DNA from: a virus
Direction: 5' to 3' (one strand)
Virus record (IMG/VR): IMGVR_UViG_3300029922_000146
Span: 1-40,815 of that record
DNA: 40,815 nucleotides
In this document: positions 1-40,815 of the stretch, in pieces
How the letters are laid out: every line of letters starts with the position of its first letter
Position numbering within the stretch: the first letter of the stretch is position 1
Program-made: the position numbers and the translations under genes
The notes under the pieces: generated by a model
Told to the model about the DNA's origin: nothing
Database searches by the model: none
Seen by the model: only the letters and a program-made list of their open reading frames with translations

Positions 1-1
1 G

Positions 2-298
2 ACGACCGGAGACTCCGCAAACGCGGCGACCACCGGACGCTATGCACACGCGGCGACGACCGGAGACTCCGCACACGCGGCGACCACCGGACGCTATGCA
101 CACGCGGCGACCACCGGACGCTATGCACACGCGGCGACGACCGGACACTCCGCAAACGCGGCGACCACCGGACGCTATGCACACGCGGCGACGACCGGAG
201 TCTCCGCACACGCGGCGACCACCGGATACTATGCACACGCGGCGACGACCGGACGCTATGCAAACGCGGCGACCACCGGATACTCCGCAAACGTTCGA
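2..298 (+). repeat. Eleven tandem 27-bp coding repeats
   Basis: The unit is 27 bases with core GCGGCGACSACCGGA and a variable segment that encodes the residue pairs DS, RY, HS, VS or YY. Because 27 is a multiple of 3, the repeat is translated as nine-residue units in one frame. Copies are nearly identical at nucleotide level, including synonymous sites, which suggests recent expansion or gene conversion. The array continues past the left edge. Confidence 0.93.
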
Positions 299-505
299 GC
301 GCAAGTCAAAGACGAGGGCGCTATCGCCGCGATCATCGGTGAAGGTGCTGCCGCGGGGGTGAAGGGGTGCTGGTTGGTTCTTACGGAGCGGGACCGTAAC
401 CTGAACATTCTTGGGGTTCAGGCGGTCCCTGTTGACGGTAAGAAGATCAAGGAGAACGTGTTCTACACGTTGAAGGGCGACAAGATTGTGAAGGTAGCGG
501 AATGA
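2..505 (+). CDS. Repeat protein with C-terminal DUF7666-like domain (5'-partial)
   Basis: The frame ending in the TGA at 503-505 is open to the left edge, so the start lies outside the window. Eleven copies of a nine-residue unit of the form TTGxxA(H/N)AA, with S or Y before the alanine, run to about base 298. They are followed by a globular end of about 69 residues containing GCWLVLTERD and a final YTLKGDKIVKVAE. This layout (TTG/SAA-type repeats, a short KxxGCWxVLxE core, a GxxIKxxxxYxLKxG ending) resembles phage proteins annotated as DUF7666, which are of unknown function. The repeats could form a beta-solenoid. A different frame over the same bases gives an Arg/Pro-rich translation, which I judge to be an artefact of the 27-base periodicity. 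The TGA overlaps the ATG of the next gene. Confidence 0.75.
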   Translation, partial: TTGDSANAATTGRYAHAATTGDSAHAATTGRYAHAATTGRYAHAATTGHSANAATTGRYAHAATTGVSAHAATTGYYAHAATTGRYANAATTGYSANVRAQVKDEGAIAAIIGEGAAAGVKGCWLVLTERDRNLNILGVQAVPVDGKKIKENVFYTLKGDKIVKVAE

Positions 506-639
506 CCTTCAATCCCCCGTCTCCTGAACCTAAGGGCGCGCTTGCTTTGCCGGGGTTCGTGAAGATGCGCCCAGAAGACGATCGATATGTCTCCCGGTTC
601 CGCGACAACCCGAACTCGACAGGAGGATTCGATGAATGA
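502..639 (+). CDS. Small protein of unknown function (45 aa)
   Basis: The ATG at 502 overlaps the stop of the upstream gene (ATGA), and the TGA at 637-639 overlaps the ATG of the downstream gene (ATGAATGA). The product starts MTFNPPSPEPKGALALPGF and ends TGGFDE, so it is proline-rich at the N-terminus and charged after that. No domain is recognised. It fills an otherwise empty 125-base gap in a tightly packed operon and has stop-start overlaps at both ends, the usual sign of translational coupling. It could be a chance frame. Confidence 0.5.
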   Translation: MTFNPPSPEPKGALALPGFVKMRPEDDRYVSRFRDNPNSTGGFDE

Positions 640-991
640 CAAGGAACTGATTGCGAAACTTCAGGAGGCCTCTAACTGGCGATTCAATATGGGCCACCAA
701 GCGTTGCTCATCGCGGCGGCTGATCGTATCGCCCAGTTGACAGCCGGGACAGACGACTGGCGACTCGATGGGCCTCTGTATCACTTCTGGGGCGACGGTG
801 ATGGTGACTTCGTGAACACGTCGCTGATCGTGGACGCCAATCGGAATCCCATCATTGAGCCCTATCCAATCGGTGTTCCGGTAACCAAGGGTGACTATGA
901 GCACTGGCAACGCCGCGTGGAAGCTGGGCTCGCAGACGCAATGCTTTGGCGTGCTGGGCGTTTGTCTATCATCGAAACGGAGAAACAATGA
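632..991 (+). CDS. Hypothetical protein (119 aa)
   Basis: The start at 632 is chosen over an upstream in-frame ATG at 587 because AGGAGG (621-626) sits five bases before it. The product begins MNDKELIAKLQEASNWRF, an amphipathic helix, followed by a mixed region rich in W, D and G (WGDGDGDFVNTSLIVDANRN) that looks like a small beta domain. No signal peptide or membrane segment is seen and I do not recognise the family. It lies in a run of small genes at the start of the plus-strand arm. Confidence 0.75.
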   Translation: MNDKELIAKLQEASNWRFNMGHQALLIAAADRIAQLTAGTDDWRLDGPLYHFWGDGDGDFVNTSLIVDANRNPIIEPYPIGVPVTKGDYEHWQRRVEAGLADAMLWRAGRLSIIETEKQ

Positions 992-994
992 GCT

Positions 995-1246
995 ATGACG
1001 CGCCGGATAGTTAACCCGCGTGGCAACCAGTTCGGGATGCGCATTAATTCCGAGCGAAAAGGCTTGCCAAATGCGGAAGAACGTGAGATTATGTATGCGC
1101 TGATGAACGCGTTTTACATGCAGGGAATGAGTGACCTGCAAATTGCAGAGCAAGTCGGATGCGCAGACAAAACGGTAGCGCGTTGGCGTTGGCGCAATCG
1201 GTTGAGCAACATTTATGGAAAGATGAATCACAATGACCAAGAGTAA
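995..1246 (+). CDS. Helix-turn-helix protein (83 aa)
   Basis: This is a small basic protein. Residues about 42-69 (MQGMSDLQIAEQVGCADKTV then ARWRWRNRL) have the spacing of a homeodomain-like HTH as in small phage regulators and resolvase C-termini: DLQIAEQVG is helix 2 and DKTVARWRW the recognition helix. It probably binds DNA, possibly as an early regulator. The ATG at 995 has only a distant GGAG (979-982). The 3' end overlaps the next gene by 14 bases. Confidence 0.75.
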   Translation: MTRRIVNPRGNQFGMRINSERKGLPNAEEREIMYALMNAFYMQGMSDLQIAEQVGCADKTVARWRWRNRLSNIYGKMNHNDQE

Positions 1247-1655
1247 TTTTAAAGTTGGCGACCGAGTTAGGGTTCGCAAGGGCACTTTTCAGGGTCGAAA
1301 ATCTGAAATTGGAAAGGCTTTCACGATAACGAAAGTGTTTCTAGGGTCTGCTAGTTATGAGATTGAAAACTACTACTACACGGGTGATGAGGGATGGACG
1401 AAATGTGGTTGGTGGGGAGCTAATTTGGAACTAGCTGACGATGCAATTCGTGTTGGCGACAAGGTACGCATGACACGAGAGTTCGTGGTAACAAGCGTTG
1501 ATGATCTATTCCTCGGAGAGTCCGGCCTGTCATGGTCACGCAAGGGAATGTACGAGTTTGAGATTCTGGAGCGCGGCGGGACCGAGGATCAGGAACGCAA
1601 GCGCGAGATTCTGGCGAAGATCGAAGAACTGAAGGCTGAGGCCGAGAAACTCTAG
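1233..1655 (+). CDS. SH3/KOW-like hypothetical protein (140 aa)
   Basis: Two segments, NFKVGDRVRVRKGTFQG near the N-terminus and IRVGDKVRMTREFVV around residue 73, both have the VGDxVRV pattern of small SH3-like beta barrels (KOW or hypoxia-induced-type folds). The last 25 residues (ERKREILAKIEELKAEAEKL) form a charged helix likely to be a coiled coil. No catalytic motif is seen. It overlaps the preceding HTH gene by 14 bases and is the last gene before a structured non-coding stretch. Confidence 0.7.
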   Translation: MTKSNFKVGDRVRVRKGTFQGRKSEIGKAFTITKVFLGSASYEIENYYYTGDEGWTKCGWWGANLELADDAIRVGDKVRMTREFVVTSVDDLFLGESGLSWSRKGMYEFEILERGGTEDQERKREILAKIEELKAEAEKL

Positions 1656-1830
1656 CTGGCTATTAGCACGCAGCCTACGACACAGGCAAGGACCGTGGAT
1701 AGCCAGTTTTCACTAGGTGGTCGGGATAGCAGAAAATGGGAAGCGTTTTGCCCTGTAACCTCTCCGGTTATATTCAAAACACCATTGCGGCCCTCAGTAT
1801 GTTGCCCGACCACCCCAAAAGACGAAGATT
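1656..1830 (+). other. Structured intergenic RNA candidate
   Basis: The gap between stop 1655 and start 1902 holds two perfect inverted repeats: CTGGCTAT (1656-1663) with ATAGCCAG (1699-1706), and GGTGGTCGGG (1716-1725) with CCCGACCACC (1805-1814). Inside the second is a small hairpin, TAACC-TCTCC-GGTTA. The ten-pair outer stem closing a 79-nt branched interior is much stronger than expected by chance. It is followed by an AT-rich stretch (1835-1900) that includes CTTGAA/TTCAAG (1857-1882). It could be a small RNA, a processed leader of the 1902 gene, or a regulatory structure. No known riboswitch class was recognised. Confidence 0.5.
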
Positions 1831-1901
1831 ATCGAAAATCTAATTTTTAAAATTTTCTTGAAACATCGATTCGGGATTCAAGTTTTTAAGGGAAAAATTG
1901 A

Positions 1902-2420
1902 ATGGAATTTACACAGCAGCAGAAGAGCCTGCTTTCAGACGTGACCGCGGCGCGCAGGGTTTACCTTGACGCCAGCAAAGAGGTTGAGGCAAGGGTGCGC
2001 GAGGGCATTATGCGCGAATTGCAGCAGCTTTCAACGGCATATGATCTGGCGGTGCGCAGGGCTTTCAACGCAAACGTCCGTAAAGCCGATATTCTCCGTG
2101 CGAGTCTGACGACGAACTTCAATACGATGCAGGAGGCACTGAACCGTACCGAAGGTTTGCAGATTGACACGCCCGAGCCGACCAACGGCAAGTTCCGTCT
2201 CACCGCCGAGGGTCTACTTATTGTAACGGTTGACGGTGTTACCGTAGCTTTTGACCCGGTAGAACGCGACGATCATGCTGGCGATTACATGTACTTTACT
2301 GACACACCGCTGTGGAATAACGATATGACCGAGCGCAATGAGGTTGTGGCTGCACTCGACGGCCAGATCAATACCGATCTGTGGAGAGAGGCTAACGAAT
2401 TTATGAGGGAGAATGCATGA
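1902..2420 (+). CDS. Hypothetical protein (172 aa)
   Basis: The ATG at 1902 follows AAGGGA (1888-1893). The N-terminal 90 residues are strongly helical and charged (MEFTQQQKSLLSDVTAARRV onward), probably a coiled coil. The C-terminal half has beta-strand character (LTAEGLLIVTVDGVTVAFDP) and ends in a helix. No domain is recognised. The 3' end overlaps the start of the kinase-phosphatase gene by four bases (ATGA), so the two are probably co-translated. Confidence 0.75.
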   Translation: MEFTQQQKSLLSDVTAARRVYLDASKEVEARVREGIMRELQQLSTAYDLAVRRAFNANVRKADILRASLTTNFNTMQEALNRTEGLQIDTPEPTNGKFRLTAEGLLIVTVDGVTVAFDPVERDDHAGDYMYFTDTPLWNNDMTERNEVVAALDGQINTDLWREANEFMRENA

Positions 2421-3328
2421 CGACACTGAGAATCCAGCGCGGCGTACCGGCTAGTGGTAAGACCACTGACGCTAAAGCATGGCTCAAACAGGATGTGAAC
2501 CGCGTTCGAGTGAACCGTGATGACATTCGCGCGATGCTCGGCTGCTTCCCAATGGGCAACCAAGAGCAGGAGAACAACGTCACGGCGATTGAATTCGCCA
2601 GCATGGAGGCGGCACTCATTGCGGGTAATGATGTAGTAAACGATGCCACGAACCTGCGCAGCCAGAACGTAACAGCTATGCTCAAGCTGGCACAGAAGTA
2701 CGACGCTACCGTCGAGTTCAAAGACTTCCCAATTGGTCTGGACGCGGCAGTGAGGCGTGACGAAGACCGGGCGTTCGATGGATTGCCCGCAGTTGGTCGG
2801 GATGTGATCACCGGATTCTTTAAGCGCTACATTCGGGATGGTTACAATCTCCCCGAGCCGCCGAGCATCGATGAGGCACCTGTATTCGAGCTATACGTTC
2901 CTGATCCTGAGCTACCGCACTGCATTCTGGTGGACATTGATGGCACGCTGGCGCACATGACCAACCGGGGACCCTATGATACGAGCAAGTACACTGACGA
3001 CATTCTTGACGAGACTGTTCGAAATATTGTGGAAGCATGGTTTGATCGAACTCAAGCCAGCATTTTCATTATGTCCGGTAGAAACGAGGATCACCGGGGA
3101 GTTACCGAGCAGTGGCTTGAAGATAATGGAGTGTTCTATGACGCCCTGTTCATGCGACCCAGCTTCGATCCGAGCACGAAGGACAGCATCGTAAAGAACG
3201 CGTTGTTTGAGGCGGAGGTTGCGGGGAAGTATAATGTCGATTTCGTGCTGGACGACCGTGATCAGGTGGTTAAGATGTGGCGAGCCAAGGGACTCAAGGT
3301 ACTACAGGTCGCTGAGGGGAGCTTCTAG
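2417..3328 (+). CDS. Polynucleotide kinase / 3'-phosphatase
   Basis: This is a bifunctional end-healing enzyme like T4 PseT. The N-terminal kinase has the P-loop GVPASGKT (residues 9-16). The C-terminal half is a HAD phosphatase with DIDGTLAH (173-180), a second motif IMSGR (218-222) and a late acidic motif VLDDRD (277-282). Such enzymes add phosphate to 5'-OH ends and remove 2',3'-cyclic or 3' phosphate, producing 3'-OH and 5'-phosphate ends for a ligase. The domain order kinase then phosphatase and the 303-residue length match T4 Pnkp. An RNA ligase gene starts 100 bases downstream, supporting a role in RNA (tRNA) repair. It overlaps the upstream gene by four bases. Confidence 0.92.
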   Translation: MTTLRIQRGVPASGKTTDAKAWLKQDVNRVRVNRDDIRAMLGCFPMGNQEQENNVTAIEFASMEAALIAGNDVVNDATNLRSQNVTAMLKLAQKYDATVEFKDFPIGLDAAVRRDEDRAFDGLPAVGRDVITGFFKRYIRDGYNLPEPPSIDEAPVFELYVPDPELPHCILVDIDGTLAHMTNRGPYDTSKYTDDILDETVRNIVEAWFDRTQASIFIMSGRNEDHRGVTEQWLEDNGVFYDALFMRPSFDPSTKDSIVKNALFEAEVAGKYNVDFVLDDRDQVVKMWRAKGLKVLQVAEGSF

Positions 3329-3431
3329 TCTAGCTTGTTCGATTACCGCGCACTCGTCATGCCAACGCATTGAGTGCTACTGCAAGTGTCATAAGCTACC
3401 GAAGAAACTATATGGAGGTAAAGATCGGTGA
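3327..3431 (+). other. Possible small cysteine-rich reading frame without a clear start
   Basis: The 99-base gap between the kinase and ligase genes is open in the frame ending at TGA 3429-3431. It reads LACSITAHSSCQRIECYCKC and then HKLPKKLYGGKDR. Four closely spaced cysteines and two histidines look like a metal-binding knuckle rather than noise. There is no ATG, GTG or TTG in this frame after the kinase stop. The nearest in-frame ATG is at 3234, inside the kinase gene. It may be an out-of-frame gene with an unusual start, a decayed gene, or chance. The ligase ribosome-binding site GGAGG (3414-3418) lies within it. Confidence 0.25.
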
Positions 3432-4699
3432 GTAAGTTTGAAGAGCCAGCCAACAGTAACTATGTTGCTACCATTGTCCGCGTCAACTCGATTAATGAAC
3501 TGACCAACTGCGACAACGTGGTCGGTATACCGTTCTTTGGTATGCAGGCTATCGTTGGGCGCGACACGGAGGTTGGTGACATTGGCATCCTGTTCCCGGC
3601 CGAGGTCCAGCTTAGTGATGAGTTCGTCCGCGAGAACAACCTGTACCGTCACTCGGATAAGAATAATAACGAGAAACAGACCGGCTACATTGAAGATAAC
3701 CGCCGCGTCAAGGCCATGAAGTTTCGCGGTCACCAGAGCGACGCGCTGTTCATGCCGCTTTCTAGTCTCAGCCATCTGAAGGGTCTTCCGGACTTCGAAG
3801 TTGGCGACGTGTTCGATAAGATCAACGGCAGTGAGATTTGCCGCAAGTACCTTGTCAAGCAGCCCGGTGTCCAGCGTATTGATAAGAACGCGACCAAGAA
3901 ATTTGTCCGAGTCGAGTCTAAGTTCATGCCGGAGCACTACGATACGGACAACTGGTGGAGGAACGAGTATGCAATCCCAGAGAATGCGGATATTGTTGTC
4001 ACGCAGAAACTCCACGGAACAAGTATCCGTATTGGAAACACTATTGTTAAGCGTCAACTCAGCCTACGAGATAGGATTGCTAAGCGCCTCGGAGTCGCGG
4101 TCGCTGAGACAGGATATGATCACGTCTATGGTAGCCGGAAGGTTATCAAAGACCCGAACAATCCAGCACAGCAGCATTTTTATGAGGCGGTTGATGGACT
4201 CGATCTGTGGACAGCGACAGGTCGTTCACTCGATGACCGAATTGCACCAAACTTCATCCTCTACGGAGAACTCGTCGGCTATACGAAGGATGGAGCAAGC
4301 ATTCAGTCGGGTTACACCTATGATTGTGAACCTCGCGAATCTACTCTCTACGTTTACCGGGTAGCTGTTATCACAAGCGCTGGACGTCTGGTTGATCTTA
4401 GCTGGAATCAGGTTAAGAACTATTGCAACGAGATTGGAGTCAAGTATGTTCCTGAGCTTTGGGTTGGGAAAAAGAAAGATTTTTCTGTCGATCTGTTCAC
4501 GGACTCGCGACTTAAAGATGCTGGGTTCAGCAACGCGGTCCAGCTATCCGATGGAAAATCGGTGGATGAGGGCGTGGTCATTCGGACCGATATTGGTCTG
4601 GCTCCATATCTCCTGAAAGCCAAGTCACCTATCTTCCTAAGACACGAGAGCGCACTGCTCGACGCCGAGGTTGTCGATCTAGAAGCGGAGAACTCCTGA
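3428..4699 (+). CDS. RNA ligase (KxHGT type, DRB0094-like)
   Basis: The GTG start at 3428 is preceded by GGAGG (3414-3418) at nine-base spacing. The product is a nucleotidyltransferase: motif I KLHGTS puts the AMP-accepting lysine at residue 194, followed by FILYGELVGY, EGVVIRTD and LLKAKSP, corresponding to motifs III/IIIa, IV and V. The N-terminal 130 residues (VATIVRVNSI, VGDIGILFPAEVQ) resemble the OB-like extension of the Deinococcus DRB0094 (Rnl5) ligase family. These enzymes seal 3'-OH/5'-phosphate ends in RNA using ATP. The position directly after the polynucleotide kinase-phosphatase gives a complete heal-and-seal pair. The stop TGA at 4697-4699 overlaps the ATG of the next gene by one base. 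Confidence 0.9.
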   Translation: MSKFEEPANSNYVATIVRVNSINELTNCDNVVGIPFFGMQAIVGRDTEVGDIGILFPAEVQLSDEFVRENNLYRHSDKNNNEKQTGYIEDNRRVKAMKFRGHQSDALFMPLSSLSHLKGLPDFEVGDVFDKINGSEICRKYLVKQPGVQRIDKNATKKFVRVESKFMPEHYDTDNWWRNEYAIPENADIVVTQKLHGTSIRIGNTIVKRQLSLRDRIAKRLGVAVAETGYDHVYGSRKVIKDPNNPAQQHFYEAVDGLDLWTATGRSLDDRIAPNFILYGELVGYTKDGASIQSGYTYDCEPRESTLYVYRVAVITSAGRLVDLSWNQVKNYCNEIGVKYVPELWVGKKKDFSVDLFTDSRLKDAGFSNAVQLSDGKSVDEGVVIRTDIGLAPYLLKAKSPIFLRHESALLDAEVVDLEAENS

Positions 4700-5454
4700 T
4701 GCGATTCCGCGTACTCCCATACAAGACGGGCTCAGCCAGCGCCAGAGCGCTTGCGAATGCACTCGGAGGGTTGCGTCTCAAAACGACAGGCCGATCCTTT
4801 AGGGCGCGTTCTGACGACATTCTGATCAACTGGGGTTCTAGCTCCCGACCGGAGCGGCTCACCGGCTTAAAATTACTCAACGATCCCGACACGATCAGCC
4901 GAGTTAGTGATAAGCTCACATTTTTCAACCGCATGGCAGCATGGGAAGAGACACTCATCCCTAAGTTTTGGAACGATCCGGATGCAATCCCCGAAGATGC
5001 ATTTCCCATCGTTTGCAGGACCGTGTTGAATGGTCACAGTGGCGCAGGTATCGTCATTGCGAACACTCGGCAAGAGATTGTCCCTGCCCCGCTCTATGTC
5101 AAGTACCAAAAGAAAGACAATGAGTACCGAATCCATGTCGGCGGTGAGAAGATCATTGCGGTTCAGCGTAAAGCTCGGTCTCGTGCAATCGAGAATGTAA
5201 ACTGGCAGATTCGGAATCACCAGAACGGTTTCATTTTCCAGCGCAACGGTTTTGAGGTACCGGACCGTGTGATCGATGCTGCAAAACGTTCACTCGCCGT
5301 ATCGGGGCTTGACTTTGGTGCCGTTGATGTGATAGACAGGGAATCGAAAGAGCGAGCACTCGTTCTGGAAATTAACTCAGCACCCGGCACCACGGGTCAG
5401 ACAATTCAGGATTACGTGAACTACTTTAAGGGAGAATGGCTTGCAAGAACGTAG
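4699..5454 (+). CDS. ATP-grasp family protein (RimK-like)
   Basis: The C-terminal half carries the ATP-grasp signature: YRIHVGGEKIIAVQ, then LDFGAVDVID (about residues 207-216) and VLEINSAPGTTG (about 225-236), in which the acidic and Asn residues bind Mg-ATP. ATP-grasp enzymes join a carboxylate to an amine or other nucleophile through an acyl-phosphate. RimK-type members add amino acids to protein or peptide ends. The substrate cannot be read from sequence. The N-terminal third lacks a recognised domain. It starts at the last base of the RNA ligase gene and overlaps the next gene by 14 bases, so it belongs to the same transcript as the RNA repair pair. ATP-grasp genes recur in actinobacteriophages with no assigned role. 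Confidence 0.85.
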   Translation: MRFRVLPYKTGSASARALANALGGLRLKTTGRSFRARSDDILINWGSSSRPERLTGLKLLNDPDTISRVSDKLTFFNRMAAWEETLIPKFWNDPDAIPEDAFPIVCRTVLNGHSGAGIVIANTRQEIVPAPLYVKYQKKDNEYRIHVGGEKIIAVQRKARSRAIENVNWQIRNHQNGFIFQRNGFEVPDRVIDAAKRSLAVSGLDFGAVDVIDRESKERALVLEINSAPGTTGQTIQDYVNYFKGEWLART

Positions 5455-5635
5455 GATTTGGGCGCGCGGTCTCACCGCCAGCGATCGTGGAAAGATCGTC
5501 TCCGGCCTAAACTCGGACGGCTTTTACCAGACTGCTTTAATCCAGTCCGTTGAAAACCTAGATAATTCAACGATAGTAACGGTAACCTCTCAGATAGACT
5601 TCGATTCCGACAGGGAGATTATAGTGTATGACTAG
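5441..5635 (+). CDS. Hypothetical protein (64 aa)
   Basis: A TTG start at 5441 is preceded by AAGGGAG (5428-5434). The frame overlaps both neighbours (14 bases upstream, 8 downstream). The sequence MQERRIWARGLTASDRGKIV followed by alternating strand-like residues (TALIQSVENLDNSTIVTVTS) suggests a compact beta protein, possibly an SH3-like fold. No family is recognised. Overlap at both ends with an SD-supported start favours a real gene. Confidence 0.65.
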   Translation: MQERRIWARGLTASDRGKIVSGLNSDGFYQTALIQSVENLDNSTIVTVTSQIDFDSDREIIVYD

Positions 5636-6044
5636 TCACATGACCGACTGGCGTCTGGAAACATTACACCGGTACGAGCGTTATGAAAAGAGAGTGCTTG
5701 ATGCACTTCCCGAGCTAGAGAAACTGGATCAAGGGTTCAACTCTCTCAGACGGGGACTATCTTTTAAGGCGGCGGCAAACTCAGCCGGGGTGTCCGCAAT
5801 GCGATTGCGCAATAGATATGGTACAGATTTTCCGGATCACCCTCGACACGCGACACTGAGCCAGGATCGCCGCAAGAAAATTCAAGCCATGCTCGATGAT
5901 GGTTGCAGCTTTACGGAGATTGCAGCAACTTTGCACGTACAGAAAGACACGCTCCGAAAATATTGGCCCGGTCGCGGCTGGACGCAATCTCAAGCAGGCT
6001 CTCACGGTGTAACGATGACAAGATTGGGAAAGGTTCTCAAATGA
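5628..6044 (+). CDS. Helix-turn-helix DNA-binding protein (138 aa)
   Basis: Two HTH-like segments are visible: LSFKAAANSAGVSAMRLRNR (about residues 44-63) and CSFTEIAATLHVQKDTLRKY (about 93-112), the latter followed by PGRGWT. This tandem arrangement is common in phage DNA-binding proteins that recognise a repeated half-site. The N-terminus has an alternative internal ATG at codon 5. It probably regulates transcription or marks a DNA site, but no target is evident. The stop overlaps the next start (ATGA). Confidence 0.8.
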   Translation: MTSHMTDWRLETLHRYERYEKRVLDALPELEKLDQGFNSLRRGLSFKAAANSAGVSAMRLRNRYGTDFPDHPRHATLSQDRRKKIQAMLDDGCSFTEIAATLHVQKDTLRKYWPGRGWTQSQAGSHGVTMTRLGKVLK

Positions 6045-6310
6045 CTGATGACGATTACGACGATTACGACGACGATTGGACCGACAATCTCGTAGATGAG
6101 TACTTACCTGACGACACGATTGAAGATATGGACAATCGCATCGATCAGTGGTATGCTAATCCCCTGTGGGAAGGTGACCTGATCCGTGACCTGAGCGCAA
6201 GTGGTGAATACGTTTTGATTTTGGAGCTAGATGACGGCACGTACGAGAGCTTCGGCTCAGTCGAAGAACTCGATGAAGCCCTCGAAGAGTGGGAACTCGA
6301 AAACACCTAA
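6041..6310 (+). CDS. Acidic hypothetical protein (89 aa)
   Basis: The start at 6041 is chosen because its ATG overlaps the upstream TGA; a longer frame from 5903 would lie inside the HTH gene. The product is extremely acidic: it opens MTDDDYDDYDDDWTDNLVDE and ends with ELDEALEEWELENT. Such DNA-mimic-like charge occurs in phage anti-host proteins, but composition alone does not prove function. Its 3' end overlaps the helicase reading frame. Confidence 0.75.
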   Translation: MTDDDYDDYDDDWTDNLVDEYLPDDTIEDMDNRIDQWYANPLWEGDLIRDLSASGEYVLILELDDGTYESFGSVEELDEALEEWELENT

Positions 6311-7715
6311 GCTAGTTCCGATGCCTTATCAAGAGGCAGATATTCAGAAGATCATTGCAAATGGCGGCAACGCTCTTGTAGTATCAGCGGTCGGTGGTCG
6401 CAAGACGCTGGTTGCTGTTGAGTCAGCCCTGCGAATTGGTTCCAAGTCTGTGCTAATTATTGCCCCGCAAGGGACTCACAAACGCGGCTGGGTTCGAACA
6501 ATCCTACGTCAATCCCCCGAGGCAAGTGTCCGCCGTCTGGATTCCACCCAGAAGGGTAAGGCTGCTTTTGCTGATTTGATGTGGGACGAACCCGGCTGGT
6601 ATTACTGTACGCCCCAGTGGTTTGCGAGACGGGCGTGGATTGGCATTAAACCCGACCTTGCTATCTTCGATGAAATCCATACCGCTGGGGCGTACCAGAA
6701 CATCACGCGCATTAAACTACACCAACTCAAGGCGAAAGCGCGTATGGGCCTGAGCGGTACACCGATCCGCAACAAGATCGAGAACGCTTGGGCTATTATC
6801 CGTTGGATTTGGCCCGAACTTATGCCAACGGGTTACTATGCGTGGCGGGGTGGTCCAACTCTCACATGGGAGTACGACCACTTCGCACCGCAGAAGCGTC
6901 GTATCACTGGCGAGGTTGTACCCGGCGCGCTGTTCGGCAATCTCCCATGCTACATTCAGCACTTTGCACGAGAGAAATGCTGCGATTTCCACCCGAATGG
7001 ATTCTTGGATGGCTTGGAAGAGCCGGAAGAGATTGTCCTGACCGTAGAAATGACAGTAAGACAGAAGAGATTCTATGCCCAGATGGAAAAAAACCTTGTA
7101 TCGTGGCTTACTACGCCTGATGGAAGCGGTGCTGTTCCTGTCGTTGCTAGCCTTCCTGTTGTGGCTAGAACCATGCTTCGTTTTGCCACCCTTGGCGAAG
7201 TTTCGGTAGACGAAAACGATAAGCTTTACTTCGAAGATGATTGCGCTTCCCCTAAGCTGGACGAGATGCTTAGGTACATCAAGGCCAACGAGATACCGAA
7301 CGCCATGATCTACACGCACTCTCAACGCTTCGCTCCTGTCACCGTAAAGCGGCTCGAAGCTGCGGGCTTGACAGCGAAAGAATGGTCTGGTAAGGTTAAA
7401 CAATCCGTTCGAGATAACACTCTTGAAGAGTTCATTGACGGCGAAGTGGGATTTCTTGTGGCCGTGCAAAAAGCTGTTGGCACTGGTACTGATGGTTTGC
7501 AGGAAGCAACCAGTTATGAGTTCATTCTTTCGGATGATGATGACGGTACTGTTTCTGATCAGACCAAGGGAAGACTCGACCGACCGGGGCAATCTGAACG
7601 GGTGACGAGAATACGAATTCAAGCGGAGGGCACGATGGACAGTGGCATAGTCAGTAAGCAGATAGAGAATGCGCTGAAGATCAACCAGACGCTGCGGGCC
7701 AAGCGTGGCGGTTGA
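6273..7715 (+). CDS. SF2 DEAD/DEAH-type (SNF2-like) helicase
   Basis: This is a superfamily 2 ATPase. Motif I is SAVGGRKTLVAV, with GGRKT where most members have GxGKT. Motif Ia is VLIIAPQGTHKRGW, motif II is FDEIH, and motif III is LSGTP. The second RecA domain has MIYTHSQRF (IV), GTGTDGLQEA (V) and GRLDRPGQSE (VI), the last giving the arginine fingers as in SNF2/Rad54 proteins. It is likely a DNA translocase or helicase for replication or recombination. Start choice is uncertain: 6273 is listed; 6231 has GGAG (6223-6226) but an 80-base overlap, and 6321 avoids overlap without an SD. Conserved sequence begins at PYQEADIQ. Confidence 0.9.
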   Translation: MKPSKSGNSKTPKLVPMPYQEADIQKIIANGGNALVVSAVGGRKTLVAVESALRIGSKSVLIIAPQGTHKRGWVRTILRQSPEASVRRLDSTQKGKAAFADLMWDEPGWYYCTPQWFARRAWIGIKPDLAIFDEIHTAGAYQNITRIKLHQLKAKARMGLSGTPIRNKIENAWAIIRWIWPELMPTGYYAWRGGPTLTWEYDHFAPQKRRITGEVVPGALFGNLPCYIQHFAREKCCDFHPNGFLDGLEEPEEIVLTVEMTVRQKRFYAQMEKNLVSWLTTPDGSGAVPVVASLPVVARTMLRFATLGEVSVDENDKLYFEDDCASPKLDEMLRYIKANEIPNAMIYTHSQRFAPVTVKRLEAAGLTAKEWSGKVKQSVRDNTLEEFIDGEVGFLVAVQKAVGTGTDGLQEATSYEFILSDDDDGTVSDQTKGRLDRPGQSERVTRIRIQAEGTMDSGIVSKQIENALKINQTLRAKRGG

Positions 7716-8172
7716 CCTAAGTGACGGCCTTGAGCGGTGTCGAAATCATCACATCCGGACCACCGAGAATACTATCTACGAACGGAGTCGCAATGGGAAA
7801 ACACGTCGCAGGTGCCGAGACTGTCGGCGCGAGTCACGGGCGCAACGCGCTGGACGACCCGCTGGGTTGGAAGGGCTTAGCCCCCGAACCCTCCGCCAGT
7901 ACGATCAACTCGATGAAGCCGAGCGTTTCATCGTTGACAAATTCGACCGTGGACTCAAGCTCGTCAAGGCGAAGTGCAACGGAACACCAGGCGCCTACTC
8001 CGACTACTCGGAAGAACAGATACCAACTCCCGAAACTGCCCGAGGGTTATGTCTAGGCTGCCCGCTTCTGGACTTGTGCCAAGACGCTGCTATCGTAATG
8101 CAGCCGAACTGGTCTGTCTGGGGTGGAGCAGTTTGGGTTTATGGAAAAGAATACATCAAGGGAACGGAATAG
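7705..8172 (+). CDS. WhiB-like protein with N-terminal zinc-knuckle segment
   Basis: The GTG start overlaps the helicase stop by 11 bases. The C-terminal half has the WhiB pattern: Cys91, then LCLGCPLLDLC giving Cys116-x2-Cys119-x5-Cys125, then VWGGAVW (138-144), the turn that follows the cluster-binding cysteines. WhiB proteins bind a [4Fe-4S] cluster and regulate transcription with the main sigma factor. The family is restricted to Actinobacteria and their phages, the best host clue here. The N-terminus adds Cys12, His15/16, Cys37 and Cys40 in a basic context, typical of a zinc ribbon in phage DNA-binding proteins. Such phage WhiB proteins can alter host transcription; that role is inferred. 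Confidence 0.85.
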   Translation: MAVDLSDGLERCRNHHIRTTENTIYERSRNGKTRRRCRDCRRESRAQRAGRPAGLEGLSPRTLRQYDQLDEAERFIVDKFDRGLKLVKAKCNGTPGAYSDYSEEQIPTPETARGLCLGCPLLDLCQDAAIVMQPNWSVWGGAVWVYGKEYIKGTE

Positions 8173-8173
8173 T

Positions 8174-8854
8174 ATGGAAGTAACTGAAGTACAGAAAGCA
8201 ATCGCCAAAGTTCAGGCTGGTGTCGGGCTTATCCCGAAGAACGGTCACATGAACTTCGGTAACACGAACTACGACTATGTTAAGAACGATGATATTCTTG
8301 AGGCTATCTCAGCGCTCCTTATTGAGAACGATGTGATCGTGCGGCCGAAGCTGCTGGCCATGCAGACCGAATCCCGTGAGCTTGGTGCCAACCGAGTTCT
8401 GCCGATGGTGGTTGTTCAGCTTGAGCAGACGTACATCAGCACGAAAGATGGTAGTGAATACACCATTCAGGTGTTCGGCGAAGGTTCAGGTGGTGACGAC
8501 AAGGGTCTTCGCAAGGCCGTCACTCAGGCACAGAAAATTGCCAATCTCCTGACGTTTTCGATTGCAACTGGAGAGCCCGATCCTGATGGTATCCCTACGC
8601 CAAGCACGGAAGCTCCAGCTAGCGCGTCGGCTGCTCCACGCAAAACACCGCCAGCTACTAAAGTTCAGGGCGCAGCGGGTGAGGCGGCAGTAGACAAGCT
8701 GCGAGCTAACGTCAAGACAACCGCGAACGCTAAGGGAGTTTCGGTTGCCGAGTTGAATAAGCGCGGTCAGGAAATCCACGCCAACTACTTCAACATACCG
8801 GCAGCACTTGACCAGCTTCTCAAGGTGCTGAACGATCTTCCCGACAAGGAATAG
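8174..8854 (+). CDS. ERF-family ssDNA annealing protein
   Basis: The start at 8174, just after the upstream stop, follows AAGGGAACGG; an earlier in-frame ATG at 8123 lies inside the WhiB-like gene. The N-terminal 120 residues match the ERF recombinase pattern: FGNTNYDYVKNDDILEAISA, then IVRPKLL, then a GEGSGGDDKGLRKAVTQAQK segment corresponding to the conserved D-K-A-x-T-x-A-x-K core. A proline/alanine-rich linker (about 145-175) leads to a helical tail. ERF proteins anneal complementary single strands and work with a nuclease and SSB, both encoded just downstream. Confidence 0.9.
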   Translation: MEVTEVQKAIAKVQAGVGLIPKNGHMNFGNTNYDYVKNDDILEAISALLIENDVIVRPKLLAMQTESRELGANRVLPMVVVQLEQTYISTKDGSEYTIQVFGEGSGGDDKGLRKAVTQAQKIANLLTFSIATGEPDPDGIPTPSTEAPASASAAPRKTPPATKVQGAAGEAAVDKLRANVKTTANAKGVSVAELNKRGQEIHANYFNIPAALDQLLKVLNDLPDKE

Positions 8855-8857
8855 CCG

Positions 8858-9766
8858 ATGACTGTACCTCGACTTGCGGTTGCTCGCAGCGGGTATGGTG
8901 GCCGTGGTTACAAGAATCCCTTCGATGGGACGCTCGTGCCGAGTGTTACCACGGTCCTAAGAATGGCTGCATCACCAGCAATTACTCAGTGGGCAGTCGA
9001 TCAGACAGCAGCTTACGCCGTTGCTAACATTGACGAACTTCTCAAGCGCACGGAAGAACAAGGGTGGGGATTTCTACGCTGGTACCATAAGCGCGAGCTC
9101 AAGAAAATCGAAGAGGGTTTTGATGTACGGAATTACCACTTGGGAGTACTTAATGAGGCGGCTGATCTTGGTACGTCTTTCCATGAGTGGGTGGAAGCTG
9201 ATCTTGTCGGCTATGATTATCCGGACACGACACTTGAATCGGATCGCTTCTGGCAGATGGTCGAAGTGTGGGACAGGTTCAAGTCGGAACACACAATTGA
9301 GCCAGTCCTAATGGAGACCACCGTATGGCACGCTCTCAAGGGATACGCTGGAACTTTTGATATACTCGCATACATCGACGGAGTTCTAACCCTACTCGAC
9401 ATCAAGACGGCGCGTGGTATTTGGCCCGATCACTTCATGCAGCTTGGAGCGTTGAAGAACGCGACCACCTATATGAGCGAAGGCTTTGACGGCTGGCAAG
9501 AGAACGACTGGACCGAGATAATCGGGACAGTAGAGCAGTACGGTTTCTTGCACGTTCGACCCGACGACTTCGACAACAAGGGCAGCCTTGTTCCGGCATA
9601 TTGTTCGCTCGACCTAGTTGACAGCGGGCTACTTGACGTGTATACTCGGCAGTTCGAGGGGCTTTTGCTCGCCAAACAGGCTGAGCTAGATGTAAAGCAA
9701 TACGAAAAGGAGGTACTGAAATCGGAACCATTGTCAAACGAGGTCGAAAAACCATCGTTCACATAG
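8858..9766 (+). CDS. RecB/Cas4-like PD-(D/E)XK exonuclease
   Basis: Active-site residues of the PD-(D/E)XK fold are visible in order: GTSFHEW with His109, Glu153 (VLMETTVW), Asp168 in GYAGTFDILAYIDG, Asp181-Ile-Lys183 in LLDIKTARG, and Gln195 in FMQLGAL. This matches RecB-type and phage Cas4-like nucleases. The cysteine cluster of true Cas4 is absent, so a RecB-like exonuclease is preferred. It probably resects double-strand ends to supply single strands for the ERF protein upstream. The 3' end contains AAAAGGAGGT (9705-9714), which serves the next gene. Confidence 0.88.
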   Translation: MTVPRLAVARSGYGGRGYKNPFDGTLVPSVTTVLRMAASPAITQWAVDQTAAYAVANIDELLKRTEEQGWGFLRWYHKRELKKIEEGFDVRNYHLGVLNEAADLGTSFHEWVEADLVGYDYPDTTLESDRFWQMVEVWDRFKSEHTIEPVLMETTVWHALKGYAGTFDILAYIDGVLTLLDIKTARGIWPDHFMQLGALKNATTYMSEGFDGWQENDWTEIIGTVEQYGFLHVRPDDFDNKGSLVPAYCSLDLVDSGLLDVYTRQFEGLLLAKQAELDVKQYEKEVLKSEPLSNEVEKPSFT

Positions 9767-9912
9767 AATATTTTCCGTGGCAGGATGAAGGTTCACAGGT
9801 CATCCTGAGTACGCAGAACTACAAGCATATGACTGCGCTGTCTATGGATGAAGCAGAGTTCATTGCTTATGCAATTTTGAACCAAATTAAGCAGATCAAG
9901 GAAGGAAAATAA
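9721..9912 (+). CDS. Small protein (63 aa) with probable ATC start
   Basis: A frame ending at TAA 9910-9912 runs IGTIVKRGRKTIVHIEYFPW, then continues through QDEGSQVILSTQNYKHMTAL to a helical end NQIKQIKEGK. It looks like a real folded protein. It has no ATG, GTG or TTG near its 5' end, yet a perfect AAAAGGAGGT (9705-9714) lies seven bases before the ATC at 9721. ATC (or ATT at 9730) is therefore the probable initiator. The only in-frame ATGs, at 9829 and 9844, would give products of 27 residues or fewer. It overlaps the nuclease gene by 46 bases and its stop overlaps the ssb start. Function unknown. Confidence 0.5.
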   Translation: MGTIVKRGRKTIVHIEYFPWQDEGSQVILSTQNYKHMTALSMDEAEFIAYAILNQIKQIKEGK

Positions 9913-10298
9913 TGGGACGAGTTAACGCTACATTCGATGGAGGCGTCGTTGCAGAGCCGGAAGCTTTCACTGCCGGTAGCTCGCATGGCCTCAAGTTCCC
10001 CGTATACGTGACTCACGAGCGCAAGAATAAGGACAGCGGTAACTACGAGAAGACTGGTGACACCACCAAGATTAAGGTCACCCTCTGGAACGATGCGGCC
10101 GACGCTGCCGATATCCAGAAGGGTGATATCGTTGAGGTTACCGGCACCCTTAAGGAACGCGAGTACGACAAGCAGGATGGCAGCAAGGGCCGCGCTCTTG
10201 AGACCGAGTTCGTAGATTCAGTCATCACGAAATACCGCAGTAATTCAGCGCCGTCTGGATTCACACCCGACGCGGATGTTCCGAATGGTTTCGTCTAG
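9912..10298 (+). CDS. ssb: Single-stranded DNA-binding protein
   Basis: A 128-residue OB-fold protein: MGRVNATFDGGVVAEPEA is strand 1, then KFPVYVTHER, IKVTLWNDAADAADIQKGDI (the SSB pattern of VxxWND and KGDIVEVTG) and a strand with REYDKQDGSKG. The C-terminal tail is short and ends DADVPNGFV, an atypical but acidic-aromatic tail. It coats ssDNA during replication and recombination. It sits with ERF and the nuclease, forming a recombination module. Its ATG shares a base with the TAA of the preceding small gene. Confidence 0.9.
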   Translation: MGRVNATFDGGVVAEPEAFTAGSSHGLKFPVYVTHERKNKDSGNYEKTGDTTKIKVTLWNDAADAADIQKGDIVEVTGTLKEREYDKQDGSKGRALETEFVDSVITKYRSNSAPSGFTPDADVPNGFV

Positions 10299-10305
10299 GT
10301 AATAC

Positions 10306-10376
10306 AGCCCGGCCAAAGTACACGGCACGGTAAAGCGACCGCGGGGTTGCGAGATGGTTCGAATCCATCACGGGCA
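10306..10376 (+). ncRNA. tRNA-like element (degenerate tRNA)
   Basis: A perfect T-arm is present: GATGG (10353-10357), TTCGAAT (10358-10364), CCATC (10365-10369). It is followed directly by CGGGC (10371-10375), which pairs with GCCCG (10307-10311) as part of an acceptor stem. The D-arm is at best three pairs (TAC/GTA). The anticodon-position stem GCGAC/GTTGC closes a six-base loop with no sensible anticodon, and the variable region is only two bases. It cannot be a normal decoding tRNA. It is either a decayed tRNA gene or a tRNA-mimicking structure. Confidence 0.5.
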
Positions 10377-10381
10377 CAAAC

Positions 10382-10455
10382 GGTGTAAACACCAACATGA
10401 GAAGCAAGGTTACGACGCTGGGTGGTTGGGCGTCTATATTTTCGGTGACCTTGCT
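10382..10455 (+). other. Nested hairpins upstream of the primase gene
   Basis: GGTGT-AA-ACACC (10382-10393) is followed by an eleven-pair stem with one G-U pair: AGCAAGGTTAC (10403-10413) with GTGACCTTGCT (10445-10455). It encloses a second hairpin, GACGC (10414-10418) with GCGTC (10430-10434), stacked directly on the outer stem. The structure ends 18 to 27 bases before the candidate starts of the primase gene, so it may control translation or mark RNA processing. No U-tract follows, so it is not an intrinsic terminator. Confidence 0.5.
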
Positions 10456-10481
10456 CACCTAATTCAAAACGGATGGAGAAC

Positions 10482-12749
10482 ATGAGCGACAATAAAGATA
10501 TTGAATTCTTCATCGAGAGCATCCTTGGAACCATGCATGGCAACGCTGTCATGGGTTTGCTTGATCACCCAGGGTCAACCGGTAAGCTGAATCGCTTTAC
10601 CGACTACAAATACCCGGAACAGCTTGACGATATGGTCGAGTTTGCTAACTCTCACCGCAATGAGGACGTATATCTCTCACCGCTGACCTATGGAGAAATG
10701 CGCAACGATGACAAAGACTCTTTCAACTACGGTAAGGTCCGTCGAATTCCCGAGAATGCTCTGGAGTCGAATACGATTTACCAAGATAGCGACACCTGTC
10801 CCCCCGAAAAATTCCGGCTTCGTCCTAGCGTTCATCTTACTAGTTCTACTGGTCGTTATCAGGACTTCTGGGTTCTAAATGAATCTATTCCAGCGGCTCG
10901 TGCTGCCGATATCTCGCGGCGAATCGCTCAGGCCCACAAGGAAGATGGTTCTGATCCGTCTAGCTGGTCAGCCAACAAGATGCTTCGCGTGCCGTACAGC
11001 ACGAACACTCGTCACGGTTTCCCCGAGGATGTTCAGGTCCAGTTCACTGGTGACATTTACTATGCCGATGACGTTCAGGGTGCGTACGATGACATTGATC
11101 TGGTAGAACGCCCAATCATTCGGCTCCCTGCTGATGTTAGCTACGAGTCACCGCAGGACTTACCTGACTATGCTAGTGCGCTGGACAAGCTACCGAAGTC
11201 ATTCGACCTGAAGAACCTAACCGCGGAGGTACCGGCAAATGTTGACAGAAGCAGAATGCGATATCGTCTACTGTGCGATCTGTTCCGAACTGGTACTCTT
11301 ACGTTTGAGGACGTACTATCGCTTGCGTGGCACGCGCCAGCTAGCCAGAAGTGGCGAGACGATTCTCGAAACATCCGCGGACTTATTGCTGAGGCACTCA
11401 AAGCACAGACTGAGGTTTCATACGAGAGTGGTTCCGGAGTCGAACCTGCCGAGCCTGCTTCGCCAACGAATAGTTTCGGACTGCTTAGCGAGGCCGAACG
11501 CGACTCTATCGCAGGGGATGACAATTGGCTCACCCGCTGGAACGCCTTCTGTGCAAGGAAACTCGACCGCGCCTACAACGCGCCGTATGCTCGACTCAAT
11601 GGTCTTACCGTACTGAGCGCGGCCCTGAGTGATGCGTGTTTTATTCCGATGGGAAATGGTCCAGAGAACTGCAACCTGTACGGTATCGGGATTGGCGACT
11701 CGGGTTCCGGTAAGACACAGAGCTTGAAGCTGTGGATTCAAATGATGAACGAAATCTTTATGCAAGATAAGGGATGGGACATTGGAAGCAATGCGTCACC
11801 CAACGCTTTGCACGAAAAACTTATTGAGCGCGATGGCAAGGTTTCGGTTCTCAACGCTGACGAAGCTCACGGCTGGTTCGCTACGATTAATTCGCAACAG
11901 TGGGCAGAGGGTACGTATGAGAACCTCGCTAAGTATTTTGACGGGCGCGTACCACCTATTCTTCGCACTGGAAACCGTGAGCTTAGCGGCAAAAGCGCGA
12001 GTACTTACTTCCTTATTAACTTCTTCGGAACGCGAAAGGGAGACCTTAGTATCACGAATGTCCTCAATCGCTCCATGTTCCTGTCTGGATTCTTGGCACG
12101 ATTCATATGGTACATCGGCGAAAGCCGAGAGGTTACAGAGGAAAGTCTTGCGGAGACTCAGAGTAATGGAGAGTACTTCACCCTAGGGCATGAGCCACAG
12201 CTTCGACAGTGGGCAGCCGAGTTCGTCGACACTAAGAAAGTTATGCGTCAGCGTAATGGTGGCAAGGATCGTATCGCTATGATGATGGACAGCGATGCAT
12301 TGCGACGCCTGTCGAAAGCTAAGTGGGCGATCAACCGAATGTATCAGGGGCACGCTCAGTGGGATATTCTTGAGCCAGCGCTGATCCGTATCGGTGGAAA
12401 TATTCGCCGTGTGGCAACCCTGCTAGCATTCCAAGAGAAGTCAAACACCATTACACTTCGTCATACTCTGCTCGCAATTGAGCTTGGCGAAGAGTGGTTG
12501 AAGAACTTGGTGACTATGGCTGAGCTTGTCAGCGACTCTGACTGGAAGCGTACCACCGACTCAGTTTTCACTTTCATCCAGAGCAAGGGTCAGCGCACGA
12601 AACGTGAGGTTGTACTACGTAAGTTCGCCGGGCTTAAGCCACGAGAAATGGCCGAGGTCTTCGCGAGCCTGAAAGATCAGGGCTTCATTGAAGAGCGAAC
12701 CGAGAACGGTTCTATGTGGATTGTGAACAGGTTGAGCGATGGCGGTTGA
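10482..12749 (+). CDS. Primase-helicase (AEP-like N-terminus, DUF3987-like ATPase)
   Basis: The N-terminal third has the TIYQDSDTCPP acidic motif followed by PSVHLTSSTGRYQDFWVL, the pattern of archaeo-eukaryotic-type phage primases (metal-binding acids, then a strand ending FWVL). The middle carries the Walker A GDSGSGKTQS (near residue 407 of the longer form) and a Walker B-like VSVLNADEAHGWF, as in DUF3987 helicase-like ATPases. The C-terminal 70 residues (KGQRTKREVVLRKFAGLKPR) look like a winged helix. It is probably the main replicative primase-helicase, and no separate DnaB is seen. An alternative start at 10473 adds three residues; 10482 is listed because GGAG (10475-10478) lies just before it, though only three bases away. 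Confidence 0.88.
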   Translation: MSDNKDIEFFIESILGTMHGNAVMGLLDHPGSTGKLNRFTDYKYPEQLDDMVEFANSHRNEDVYLSPLTYGEMRNDDKDSFNYGKVRRIPENALESNTIYQDSDTCPPEKFRLRPSVHLTSSTGRYQDFWVLNESIPAARAADISRRIAQAHKEDGSDPSSWSANKMLRVPYSTNTRHGFPEDVQVQFTGDIYYADDVQGAYDDIDLVERPIIRLPADVSYESPQDLPDYASALDKLPKSFDLKNLTAEVPANVDRSRMRYRLLCDLFRTGTLTFEDVLSLAWHAPASQKWRDDSRNIRGLIAEALKAQTEVSYESGSGVEPAEPASPTNSFGLLSEAERDSIAGDDNWLTRWNAFCARKLDRAYNAPYARLNGLTVLSAALSDACFIPMGNGPENCNLYGIGIGDSGSGKTQSLKLWIQMMNEIFMQDKGWDIGSNASPNALHEKLIERDGKVSVLNADEAHGWFATINSQQWAEGTYENLAKYFDGRVPPILRTGNRELSGKSASTYFLINFFGTRKGDLSITNVLNRSMFLSGFLARFIWYIGESREVTEESLAETQSNGEYFTLGHEPQLRQWAAEFVDTKKVMRQRNGGKDRIAMMMDSDALRRLSKAKWAINRMYQGHAQWDILEPALIRIGGNIRRVATLLAFQEKSNTITLRHTLLAIELGEEWLKNLVTMAELVSDSDWKRTTDSVFTFIQSKGQRTKREVVLRKFAGLKPREMAEVFASLKDQGFIEERTENGSMWIVNRLSDGG

Positions 12750-13080
12750 GTTCCTACCCGATTACACGATCCTACCAATATGGTCTGACGAGCCGGAGGA
12801 TGCGCTGTACCGAGCGTTGAGAGCCGCCAAGGCAAAACTCCACACGGACATACTAATAAAGCCCGTACGAGCCGTCCCAGGCTCTCCAGGGCGCATCCTA
12901 GCAATAGGCTCTGCGCCCCACTTTGCATGTGAGTGGCTCGGCGTTAAAGACCTAAACGATTTACAAAAGCTCGCTCACGTGATAGCATGGGTACTTGGTA
13001 TAGAGGAAGATAACCGAGCGCAGGGTGAGCTAGAATTCTTCCAAGGAATATTTGGTGAGGGAGTGAAAGAGATTGACTGA
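12739..13080 (+). CDS. Hypothetical protein (113 aa)
   Basis: The ATG at 12739 overlaps the primase stop by 11 bases. The sequence contains PGSPGRILAIGSAPHFACEW, reminiscent of a nucleotide-binding or uracil-glycosylase-like loop (GRILAIGSAP), and a helical C-terminus. The similarity is too slight for a function. Its position between primase and the next replication gene, in an overlapping chain, suggests a replication accessory. It ends in an overlap with the TTG of the next gene. Confidence 0.7.
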   Translation: MAVEFLPDYTILPIWSDEPEDALYRALRAAKAKLHTDILIKPVRAVPGSPGRILAIGSAPHFACEWLGVKDLNDLQKLAHVIAWVLGIEEDNRAQGELEFFQGIFGEGVKEID

Positions 13081-13549
13081 TACTAATCCGTATGCAACTG
13101 TCGGGCCGAACGATGGCACAGATCGCACATGGAGGGAGTACTTTGATGACATTCGGTACACGCGCAGCGAGGTTGAAACCGATGATGACGGCGTACCGAC
13201 GATCCTAGTTACGCGCGCGGCGACGGATGAAGAACTCGCAAGCTCCCGCAGCGCCAAGGCGTACCTATCAGCGGCCCAGAGTAGTGGTTTTAAGACACTT
13301 CTAGGGTACAGTAAGGCGTTCCAACCCGGACACGTTATTAAGTCCGGAGAATCCAAGGGAGAGTTTCACCCCGATAAGACAATCGAGCAGCTATGGGTTG
13401 CCGGTCACAAGGAAAACTACGGTGTCTTCAAGATCGTATTTGTCCGAGTCAACGGTGATAGTTGGAAAGCCAGCATTCGCCAGATGAAAGAGAAGTACAA
13501 CCTCGTCAGCGACAAAGAACTGAAAGAGTGGATAAATGCCGCTAATTAG
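13073..13549 (+). CDS. Hypothetical protein (158 aa)
   Basis: The TTG at 13073 overlaps the upstream stop by eight bases and has a GAGGGAG-like SD before it. The product is hydrophilic: RTWREYFDDIRYTRSEVETD near the N-terminus, SGFKTLLGYSKAFQPGHVIK in the middle and a strand-helix end WKASIRQMKEKYNLVSDKEL. No catalytic motif or membrane segment is seen and I do not recognise the family. It lies between the primase and resolvase genes. Confidence 0.7.
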   Translation: MTDTNPYATVGPNDGTDRTWREYFDDIRYTRSEVETDDDGVPTILVTRAATDEELASSRSAKAYLSAAQSSGFKTLLGYSKAFQPGHVIKSGESKGEFHPDKTIEQLWVAGHKENYGVFKIVFVRVNGDSWKASIRQMKEKYNLVSDKELKEWINAAN

Positions 13550-13586
13550 CTTCGACGGTAACTATTGAGGAAGGTGGCAGTCGCGA

Positions 13587-14060
13587 ATGTTATTGCTTAG
13601 CTTCGACCCTGGCAAGTCAACCGGAATAGCACTAGGGGAATACTTTGAAAACAAAGCATACGAACTCAAGTGGGCGTGGATCGTTCACGATGGAGTTGGT
13701 GGTCTCATCGACTGGTGGCAAAACCACAATGGTCTTAACTGGTACGATTCCGTTGTCGTCTCCGAGCGGTTTATACTACGGGACAATGGTTGGCTCGCCG
13801 ACCTTGAAGCCGTCAAGATCGAAGGTGCTCTTCAGGCACTCTGCGATAATGAAATCCAGTGGCAGCTTAGGACCGCGAAGTCCCTTGTTCCTGACTCTGT
13901 CCTGAAAGAGAATGGCATGTGGCAGACTGGGCGGCCGATGAATCATAGTGATGGACGTGATGCTAATGACGCCCTGTGTCATGCAATAGGGTGGCTAGTT
14001 CGTCAAAACCATCGACCCACAATTGAGGCATACTTCGGTGCAATGTCGGAGGATGAGTGA
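13587..14060 (+). CDS. RuvC-like Holliday junction resolvase
   Basis: This is an RNase H-fold nuclease. LLLSFDPGKSTGIAL gives the first catalytic Asp in the DPGKSTG motif. VVVSERFIL gives the Glu. HSDGRDANDALCHAIGWL gives the C-terminal acidic pair (DGRDANDAxxH), exactly the RuvC layout. At 157 residues it matches the family. It resolves recombination or replication junctions, often before packaging. The ORF starts 37 bases after the preceding stop and follows a GAGGAAGGTGG ribosome-binding region. Confidence 0.9.
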   Translation: MLLLSFDPGKSTGIALGEYFENKAYELKWAWIVHDGVGGLIDWWQNHNGLNWYDSVVVSERFILRDNGWLADLEAVKIEGALQALCDNEIQWQLRTAKSLVPDSVLKENGMWQTGRPMNHSDGRDANDALCHAIGWLVRQNHRPTIEAYFGAMSEDE

Positions 14061-14077
14061 GCTAGACTTGGAGGTCT

Positions 14078-14161
14078 ATGAATAACGATACAGACACAGT
14101 TGACGGGTACGCTTGCCCGATTGATCCAATGGACGACCTATGGTGCGAGAGTTGCGAGTAG
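14078..14161 (+). CDS. Cys4 microprotein (27 aa)
   Basis: The ATG at 14078 is preceded by GGAGG (14070-14074), an ideal site at three to four bases. The 27-residue product starts MNNDTDTVDGYACPID and ends LWCESCE. It has three cysteines, the last two in CxxC, with Cys13 and nearby acids. It may bind a metal, alone or as a dimer. The strong SD and absence of any other gene in the 130-base gap support it as real. Confidence 0.55.
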   Translation: MNNDTDTVDGYACPIDPMDDLWCESCE

Positions 14162-14193
14162 GTTACAATAGCAATACAAACGAAAGGTAAAGC

Positions 14194-14547
14194 ATGACTG
14201 TAGCTACACCAGTTTCACCCAAGGTTAAGTTCTCCGCGCTCTGGGGTTCCATCGCAGCAATCGGTTCAACGGTTGTTCTCGGCGCGGCCAACGCACTCAC
14301 GCCCGGTCTGTTCTCTGGACTTGGCGCATACGGTCCTCTTATCGAGGGCGCGGTGGTTCTCGGAGCAACTTCGCTTGCTGGATATCTCAGCAAGGATGCG
14401 CTTCGTGAGCAGGGTCAGGCGGCGCTGAACGCTGGTGCCACTCCGACCACGGCAGTTAAGCCAGCAGAGGGTACAGCAATTCCCGCAACGGAAACGCCCG
14501 CTGCTGGTTCCACAACGTTCGGAACGGACACGACCTCGGCAAGTTAG
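14194..14547 (+). CDS. Holin-like membrane protein
   Basis: After a short basic N-terminus there are two hydrophobic segments: ALWGSIAAIGSTVVLGAANA (about residues 15-34) and EGAVVLGATSLAGYL (about 51-65), the second followed by SKDAL. Two closely spaced membrane helices ending in GYLxxDxL are the layout of r1t-type phage holins. The C-terminal 50 residues are a Pro/Thr/Ala-rich hydrophilic tail. GAAAGG precedes the ATG. It is the last plus-strand gene before the convergent terminator, opposite the minus-strand lysis-like membrane genes, so a holin or antiholin role is plausible. Confidence 0.7.
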   Translation: MTVATPVSPKVKFSALWGSIAAIGSTVVLGAANALTPGLFSGLGAYGPLIEGAVVLGATSLAGYLSKDALREQGQAALNAGATPTTAVKPAEGTAIPATETPAAGSTTFGTDTTSAS

Positions 14548-14598
14548 CATTTTCTGTCACTCGATGGGGGACCGCCTGACAGGAGTGTGACCAATCTA

Positions 14599-14644
14599 AA
14601 AAGAAAGCCCCGCTAGCCTAAATTTGCTAGCGGGGCTTTCTTTT
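14599..14644. terminator. Bidirectional intrinsic terminator between convergent arms
   Basis: A perfect 19-base inverted repeat, from AAAAGAAAGCCCCGCTAGC (14599-14617) to its complement (14626-14644), has an eight-base loop. The GC-rich core is flanked by A-rich and T-rich ends, so it works in both directions. It stops the plus-strand early arm and the minus-strand late arm. Confidence 0.95.
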
Positions 14645-14654
14645 GTTTCTGGAC

Positions 14655-15542
14655 TTAACGAACTGCGCGAGTCTCAATCTTGTTGCCGAGCGGGCGGTTA
14701 CCTCGCATCCAGCCACCGCAGTAATCGCACGAGAACAACTGATACGTCTGGATAAACGTGTGCGTGTTACCGGCAGCAGTGATACTCTTCGAACCGCAGT
14801 ACGGGCACGCGGCAATGTCGCCGGTGAACATGGCGTAATGCGGAGCGCCGGTAATCCACGGCTGAATACGAAGGTACGCGCCCTCAGTGACAATAACGTC
14901 ACCAATGTTGTACTCTTTCATCTTTTCCCACGCCTCAGGATCGCCAGCCATGCACGCGGTCCACAAGTCGAAGCCTTCGTGCTTGACCTTAGCGCCAACG
15001 CCAGTCTGCTGGACAAGGTAGTCCAGCTTGCGGCTCGGCAGGTCGAAGCGATTCTTGTTAGACTTCATAATGTCGATCGACTTGTATGGCCTTGGTGGCG
15101 TCATACCAGCGAGCAGAAACTCGTTGTTCATGCGACGAATGTCATAGCGGTCGCTGTTGTAACCGATAACAATGTCAGCCTCGCTGAGTAAGTCCCAGCA
15201 CCGCTGGATCATAGCTTGCTTGCCGTCATGGAACTCGGAGTAGAACTCCACGTCAGGATTGCCAAGCCACTTAGCGGCAAAGCAAATCATGCCACCGGGT
15301 TCAACGATCTGATTGATCGAAATGTTCTGATCCCACAGTCCCCACACGTAAGCCGTGATTGGCTTCGACTCTATATCGAGCGTAAGAATCTTAGGCAGCT
15401 TCGGCTGCTCGTCGAGTGAACCATTGGCCAGACGCTTGCGAGCATCGTTGATTGCAGTTTTACCTACACCCAACTCTCTCGCTGCTTGCCGTGACGACAG
15501 GCCCTCTACAGACTTGATATCTTCGTAGGTAATCTTTTGCAT
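14655..15542 (-). CDS. DnaQ-like 3'-5' exonuclease with HTH and zinc ribbon
   Basis: Domains in order: an N-terminal HTH (GLSSRQAARELGVGKTAIND, residues 14-33), a DEDDy exonuclease core, and a C-terminal zinc ribbon (CPYCG at 246-250 and CDYCG at 272-276). Core residues are LTLDIES (Asp56, Glu58), IGYNSDRYD (Asp134) and YNIGD (Tyr211, Asp215), which together give the DEDDy set. No polymerase domain is attached. The HTH and zinc ribbon suggest sequence- or structure-guided DNA binding. It may proofread, trim ends, or degrade host DNA. It is the last gene of the minus-strand arm, next to the convergent terminator, away from the replication genes on the other strand. Confidence 0.85.
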   Translation of the reverse strand: MQKITYEDIKSVEGLSSRQAARELGVGKTAINDARKRLANGSLDEQPKLPKILTLDIESKPITAYVWGLWDQNISINQIVEPGGMICFAAKWLGNPDVEFYSEFHDGKQAMIQRCWDLLSEADIVIGYNSDRYDIRRMNNEFLLAGMTPPRPYKSIDIMKSNKNRFDLPSRKLDYLVQQTGVGAKVKHEGFDLWTACMAGDPEAWEKMKEYNIGDVIVTEGAYLRIQPWITGAPHYAMFTGDIAACPYCGSKSITAAGNTHTFIQTYQLFSCDYCGGWMRGNRPLGNKIETRAVR

Positions 15543-15564
15543 TTAATACCCTCCGCGCGTAATA

Positions 15565-15927
15565 CTACACGACTGTGTTGGTTTTGTCAACCTTTGTTCG
15601 ATTTCGCTTGACTTGGCGATTGATCGTAGTGTATAATTCCGGCTCGGGAACCTCGGGAAGACTGGCATTGGACAGTGCTCGGTTGGCGGCATCAAAAGAA
15701 TCCTGTAGTTTCCTACGGTTCTCCGCCTCTTTATCGGCACGAGCGTTAGCCTCCGTGAGGCGCTGGACGGTCTGACCAAGCTGGATGTTTACATTCGTTT
15801 CACGTTCCAGCTTCAGCGCCGGAGCGTTCCTAATGCGGTTGTAAATACCCTGTGCAATGAGACCGATCACCGTAGGTGCTCCGATCACCGCAGCAATCGT
15901 AGTTGCGGTGGTTGCGAAATCACTCAC
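15565..15927 (-). CDS. Membrane-anchored coiled-coil protein (lysis-associated)
   Basis: An N-terminal membrane helix (TTIAAVIGAPTVIGLIAQGI, about residues 8-27) is followed by a long charged heptad-rich helix (LGQTVQRLTEANARADKEAE onward) and a basic tail. One transmembrane segment plus a coiled coil resembles spanin-like or holin-accessory proteins. The position beside a four-helix membrane protein and an M23-like protein supports a lysis role. No lipobox is seen. The identification is positional. Confidence 0.65.
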   Translation of the reverse strand: MSDFATTATTIAAVIGAPTVIGLIAQGIYNRIRNAPALKLERETNVNIQLGQTVQRLTEANARADKEAENRRKLQDSFDAANRALSNASLPEVPEPELYTTINRQVKRNRTKVDKTNTVV

Positions 15928-15931
15928 AGGT

Positions 15932-16363
15932 TTACCTCCAGGCGGGGATCAGTGGCGACTTCCGGATGAAGAGATAGTATACGAGAAACTCAATCAGCAG
16001 CGCGACATAAATCATCGCAACCGTGAGGCTGATACCCAACGCCAAAATAAGAATACCACGGATGACAAGTCCGACAGTTAACCCAGATATCCCAGAGCGT
16101 TCGAGCCACCAGAAACGTTTCCCCGCTAACACTCCGGCCGCAGCAAGTAAGCCGCCCACGAGTAGAAATAACCCAAAAGCTATACACCCCGCAACGCCGA
16201 TGGCGGCAATGAAGCCGACAGGCGGAAAGAGTATTGCAGCGATTCCGCCCACAACCAGCGACAGGTAAACCAGCGCCTGACTGACCCGGATGACGCGTGG
16301 CTCCGCGATCTTATCGAAGATCGTAACGAAGGGACGCGCAAGGCGTTTGGCGAAACTTTTCAT
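15932..16363 (-). CDS. Multi-pass membrane protein (possible holin)
   Basis: About four hydrophobic segments are visible in 143 residues: ALVYLSLVVGGIAAILFPPV, IGVAGCIAFGLFLLVGGLLA, GLVIRGILILALGISLTVAM and YVALLIEFLVYYLFI. The N-terminus is basic (MKSFAKRLARPF) and the C-terminus short. It could be a holin or a late membrane protein of unknown role. It lies between the M23-like gene (one-base overlap at its start) and the coiled-coil membrane protein. Confidence 0.7.
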   Translation of the reverse strand: MKSFAKRLARPFVTIFDKIAEPRVIRVSQALVYLSLVVGGIAAILFPPVGFIAAIGVAGCIAFGLFLLVGGLLAAAGVLAGKRFWWLERSGISGLTVGLVIRGILILALGISLTVAMIYVALLIEFLVYYLFIRKSPLIPAWR

Positions 16364-17103
16364 TAGCTAATCGGCGTGAACTTCAGAGCAGCACCAAGCT
16401 CATTCAGCTTAGCGACGAGTTCCGCTTCGGTAACTCCCGTGTTGATAAGCGGTGCGAGTGCAGTCGCAAGCTCGTTAACATTGATTTCCGAACCAGTACC
16501 AGTAGGCGGAGTAATGCCCGCAAGAAATCCGGCCCAATCCGCAGCGGCAACAACAATGGTTGGATTGTCAGTGGCGATAGCGGTTGCAGCATTTTGATCG
16601 CCCGTAAACTTAAATGGCGCGCCATTGCCGGTAACCCAATAAAGGCTAGTTCCGTTGGCGTTCTTTTGGGTGGGATCGAGAGCGAGTCTCATTTCATCTC
16701 CTATTGTAATTGCTGGTGTGATATTAGTCACGTAGTTTTCAAACGGCTGGTAGGTTCCGTTTGCTAGATCATATTCGACGTGAGGCGAAAGCGTTGTCGA
16801 TGCATAACCAATGATATCACCTTGTGTAACATGCGCGGTTTGCGCCTGCGCGCTTACACTGGCAAGTTCACGAATCGTAACCTTATCACCGTTGCCAACC
16901 TTAATGCTGACCATGTGTTTGCCATCGGTCATTTGCGCCCAGCTACAGTAACCGGTCAGCGGCGCATACACCGGATCGCCAGCAGGGACGCGATAGTCCG
17001 TGCCGGGAATCGGTGTCAGGTTCGGATTGGCAATATGCCACGCCCAGTCAAAGTCAATTGCTACACGATTCCGAGTAACAAAAGTATTCTCGATATCAAC
17101 CAT
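16363..17103 (-). CDS. M23-peptidase-like protein with degenerate active site
   Basis: Residues about 20-115 follow the LytM/M23 fold: VPAGDPVYAPLTGYCSWAQ matches the GtpVyAp-x-dG strand, GNGDKVTIRE matches the Gnxxxi strand, GDIIGYAST matches GdxIGxxG, and SPHVEYDL takes the place of GPHLHFEL. The zinc-site HxH is therefore HxE (His108, Glu110), and the usual HxxxD is not in register (His23, Asp36). Activity is doubtful. The C-terminal 100 residues are helical and Ala-rich. It lies between minor tail genes and two membrane proteins. It is either the endolysin with an altered site or a non-catalytic tail or wall-binding protein. No other endolysin is visible in the window. Confidence 0.6.
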   Translation of the reverse strand: MVDIENTFVTRNRVAIDFDWAWHIANPNLTPIPGTDYRVPAGDPVYAPLTGYCSWAQMTDGKHMVSIKVGNGDKVTIRELASVSAQAQTAHVTQGDIIGYASTTLSPHVEYDLANGTYQPFENYVTNITPAITIGDEMRLALDPTQKNANGTSLYWVTGNGAPFKFTGDQNAATAIATDNPTIVVAAADWAGFLAGITPPTGTGSEINVNELATALAPLINTGVTEAELVAKLNELGAALKFTPIS

Positions 17104-17786
17104 TATGCGTGGTCGTACCAGAAGTCAAACGTCAAACCGCAGCCAACTGCCCACGTAAATGGAACACTGGCGGTGAGGTTACCCTCGCTCACCCCCGTGC
17201 CCGAAAGGGAGCGAAGGATAACGGCACTGACGGAAGTGTTGTTTGCCGCGACGGAGCCAAGGTAGTTGATCGTTGCGGTCGGGCTGGTGTACTTATTGGT
17301 TCCCACGAAGCCCTGATATGCAACACTCAGTGCGGCGGAGTTAACCGGCAGTGTCATGGTTGGTGTGGTGCCAACCGATCCACCGGTTCCCAGAACAATC
17401 TGACCACGAACGTGAATCTCACCAGACTCGTACCGGTACTTAAAAGCATTGACGGCACCGGTAGTTCCAACAGTAATATTGGTAAGTGTCGGCGTGAAGG
17501 TAAACCAGTCACTGTTCCACATGCGCCACACACTGCCAGACCACGAGTATATGCCGTTGTTCGTGGTAGTGCTGTCAGCGTCAACCGTGGCCTGCTGTCC
17601 AAGATAGGTTCCCGCTACAGCATTCAGATTAGTTAGAGTGGTATAGTTCAGAACCGTATTGGCGTTAATGGTGTTCAGTGCCGTGTTGACCGCGTTCGAG
17701 ATAGAGTTCAGAACCCCTTCGAGTGAAGGCAGCGTATCGGTTGCCGCGAAAAGTGGAATACTCCACGGACTGGTGGGTGCTGTCAT
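17103..17786 (-). CDS. Minor tail protein (receptor-binding-like)
   Basis: The 227-residue protein has a helical N-terminus (VLNSISNAVNTALNTINANT) that may trimerise. A linker with GIYSWSGSVWRMW leads to a C-terminal beta domain starting FTFTPTLTNITVG and containing YRYESGEIHVRGQIVLGTGG. This FxPTLTN-xxxG...Y-x-xxGxxVxVxG pattern is typical of actinobacteriophage minor tail or tip proteins with a jelly-roll-like head. It probably contacts the host surface. Genes on both sides abut or overlap by one base. Confidence 0.75.
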   Translation of the reverse strand: MTAPTSPWSIPLFAATDTLPSLEGVLNSISNAVNTALNTINANTVLNYTTLTNLNAVAGTYLGQQATVDADSTTTNNGIYSWSGSVWRMWNSDWFTFTPTLTNITVGTTGAVNAFKYRYESGEIHVRGQIVLGTGGSVGTTPTMTLPVNSAALSVAYQGFVGTNKYTSPTATINYLGSVAANNTSVSAVILRSLSGTGVSEGNLTASVPFTWAVGCGLTFDFWYDHA

Positions 17787-18523
17787 TACGAGTTACCTTC
17801 TAGTGCGTTCATGCGGTCCTCCAAAGCGGTGAGACGAGTGTTCAATGATTGCGCTGCAATTAGTACACCGACCGCAAACATTTCGTAGTGGATACCATCG
17901 GGTACCGGTTGGCCGTTTTCGTCTATGACAATGTTATCATTCTCATCCCGCTGGTAGACAACGAACTCCCACAATCCCGCAGCGTGCAAGTCTTCGGCGA
18001 TCATACCGATGTTGGTAGAAACGTGGTAACTCGGGTCGGCTTCAGCCTTTGCAGTCTCGGCGGTGTACTGGTAGTACCTTACTGAGATGCCCAGAATCGC
18101 TTGAGGATCAGTCGTAGCGTCCTGAATCGCAGTCTTATACCGTTCAGATGAGGTTGCCATTCCAACGCGCCCAGTGGCCGATTCTAGCCATGCTGCAACA
18201 CGCGTACCGGTGATGTTGTAGCTCGGGCCGTTGATGGTATAGAGGTCGCTACCCGTTACAGAACCACCAGGGTTGATGCTACCGCTTGTGATCTGCGAAC
18301 CACTGATGGTAATGCTGGAGATGGCTGTTTGCACGAGAGCCTGAACGTTGGCGATTTTATTGCCAAGTGTCTTCATGGTGCTGTTTTGCGCCTTGTTGAC
18401 GTTGCCGTTATTGGCCACTATTCCATTGACAGTGTTCTGCAAGTTGACAAGTTGCTGCTGCATCAGGTTTGCCCACTTCTGGGAAACCTGTGGCAGATTA
18501 GACGGTGGGAATATCGTACTCAT
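17786..18523 (-). CDS. Tail fibre with S74 intramolecular chaperone domain
   Basis: The N-terminal half is a helical and Ser/Gly-rich stalk (MQQQLVNLQNTVNGIVANNG; ISGSQITSGSINPGG). From about residue 119 it has the Peptidase_S74 signature: GMATSSERYKTAIQD with the conserved Ser...Arg-x-Lys, then NIGMIAEDL, DGIHYEMF and a final coiled coil (AAQSLNTRLTALEDRMNALE). S74 domains trimerise the fibre and then cut themselves off, just before the conserved serine. Full-length folding then self-cleavage is expected, by family knowledge. Confidence 0.85.
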   Translation of the reverse strand: MSTIFPPSNLPQVSQKWANLMQQQLVNLQNTVNGIVANNGNVNKAQNSTMKTLGNKIANVQALVQTAISSITISGSQITSGSINPGGSVTGSDLYTINGPSYNITGTRVAAWLESATGRVGMATSSERYKTAIQDATTDPQAILGISVRYYQYTAETAKAEADPSYHVSTNIGMIAEDLHAAGLWEFVVYQRDENDNIVIDENGQPVPDGIHYEMFAVGVLIAAQSLNTRLTALEDRMNALEGNS

Positions 18524-20136
18524 TAGGCAGCCTTTAGCGGGTTAGGAGCGTAGTTAAGGAACGTTTTTCCGCCCCAGAGTGAATCGAAGTACGAGAAAGT
18601 TGGCGTACCCCACGCGGTGTCCCAGTCAGAGAACGTGTTGTCTTGGACAGCGGTGTACTGAACGTCATCAGGTGAGATGGTTGCGCTCGTGATCCGGTAG
18701 TAAGAGTTATCGTACAGGCGTCGCGCTCCAGCGATGTTACCGAACGCCTGATTGCTGAACGAGCTTTTCACCAGAGTGAAGAGATAGTTATCAGCAGCGA
18801 TGAATGTCGGTGTCAGTAGCGTGTCGGCATACGAGAACGTGTTACCACCGAACTGCGCGTCAAACTGGGCGAACGTGATCAGCGTGTAGTTACCAGAGTT
18901 GCCTCGCGTGTTGATACCGTGAGTGGTTACCGCGAGGGTAATAGCTGGACCCGTTGCGGCGGTAAGGGCACTCATGGCGGCAGCGTATGCATCGCCAATC
19001 GTATTGATTGCAAAGTCATCAATGGTGGTACCGGCAACCTCGGCAGTTTGCAGCGTAGAGTTACCGGTCGGAATCGTGAGCAGTTGCTTGTTGTAGAACA
19101 CACCGTTACCGATGATATTCAGCGTGCTGTAGAAGACAGTGTTGGTAGAGTCAGTCGGAAGCGCAAGACGGTATGGGCCAAGGCTCGTATCATTCGGACC
19201 CTGAATCGTGATAACCAGCGACTGAGTATCGGCACCGATAGTAACCGTAACGCTGCCACCGTTGGCGATCCATTTCGCGGCAGGGTAAACGTTGTTGTTC
19301 TGGTCGATGATCGAGTACACGCTCGTGACACCGGCATAGTATTCCGGAATGCCATCAGTCGCAACAGGCTGGAGCACGGAAGAAACCGAAGCGCCATAGC
19401 CCGTGCCGTTCGTTCCACCCGGGGCAAGCGACACGTTGACAACAAGTTGCTGGTTCGCATCCACCTGATAAATCTGCTCGCCAGCTTCAGCGCTCGTTAC
19501 CGGGTACGCAAGTGCAGCAGAGTGTGCCACGCTCTGGTAGTAGAAGATGTTAATCTCCTGAGCGATCTGCGTATTGTCAACCGTCCAGACCAGCGACTCA
19601 TCACGGTAAACCTGAGCGACGTTCGTACGGATCGGGCGCATGACGATAATGTCAGAGACGAGTGTAAGCTCAACCTGCTGACCAGCGCAAAGCTGCTTCA
19701 TCATATCCCAGCCGTTCCCGTACCAGCCGGGGAAAACGACAGTACGGGAAGCAATCGTCGGATCAACCGCGAAACCAGTGGTAACGCCCACAAGGCCGAG
19801 GTAGTAAGTCAGTGCGCCCAAGAGCGTACCGGAGTAGGGGTTCGCGGTGAAGCTCGCGTTGAACGAGTTGAGCAACGAGTTACCCGTGATTGTCAGAAGA
19901 GTTCCGTCACCAGAGAGAACATCGATAGAACCTTCAGTGATACCCTGCGAACCGTCCGAGAGCGTAACGACACCATCAATAAGTCGCTTGTCACCAGTAA
20001 GCTCGTTAGCAACAATCGTAAACGATCCAGTGCCACCCGCAGTACTCGACGGGTCAATAGGCGTGGCGTCTTCTATCACCTGATAAGAACTGGTTGAGAA
20101 AACTGGTGCGCCGTTGAGTCCAATAACTACAGCCAC
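18523..20136 (-). CDS. Minor tail protein (537 aa)
   Basis: A large, almost all-beta protein lying directly downstream of the distal-tail-like gene. The N-terminal 200 residues (e.g. LTLVSDIIVMRPIRTNVAQV) have the repeated short strands of tail hub or baseplate proteins. The region around FPGWYGNGWDMMKQLCAGQQ resembles the hub segment of gp27-like proteins in siphoviruses. The C-terminus has an FSDWDTAWGTPTFSYFDSLW repeat. It is probably the tail hub or adhesin support. The family was assigned from context rather than a clear motif. Confidence 0.75.
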   Translation of the reverse strand: MAVVIGLNGAPVFSTSSYQVIEDATPIDPSSTAGGTGSFTIVANELTGDKRLIDGVVTLSDGSQGITEGSIDVLSGDGTLLTITGNSLLNSFNASFTANPYSGTLLGALTYYLGLVGVTTGFAVDPTIASRTVVFPGWYGNGWDMMKQLCAGQQVELTLVSDIIVMRPIRTNVAQVYRDESLVWTVDNTQIAQEINIFYYQSVAHSAALAYPVTSAEAGEQIYQVDANQQLVVNVSLAPGGTNGTGYGASVSSVLQPVATDGIPEYYAGVTSVYSIIDQNNNVYPAAKWIANGGSVTVTIGADTQSLVITIQGPNDTSLGPYRLALPTDSTNTVFYSTLNIIGNGVFYNKQLLTIPTGNSTLQTAEVAGTTIDDFAINTIGDAYAAAMSALTAATGPAITLAVTTHGINTRGNSGNYTLITFAQFDAQFGGNTFSYADTLLTPTFIAADNYLFTLVKSSFSNQAFGNIAGARRLYDNSYYRITSATISPDDVQYTAVQDNTFSDWDTAWGTPTFSYFDSLWGGKTFLNYAPNPLKAA

Positions 20137-20138
20137 AG

Positions 20139-21023
20139 TTACATCCAGTCGCCAATTTCAACCAGATGGGCAGCAGCCCCAACCTGATCCATTGCGGAAG
20201 AAATCATTGTCATAACCGGAGCGCTCACAAACTCGCAGCCGGAGTTACCCATGCCACCAATGAAACCACCGACGCTCGGCGTGATACCGTCTTTCAGAAT
20301 CTGTACGATCATGCCAGACAGGTTGAGGTTCGTTGCCGTACCAGCCATGATATCGAGAACGATACCCTGATAGGTCGTACTGTCGAACTGGGTATTGACA
20401 ACCGTGTTGCTCGTTACGGGGAGTATGGTTGGAATAACCGGAGTTCCGTTAATGTTTCCTGGTAGAATGGGTGTAACGCGCACGCCACCGGTACCGGTTG
20501 ATATTGTTCCGTGCACTCCAACCCATGCTGAGTATCCAGTTGGGATTGGAATGTAGAGTGGGTGCAGAGTTGTCAAGCCCGACGATATCGTGTACGATGC
20601 GGTCTCGGGCGGATAGTTATTCGTGTTCGCAGGCGTCGCAGAGTTGGCCGGTGCAGCGGTACCGATCAGCGGCACACCGTCATAACATGCCGAAGCCGGG
20701 AATGCCCACTGCTCTGGTAGTACGTTGAGGTCCGCAGCCATCAGATCAATAAAGTAGATGAGACCAGGACCACGCGCGCCGGAGTACATATCCAGAAGTG
20801 GCGAGAACGTAAGGCGCGAGCCGATCGTCCACGTCATCGGATAATCCTTGTGGCTGGTCTTGGATCGACGCATAGACGCGCCACCACCAAGCTGCTGCAC
20901 TGGAGCGTTACCGTTACTACCCCATCCAATGGGTGTAAACACGCCACCAGAATCGGGCGCAGGCAGAAACATCTCTCCACCGCGCGGGCCAATCCACATA
21001 GCCTGCATCGGATTAAACGGCAT
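20139..21023 (-). CDS. Distal tail / minor tail protein (294 aa)
   Basis: It follows the tape measure gene directly (starts at its last base), the canonical place of the distal tail (Dit-like) gene. The N-terminus MPFNPMQAMWIGPRGGEMFL, then GGGASMRRSKTSHKDYPMTW and a DMYSGARGPGLIYFIDLMAA segment, is of the type seen in actinobacteriophage minor tail proteins. The middle (about 150-230) is a beta-sandwich-like stretch that may be a carbohydrate-binding or galectin-like domain. Confidence 0.75.
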   Translation of the reverse strand: MPFNPMQAMWIGPRGGEMFLPAPDSGGVFTPIGWGSNGNAPVQQLGGGASMRRSKTSHKDYPMTWTIGSRLTFSPLLDMYSGARGPGLIYFIDLMAADLNVLPEQWAFPASACYDGVPLIGTAAPANSATPANTNNYPPETASYTISSGLTTLHPLYIPIPTGYSAWVGVHGTISTGTGGVRVTPILPGNINGTPVIPTILPVTSNTVVNTQFDSTTYQGIVLDIMAGTATNLNLSGMIVQILKDGITPSVGGFIGGMGNSGCEFVSAPVMTMISSAMDQVGAAAHLVEIGDWM

Positions 21024-24000
21024 TAGCTAGCCCTCCGGTTACTTGCGACAACCCCCTGTGAGTTACTAGCCGCGGCAAGCTGCCCAGCCGTAATCACTAG
21101 ACTAACATTACCAGCAGCAGCAAGCAGGGCGCGGTCGTACTGCGAAAGAGCAACCTGAATCACGGCACCGCTAGGCGATGAACTACCGCCGACCGAACCA
21201 CCAGATGCATAACCGCGACGCGCTCCAGCGGCTTGCATCATGGCATACAGGTTCTGAACACCGATGCTACTCGTAGCAGCCTTGGTAAACACGAACTCGC
21301 CAGCGTGTACCAGACCAGCGGGCTTATACTTAGCGCCCGGACCGGTGTAACCACCGCCCGAGAATCCCCGAGTAAAGTTACCAGCCGAACTGTAGTAACC
21401 ACCAGACGCACCAGAGCCACTAGCGCCCGGAAACACAACGTCAGGACGCAACACGAGACTGGTGGAGCTAATGCCCTTAACCCAGTTACTTAGCGCCGTA
21501 GTAGCTGAAGTCAGGTTAACTTGTGGAACAATAGGATTGTCATCGAACTGAAGATTGAACTCCTTCATAATCGATGGAATATCAATTCCGGCCTGTAGTG
21601 CAGCACCGATCGCAGCGGCTGTGCTTGCGCCAATAGCGGTACCGTTTTGGTTTATAAGGTGACCTGCGGAAATTACCGCGTCGGCTGTAGCGGTTCCGGC
21701 TTCCGTCATTGCCTGTGTCATTGCGCTGGCATACGCCTTCCCCTGCGCGGGCGCGGCTTTCGCAAGTTGTTCAAGAATTGAGCCATTAACCGCGCTATAT
21801 CCAGCGGTAATGAACTGACCCTCGACCGCACTGCCATACTTCGCTGCAACGATAATAAGGTTATTCGCCCACTGCTGCTGAACAATGTTATTTGCTTGAT
21901 ACTGCTTGGTTAGCTGATCAAGGGTTACACTGGTTCCGTCATAGGTTTTTCCAGTCTTTGCTGCGGCACCGGCAATCGTTTGCTGGGTTTCGGTTACAAC
22001 ATCCGAAAGGTTAACAAGACTTGATACGCTCTTCTGATATGCGGTAACGTCCGAAGCAACCGCTTTATTGCCGCCAAGGTCGTTATCGAGAGCGGCCTGG
22101 TAGTTGTTCTGCGCACTCGTCGCGCTCTTAATCGCATCCGTGACGGCCTTGTAGGTATCGGTTGATGAACCCGTTGCAAGGGAGATTTCGTTCTGGCTCG
22201 TCACGGCCTGACCGTTTGCCTGAAGCATGGTATCGATGGACGTCTTGTATGCTGGCATCGTATTCAGGAGCCGGCTCAGTTCCAACTGGGAACCATTTGT
22301 CTTAGCAGCAAACTTGTCGAAAGCATTCTGCGCATCCGGTAGATTGCTCTGGGAAAGGTTTGCAAGCGAAGTACCAACAGCATTCAGGGTGCCCACAAGT
22401 AGCTGCGTCTGTGTGTTGACGAAGAAGTTAGAAGACGCAAACTTATTCAGCGAACCATCGAGGTCCTTGATCTGCGAGGTTGCGAGGTCAGCACTATTAC
22501 CACCGGATACGAGAAAGTTTCCGAACTGCTGGAACCAACTCGTTCCATCGTTTGCCGACTTGACAATCTGATTGACGCTAGCGCTGGTTCCAGTGAGGGA
22601 ATTTTGAAGCTGTGTCTGACTCTCTACACCTATCTGGGAGACAATGCTTAGCGTGGTAAGGCCAGCAGCGATTCCAAGGATCGCAAGTGCAAGCGGTCCA
22701 GATGCCGCCAGAACTCCAAGGAAGCTAGCTTCACCAGTCGCAGCCATTGCAACCTGCGCAGCCTTCAAAGTAGTGACGGCATCCGTTACGAATTCATATG
22801 CCTTACCAACCGCAAGGATCGTTGTGGACAGCTTGCCAAGTGTTCCCAGAAGGATAGCAATGCCACCAACTGCAATAGCGATTCCCAATACTTCATCGAG
22901 GGTGTGGGTACCAACCGCAGTTGAATTGAATCCCACAAGCCCATCAACAAGTCCCTCAAGTCCCTTGACGATTCCATTCAGTGCAGGAATCGCTGCACTT
23001 CCAATACTATTGGCGAGAACACCGAGACCGTTCTTGAGGTCAGTTGTCTGTGCAGAAATTGTACCCGCGACAATGCTATAGTGCTGGGCCAGAATGGATG
23101 CATCGGCATACCCCTGACCGGCATCGGTGATTGCCGTGTTTAGAAGCTTATGCGCGTTTGCAAGGTTGAGGATAAGCGGGATATCTACCGTGCTAGTGAT
23201 ACCAAGCTTGTTAAGAATAAGGTTAGCGTCTCCCGTACTCTTCTGAACCTGATCAAGACCGGCAATGAATTTCTCGAATACACCAGCGAACTTGTCGGTA
23301 CCAAAGTCTGCTTGCACGGTTGCTGCCGTCACGCCAGCGGTTTGGGCGAAAGCAGCAAGGGCCGGTGTTCCAGAGATTACAGCAGTCTGAATATCCGTGA
23401 TCAGTCGCACAACGGTTCCTCGTGCGCGCGAAGGTCCCGTTGAGTTAATCGACGCTAGCGCAGCGGAAAGACCGATAATCTGTGGAACAGTGAATCCTGC
23501 GACCTGACCAATACCCACGATCTGGGTGGCGAGAAGGGCAATCTGCGCCTCTGTTGCGCCGGTGTGAATACCAACATTCAGAAGAGAACTGATGAGGTTG
23601 GAGAATTGATCAGAACCCACTCCGGCAATAAGCTGAAACTTACGGACAAAGGACTCTGCGGAGGCTGCCGTGGTGTTGGTGGTAATCGTAAGCTCAGCTA
23701 CGACACGGGTAAACTCGACCACATCAGATGCAGCGATGCCCATCTGTGCACCGGCGGCAGCGATTGCCGTAAGGGACTGGAAGCTAATTGGGGTCGTTTC
23801 CGAAAGCTGGAGCAACTCCGACTTTAGGGCGTTGGCCTGTGTCGTCGGAGCCAAAAGGGCGCGCTGGACAGAGGCAAAATCCCTCTGATAGTCAACAGCA
23901 ATTACCGCGCTGGCAATAGGAAGAGCAAGCAGTGCAGCGCCGAGACCAAGAGCAGCGGTGCTAGCCTCAGAGATGGCGTGCCGGGCAGCCGTTGAGTCAG

Positions 24001-24496
24001 CGATGAGTTTATCAAAAGCCTGACTTGCTTCGATCTGTCCCTGCTCAATCGCAACGTCAGATTCGGCTACGGCTACAGCGGCAAGTGCCGCCTCGTATTC
24101 CTTTGCGGCACTAACGTCCGCTGAAGATATGAATCCGCTTACCCCCTTTGATGTAGCGGTTCCGTTTGGCAGTACGTTAAGATTGCTAGCCTCATACTTG
24201 GGTACAGCGGTCGCCGCAAGCTTAGCCTGCGCGTCAACGAGAGCCTTATAGGCAGCGGTTTGTTTCACCGCAACAGCAACGGCCTTGTTGGACGATAGTG
24301 TAACTTTGTCCATGCTGGACGCGGTAGCCGCTGCTTTCGTGCCGGTTGCAGCGAGGGAACCTTCGAGCGCGGTAATCCGAACGTCAAGGTTGCTAACTTC
24401 CGTCGCCGTGGCGCGCAACGCAGCATTAGTCTTTGCCAGACCAGTGGTAACACCGTCTTTAAGACTAAGGATTAGGGTGGAGTCATCGTCCGCCAA
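21023..24496 (-). CDS. Tape measure protein
   Basis: It is the longest gene in the window (1157 aa) and lies between the chaperone pair and the minor tail genes. The start is TTG at 24496, with GGAG six bases before it. The N-terminus is coiled coil (LAKTNAALRATATEVSNLDV). Residues about 190-450 resemble the TP901-type tape measure core (SASVIAVDYQRDFASVQRAL-like, with repeated aqmGIAaSDVVEFTRVVAEL pattern). Hydrophobic segments around residues 530-630 are likely membrane-active. At about 0.15 nm per residue this predicts a tail near 170 nm (family rule, not measured). The C-terminus is Gly/Ser-rich (SGGYYSSAGNFTRGFSGGGY). Confidence 0.93.
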   Translation of the reverse strand: MADDDSTLILSLKDGVTTGLAKTNAALRATATEVSNLDVRITALEGSLAATGTKAAATASSMDKVTLSSNKAVAVAVKQTAAYKALVDAQAKLAATAVPKYEASNLNVLPNGTATSKGVSGFISSADVSAAKEYEAALAAVAVAESDVAIEQGQIEASQAFDKLIADSTAARHAISEASTAALGLGAALLALPIASAVIAVDYQRDFASVQRALLAPTTQANALKSELLQLSETTPISFQSLTAIAAAGAQMGIAASDVVEFTRVVAELTITTNTTAASAESFVRKFQLIAGVGSDQFSNLISSLLNVGIHTGATEAQIALLATQIVGIGQVAGFTVPQIIGLSAALASINSTGPSRARGTVVRLITDIQTAVISGTPALAAFAQTAGVTAATVQADFGTDKFAGVFEKFIAGLDQVQKSTGDANLILNKLGITSTVDIPLILNLANAHKLLNTAITDAGQGYADASILAQHYSIVAGTISAQTTDLKNGLGVLANSIGSAAIPALNGIVKGLEGLVDGLVGFNSTAVGTHTLDEVLGIAIAVGGIAILLGTLGKLSTTILAVGKAYEFVTDAVTTLKAAQVAMAATGEASFLGVLAASGPLALAILGIAAGLTTLSIVSQIGVESQTQLQNSLTGTSASVNQIVKSANDGTSWFQQFGNFLVSGGNSADLATSQIKDLDGSLNKFASSNFFVNTQTQLLVGTLNAVGTSLANLSQSNLPDAQNAFDKFAAKTNGSQLELSRLLNTMPAYKTSIDTMLQANGQAVTSQNEISLATGSSTDTYKAVTDAIKSATSAQNNYQAALDNDLGGNKAVASDVTAYQKSVSSLVNLSDVVTETQQTIAGAAAKTGKTYDGTSVTLDQLTKQYQANNIVQQQWANNLIIVAAKYGSAVEGQFITAGYSAVNGSILEQLAKAAPAQGKAYASAMTQAMTEAGTATADAVISAGHLINQNGTAIGASTAAAIGAALQAGIDIPSIMKEFNLQFDDNPIVPQVNLTSATTALSNWVKGISSTSLVLRPDVVFPGASGSGASGGYYSSAGNFTRGFSGGGYTGPGAKYKPAGLVHAGEFVFTKAATSSIGVQNLYAMMQAAGARRGYASGGSVGGSSSPSGAVIQVALSQYDRALLAAAGNVSLVITAGQLAAASNSQGVVASNRRAS

Positions 24497-24537
24497 AGTA
24501 ATCTCCGATAGTAGTAGGGAAGCCTACAGCAAGTCTA

Positions 24538-25607
24538 TCAGATCTCTTCACTCAGGACTGGTCCGAGCAAGCTTGAGAGAGACTGCCTAGACCGTGGATC
24601 GACAACCTCGGTATCACCACGCTTACGCGCCTGCTCGTCTAGATACTCGCGCATCGTAGGCATTTGACCGCCATCGCCAACGCGCGGAACCGCGTACCAA
24701 CGCTGACCCGGAATGTCACTGTTACTCTGGTTCTTCTGAGCGCGCTCAATGGCTGCCTCACTGCGAGAGATGTAACTCTTTGCTTCGAAGATAACGCGCG
24801 GTGACTGATCCAGCCAGATCGGAAACTGACCCGACATAACATTTTGCTTCAGGTAGTGCGCCTTAACGAGAGCGTAGTCGAGCGCCGTCCACTCCTTAGC
24901 CGTTGGATCATTGAGGATCGTAGCGGTCGGGGTCTGGTGGGTATCAATGGCAGCCTGAAGGAAAAGGTCTATGTAAGACTGGTCTTCCCACGTCAGGGCT
25001 TGGCTAAAAAATCCTCGTCCTGTGTGTACTCGATCCAGTCGGTAGCCATTCGCAGCTTCTCAACGGTCTGGTTTATCCTGTGCACCGCCGCAATGGGTGC
25101 ACTCGTCCGCATTTCTGCGATGAGTTCCGGACCGATATCGCTAGCCACAGAGCTATCCGGCGCAACAATCGACTCGATGCACGCCAACCACAGGATACCG
25201 GTAAAGTACTCTTGGCGGTCTTCGTTCTCTTTAATGGTCTTTGTCTTGCGACCCAGAATATCAGTCTCTTCTTCATACTCATACGGGTAAAGATTTGCCG
25301 CAGAGTCGATCAGATTGTTATAGTCCCTACTGGAGATTCCGTGTAGGTGGAACGTGTAAGCGTGTGGAGCTAGCTCCGCGATCTTCTGAGCGATTTTCTC
25401 TTCAAGCTCCGTAGTGGTTTGTGCATTCAAGTCATCGTTTGTGCGCAGTTCCACAACCAGTTCATTGAGTTCATAACCAAGCTGTTCATCGAGATAGACA
25501 ATAACGTCATCCTTAGCGTAGTTACGACCGCGCAGACGTTCGATAAAACTAAATGTACCCGGCTCTGCCGTTGCAGCAGCAAGCTCTTCAGGCGTCTTGT
25601 TAGACAT
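24538..25607 (-). CDS. Tail assembly chaperone, -1 frameshift product (about 356 aa)
   Basis: This is the long form made when ribosomes slip back one base at the heptamer T TTT TTA. Frame 0 supplies 201 residues through ...QDEDFL. The -1 frame then continues SQALTWEDQSYIDLFLQAA and runs without stop for 155 residues to TGA at 24538, ending GPVLSEEI. The downstream frame has an internal ATG (24837), but sequence with clear protein character extends upstream of it back to the slip site, so it is an extension and not a separate gene. Long and short forms (gpGT and gpG in lambda) bind the tape measure protein during tail assembly. Confidence 0.92.
24993..25607 (-). CDS. Tail assembly chaperone, short form
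   Basis: A 204-residue protein starting MSNKTPEELAAATAEPG and ending YTQDEDFLAKP. It is the in-frame product of the gene immediately upstream of the tape measure, equivalent to lambda gpG. It is acidic and helical, with no catalytic motif. The slippery heptamer lies ten bases before the stop codon (TGA at 24993-24995), so most ribosomes are expected to end here. Confidence 0.93.
   Translation of the reverse strand: MSNKTPEELAAATAEPGTFSFIERLRGRNYAKDDVIVYLDEQLGYELNELVVELRTNDDLNAQTTTELEEKIAQKIAELAPHAYTFHLHGISSRDYNNLIDSAANLYPYEYEEETDILGRKTKTIKENEDRQEYFTGILWLACIESIVAPDSSVASDIGPELIAEMRTSAPIAAVHRINQTVEKLRMATDWIEYTQDEDFLAKP
25005..25011 (-). promoter_or_regulatory. Programmed -1 ribosomal frameshift site T TTT TTA
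   Basis: On the minus strand the codons GAT TTT TTA contain the heptamer T TTT TTA in the correct X XXY YYZ phase, the same heptamer as the HIV-1 gag-pol site. The -1 frame is open upstream and downstream of it and joins the two chaperone reading frames. Confidence 0.93.
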
Positions 25608-25645
25608 AGATTCTTCCCATTCCCTCTTTGGTTAAATACTACCAG

Positions 25646-25684
25646 CAAAAAGAAACGCCGCCAGCCCCGAAGGACCAGCGGCGT
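25646..25684 (-). terminator. Intrinsic terminator after the major tail protein gene
   Basis: Read on the minus strand: ACGCCGC pairs with GCGGCGT (25655-25684), the stem continues inward through G-U and G-C pairs to a UUCG tetraloop, and the tract TTTCTTTTTG follows. It lies between the major tail protein and chaperone genes. Partial read-through is expected, because the chaperone and tape measure genes have no obvious promoter of their own. Confidence 0.9.
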
Positions 25685-25701
25685 CTGAGTAGCTAGTAAA
25701 A

Positions 25702-26520
25702 CTAGCTGAGGGTTACAACGAGGGGAGCAGTTGCAGCGGTACCCGTAGCAGGCCACGTACAACTAATGTTGACCGTGCCAGCGGATGCCGAAGCCGGAAT
25801 CGAGACGACGCCATTGTTCGAGACAGTTGCCTTGGTGGTATCAGAGCTAGACCACACAACACCACGAGTTTTGTCACGACCGACAACCGTTGCGGTTGCG
25901 GCCAGCTTAGACGCAGTGCCGTGAACGCCAGTGGCGGTAAGGGGCAGAATCGAAACGACCGGAGCGGACGAGCTAGGACGAACCGGGGTGTAGACCGCCA
26001 GAGAACCGAGCGGCACGAAGGTGATCGTATAGCGGAAAGCGTTCTCCCCAACGATAGCATCAGTCCACGCGTCGGACTGGACAGAGAACGTGTGAACCAG
26101 ATCGCCAGCCTGTGGAGCTACTGACGGGAATAGCGGGTATGCGCCACCCGAGGTCGTATCGATCGCACCATCGATGCGCTCAACGAGGTAGCCCTGCGTA
26201 CCCTGCTGGTTAAGGAGAGTGTAGACAGTGGCGAACATGTTGGTCGAATCACCGAAAGTTCCGGGGTAGTAGAAGCTAAGTTTGCCACCATACTTCGAGG
26301 CACCACGTACGTTGACCTTACCGAACGCCGAGATAGCCGGGTCGGTGGTAACGTCGCTAGACTCGATACCGAAGTCAAGATCGCTCCATGAGATAGCATC
26401 CGAGATATCGGTGCCTGCTGCGATTTCGGTTACGACAGGTGCAAGTGGGTTGGCGAAACCGCTAATCGGTACCCACCAGAACTTGACATTTCCATTCGCA
26501 CTGAGTTTCGCATCGACCAT
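25702..26520 (-). CDS. Major tail protein with C-terminal Ig-like domain
   Basis: Residues 1-185 are a tail-tube-type beta protein: VKFWWVPISGFANPLAPVVT near the start, then ISWSDLDFGIESSD and VNVRGASKYGGKLSFYYPGT. Residues about 190-272 form a Big_2-type Ig domain (VSILPLTATGVHGTASKLAA, VVWSSSDTTKATVSNNGVVS), a common decoration on phage tube subunits that projects from the tail surface. The position upstream of the chaperone pair is canonical. AAGGA precedes the ATG. The N-terminus resembles the neighbouring 171-residue protein (27110-27625), suggesting a duplication. Confidence 0.9.
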   Translation of the reverse strand: MVDAKLSANGNVKFWWVPISGFANPLAPVVTEIAAGTDISDAISWSDLDFGIESSDVTTDPAISAFGKVNVRGASKYGGKLSFYYPGTFGDSTNMFATVYTLLNQQGTQGYLVERIDGAIDTTSGGAYPLFPSVAPQAGDLVHTFSVQSDAWTDAIVGENAFRYTITFVPLGSLAVYTPVRPSSSAPVVSILPLTATGVHGTASKLAATATVVGRDKTRGVVWSSSDTTKATVSNNGVVSIPASASAGTVNISCTWPATGTAATAPLVVTLS

Positions 26521-26536
26521 AATTTATTTTCCTTCT

Positions 26537-26555
26537 CTAAAGTCTGTACCTTTAG
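26537..26555. repeat. Inverted repeat in the divergent gap
   Basis: CTAAAG (26537-26542) and CTTTAG (26550-26555) flank seven bases. The palindrome sits in the 59-base gap between the divergent major tail and HNH genes. It could be an operator for one of them or a remnant of the insertion. No promoter of good quality is visible on either strand. Confidence 0.4.
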
Positions 26556-26579
26556 TCTAATGCATGGTATGCTGGGGGT

Positions 26580-27098
26580 ATGGCAACGTTAAAAAGCTAT
26601 CCACCAAAACGGAAATCTAGAGCTTATGAGGACTATCCTAACCGTAGAACAAATCCAGATGGCTCATGGAAAGTCTGTAAAGCAGAAAACTGCGAGCTAC
26701 CAGTAAGGTGTCGTGGGCTATGTCGTACACACTATGAATGGGAGCTTCGAAGCCTCCCCCTTGGTGACGCCAGGACGCACGGTAAGCGTTGCCCTGTTAG
26801 GGATTGCAAGGTTGCCTGTCTGCATCCTGCGGATATGTGCGGCAAGCATACTCGTCAGGCTAAGGGGTATAACTTAAGCTGGATAGAATTTGTAAAGATT
26901 AAAAACGGGACACAGGTCTGTCAAAATTGGGGATGCGAAAATACGGAGAGATTGCATATAGATCACAACCATAATACAGGTGAAATTCGTGGACTTTTGT
27001 GTCATGGCTGCAATGTTGCACTTGGCATGATACAAGAAAACCCCCGCAGATTGCAGGGGTTACTTGATTGGATTCATGCACCAGCCCTAATGGACTAG
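26580..27098 (+). CDS. HNH endonuclease (endonuclease VII type), likely homing
   Basis: A free-standing plus-strand gene inside the minus-strand structural operon. The C-terminal half is an endonuclease VII-type HNH: LHIDHNHNTGEIRGLLCHGC then NVALGMIQENP, with a zinc-binding CQNWGC before it. The N-terminal half has further Cys/His pairs (CKAENCELPVRCRGLCRTHY; CPVRDCKVACLHPADMCGKH) that look like DNA-binding zinc modules. The Lys-rich start, higher AT content and opposite orientation mark it as an insertion. It probably cuts uninvaded relatives near this locus and spreads by repair. It splits two related tail-tube-like genes. Confidence 0.9.
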   Translation: MATLKSYPPKRKSRAYEDYPNRRTNPDGSWKVCKAENCELPVRCRGLCRTHYEWELRSLPLGDARTHGKRCPVRDCKVACLHPADMCGKHTRQAKGYNLSWIEFVKIKNGTQVCQNWGCENTERLHIDHNHNTGEIRGLLCHGCNVALGMIQENPRRLQGLLDWIHAPALMD

Positions 27099-27109
27099 AA
27101 CGGAAATTA

Positions 27110-27625
27110 TCAAGAAAGAAGGGTATAATTCCAATTGATGAAGTTGTTCGACAGGAACTTCATCTCAAGGAACACGTCAGCATCAACAGCCAGAACGTCT
27201 AGCGGGTTGTCAGTCTTAACCTGAACAATACGAACAATGTCACCGACAGCGAAAGCGCTAGTGTTCGGCTTGCCGAGACGCTCAATCGCGTAGAAGTCAA
27301 TGTCAGGAACTGACAGGAGACTCATCGCGCGCCCGAAGTAACCGGTAGCACTACGGTCCTGATCACGCAGAACCTTGTAGTCGATGGTGGCAGTGTGAAC
27401 GGTGGGCGTAACCGTCGATGCGTTTGTGCAGAACGTCAGCGTCGAGTCAGTGTCAGAGTCACCGAGAGTGAACTCGGTCGTGTCCTCGGACAGCGCGCAG
27501 GTCAGGTCTTTAACGTAAGTTGAGTTGTTAAGCTCGGTCGAAGTCGGGGCGGACGGATTGGCGAATGCCTCAAGGTACGCCAGACCAAGAAAAACGTTGA
27601 GTCGATAGAGTCGAGTCTCGGCCAT
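27110..27625 (-). CDS. Tail-tube-like structural protein (171 aa)
   Basis: The N-terminus FLGLAYLEAFANPSAPTSTE parallels FWWVPISGFANPLAPVVTEI of the major tail protein gene on the other side of the HNH gene. Both continue into short strands with many Thr/Ser/Asp. This one has no Ig domain. It is probably a second tail-tube-fold protein, either the actual tube subunit or a paralogue capping the tube. The gene starts where the preceding gene ends (TAATG overlap) and lies downstream of the tail terminator gene, consistent with tail completion. Confidence 0.75.
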   Translation of the reverse strand: MAETRLYRLNVFLGLAYLEAFANPSAPTSTELNNSTYVKDLTCALSEDTTEFTLGDSDTDSTLTFCTNASTVTPTVHTATIDYKVLRDQDRSATGYFGRAMSLLSVPDIDFYAIERLGKPNTSAFAVGDIVRIVQVKTDNPLDVLAVDADVFLEMKFLSNNFINWNYTLLS

Positions 27626-27909
27626 TAGTTAGCTTCCTGTTCCGGAGTTGCAGCAGGCTCAGGAGCCGGTGCATCCACAATTGGTTCTGCCTCAACGGGA
27701 GCGTCGGTGTCAACCTGCTCGGGTGCGAGGACTACTTTATTATTTGCGTCGGGAAAGTCGACAGCGAGACCGGGCTTGAACATGCCCTCAACAAGTTCTT
27801 TCGTACCCTCTTCAACGCGCAGCATAAAGCGGCCAAGCACCGGGTGGTCAATAACCTCGTCGCGCTCGTCACCGATCTTGCCGGTTTGCGTGTTGAGAAT
27901 TGTCGTCAT
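27625..27909 (-). CDS. Small acidic structural-region protein (94 aa)
   Basis: It starts MTTILNTQTGKIGDERDEVI, has a central VLGRFMLRVEEGTKELVEGM segment and an Ala/Pro/Glu-rich tail (APAPEPAATPEQEAN). No family is recognised. Placed between the tail terminator and tube genes, it may be a small tail or head-tail accessory. The flexible acidic tail is probably disordered. Confidence 0.75.
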   Translation of the reverse strand: MTTILNTQTGKIGDERDEVIDHPVLGRFMLRVEEGTKELVEGMFKPGLAVDFPDANNKVVLAPEQVDTDAPVEAEPIVDAPAPEPAATPEQEAN

Positions 27910-27934
27910 AATACTTCCAATCTTAGCAGTTTGA

Positions 27935-28405
27935 TCAGTGTGGGATAGGCGAGCTAACGCCAGTAGTGTTCGCTCCGTGTCGCATCCGCACGGAAGACTG
28001 GAACGTTGTCGGTAGCGTACCGTTCTCTTCGTACACGTAGTTGCGGACTTTCTCGTAGATCGTCATCTCAGTACTATCAGTCGGTGCCCAACCCGTCAGG
28101 GTGTCCAGAACAGCTTGCATCAGGAGTCGGGACATTCGACCAGTCGGTGCAATGGTGTCAATGTCTACCGTAGTAAAGTAGTCGTCCCACCGTGGACCAC
28201 CCATACTGCGACCGGCAGAAGTGCCCACCGGATTGAGATTACTGTATGCCAGGACGATGTACGGCTTCAACGCCTGCTGTGGGGATGCCAGAACGGTCTG
28301 AACGTCATCCGGCAAACCATCTTCGTAGATCGTTGTATTCGGAAAGACTTCTTTTAGGTACGCGGTAATCGAATCCTGGGTAAGTACAATATTAAACCCA
28401 GCCAC
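27935..28405 (-). CDS. Tail terminator protein
   Basis: A 156-residue protein in the position of lambda gpU-like tail terminators, after the connector genes and before the tube genes. Features are an N-terminal helix (ITAYLKEVFPNTTIYEDGLP), a strand LKPYIVLAYSNLNPVG and the middle DYFTTVDIDTIAPTGRMSRL, matching the alpha-beta layout of the family. It overlaps the preceding gene by 14 bases. It probably forms the ring that ends tube growth and joins the head. Confidence 0.75.
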   Translation of the reverse strand: MAGFNIVLTQDSITAYLKEVFPNTTIYEDGLPDDVQTVLASPQQALKPYIVLAYSNLNPVGTSAGRSMGGPRWDDYFTTVDIDTIAPTGRMSRLLMQAVLDTLTGWAPTDSTEMTIYEKVRNYVYEENGTLPTTFQSSVRMRHGANTTGVSSPIPH

Positions 28406-28877
28406 TGTTACCTGCTTTCATAGCCTTTGCCGCACGGCCGACAATCTCAGGCCCGAGAACGTGCATTGCAACCCGAGCGTTTAGCGAAGCGTCACGAAGT
28501 GCATTCATCGCTGGAACGAATTTGCCATTGATCCCCGCGTGCTGGAAACCGTCTTCCTGATATGTGTAGTACTTAATAAAGTCAAACCAGCCGAACTCCC
28601 AGATGTATACGGTTGGCGATGGCTTCGGAATGCGCCGATAGCCAACCGCGTCTTGCATCGTGATATCGACATTACGACTCGGGTCCACGCGACCGGCGCG
28701 ACCCTGCGAGTTTGAGTACGCAGTGCCACGCTCGCCAATGTAGTCTTTCATCTCTTCCGAGCTATGCTGGGAAAGCTGTTCAAGGTCGACGTCGACAGTA
28801 GCGATAGCTGCTGGAACTTTAGCAATGCCAGCTTCAAGATCATCGATCAAAGTCGCACGAGAAAAGTACGCGCCCAT
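28392..28877 (-). CDS. Head-tail connector / tail completion protein (HK97 gp10-like)
   Basis: A 161-residue protein with an N-terminal helical half (SQHSSEEMKDYIGERG) followed by KPSPTVYIWEFGWFDFIKYY and a C-terminal helix rich in Ala/Arg (DASLNARVAMHVLGPEIVGR). Gene order (adaptor, stopper, this gene, tail terminator) and length fit the HK97 gp10 family. The assignment is mostly positional. Confidence 0.7.
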   Translation of the reverse strand: MGAYFSRATLIDDLEAGIAKVPAAIATVDVDLEQLSQHSSEEMKDYIGERGTAYSNSQGRAGRVDPSRNVDITMQDAVGYRRIPKPSPTVYIWEFGWFDFIKYYTYQEDGFQHAGINGKFVPAMNALRDASLNARVAMHVLGPEIVGRAAKAMKAGNSGWV

Positions 28878-29326
28878 TAGACACCCACATTCTTCAGATT
28901 AACAACCGTCTCAATGGTGCGCATGAAACCAAGCGGCAACGTCAAACCAGACTCAACCACGAACTGGTAGTGCATCAGGTCGGGCTGGTTCGTGCATTCG
29001 GTAATGTTGATCCACATACCCGCAACGATATCCGCATCCGGTCCATCATCCGCGAGAGTAAAGCGAACAGAACGCGCGAACGTTACACCGTTGTCAGGCT
29101 CTGTCGCAGTACGCGGCTGACGATAGTACTCAGCCTGAGCTAGACCGGTGTAGATAACGTCGCTCGGATCAGTGGCAGCCGTATTTGTCCACGGATCAAA
29201 ATCAAGGCCAAGCTGAGTTGTGTTCGGCTGAATGATCTGGATAGTGCAAGCGCAAAAACCAAGCAATGGAATGCGGGCGTTTGCTCGCCAGCGAGGGTCA
29301 AGGGTTGAACGTCCGTTAAGCCCCAT
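28877..29326 (-). CDS. Head-tail stopper / neck protein
   Basis: A 149-residue, mainly beta protein containing CTIQIIQPNTTQLGLDFDPW, then YTGLAQAEYYRQPRTATEPD and GMWINITECTNQPDLMHYQF. The pattern of strands around SDVIYTGLAQ and the GMWI-NI turn is typical of stopper proteins (gpFII/gp16-like) in actinobacteriophages. It follows the head-tail adaptor directly with a one-base overlap. It probably closes the portal until the tail attaches. Confidence 0.72.
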   Translation of the reverse strand: MGLNGRSTLDPRWRANARIPLLGFCACTIQIIQPNTTQLGLDFDPWTNTAATDPSDVIYTGLAQAEYYRQPRTATEPDNGVTFARSVRFTLADDGPDADIVAGMWINITECTNQPDLMHYQFVVESGLTLPLGFMRTIETVVNLKNVGV

Positions 29327-29733
29327 TAGTTACCGATCCACCACGGCACAAGGCCAACCAGTTCCACCACTTCGCCGTAGCTGAATGGCTCGTCGTGTCC
29401 ATGCTCGATATCGAAGTAATCCAGCGCACCGTCACCATACGGGTTAGCAAGTTGCTGCTGCCCAAGCTGGATGTTCATCTGTGCAGACTTCAGCCACTGC
29501 GCCTGAACCGCCGCACCATTCGTGGAGGTTTCGTAGTTGGTGATAACCTTCTGGATCAGAAGCTCAGAGTTACCAACCGCCATCTGCGCCAGGCCAGTTG
29601 CCCAGAAAATATTCGAGTAACCGGTGAGATAGAACGCTTCAATCTGTGCATCAGTGAACAGCGTGGCATCATCGAACACAGCGTCGGTATCCGGAATCAG
29701 ATTCCTGATCGCTGTTAGTGCATCGGGGTCCAT
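29326..29733 (-). CDS. Head-to-tail adaptor protein
   Basis: It starts MDPDALTAIRNLIPDTDAVF, then FTDAQIEAFY and GYSNIFWATGLAQMAVGNSE, the all-helical pattern of gp6/gp15-type adaptors that sit under the portal. AAGGA precedes the ATG by five bases. It is the first gene after the terminator at 29.9 kb and so heads the connector/tail unit. Its leader folds into two strong hairpins. Confidence 0.8.
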   Translation of the reverse strand: MDPDALTAIRNLIPDTDAVFDDATLFTDAQIEAFYLTGYSNIFWATGLAQMAVGNSELLIQKVITNYETSTNGAAVQAQWLKSAQMNIQLGQQQLANPYGDGALDYFDIEHGHDEPFSYGEVVELVGLVPWWIGN

Positions 29734-29752
29734 CGTGTTCCTTAAAGTAAAG

Positions 29753-29818
29753 GGGCGGGCGGAGGGTTAAGCCTCAACGCCCACCCGAGCAACCAGAGTT
29801 GGGAGGGTGACTCGGTTG
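29753..29818 (-). other. Two hairpins in the leader of the head-tail adaptor gene
   Basis: Hairpin one pairs GGGCG (29757-29761) with CGCCC (29778-29782), extended inward by GAGG/CCTC and outward by GGG/CCC with small bulges. Hairpin two pairs CAACC-(A)-GAGT (29790-29799) with ACTC-GGTTG (29810-29818), nine pairs with one bulged A. Neither is followed by a U-tract. They lie within the leader of the gene starting at 29733 and may stabilise the mRNA or guide processing. A TTGACT (29865-29860, minus strand) is a possible -35 box, but no good -10 follows. Confidence 0.5.
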
Positions 29819-29887
29819 TTGCACTTAGTCTATCATCTCGATAAGTAGGCAATGGCCCTAGTCAAACTAGTAGCATCGTCATAGCAC

Positions 29888-29919
29888 AAAAAAGCCCACG
29901 CCGGGGACGTGGGCTTTTT
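29888..29919. terminator. Intrinsic terminator after the capsid genes
   Basis: GCCCACG (29894-29900) and CGTGGGC (29908-29914) form a seven-pair GC-rich stem with a seven-base loop, flanked by six A and five T bases, so it is active in both directions. It ends the head gene unit transcribed on the minus strand. Confidence 0.94.
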
Positions 29920-29936
29920 CACTAATCTGTATTTCG

Positions 29937-30116
29937 TTACGAGGACTTCATTAGTCCGAGGTTGATCAGAGCCTGACCAAGCTGCGTCGTAGTGACCGTA
30001 GCTGGGTTGATGTAGGTCTGTACATTGTCGATATGGAGCGGGTACGGCGCAGGCCCTTTGCCCGAAGTGTAGTTCGGGTCATAGACGAACGTTACCGGCT
30101 TGGGACGTACTGCCAT
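29937..30116 (-). CDS. Small structural-region protein (59 aa)
   Basis: The ATG at 30116 overlaps the stop of the major capsid gene (TAATG) and the frame ends at TAA 29937. The product begins MAVRPKPVTFVYDPNYTSGK, continues GPAPYPLHIDNVQTYINPAT and ends NLGLMKSS. It is the last gene before the terminator. The sequence has good protein character (DNVQTYINPA, TTQLGQALINLG). It could be a capsid or neck accessory. Function unknown. Confidence 0.75.
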   Translation of the reverse strand: MAVRPKPVTFVYDPNYTSGKGPAPYPLHIDNVQTYINPATVTTTQLGQALINLGLMKSS

Positions 30117-31210
30117 TAGTTAACTCCGCTCGACCAGACCATCGACTCTTCGGTGACCAGCGCGCCAGCACCAACCGTGCGAACACGGAAATCAATGCTG
30201 TCGTTCTCGAAGCCACCTTCGAATGGATCAATAGTGGAAGCGCCACCATAGGTGGAACCAGTGAAGTTCGCAATGCGAATCTCGGGAGCCTCTTCGCCAG
30301 CAAGCGTCAGGCGAGCCAGCCCGTAACGAGCAGCCGCGCCGACCGAGGGCACAAGGTACCAGTTGGTCGAAGTCGGGAGCCAGTCAGTCGTGACAACCTC
30401 AACGTTACCGAGCGGGACGAACCCAGCAGCGTCATACTGCACAGAACCATCGGTGAAGCTCAGGTTAGTGAAGTTGACGATAGCGTTCGCCAGAATCTCA
30501 AGTGCAGGCGGAACAACCAGCTTGTAGCTAGAGGCACCAACCAAACGACCATTGAGACGACGCAGGGCGATCTGCTGGAGTGCCAGCGAGACAGCCCCGA
30601 GGCTCAGGTGAGAGTTCTGCGGAACGGCAGTCGTACTATCGATAGGCGAGACACCAGCAGCGAGGTTGGAGAACGAGGTCACACCAGTCGCCAGCGCGTT
30701 GAAGACGCTGTACTCTTCGGTGTTGTTCGCCAGCCACAGGAACTGGTCCGGGAAGCCCTGAAGGAACCCAAGCGGGTCATCCTTGTACTCTTCCCACGAG
30801 AAGCCGAACTTTGCACCCTGCTTGTTAATGGCAGCTTCAAGTTCGGTTCCAGTCACGGACACGTACGGGTACTGACCAAGCTCAGGAACAACCGGCAGGA
30901 TAGCACCGGTAGGCGCGCCAGCCATTGTCTGCTGAAGCTGCGAGAACGAGCCGAGCAGATCGATGAACCGGATGTTGCGGAAGTTGCTGACCGTAACCGG
31001 CGTTGCAACCTTCTGCCACTGCGGCGTCAGGGCCTGATACTTCGGGAGCAGGTTAGCGTTGATAATCTGCGCGAGTGCGAGCGGAGCGTCCGAGGTCGAA
31101 ATCGACTCGGAGAGCATAGCAGCCTGAATCTTGTCACCGTTAAGGGTGCCTTCGATCATCTGCTTCATCTTCGCAAGCTTGCGAGGATCAACTGAATTGC
31201 GGTTGACCAT
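30116..31210 (-). CDS. Major capsid protein
   Basis: A 364-residue protein lying after portal, protease and decoration genes, the canonical position. The ATG at 31210 is chosen over one at 31240 because it has a GGAG upstream and overlaps the stop of the previous gene. Visible HK97-type features are an N-terminal helical arm (KMKQMIEGTLNGDKIQAAML), an E-loop/P-domain region (FGFSWEEYKDDPLGFLQGFP), SYKLVVPPALEILANAIVNF as spine helix and strand, and a C-terminal strand region (FENDSIDFRVRTVGAGALV). No cleaved delta domain is obvious; scaffold functions may be in the protease gene. Confidence 0.87.
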   Translation of the reverse strand: MVNRNSVDPRKLAKMKQMIEGTLNGDKIQAAMLSESISTSDAPLALAQIINANLLPKYQALTPQWQKVATPVTVSNFRNIRFIDLLGSFSQLQQTMAGAPTGAILPVVPELGQYPYVSVTGTELEAAINKQGAKFGFSWEEYKDDPLGFLQGFPDQFLWLANNTEEYSVFNALATGVTSFSNLAAGVSPIDSTTAVPQNSHLSLGAVSLALQQIALRRLNGRLVGASSYKLVVPPALEILANAIVNFTNLSFTDGSVQYDAAGFVPLGNVEVVTTDWLPTSTNWYLVPSVGAAARYGLARLTLAGEEAPEIRIANFTGSTYGGASTIDPFEGGFENDSIDFRVRTVGAGALVTEESMVWSSGVN

Positions 31211-31638
31211 TACTGGAACACTCCAATTTCTACGGCACACGCGGCGGCGGAAGCCTGACCGAGTGCAGAAACGACCTTACCGAACAGCGAGTTACCGCTA
31301 GCCGTAAGGGTTAGGCTAGTCACGGCACCAGAAGCGACAACCGCGTACACCGGAGTGTTCTTAGGAGTAGCGCTAGTCACGCCGGTAACCGGGAGAACGA
31401 ACGTACCGTCACGAGCCACAACAGCCTCAGTGGTGATGTTACCAACGCCACCACCCGGCTCAGTGATCTGGGTGCCGGTGGACGAACCAATCGTCAGGCG
31501 AGTGTCACCACGCGAAGTGAGTGCAACACCCGGCTCGTTCGTGATCGACACAACAGGCGAACCAGAGGTCGTTCCGGACGGGACAGGCCACGACTGGGTT
31601 TTCACGGGGCTGTACTTGTAGAGCATATTAAGTGCCAT
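31210..31638 (-). CDS. Capsid decoration / DUF2190-like protein
   Basis: A 142-residue beta-rich protein starting MALNMLYKYSPVKTQSWPVP, with SGSPVVSITNEPGVALTSRG, ITTEAVVARDGTFVLPVTGV and PVYAVVASGAVT. This order (opening strand, G-x-x-V-x-x-G-D-x-V..., then AxxG) is that of small head decoration proteins (gpD/DUF2190 type). It lies between the protease and capsid genes, as usual for such proteins. Confidence 0.8.
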   Translation of the reverse strand: MALNMLYKYSPVKTQSWPVPSGTTSGSPVVSITNEPGVALTSRGDTRLTIGSSTGTQITEPGGGVGNITTEAVVARDGTFVLPVTGVTSATPKNTPVYAVVASGAVTSLTLTASGNSLFGKVVSALGQASAAACAVEIGVFQ

Positions 31639-31641
31639 GTG

Positions 31642-32589
31642 TTACCACCCCTTAATTTTCAGGTCCAGCGAACCATTGTCAGGCTTACCAAAGGAAGCAG
31701 ACTCGTTCGTGAACTCATTAGTTTTTGTGGACTTGGACTCGTTGAGAATCTCTTCGCGCATTGCTTTGAAATTAGCAAGTGCGCCCTCAACATCATACTG
31801 GCCCTTTTCGATACCTTCGAGAAGGGACTCGCTCACAGTCTTTGTTAGACCGTTAGCTTCCAGCACGGCCTTCTGAGCCGCCAGAGCCTTCTTAACGTCC
31901 AGACCCTCATCGGCAATCTGGTCAAGCTTGGCCTTACGCTCGTCGCGCTCGGTCTTGCTTTCATCGAGAAAAGCGGTAAGCATGGTGCTAATGCTTGAAA
32001 GAGACGTCTTGACGTCATCTTCAAATGCCATGTTTTGCATTCCTTCTTTGTTGTTCTCGTCCGTGAATTCGGTCTGAGAGTTTGTGTTGTCAGTTCCGGT
32101 GAGAAGTGATTCCATTACCACCATTCCACCAGCCCCGGCGTATGAAACCAAGTCTACAGTATTTGCTATAAAGGGTACCAACCGCTTTGCGATGCGTTTG
32201 ACTTGACCACCGATGTTTTCATCGGAGAACTCTACCTTGGAGTGAATGCTCATTCCCATGTGCGGTGCAAGCTCTTTGAACTTCTCGGCAACATGGCTGA
32301 ACGGCTTCAGGTGTGAGACGAGACCAACGCCATCTTCCCAATGCGCAGCCTCGGTCAGAATGCCGATTGCGTTGTTGGGATCGCGTGCCTCTTCGGAACT
32401 TTTCGGGTGACCGATATACGAGTGCGTACCGGCCGGGAATGCCATTGGACCGTCAGAGCGTAGAACCTCTTCGGGGTAGTACGCCTTATCGCCCTGACCA
32501 GCGCGGATGAGGACAATCTTGTAGCTGCCATCTTTACCGGCTTTAAGCTTGCCAGTAAGCGACTCGCTTACGAATTGTTTCTTGGTCAT
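31642..32589 (-). CDS. Prohead protease with scaffold-like C-terminus
   Basis: The N-terminal 165 residues are protease-like: YYPEEVLRSDGPMAFPAGTH, then YIGHPKSSEEARDP (conserved His region), GVGLVSHLKPFS, HMGMSIHSKVEF (probable Ser nucleophile region) and NTVDLVSYAGAGGMVVMESL, a segment conserved in phage maturation proteases. Residues about 190-300 are a long charged coiled coil (LDESKTERDERKAKLDQIAD), typical of an assembly scaffold. Fusion of protease and scaffold in one gene is common. It guides capsid assembly and is cleaved out on maturation. Confidence 0.85.
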   Translation of the reverse strand: MTKKQFVSESLTGKLKAGKDGSYKIVLIRAGQGDKAYYPEEVLRSDGPMAFPAGTHSYIGHPKSSEEARDPNNAIGILTEAAHWEDGVGLVSHLKPFSHVAEKFKELAPHMGMSIHSKVEFSDENIGGQVKRIAKRLVPFIANTVDLVSYAGAGGMVVMESLLTGTDNTNSQTEFTDENNKEGMQNMAFEDDVKTSLSSISTMLTAFLDESKTERDERKAKLDQIADEGLDVKKALAAQKAVLEANGLTKTVSESLLEGIEKGQYDVEGALANFKAMREEILNESKSTKTNEFTNESASFGKPDNGSLDLKIKGW

Positions 32590-32609
32590 AGTAGTCCTAT
32601 TCTATCCAC

Positions 32610-34193
32610 TTAAGCTCGTCCGCCAGTACCCCGCAGGTCATTGGTACCCTGCGCGGCCTTGACGTTAATCTTTGAAGCTTTACCCTGACCGTTCGTGAGT
32701 TCGGTTGTCCCATCAGTCTTTATCGTGCTACCACCCGCTGAAGGAACTCCACCAGAAACCGGAGTCGGGGCGGCAAGCTCAGTACCGTTTGGGCCAGCCT
32801 GCCCCTGATACTGAGCGTCGATCTGCGTAAAGCTATTCTTGTTGTTCGGGGTCATGTAACCCTTCGGAGGCTTGTCGTGCTTTATCTTGATACCGGCCAG
32901 TGAAGCAACGCGATCACGAATCTCATCCGGGTGGAACAGACCCGTACCCACGGCGGCGATAACAGTCTGCTGTTCACGGTAGTCAGCATCCGGGGTCATC
33001 TTACCCCAAGTGATGTGACCGTTCTTAACGCCCACGAGCGTGAGGCAACGCTCGATGTAGGAACTGTTCTGCCGCTGGCGAGAGAGCATCGTCTTAACCA
33101 TCGGGTCGGCGGCATTGATTAGCGGCCCCTGCGAAACAGTGTCACCGGCATCGGACAGCAGCACGACAAGATCGACACCAAGGGCGGCTGCAACCTGAGC
33201 AGCCAGTGGGCGTCCAGTCGTAAGGTCGATAGCATTAGCTGTACCGAGCGACTTGATATCCATATCGCTAATCAGCGTGTTGCCAGCAGAGTGCGCGGTC
33301 TTAACCCGAGTGGCAGCGTTTGCCGCACCGCGAGTTGTCTTCGGCGCAATCTGCCACGCCCACTGAGCTAGCGATGCAAGATACTTCGTACCATCGCGGA
33401 GGTAATTGGAGTACGAGATTGCCCACGGCGCTGCCGTGAATGCATCTGGAATTCCGAGAGTCGCGCCAGCGCGACGGTTAACGTGATCATCAACCAGAAT
33501 GTACTTCGGGTCGACAGGTATTCCCTGGATCGATCCGACAATGGGTGCGCCCTGCGAGACGGCGCGGTCGGTAATGTACCAGTAGTTGTTTTCCTGAGTT
33601 GTCAGTTCGCCAGCCGTTGAGATGATCTGCGAAGTCCAGCTACGCTTGTAGTACCAAATCTGCTCATCGTTCTCAGGATTCGTTACGAACTCGCTGATCT
33701 GCCACAGCGGAATGCGCTGGAAGCGATTGGTTATCTTGTTGTAGGCAACGCCAAGCCAGCCATCGCAGTATCGGGCGTGCTCATTGATTGTCAGTGCGTC
33801 CTGCGAGAAGATGATATCCTGATTAACCTGATCGTCAATGATATCCTGAATACGCTTCGAGACGGTCTTGTCGCCGGTCTCGATTTCGTATCCGGTGCCG
33901 AACATGAACGAGCAACGAATCTCCAAACCGCGCTTCAGCAGCGAGTTGGTGTCAGTACGCTCCCGAAGCTCACGAGCAGTCATCGTTAGCTGACCAAGAG
34001 TGAATCCATGCTCTCCAGTTGCCCAACCGTAGATTTCAAAACCAGCAGACTCAAAAGCCATAAGCTGTCGAATGGCATCGCCGTACGACTCATTTACGGT
34101 TTCTAGTTCGTTTTCAACGTCGCGGAGCCGATTTTCGATGCTTTCTGTGGTAAATTCCCCCATACCGGGAAGCATTTCATCGGTTTCATTCAT
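32610..34193 (-). CDS. Portal protein
   Basis: A 527-residue protein directly after the large terminase. Features are an N-terminal acidic coil (IENRLRDVENELETVNESYG), a segment GLEIRCSFMFGTGYEIETGD, a wing region with FQRIPLWQISEFVTNPENDE, and the crown/stem region VAAALGVDLVVLLSDAGDTV followed by DPMVKTMLSRQRQNSSYIER. The Gly/Pro/Thr-rich C-terminal tail (about 460-527) is probably disordered. It forms the dodecameric ring at the packaging vertex. The ATG at 34193 has AGAGG immediately before it, an unusually short spacing. Confidence 0.88.
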   Translation of the reverse strand: MNETDEMLPGMGEFTTESIENRLRDVENELETVNESYGDAIRQLMAFESAGFEIYGWATGEHGFTLGQLTMTARELRERTDTNSLLKRGLEIRCSFMFGTGYEIETGDKTVSKRIQDIIDDQVNQDIIFSQDALTINEHARYCDGWLGVAYNKITNRFQRIPLWQISEFVTNPENDEQIWYYKRSWTSQIISTAGELTTQENNYWYITDRAVSQGAPIVGSIQGIPVDPKYILVDDHVNRRAGATLGIPDAFTAAPWAISYSNYLRDGTKYLASLAQWAWQIAPKTTRGAANAATRVKTAHSAGNTLISDMDIKSLGTANAIDLTTGRPLAAQVAAALGVDLVVLLSDAGDTVSQGPLINAADPMVKTMLSRQRQNSSYIERCLTLVGVKNGHITWGKMTPDADYREQQTVIAAVGTGLFHPDEIRDRVASLAGIKIKHDKPPKGYMTPNNKNSFTQIDAQYQGQAGPNGTELAAPTPVSGGVPSAGGSTIKTDGTTELTNGQGKASKINVKAAQGTNDLRGTGGRA

Positions 34194-34202
34194 CCTCTGA
34201 TA

Positions 34203-36953
34203 CTACCACGCATAACTTTTCTCTGAATACCAATCGCCCTGCTCGTAGAGATTCTCGTCCCAATCCTGCGTGATGATATCGCCAGCCTGTGGTCCATCGA
34301 GATGCTCGGTGTCCATGCAGGCGTACCAAGCAGCGTCCGCCGCGTCAGGAGAATGAATACCACGTTTCTTCATAGCTTCCTTTGACTCGATTAGCATACC
34401 ACCACTGGTTGCCGAGAAACCGTACTGGATTCCGCCAAGCTCATCGATAAGCTGTTCATCCTTTGGATCGATATCTATTGTTCCCTGGAACATTTGTCGA
34501 CGCATTTCTGAGTACTGGTATGCTCGCTGGTTGTGGTACGCCCTCTTATCTGGCGTCTCGCCCGAACCCCATATCTCAACAATACGATACCTACCACGAG
34601 CAAGCACAAACAACGGATCAATAACACCGTGCCCAAGACCTGAAGCATCTACTCGAACCTCTTCTACTGCTAGCGACATAGCAAGCTCATGGATTCGCTC
34701 AGCCGAACCTTTCCACAGAACCAGATTCCCGAACTTGTCTTCAATCTCACGCGAGATGAAGGGCGCATCTTTCCACATTCCGACCTGTCGCAGCTTGCCA
34801 CCCCGGATTACCTCGTGCGTATCCTCGGATAGAAGATCGGTACCGAGTGGCTCGTTGGTTTCGGGGTGTGTAGCCTGAACGGTCCCGCGCTCGTACATGT
34901 AAACGTACGTTGAGTCCTGACCCATACGAGCAATGTCAACTCCGAGTACGCGGTACGGGTCATCCAAATCGGGGAAAACGACAGCATTCATCGCCTGTGC
35001 AAGATCGAACTCACTGAAGAGCGTGTTACCGGCGTCGTAAGCAAACTCACCCAGCACGCGGGATTTGTAGCGCGGGCTGTCTTCGCCGTACTCTTTTTTC
35101 TTATCCTCGACGTACTCATCGTTGGTCAGCTTGCTCAGCGCATCCGCAGACATTCCAAGACCGACTGGCTCATTAGCGTGGCAAGTACAGCGACCACGAC
35201 CGTGAAAGTTCGGTGAGTCCATAACGCTGATCGTCTGAAGAATCCAAGCGCCAGTGTCTTCCTTGAAAATCTTTCCGAAGTAGGACAGCGGGTTAGTCGG
35301 GTTACCGATTACGACACGACGAGAATTGTTGTTCGACGTAATGTTAGCTAGACCATCGATCATCGATCCGGACAGACCGCAGTTACCTGTCCAAATTGCA
35401 TAGCCATTTCTGCGAGTTAACAACGTATGGTTTTCTGGCATCGTGGCGCAGTAAACCGTGCCGTCGTAATCAACCCATTTTTGGTTATGCTTTACGAGCT
35501 TCAGCATCGTGCTCTTGTGCTGACGAGTGACGACCCAGCCATCACGAGACGACGTAATCACGCGGCCATCCGCAAGTGGCTGGGAATCGCCCAGACCTCT
35601 AGACGAAACCCTACTACTGAAACCGGTCTTCAAGATTGCCTCTTGCAGATCGTCCGCCATTTCTTTACAAGAGGTATAGATAATATCTCTACCCCTGCGC
35701 GAGTATCCATCACCCTTGACATAGCTATCCAATAGTACGGAAAGCCTCTCGGGAGACCAACTAAGAACCTCAGGCCCAAGTCGCTTAACATCGCAGGTTC
35801 GACCGGATTTTACGAGATATCTAGCCAGCTGACTGTCATGGATGGCGAACTGATCCTCATACTCGCTGTAGTTGAATCCAAGTCGGTTGAGTAGTTCTCG
35901 TATCTCATTGCGGTTATCTACGTTAATTGCAGATTGCCAGATGCTCACGGTATTCAGGCTCTTATTGATCGAGCCTTCGCTATAGTGCCAACCGCAGAAT
36001 CTGGCCCAATCGAGGGCATTCAGTGCTCTTTCGCTAAAGAGCTTACGTTCGCCCCGATACTCGGGCAGCGTAAATACTTCGGACGAGTCACCCGTCCAGT
36101 TGACATGACGAGGGACCATTTTATTACTAAAGGTCATCTCTTCAGCCGTGGAGGACAGCAGCGGGCCATCGTACCCAAGAGCGGTGCTGTAGTAAACCAT
36201 GCGATGATCAGGGGTCACCTTAAAGTCCGCTCCAGCCGATGCATAATGCAGCATCTTGCCCGTATAGTTCTTCGCAATCATGCGGACGGGTTTTTCGTAT
36301 TGGGACTTACCGGTCTTTTCGTTCATGGTCATTAGGAGGTCGCTAGAGGATACGTCTCTGAATAGCTTCCATCCAGAGTCTGTCAACACTTCAGTCTGGT
36401 CATCGTGGCAGGCTTCGTCGCCAATAGCGAGAACGTGTCCATCGTGGAAACCCTGGAACGCGTCTTCAGCCTTGTTGTCCGGTGGTTTTCGGCCCTGGGC
36501 AATGATGTTACCTAGGTCATCTTTCCACTTGTTGTCCTGAGTTATATAGCCGGGTAGCGGCCGATAACGCTGGGGGTCTTGTTTAGCGAGGCTGTGAGAG
36601 AGTTGGTAGGCTTTGCGAATCTCTCGCCAGAGGATACCGGTAACCTGATCGGCTGACGGTGCGGTAGTTGCAACAAAGACTCGCTCAATGGGGCGCGTAT
36701 CGATCCACCAGCAACAAAGCATTGCTGCCCAGAATGACTTTCCGACTCCGTGCCCCGCTTTAATCGCAACGTTTTTGTTGTTGACGACAGCATCGCTTGC
36801 TTCAACCTGCTTGTACCACAGGTCAATACCAAGCCGATCATGGCACCACAAAGCAACATCCGTGAAATAACGGTCGTTAATCTCATCAGAATCTAGTTTC
36901 TTCAGATACTCGCTGACGATCCCGGTTACATCGAAGTCACTAATCGGCAACAT
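34203..36953 (-). CDS. terL: Terminase large subunit containing an intein
   Basis: The precursor is 916 residues, the spliced protein 573. The ATPase has Walker A IKAGHGVGKSF (about residues 64-74) and Walker B VLAIGDEA (174-181). The intein begins at the very next residue, and the C-extein resumes CGLSGSMIDGLANI, then RRVVIGNPTNP (coupling motif). The nuclease domain has RVLGVDIARMGQDSTYVYMY (first acid), VRVDASGLG and the late DAADAAWYA acid motif. It translocates and cuts concatemeric DNA at the portal. It overlaps the small subunit gene by 14 bases. Splicing must succeed for packaging. Confidence 0.93.
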   Translation of the reverse strand: MLPISDFDVTGIVSEYLKKLDSDEINDRYFTDVALWCHDRLGIDLWYKQVEASDAVVNNKNVAIKAGHGVGKSFWAAMLCCWWIDTRPIERVFVATTAPSADQVTGILWREIRKAYQLSHSLAKQDPQRYRPLPGYITQDNKWKDDLGNIIAQGRKPPDNKAEDAFQGFHDGHVLAIGDEACHDDQTEVLTDSGWKLFRDVSSSDLLMTMNEKTGKSQYEKPVRMIAKNYTGKMLHYASAGADFKVTPDHRMVYYSTALGYDGPLLSSTAEEMTFSNKMVPRHVNWTGDSSEVFTLPEYRGERKLFSERALNALDWARFCGWHYSEGSINKSLNTVSIWQSAINVDNRNEIRELLNRLGFNYSEYEDQFAIHDSQLARYLVKSGRTCDVKRLGPEVLSWSPERLSVLLDSYVKGDGYSRRGRDIIYTSCKEMADDLQEAILKTGFSSRVSSRGLGDSQPLADGRVITSSRDGWVVTRQHKSTMLKLVKHNQKWVDYDGTVYCATMPENHTLLTRRNGYAIWTGNCGLSGSMIDGLANITSNNNSRRVVIGNPTNPLSYFGKIFKEDTGAWILQTISVMDSPNFHGRGRCTCHANEPVGLGMSADALSKLTNDEYVEDKKKEYGEDSPRYKSRVLGEFAYDAGNTLFSEFDLAQAMNAVVFPDLDDPYRVLGVDIARMGQDSTYVYMYERGTVQATHPETNEPLGTDLLSEDTHEVIRGGKLRQVGMWKDAPFISREIEDKFGNLVLWKGSAERIHELAMSLAVEEVRVDASGLGHGVIDPLFVLARGRYRIVEIWGSGETPDKRAYHNQRAYQYSEMRRQMFQGTIDIDPKDEQLIDELGGIQYGFSATSGGMLIESKEAMKKRGIHSPDAADAAWYACMDTEHLDGPQAGDIITQDWDENLYEQGDWYSEKSYAW
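35382..36410 (-). mobile_element. Intein with LAGLIDADG homing endonuclease in TerL
   Basis: 343 residues (182-524 of the precursor), in phase. It opens with Cys (CHDDQTEVLTDSGWKLF, block A) and has block B as DFKVTPDHRMVYY. The two dodecapeptide motifs of a DOD endonuclease are RFCGWHYSEGSI and LLDSYVKGDGYS. The C-terminal blocks are VYCATMPENHTLLTRRNGYA then IWTGN, followed by extein Cys+1. The final Asn and Cys+1 are intact; the penultimate residue is Gly rather than the usual His, as in some other phage inteins. Both acidic endonuclease residues (Glu, Asp) are present, so homing activity looks intact. Confidence 0.93.
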
Positions 36954-37467
36954 GTTCGTTCAACTTCTGCGCTGCCAACTTCATTCCTTCGCGCACAAGG
37001 TCCCGAACCTCGCTACGATTGATCCCGGGATGCTCAACCATCAGTGAATCAATAACGTGCCACAGCGCAATGTCAAACGCCTGACCAAAGACACTAGCGC
37101 GCGCCCGAGTAATCTCGTCAATATTGAACTTCAGAAGCTTGCGCTGTGAATCCATACGTGTACCGATACCGGTCATTGCACGAACAACAACCGCGGCAAT
37201 GTCCGCGTAGAACTCGTCAGTAACGTTGCTCATGCGAGCCTTGGCGTCGGTAATAACCTCCTGCATATCCATGATGAGCAACTGCTCCTGCTGAAGCGCG
37301 GTTAGCCAATCGCGGTTATCCAGCAGCGCGCTGATCTTCTCGGCAGCTTCGAGTGCCGGTATGCCGGTCTTTGCTTCAATCTCATTGGGCGACAGACGCG
37401 CATACGAAAGAAGTAGCTGGTTCGATACGCTAAGGTCACCCCTCTTGACAATCTCCCCATTAGCCAT
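36940..37467 (-). CDS. terS: Terminase small subunit (probable)
   Basis: A 175-residue helical protein immediately upstream of terL, overlapping it by 14 bases. The N-terminal region SYARLSPNEIEAKTGIPALE then AAEKI looks like the DNA-binding HTH of small terminases. The middle helices (QQEQLLIMDMQEVITDAKAR) fit the oligomerisation core. It would recognise the packaging site and stimulate TerL. The call is positional plus fold-like pattern. Confidence 0.75.
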   Translation of the reverse strand: MANGEIVKRGDLSVSNQLLLSYARLSPNEIEAKTGIPALEAAEKISALLDNRDWLTALQQEQLLIMDMQEVITDAKARMSNVTDEFYADIAAVVVRAMTGIGTRMDSQRKLLKFNIDEITRARASVFGQAFDIALWHVIDSLMVEHPGINRSEVRDLVREGMKLAAQKLNEHVAD

Positions 37468-37733
37468 TAGTAAAAGTGGACTCTTCCGCCGTCAATAACC
37501 GGCAGTTCTGGATTTGGCCCTTGAGCCTGAACGTATAGATGCATGATACAGGGCGTAAGATAGGGGCCAACGTAGAAGTAGTTGCCGCCCGAGTCAGAGC
37601 TGGGTGATTGCCAAACAACCGGCTGACCGTCTGGCTGAAACGAGTACTCGATTGACCCCGTGTACGGAACGCCGTCAACGTCAACACTAGCAATGTAAAT
37701 CTTCTGGTACGTCTCAAAGGGTAGTGACACCAT
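37467..37733 (-). CDS. Hypothetical beta-rich protein (88 aa)
   Basis: It starts MVSLPFETYQKIYIASVDVD, then YTGSIEYSFQPDGQPVVWQS and YFYVGPYLTPCIMHLYVQAQ. The pattern suggests a small Ig or beta-sandwich protein, as found among phage head fibres or small structural proteins. It begins next to the frameshifted gene and ends at the start of terS (TAATG overlap). Family not recognised. Confidence 0.7.
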   Translation of the reverse strand: MVSLPFETYQKIYIASVDVDGVPYTGSIEYSFQPDGQPVVWQSPSSDSGGNYFYVGPYLTPCIMHLYVQAQGPNPELPVIDGGRVHFY

Positions 37734-37735
37734 GA

Positions 37736-37965
37736 CTATCCAATCCTTATCGTCACACTATTGCGACCAACTACAATACTAGCATCATTCTCGCCAACGA
37801 GGATCGTTGCAATGCCTCCCGGCACGTTCATTGTCGTCTGGTCGTCCGGAATGGAAATTGCTACGGTGTTCTGACCGATGATCATAGAGGCTGCTGCAAT
37901 AAGCTGAGTGTTGGGTATAGCAGAACGGCAGTATCCTCACCCACCGTAACGGTGGCCGTTGCCAT
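37736..37965 (-). pseudogene. Frameshifted paralogue of the adjacent 68-aa gene
   Basis: The ATG at 37965 (overlapping the upstream stop) opens MATATVTVGEDTAV and then hits TGA at 37882. One frame over, starting in the same place (about 37924-37929), the sequence continues SAIPNTQLIAAASMIIGQNT then VAISIPDDQTTMNVPGGIAT to TAG at 37736. The joined 76-residue sequence parallels the neighbouring gene (TVNINSTTRTITLVSDQLNS, AAEVVIGADTVPFSIPENVP), so the two are paralogues and this one has a -1 shift. No slippery heptamer is present at the junction (GCC GTT CTG), so a mutation or sequence error is more likely than programmed shifting. Confidence 0.7.
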
Positions 37966-38171
37966 TAGTAGCTATAAGTGTTCGTGGTAGAAGGTGTCTT
38001 ACCGTCAGAAGTCTCAAGCGTCGGGGTCACGCCAGTCCACACCGGAACATTCTCCGGAATCGAGAAAGGAACGGTGTCAGCGCCGATGACAACCTCAGCA
38101 GCCGAGTTAAGCTGATCCGAGACAAGAGTAATCGTACGGGTAGTGCTGTTAATATTTACGGTAGTAGTCAT
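37965..38171 (-). CDS. Small beta-rich protein (68 aa)
   Basis: It starts MTTTVNINSTTRTITLVSDQ, then LNSAAEVVIGADTVPFSIPE and a Thr/Ser-rich end. It is probably a small all-beta domain. It is intact and related to the frameshifted copy directly downstream. Location just upstream of the terminase and head genes hints at a minor virion or fibre component. Function unknown. AAAGG lies before the ATG. Confidence 0.75.
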   Translation of the reverse strand: MTTTVNINSTTRTITLVSDQLNSAAEVVIGADTVPFSIPENVPVWTGVTPTLETSDGKTPSTTNTYSY

Positions 38172-38374
38172 GCCTTTTTCTTTCCAATGCCAGGGAACTT
38201 ACGCGCGACTGCGGCTTTAACCTGTTTCTTCTGTGCGGGCGTACCATTCGCAGCTACGCGAGCAAGAGCATTACGAGCATGTGATGCATCCGGAATCGGG
38301 TAAGATCGAGTCGATGGGATAGCGAACTGCGTCTTGGACAGCGAGTTTCGCTTTTTAGAGGTCAGCTTTGCCAT
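38168..38374 (-). CDS. Small basic protein (68 aa)
   Basis: A very basic protein: MAKLTSKKRNSLSKTQFAIP, then STRSYPIPDASHARNALARV and KAAVARKFPGIGKKKA. The KKRNxLxKxxFAIP...YPIPDxxHARNALARVxxNGTPxxKxxVxxAVxxKFPGI pattern is widespread in actinobacteriophages, with unknown role and often placed next to structural genes. Charge suggests nucleic-acid or capsid contact. It overlaps the next gene by four bases. Its leader contains a strong RNA fold. Confidence 0.85.
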   Translation of the reverse strand: MAKLTSKKRNSLSKTQFAIPSTRSYPIPDASHARNALARVAANGTPAQKKQVKAAVARKFPGIGKKKA

Positions 38375-38396
38375 AGTGGCAAGTCTACCAGAAGAA

Positions 38397-38471
38397 TCGG
38401 GTGTGGTGTGAGGCCAACGGCGTCTGCTGTAAAACTCAGTACGTCACCATCTTACGTGCCGTTTCACCCGA
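38397..38471 (-). other. Structured leader between tRNA-Met(CAU) and the 68-aa basic gene
   Basis: A seven-base inverted repeat, TCGGGTG (38397-38403) with CACCCGA (38465-38471), encloses AACGGC (38416-38421) paired with GCCGTT (38458-38463). One side has a 12-base internal loop, the other a single base. ACGT...ACGT lies in the terminal loop. The element starts 15 bases after the tRNA 3' end on the minus-strand transcript and ends 23 bases before the ATG at 38374. It may be a processing signal or an RNA of its own. Confidence 0.45.
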
Positions 38472-38485
38472 TATAAATACAACTG

Positions 38486-38559
38486 TTGCCAGTGCGGGAT
38501 TTGAACCCGCGACCTCCAGCTTATGGGGCTGGCGGGCTACCGAACTGCCCTAACCGGCG
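38486..38559 (-). tRNA. tRNA with anticodon CAU (Met or Ile2)
   Basis: A complete 74-nt cloverleaf without encoded CCA. The acceptor is CGCCGGT/ACTGGCA with C1-A72 unpaired, the D-stem GGGC/GCCC, the anticodon stem CCAGC/GCTGG with loop CCCATAA, a five-base variable loop, and T-stem GCGGG/CCCGC with loop TTCAAAT. The anticodon is CAT. The C1-A72 mismatch is the hallmark of initiator tRNA, but the three G-C pairs of initiator anticodon stems are missing. Position 33 is C instead of the near-universal T. It may be an elongator Met tRNA or an Ile tRNA needing lysidine. Confidence 0.9.
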
Positions 38560-38572
38560 TTACTTTTTTGCG

Positions 38573-38644
38573 CAGACACTGGAGGATTCGAACCTTCAAC
38601 ACGCGGTTTTGGAGACCGCTGCTCTACCGTTGAGCTAAGTGCCT
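38573..38644 (-). tRNA. tRNA-Trp (anticodon CCA)
   Basis: A 72-nt cloverleaf: acceptor AGGCACT/AGTGTCT (one G-U pair), D-stem GCTC/GAGC, anticodon stem GCGGT/ACCGC with loop CTCCAAA giving anticodon CCA, and T-stem GAAGG/CCTCC (one A-C mismatch) with loop TTCGAAT. Discriminator is G, as in bacterial Trp tRNAs. No CCA end is encoded. It lies 13 bases upstream of the CAU tRNA on the same transcript. Confidence 0.92.
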
Positions 38645-38714
38645 AAAAGTGGTGGGTCACTACCCTGTAAGCTATTGATCGACGGCTAGCTAGACCTCTA
38701 CATATGCAAGATTT

Positions 38715-38743
38715 ATTCTAGCACACTTATTCAGCTTCGTCAA
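38715..38743 (-). promoter_or_regulatory. Sigma-70-type promoter for the tRNA/head gene transcript
   Basis: On the minus strand TTGACG (38743-38738), a 17-base spacer and TAGAAT (38720-38715) make a near-consensus promoter. Initiation is expected near 38708, about 64 bases before tRNA-Trp. It overlaps the 3' end of the 30-aa gene. It is the best promoter seen in the window and probably drives the tRNAs, the small genes and the start of the head operon. Confidence 0.75.
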
Positions 38744-38819
38744 CCTCTTCTGGTTTTTCTTCTGGATGAGCGATGCGCCACCAGTAGTTCCACCTACCGA
38801 CCTGCTCTTCAGTTCCCAT
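38727..38819 (-). CDS. Small Trp-rich protein (30 aa)
   Basis: The ATG at 38819 overlaps the stop of the preceding gene and the frame ends at TAA 38727. The product opens MGTEEQVGRWNYWWRIAHPE and has an acidic tail. The VGRWNYWWRIAHPE stretch resembles SGRVGNWWRNLIEDPE in the 98-residue protein two genes upstream, suggesting a duplicated motif. The promoter -35 lies in its last codons. Confidence 0.6.
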   Translation of the reverse strand: MGTEEQVGRWNYWWRIAHPEEKPEEVDEAE

Positions 38820-39036
38820 TCATATCCCGCTCAATTAGTTCACCCTGCAAGCGTTTCGGGGCATGAACCTCACGAATCTTAGCCACCTTAACGGCATTCT
38901 CACTGAGGTTCATCTTGGCGAGCTCAAGAGCGTACTCGTAGTTTTCCGTAGCAAAGAGAATCGTAACCTCAAACTCTCGCAGATCATGGGGAACAACGTC
39001 AAGTACGTGCTCAGGGTCAATATCAATCTTCGTCAT
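38809..39036 (-). CDS. Hypothetical protein (75 aa)
   Basis: The ATG at 39036 is preferred to a GTG one codon earlier because of spacing from AGGA. The sequence MTKIDIDPEHVLDVVPHDLR then EFEVTILFATENYEYALELA forms a small alpha-beta protein, perhaps ferredoxin-like (strand EFEVTILFAT, helix ENYEYALELAKMNL, strand VKVAKIREV). Unknown family. It overlaps both neighbours. Confidence 0.7.
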   Translation of the reverse strand: MTKIDIDPEHVLDVVPHDLREFEVTILFATENYEYALELAKMNLSENAVKVAKIREVHAPKRLQGELIERDMNGN

Positions 39037-39319
39037 CACTTTCCTGTTCTTTAAGTAGGTTCAGATATTCCGGGTCTTCGATCAGATTGCGCCACCAGTT
39101 CCCGACTCGGCCACTGGTTGCAACCATGTCTTGTGCTGATTCCCTCTTCTCGTCATCGCTTGCTAGCAAGTCCGCTATGTTCAAGATAAACGCGATACTA
39201 GCAAACAGATCACGAGAATGCAACCCTACGAGTTGTGCAAGTTCCAGATTAGTAGGTTCACGAAAAGCCGAATCCGGTACAATAAGTTCGTCCGTCTCGT
39301 CATCGGTTTCTTCATCCAT
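39023..39319 (-). CDS. Acidic hypothetical protein (98 aa)
   Basis: Acidic at both ends (MDEETDDETDELIVPDSAFR; KEQESDDED), with a helical middle (NLELAQLVGLHSRDLFASIA) and a GRVGNWWRNLIEDPEYLNLL motif shared in outline with the 30-residue protein downstream. No domain recognised. Part of a chain of small overlapping minus-strand genes upstream of the tRNA promoter. Confidence 0.7.
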   Translation of the reverse strand: MDEETDDETDELIVPDSAFREPTNLELAQLVGLHSRDLFASIAFILNIADLLASDDEKRESAQDMVATSGRVGNWWRNLIEDPEYLNLLKEQESDDED

Positions 39320-39526
39320 TTATACCTCGCCATTTCCGTTTAGGTGGTTGATCAAAGTCTTGACGTGCGGAAAAGAAAACGATTCCGTGTCATCAGAATT
39401 TATTCCATCGGCGGTAACCTCAAGGCCCGTTAGGTCAAGATCGGCCGTGTATGCGCCGAGTGTAACCTTACTCGCAATCTCGTTGATCGAAGTACCGGTT
39501 GCCGTGGCTTTGATGTTGAACTTCAT
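39320..39526 (-). CDS. Small hypothetical protein (68 aa)
   Basis: It starts MKFNIKATATGTSINEIASK and has a strand-rich middle (VTLGAYTADLDLTGLEVTAD) and a helical end. No family recognised. It abuts the 98-residue gene without gap and its start touches the stop of the preceding gene. Composition is similar to neighbours. Confidence 0.68.
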   Translation of the reverse strand: MKFNIKATATGTSINEIASKVTLGAYTADLDLTGLEVTADGINSDDTESFSFPHVKTLINHLNGNGEV

Positions 39527-39723
39527 TATTTGCTCCTGTTAAGTTTTCGTGACCGTTTTGCGATCTTGTTTTTTGCTCGACGTTTAGCGACTGTCGACTC
39601 CGGAACAGTACCTTCATATGAGTGTTTCCGACCGAATCCGTTACCCATATCTGTACGAACTCTAATTGTCCAACTGAGCCAGCGTTTTGCATTCTCTGTT
39701 CTCTCAACTAGTTTCTCAGACAT
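39526..39723 (-). CDS. Small basic protein (65 aa)
   Basis: Basic protein opening MSEKLVERTENAKRWLSWTI and closing VAKRRAKNKIAKRSRKLNRS. High Arg/Lys content in the last 22 residues suggests nucleic-acid binding. The overlapping frame in this stretch (39468-39707) is judged a shadow. It overlaps the next gene upstream by eight bases. Confidence 0.65.
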   Translation of the reverse strand: MSEKLVERTENAKRWLSWTIRVRTDMGNGFGRKHSYEGTVPESTVAKRRAKNKIAKRSRKLNRSK

Positions 39724-39985
39724 TAATTACTTTCCTCGGGCGTCCAACCGTCTTCGGCTGCCCCAGTGCGTCATTTCCAGCAGCCTCCGGTACGACAATC
39801 TGTTCTGGAGCTACCGTCTCAGGAGAACCTTTTGCACGAACCGTGAGCTCCATCGTATCACCGCTGACCTGCTCGATCATGCTGTTCTGCGCATAGAAAA
39901 GCTCTTCAGCTTGCTGCTTGTTCGCAGCATGAATCTGCTTGACACCGTGGGCCGTGCGTGTCCAAAATACATCGTACGTTGGCAT
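39716..39985 (-). CDS. Hypothetical protein with AT-hook-like C-terminus (89 aa)
   Basis: The N-terminal half (MPTYDVFWTRTAHGVKQIHA, then AEELFYAQNSMIEQ) resembles a small alpha-beta domain seen in many phage proteins (YxVxxxxxxxGxxxIxAxxxxxAxxxF). The C-terminus TVGRPRKVI contains a GRPRK AT-hook core that could bind the DNA minor groove. Role unknown. Confidence 0.72.
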   Translation of the reverse strand: MPTYDVFWTRTAHGVKQIHAANKQQAEELFYAQNSMIEQVSGDTMELTVRAKGSPETVAPEQIVVPEAAGNDALGQPKTVGRPRKVINV

Positions 39986-40180
39986 TTAATCTACCTCAAA
40001 TCCTTCTTGCTTAAGTATTGACTCTTCCGACTCGATCCGCTGCCAGAGCTTGTAGATTGTTTTCGAGTCCTTAATCTTAGCCCTGTAGTAACCAGCAAGG
40101 CGACGATGAAGCTGCCGCACAAGATATATGCGATCAACCATATCACTACTATAGCTACCAAGAGTAAAATTATCATCCAT
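39986..40180 (-). CDS. Hypothetical protein (64 aa)
   Basis: The ATG at 40180 is chosen because it overlaps the TGA of the preceding gene (TGATG); a longer form from 40255 would lie in that gene. Sequence MDDNFTLGSYSSDMVDRIYL then VRQLHRRLAGYYRAKIKDSK is helical and charged. No family recognised. Confidence 0.68.
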   Translation of the reverse strand: MDDNFTLGSYSSDMVDRIYLVRQLHRRLAGYYRAKIKDSKTIYKLWQRIESEESILKQEGFEVD

Positions 40181-40350
40181 CAATATCGCTTTTCTTCCGT
40201 TGTTCCATCTGCTTCTGCGAACGCTTTCGGTACGAACAATTCTTCCCAATGCCATTGGCTCAAGTGCAAGTCCATCTCACTTGCCAGCCTAGCCGCAGCC
40301 CGAAAATCCTTCGCGTAAATCTTGAAGTGCAGGAGGCCTAGGTCGTTCAT
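40180..40350 (-). CDS. Small protein (56 aa)
   Basis: The ATG at 40350 overlaps the stop of the diphosphohydrolase-like gene (ATGA), and its own TGA overlaps the next start. The product starts MNDLGLLHFKIYAKDFRAAA and continues LASEMDLHLSQWHWEELFVP with an acidic-basic end. Stop-start coupling on both sides supports it. Unknown function. Confidence 0.68.
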   Translation of the reverse strand: MNDLGLLHFKIYAKDFRAAARLASEMDLHLSQWHWEELFVPKAFAEADGTTEEKRY

Positions 40351-40815
40351 GGCTTGTACCGATCATCAAACTCCGGGTAGCGATCCATGAACTCCGCCAG
40401 CGCGAACATGTGGAACGCCACGTTCATTACATGCTTGCTACCGGTTTCCGGGTCATGGTCCTCACCGTTCCAGAACTGCGTCAGGTGCCTCATGGCAGCA
40501 GCGTAACTGTTCGACCACTCGTAGCCTTTGCGCCAATTGTTTTTTTCGTACTTTGACGCCCCGCGTGCATAGAGTTCTGCGAGTTCAGCAAGCGGACCAA
40601 CGGGTACCAAGTCATAGCGCTGCGGCTTGACACCCTTCTGCCCGCCCGTGCTGCTCGTCGTTCGCACTTCGCCAGATGGTAACGGTAAATCAGCGTTGGC
40701 ATGAAGCCCAGCAAGAGGATCGGAAACAGCAGTTCTAGCGCCTCCAGAATATTTTGCAAGAGAATCCTTCCACTCATCCTCAGTAAGCTGCGTCAGCGTA
40801 ATCTTGACATTATCG
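40347..40815 (-). CDS. dATP/dGTP diphosphohydrolase-like protein (DUF5664; 5'-partial)
   Basis: The frame is open to the right edge, beyond the GTG at 40667, so the start is outside the window. The visible N-terminal part reads DNVKITLTQLTEDEWKDSLA. The conserved part is GGQKGVKPQRYDLVPVGPLA, then YARGASKYEKNNWRKGYEWS, YAAAMRHLTQFWNGEDHDPE and KHVMNVAFHMFALAEF. This is the all-alpha NTP-pyrophosphatase pattern of DUF5664, whose characterised members (MazZ-like) hydrolyse dATP/dGTP. In phages it can shift nucleotide pools. Related genes are found with 2-aminoadenine synthesis, but no PurZ gene is seen here. Confidence 0.8.
   Translation of the reverse strand, partial: DNVKITLTQLTEDEWKDSLAKYSGGARTAVSDPLAGLHANADLPLPSGEVRTTSSTGGQKGVKPQRYDLVPVGPLAELAELYARGASKYEKNNWRKGYEWSNSYAAAMRHLTQFWNGEDHDPETGSKHVMNVAFHMFALAEFMDRYPEFDDRYKP

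Follow-up and report, generated by a model that had tools for sequence, protein, structure and literature searches.

The window analyzed here, i.e., the whole of a linear virus record of 40.8 kb, carries in its early region genes for a polynucleotide kinase-phosphatase (PNKP), an RNA ligase and an ATP-grasp carboxylate-amine ligase. There is good support for the first two being an ordinary RNA-repair pair of the kind found in phages, with a ligase type that is less usual. For the third, we consider it probable (roughly 0.7) that the enzyme is independent of this pair, its gene having reached a compact early operon by mosaic exchange and without its usual partners; the ATP-grasp gene is then most likely a chance (mosaic) neighbor of the repair genes. 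The basis of this reading is observed: the identities and motifs of the genes, their pattern of co-occurrence, the lack of amidoligases in the window and the position of its ATP-grasp within a group of amidoligase-linked ones.

The early region and the phage

All genes considered in this region are found on the + strand. An open reading frame (ORF) of 172 residues with no assigned function (1902–2420) overlaps by 4 nt the start of the PNKP gene (2417–3328), which is followed by a 99-nt gap (3329–3427) with a GGAGG ribosome-binding site ahead of the GTG start of the ligase gene (3428–4699). The ATP-grasp gene (4699–5454) begins on the final base of the stop codon of the ligase gene, a 1-nt overlap, and its 3' end overlaps by 14 nt a 64-residue ORF with a TTG start and no assigned function (5441–5635), which in turn overlaps by 8 nt the gene for a 138-residue helix-turn-helix protein (HTH_38, phrog_664; 5628–6044). 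An earlier, sequence-only reading had described the three enzyme genes as one overlapping operon. Family matches and motifs confirm that the genes are real and were placed correctly, and the overlaps hold for ligase and ATP-grasp and for the small genes downstream, but not for PNKP and ligase. Because about half (9 of 18) of the adjacent early-region gene pairs overlap, in the gene set made for this analysis, overlap is here no sign of a common function. A scan for promoters and terminators gave no result bearing on the operon, and PADLOC returned no match for six proteins from the region. The idea of a conserved small gene in the gap between the two repair genes was rejected, as the intervening sequences of the phages Tandem and Hoonter and of the window look unrelated.

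The nearest relative of both the portal protein (33.5% identity) and the primase (49%) is found in Clavibacter phage CN1A, and most other matches are to actinophages; an actinobacterial host is for these reasons likely. Several other features of the record were observed. The terminase large subunit ORF (34203–36953, - strand, 916 residues) contains an insert, CHDDQTEVL...NGYAIWTGN, which matches LAGLIDADG_3 (PF14528, 2.6e-6) and appears to be an intein. An ORF cut by the left end (2–505, + strand) starts with nine-residue repeats, ATTG(D/R)(S/Y)AHA, encoded by a 27-nt tandem repeat. A 172-residue ORF assigned by eye as a putative HNH endonuclease is found on the opposite (+) strand among the late structural genes (26580–27098), and adjoining genes for tRNA-Met (CAT) and tRNA-Trp (CCA) are located at 38485–38644 (- strand).

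The RNA-repair pair

The gene at 2417–3328 is that of a T4-type polynucleotide 5'-kinase/3'-phosphatase of predicted activity. The protein is full length, with an N-terminal P-loop kinase domain (AAA_33, PF13671, 6e-14) and a C-terminal HAD phosphatase domain (HAD_PNKP, PF25109, 3e-44). It aligns over its full length with Pnkp1 (PDB 4xrp, 3e-38) and T4 Pnkp (1ltq, 2e-27), and it contains the P-loop GVPASGKTT, RDDIR, the HAD motif DIDGT and DDRDQVV. It is 45% identical to the PNKP of phage CN1A and about 51% identical to that of Curtobacterium phage Yappy.

The ligase matches RNA_ligase (PF09414, 2e-15) and phrog_968 (1e-96). It has the motif I lysine and motifs III–V of ATP-dependent RNA ligases, which are covalent nucleotidyltransferases: KLHGT (4001–4030), ELVG (4262–4282), DEGV (4562–4585) and KAK (4610–4627), and the residues K194, E281, E381, K397 and K399 are invariant in an alignment of 35 sequences. 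The sequence KLHG is also motif I of T4 Rnl2. In the structural model (pLDDT 89.5) an N-terminal OB-like domain, for which the match to PF21189 (0.0015) is under that profile's cut-off, precedes the nucleotidyltransferase domain, i.e., the domain order is that of Rnl5. The nearest fold in the PDB is that of the Naegleria RNA ligase (NgrRnl), which matches over the whole chain (E 1e-13, TM 0.56–0.70), followed by the trypanosome editing ligase and T4 Rnl2. Against the TIGR02306 model (RNA_lig_DRB0094) the ligase scores 18.8 bits (6e-4) and the cut-off is 151, which places it outside that equivalog; because the score is so far below the cut-off, we refer to the enzyme as Rnl5-like, by its predicted fold, rather than as a member of the Rnl5 equivalog. 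A T4 Rnl1 type was ruled out: the ligase has no match to PF09511 (RNA_lig_T4_1), which the CN1A and Yappy ligases do match, and its fold is nearest to that of the Naegleria enzyme. A single-protein scan of viral contigs for close relatives returned none, and alignment-based scans were required to find them. Near the genes of the two closest ones, L097 (67%) and L098 (61%), we noted by eye genes similar to those of phosphoribosyl pyrophosphate synthetase and nicotinate/nicotinamide phosphoribosyltransferase (L097, 5040–7446; L098, 9034–11864), an arrangement which suggests NAD salvage next to RNA repair.

The two functions are found together repeatedly. Among viral PNKP loci, the 80 nearest to that of the window were fetched; 61 of them have an RNA ligase of the queried types in the fetched stretch, 42 at a distance of 1.5 kb or less, and a PNKP is present at 66 of 80 RNA ligase loci. 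The pair is also found in the named phages Microbacterium Tandem, Mycobacterium Hoonter, Curtobacterium Yappy and Clavibacter CN1A. Families, catalytic motifs and this recurrent co-location support an end-healing and sealing pair. At broken RNA ends, the PNKP would turn a 2',3'-cyclic phosphate or 3'-phosphate into a 3'-OH and a 5'-OH into a 5'-phosphate, after which the healed ends would be sealed by the Rnl5-like ligase. Phage PNKP–ligase pairs are widely interpreted as RNA repair systems (PMC7824862, PMC13148394). In T4, tRNA-Lys cut by PrrC is rejoined by Pnkp and Rnl1 (PMC3400036; PMC10264068). The PNK and RNA ligase of mycobacteriophage LeBron, each of which is toxic when overexpressed, were read as RNA metabolism genes (PMC13148394), and a survey of jumbo phages noted RNA ligases of actinophages that are divergent and belong to neither Rnl1 nor Rnl2 (PMC7824862). 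Thus, of the sequence-only description of a complete T4-like tRNA repair pair, the healing and sealing functions are retained, but the ligase is Rnl5-like and not of the T4 Rnl1 type.

The likeliest use of the pair would be to undo cuts made in tRNA or other RNA by ribonuclease defenses of the host. The Rnl5-type relatives named here are known for acting on nicked duplexes rather than on open anticodon loops, so that the step from the pair to anticodon repair is one that we infer. A different role in the nucleic-acid metabolism of the phage, for example in replication or intron processing, where the pair would seal nicks in duplex RNA or RNA/DNA ends, would fit the observation that the nearest folds, listed above, are those of nick-sealing enzymes and not of Rnl1, as well as the location of the two genes just ahead of helicase, ERF and exonuclease-like genes. 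We regard such a role as unlikely, since pairs of this kind are commonly read as RNA repair (PMC7824862, PMC13148394) and since phage CN1A couples its 45% identical PNKP to an Rnl1-type ligase, which suggests a single role with exchangeable ligases. The window pair adds a case of modular RNA repair: in related phages, related PNKPs are found with ligases from different families, and one can ask which kinds of cut each of these ligase types is able to mend.

An ATP-grasp gene apart from its usual partners

The ATP-grasp gene encodes an active-looking carboxylate-amine ligase of a family found in phage amidoligase systems (phrog_2599, 3e-71). The ORF is full length, all 36 of the 36 conserved positions checked are intact, and the protein has a different residue at only four of the positions on which at least 85% of its relatives agree. 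The model has a mean pLDDT of 94.4, and the nearest folds are those of LysX, ArgX and RimK.

A survey of the family yielded 131 distinct loci, of which 95 had at least 3 kb of upstream sequence. Genes of the amidoligase system are found beside the ATP-grasp gene at 93 of these 95 loci by tblastn and at 94 upon adding one locus (L181) where Pfam finds an amidoligase and a glutamine amidotransferase (GATase). The phages that were opened, CW02, RIO-1, T5S1, HSd1, RHph_N3_13 and SGF2, all have adjoining genes for an amidoligase, a COOH-NH2 ligase and/or a glutamine amidotransferase. In the window, tblastn gave no match to these partners, and Amidoligase_2 (PF12224), COOH-NH2 ligase (PF14395) and GATase have no match in the whole record, while related records were matched in the same searches. 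As the record is linear and perhaps not complete, amidoligases may exist beyond its ends. A 34-sequence tree places the window ATP-grasp in a clade of 25 rows; every member of this clade with enough sequence is linked to amidoligases.

The sole amidoligase-free locus among the 95 relatives, L086, is found in a 54.6-kb record with repair proteins that resemble those of alphaproteobacterial phages. Around its ATP-grasp gene are genes for an Rnl2-like ligase, a PNKP with reversed domain order and an Rnl1-type ligase. Its ATP-grasp belongs to a clade separate from that of the window (split 100/99), and the two orphans thus arose separately. Searching with the PNKP of L086 returned, besides itself, only three distant relatives, so that L086 stays a single case. 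At another locus, L084, which has the full amidoligase set, an RNA ligase gene is located between the ATP-grasp gene and a gamma-glutamyl cyclotransferase-like gene. In L086 we also noted a gene with an Nmad5 nucleotide-modification domain (4228–5079, 8e-11) between one of the RNA ligases and the orphan ATP-grasp.

The sequence-only reading had proposed that the ATP-grasp enzyme acts in the same response as the repair pair, a proposal to be abandoned if the three genes rarely co-occurred. Rare they are: ATP-grasp is absent from all 80 PNKP loci and all 80 ligase loci in local tblastn searches that recover known ATP-grasps, and the trio is otherwise found, loosely, in L086. The ATP-grasp is also absent from 50 whole ligase records, in a search that had no positive control of its own and with which the local tblastn runs agree. 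Conversely, 50 whole ATP-grasp records contain RNA_ligase in two cases (L086 and L084) and HAD_PNKP in one (L086), and a scan of bacterial and archaeal genomes yielded 8 ATP-grasp loci with no RNA-repair matches at the thresholds used. The family otherwise resides in amidoligase operons (94 of 95 loci).

A single response, in which RNA is mended by the first two enzymes and a protein (e.g., a ribosomal protein, a translation factor or a nuclease) receives an amino acid or peptide from the ATP-grasp enzyme, is against this background improbable. It would be in line with the 1-nt overlap of ligase and ATP-grasp, with the RNA ligase inside the amidoligase set of L084 and with the finding that both amidoligase-free ATP-grasps, in the window and in L086, share their genome with a PNKP and RNA ligase (HAD_PNKP is found in 0 of 49 other whole records). 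However, the window was picked for this very association, which leaves L086 as the one independent case, and the Fisher p of 0.02 (1/1 vs 0/49) is from a test chosen afterwards; the genes of L086 span about 12 kb and its ligases are of other families; no such link is seen at the 160 PNKP and ligase loci; and gene overlaps are commonplace in this operon. L086 and L084 are few cases and suggestive, and the functional link of the three-gene module is weak. Slightly less probable still is a counter-defense module, reached independently in the lineages of the window and L086, in which an ATP-grasp that no longer serves the amidoligase pathway would tag a protein of translation or repair, with cut RNA mended by PNKP and the Rnl5-like ligase. 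Equally doubtful is a reading in which an amidoligase operon was lost and its ATP-grasp gene is now decaying; this would account for the lack of every partner in the record but not for the full-length ORF, the intact conserved positions, the high pLDDT and the mere four departures.

Independent capture is the reading that we prefer. The ATP-grasp gene descends from the phage amidoligase gene set and would have entered the compact early operon alone, probably by mosaic exchange, and its product probably acts on a target of its own, apart from RNA repair. An orphan of this kind offers a natural entry point for a substrate search in a phage pathway for which the searched literature holds no established product.

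Comparison with known systems

The window pair and T4 Pnkp–Rnl1 are both phage-encoded and share the kinase-phosphatase family and the order of healing followed by sealing by an ATP-dependent RNA ligase, but the window ligase is from another family, Rnl5-like with an N-terminal OB domain. With the Rnl5 ligases Deinococcus DraRnl and Naegleria NgrRnl it shares the predicted fold and the order of OB and nucleotidyltransferase domains; it differs from them in its weak match to the DRB0094 model, under the cut-off, and in its motif I, KLHG.

In the actinophages Tandem, Hoonter, Yappy and CN1A, as in the window, the genes for healing and sealing are near each other within the early region, but in contrast to the window no ATP-grasp gene adjoins them. 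The ligases of Tandem and Hoonter belong to the family of the window ligase (42–48%), whereas those of Yappy and CN1A are of the Rnl1 type (PF09511). CN1A has a PNKP gene and, after the primase gene, a ligase gene; both type and position of this ligase differ from those in the window, and no ATP-grasp is annotated within the 20 kb read. The phage amidoligase gene sets (phiEco32, RIO-1, PA11 and LUZ24 types) contain an ATP-grasp of the same family as that of the window, with up to 58% identity and conserved residues intact; in these sets it is accompanied by the amidoligase, COOH-NH2 ligase and glutamine amidotransferase that the window is without.
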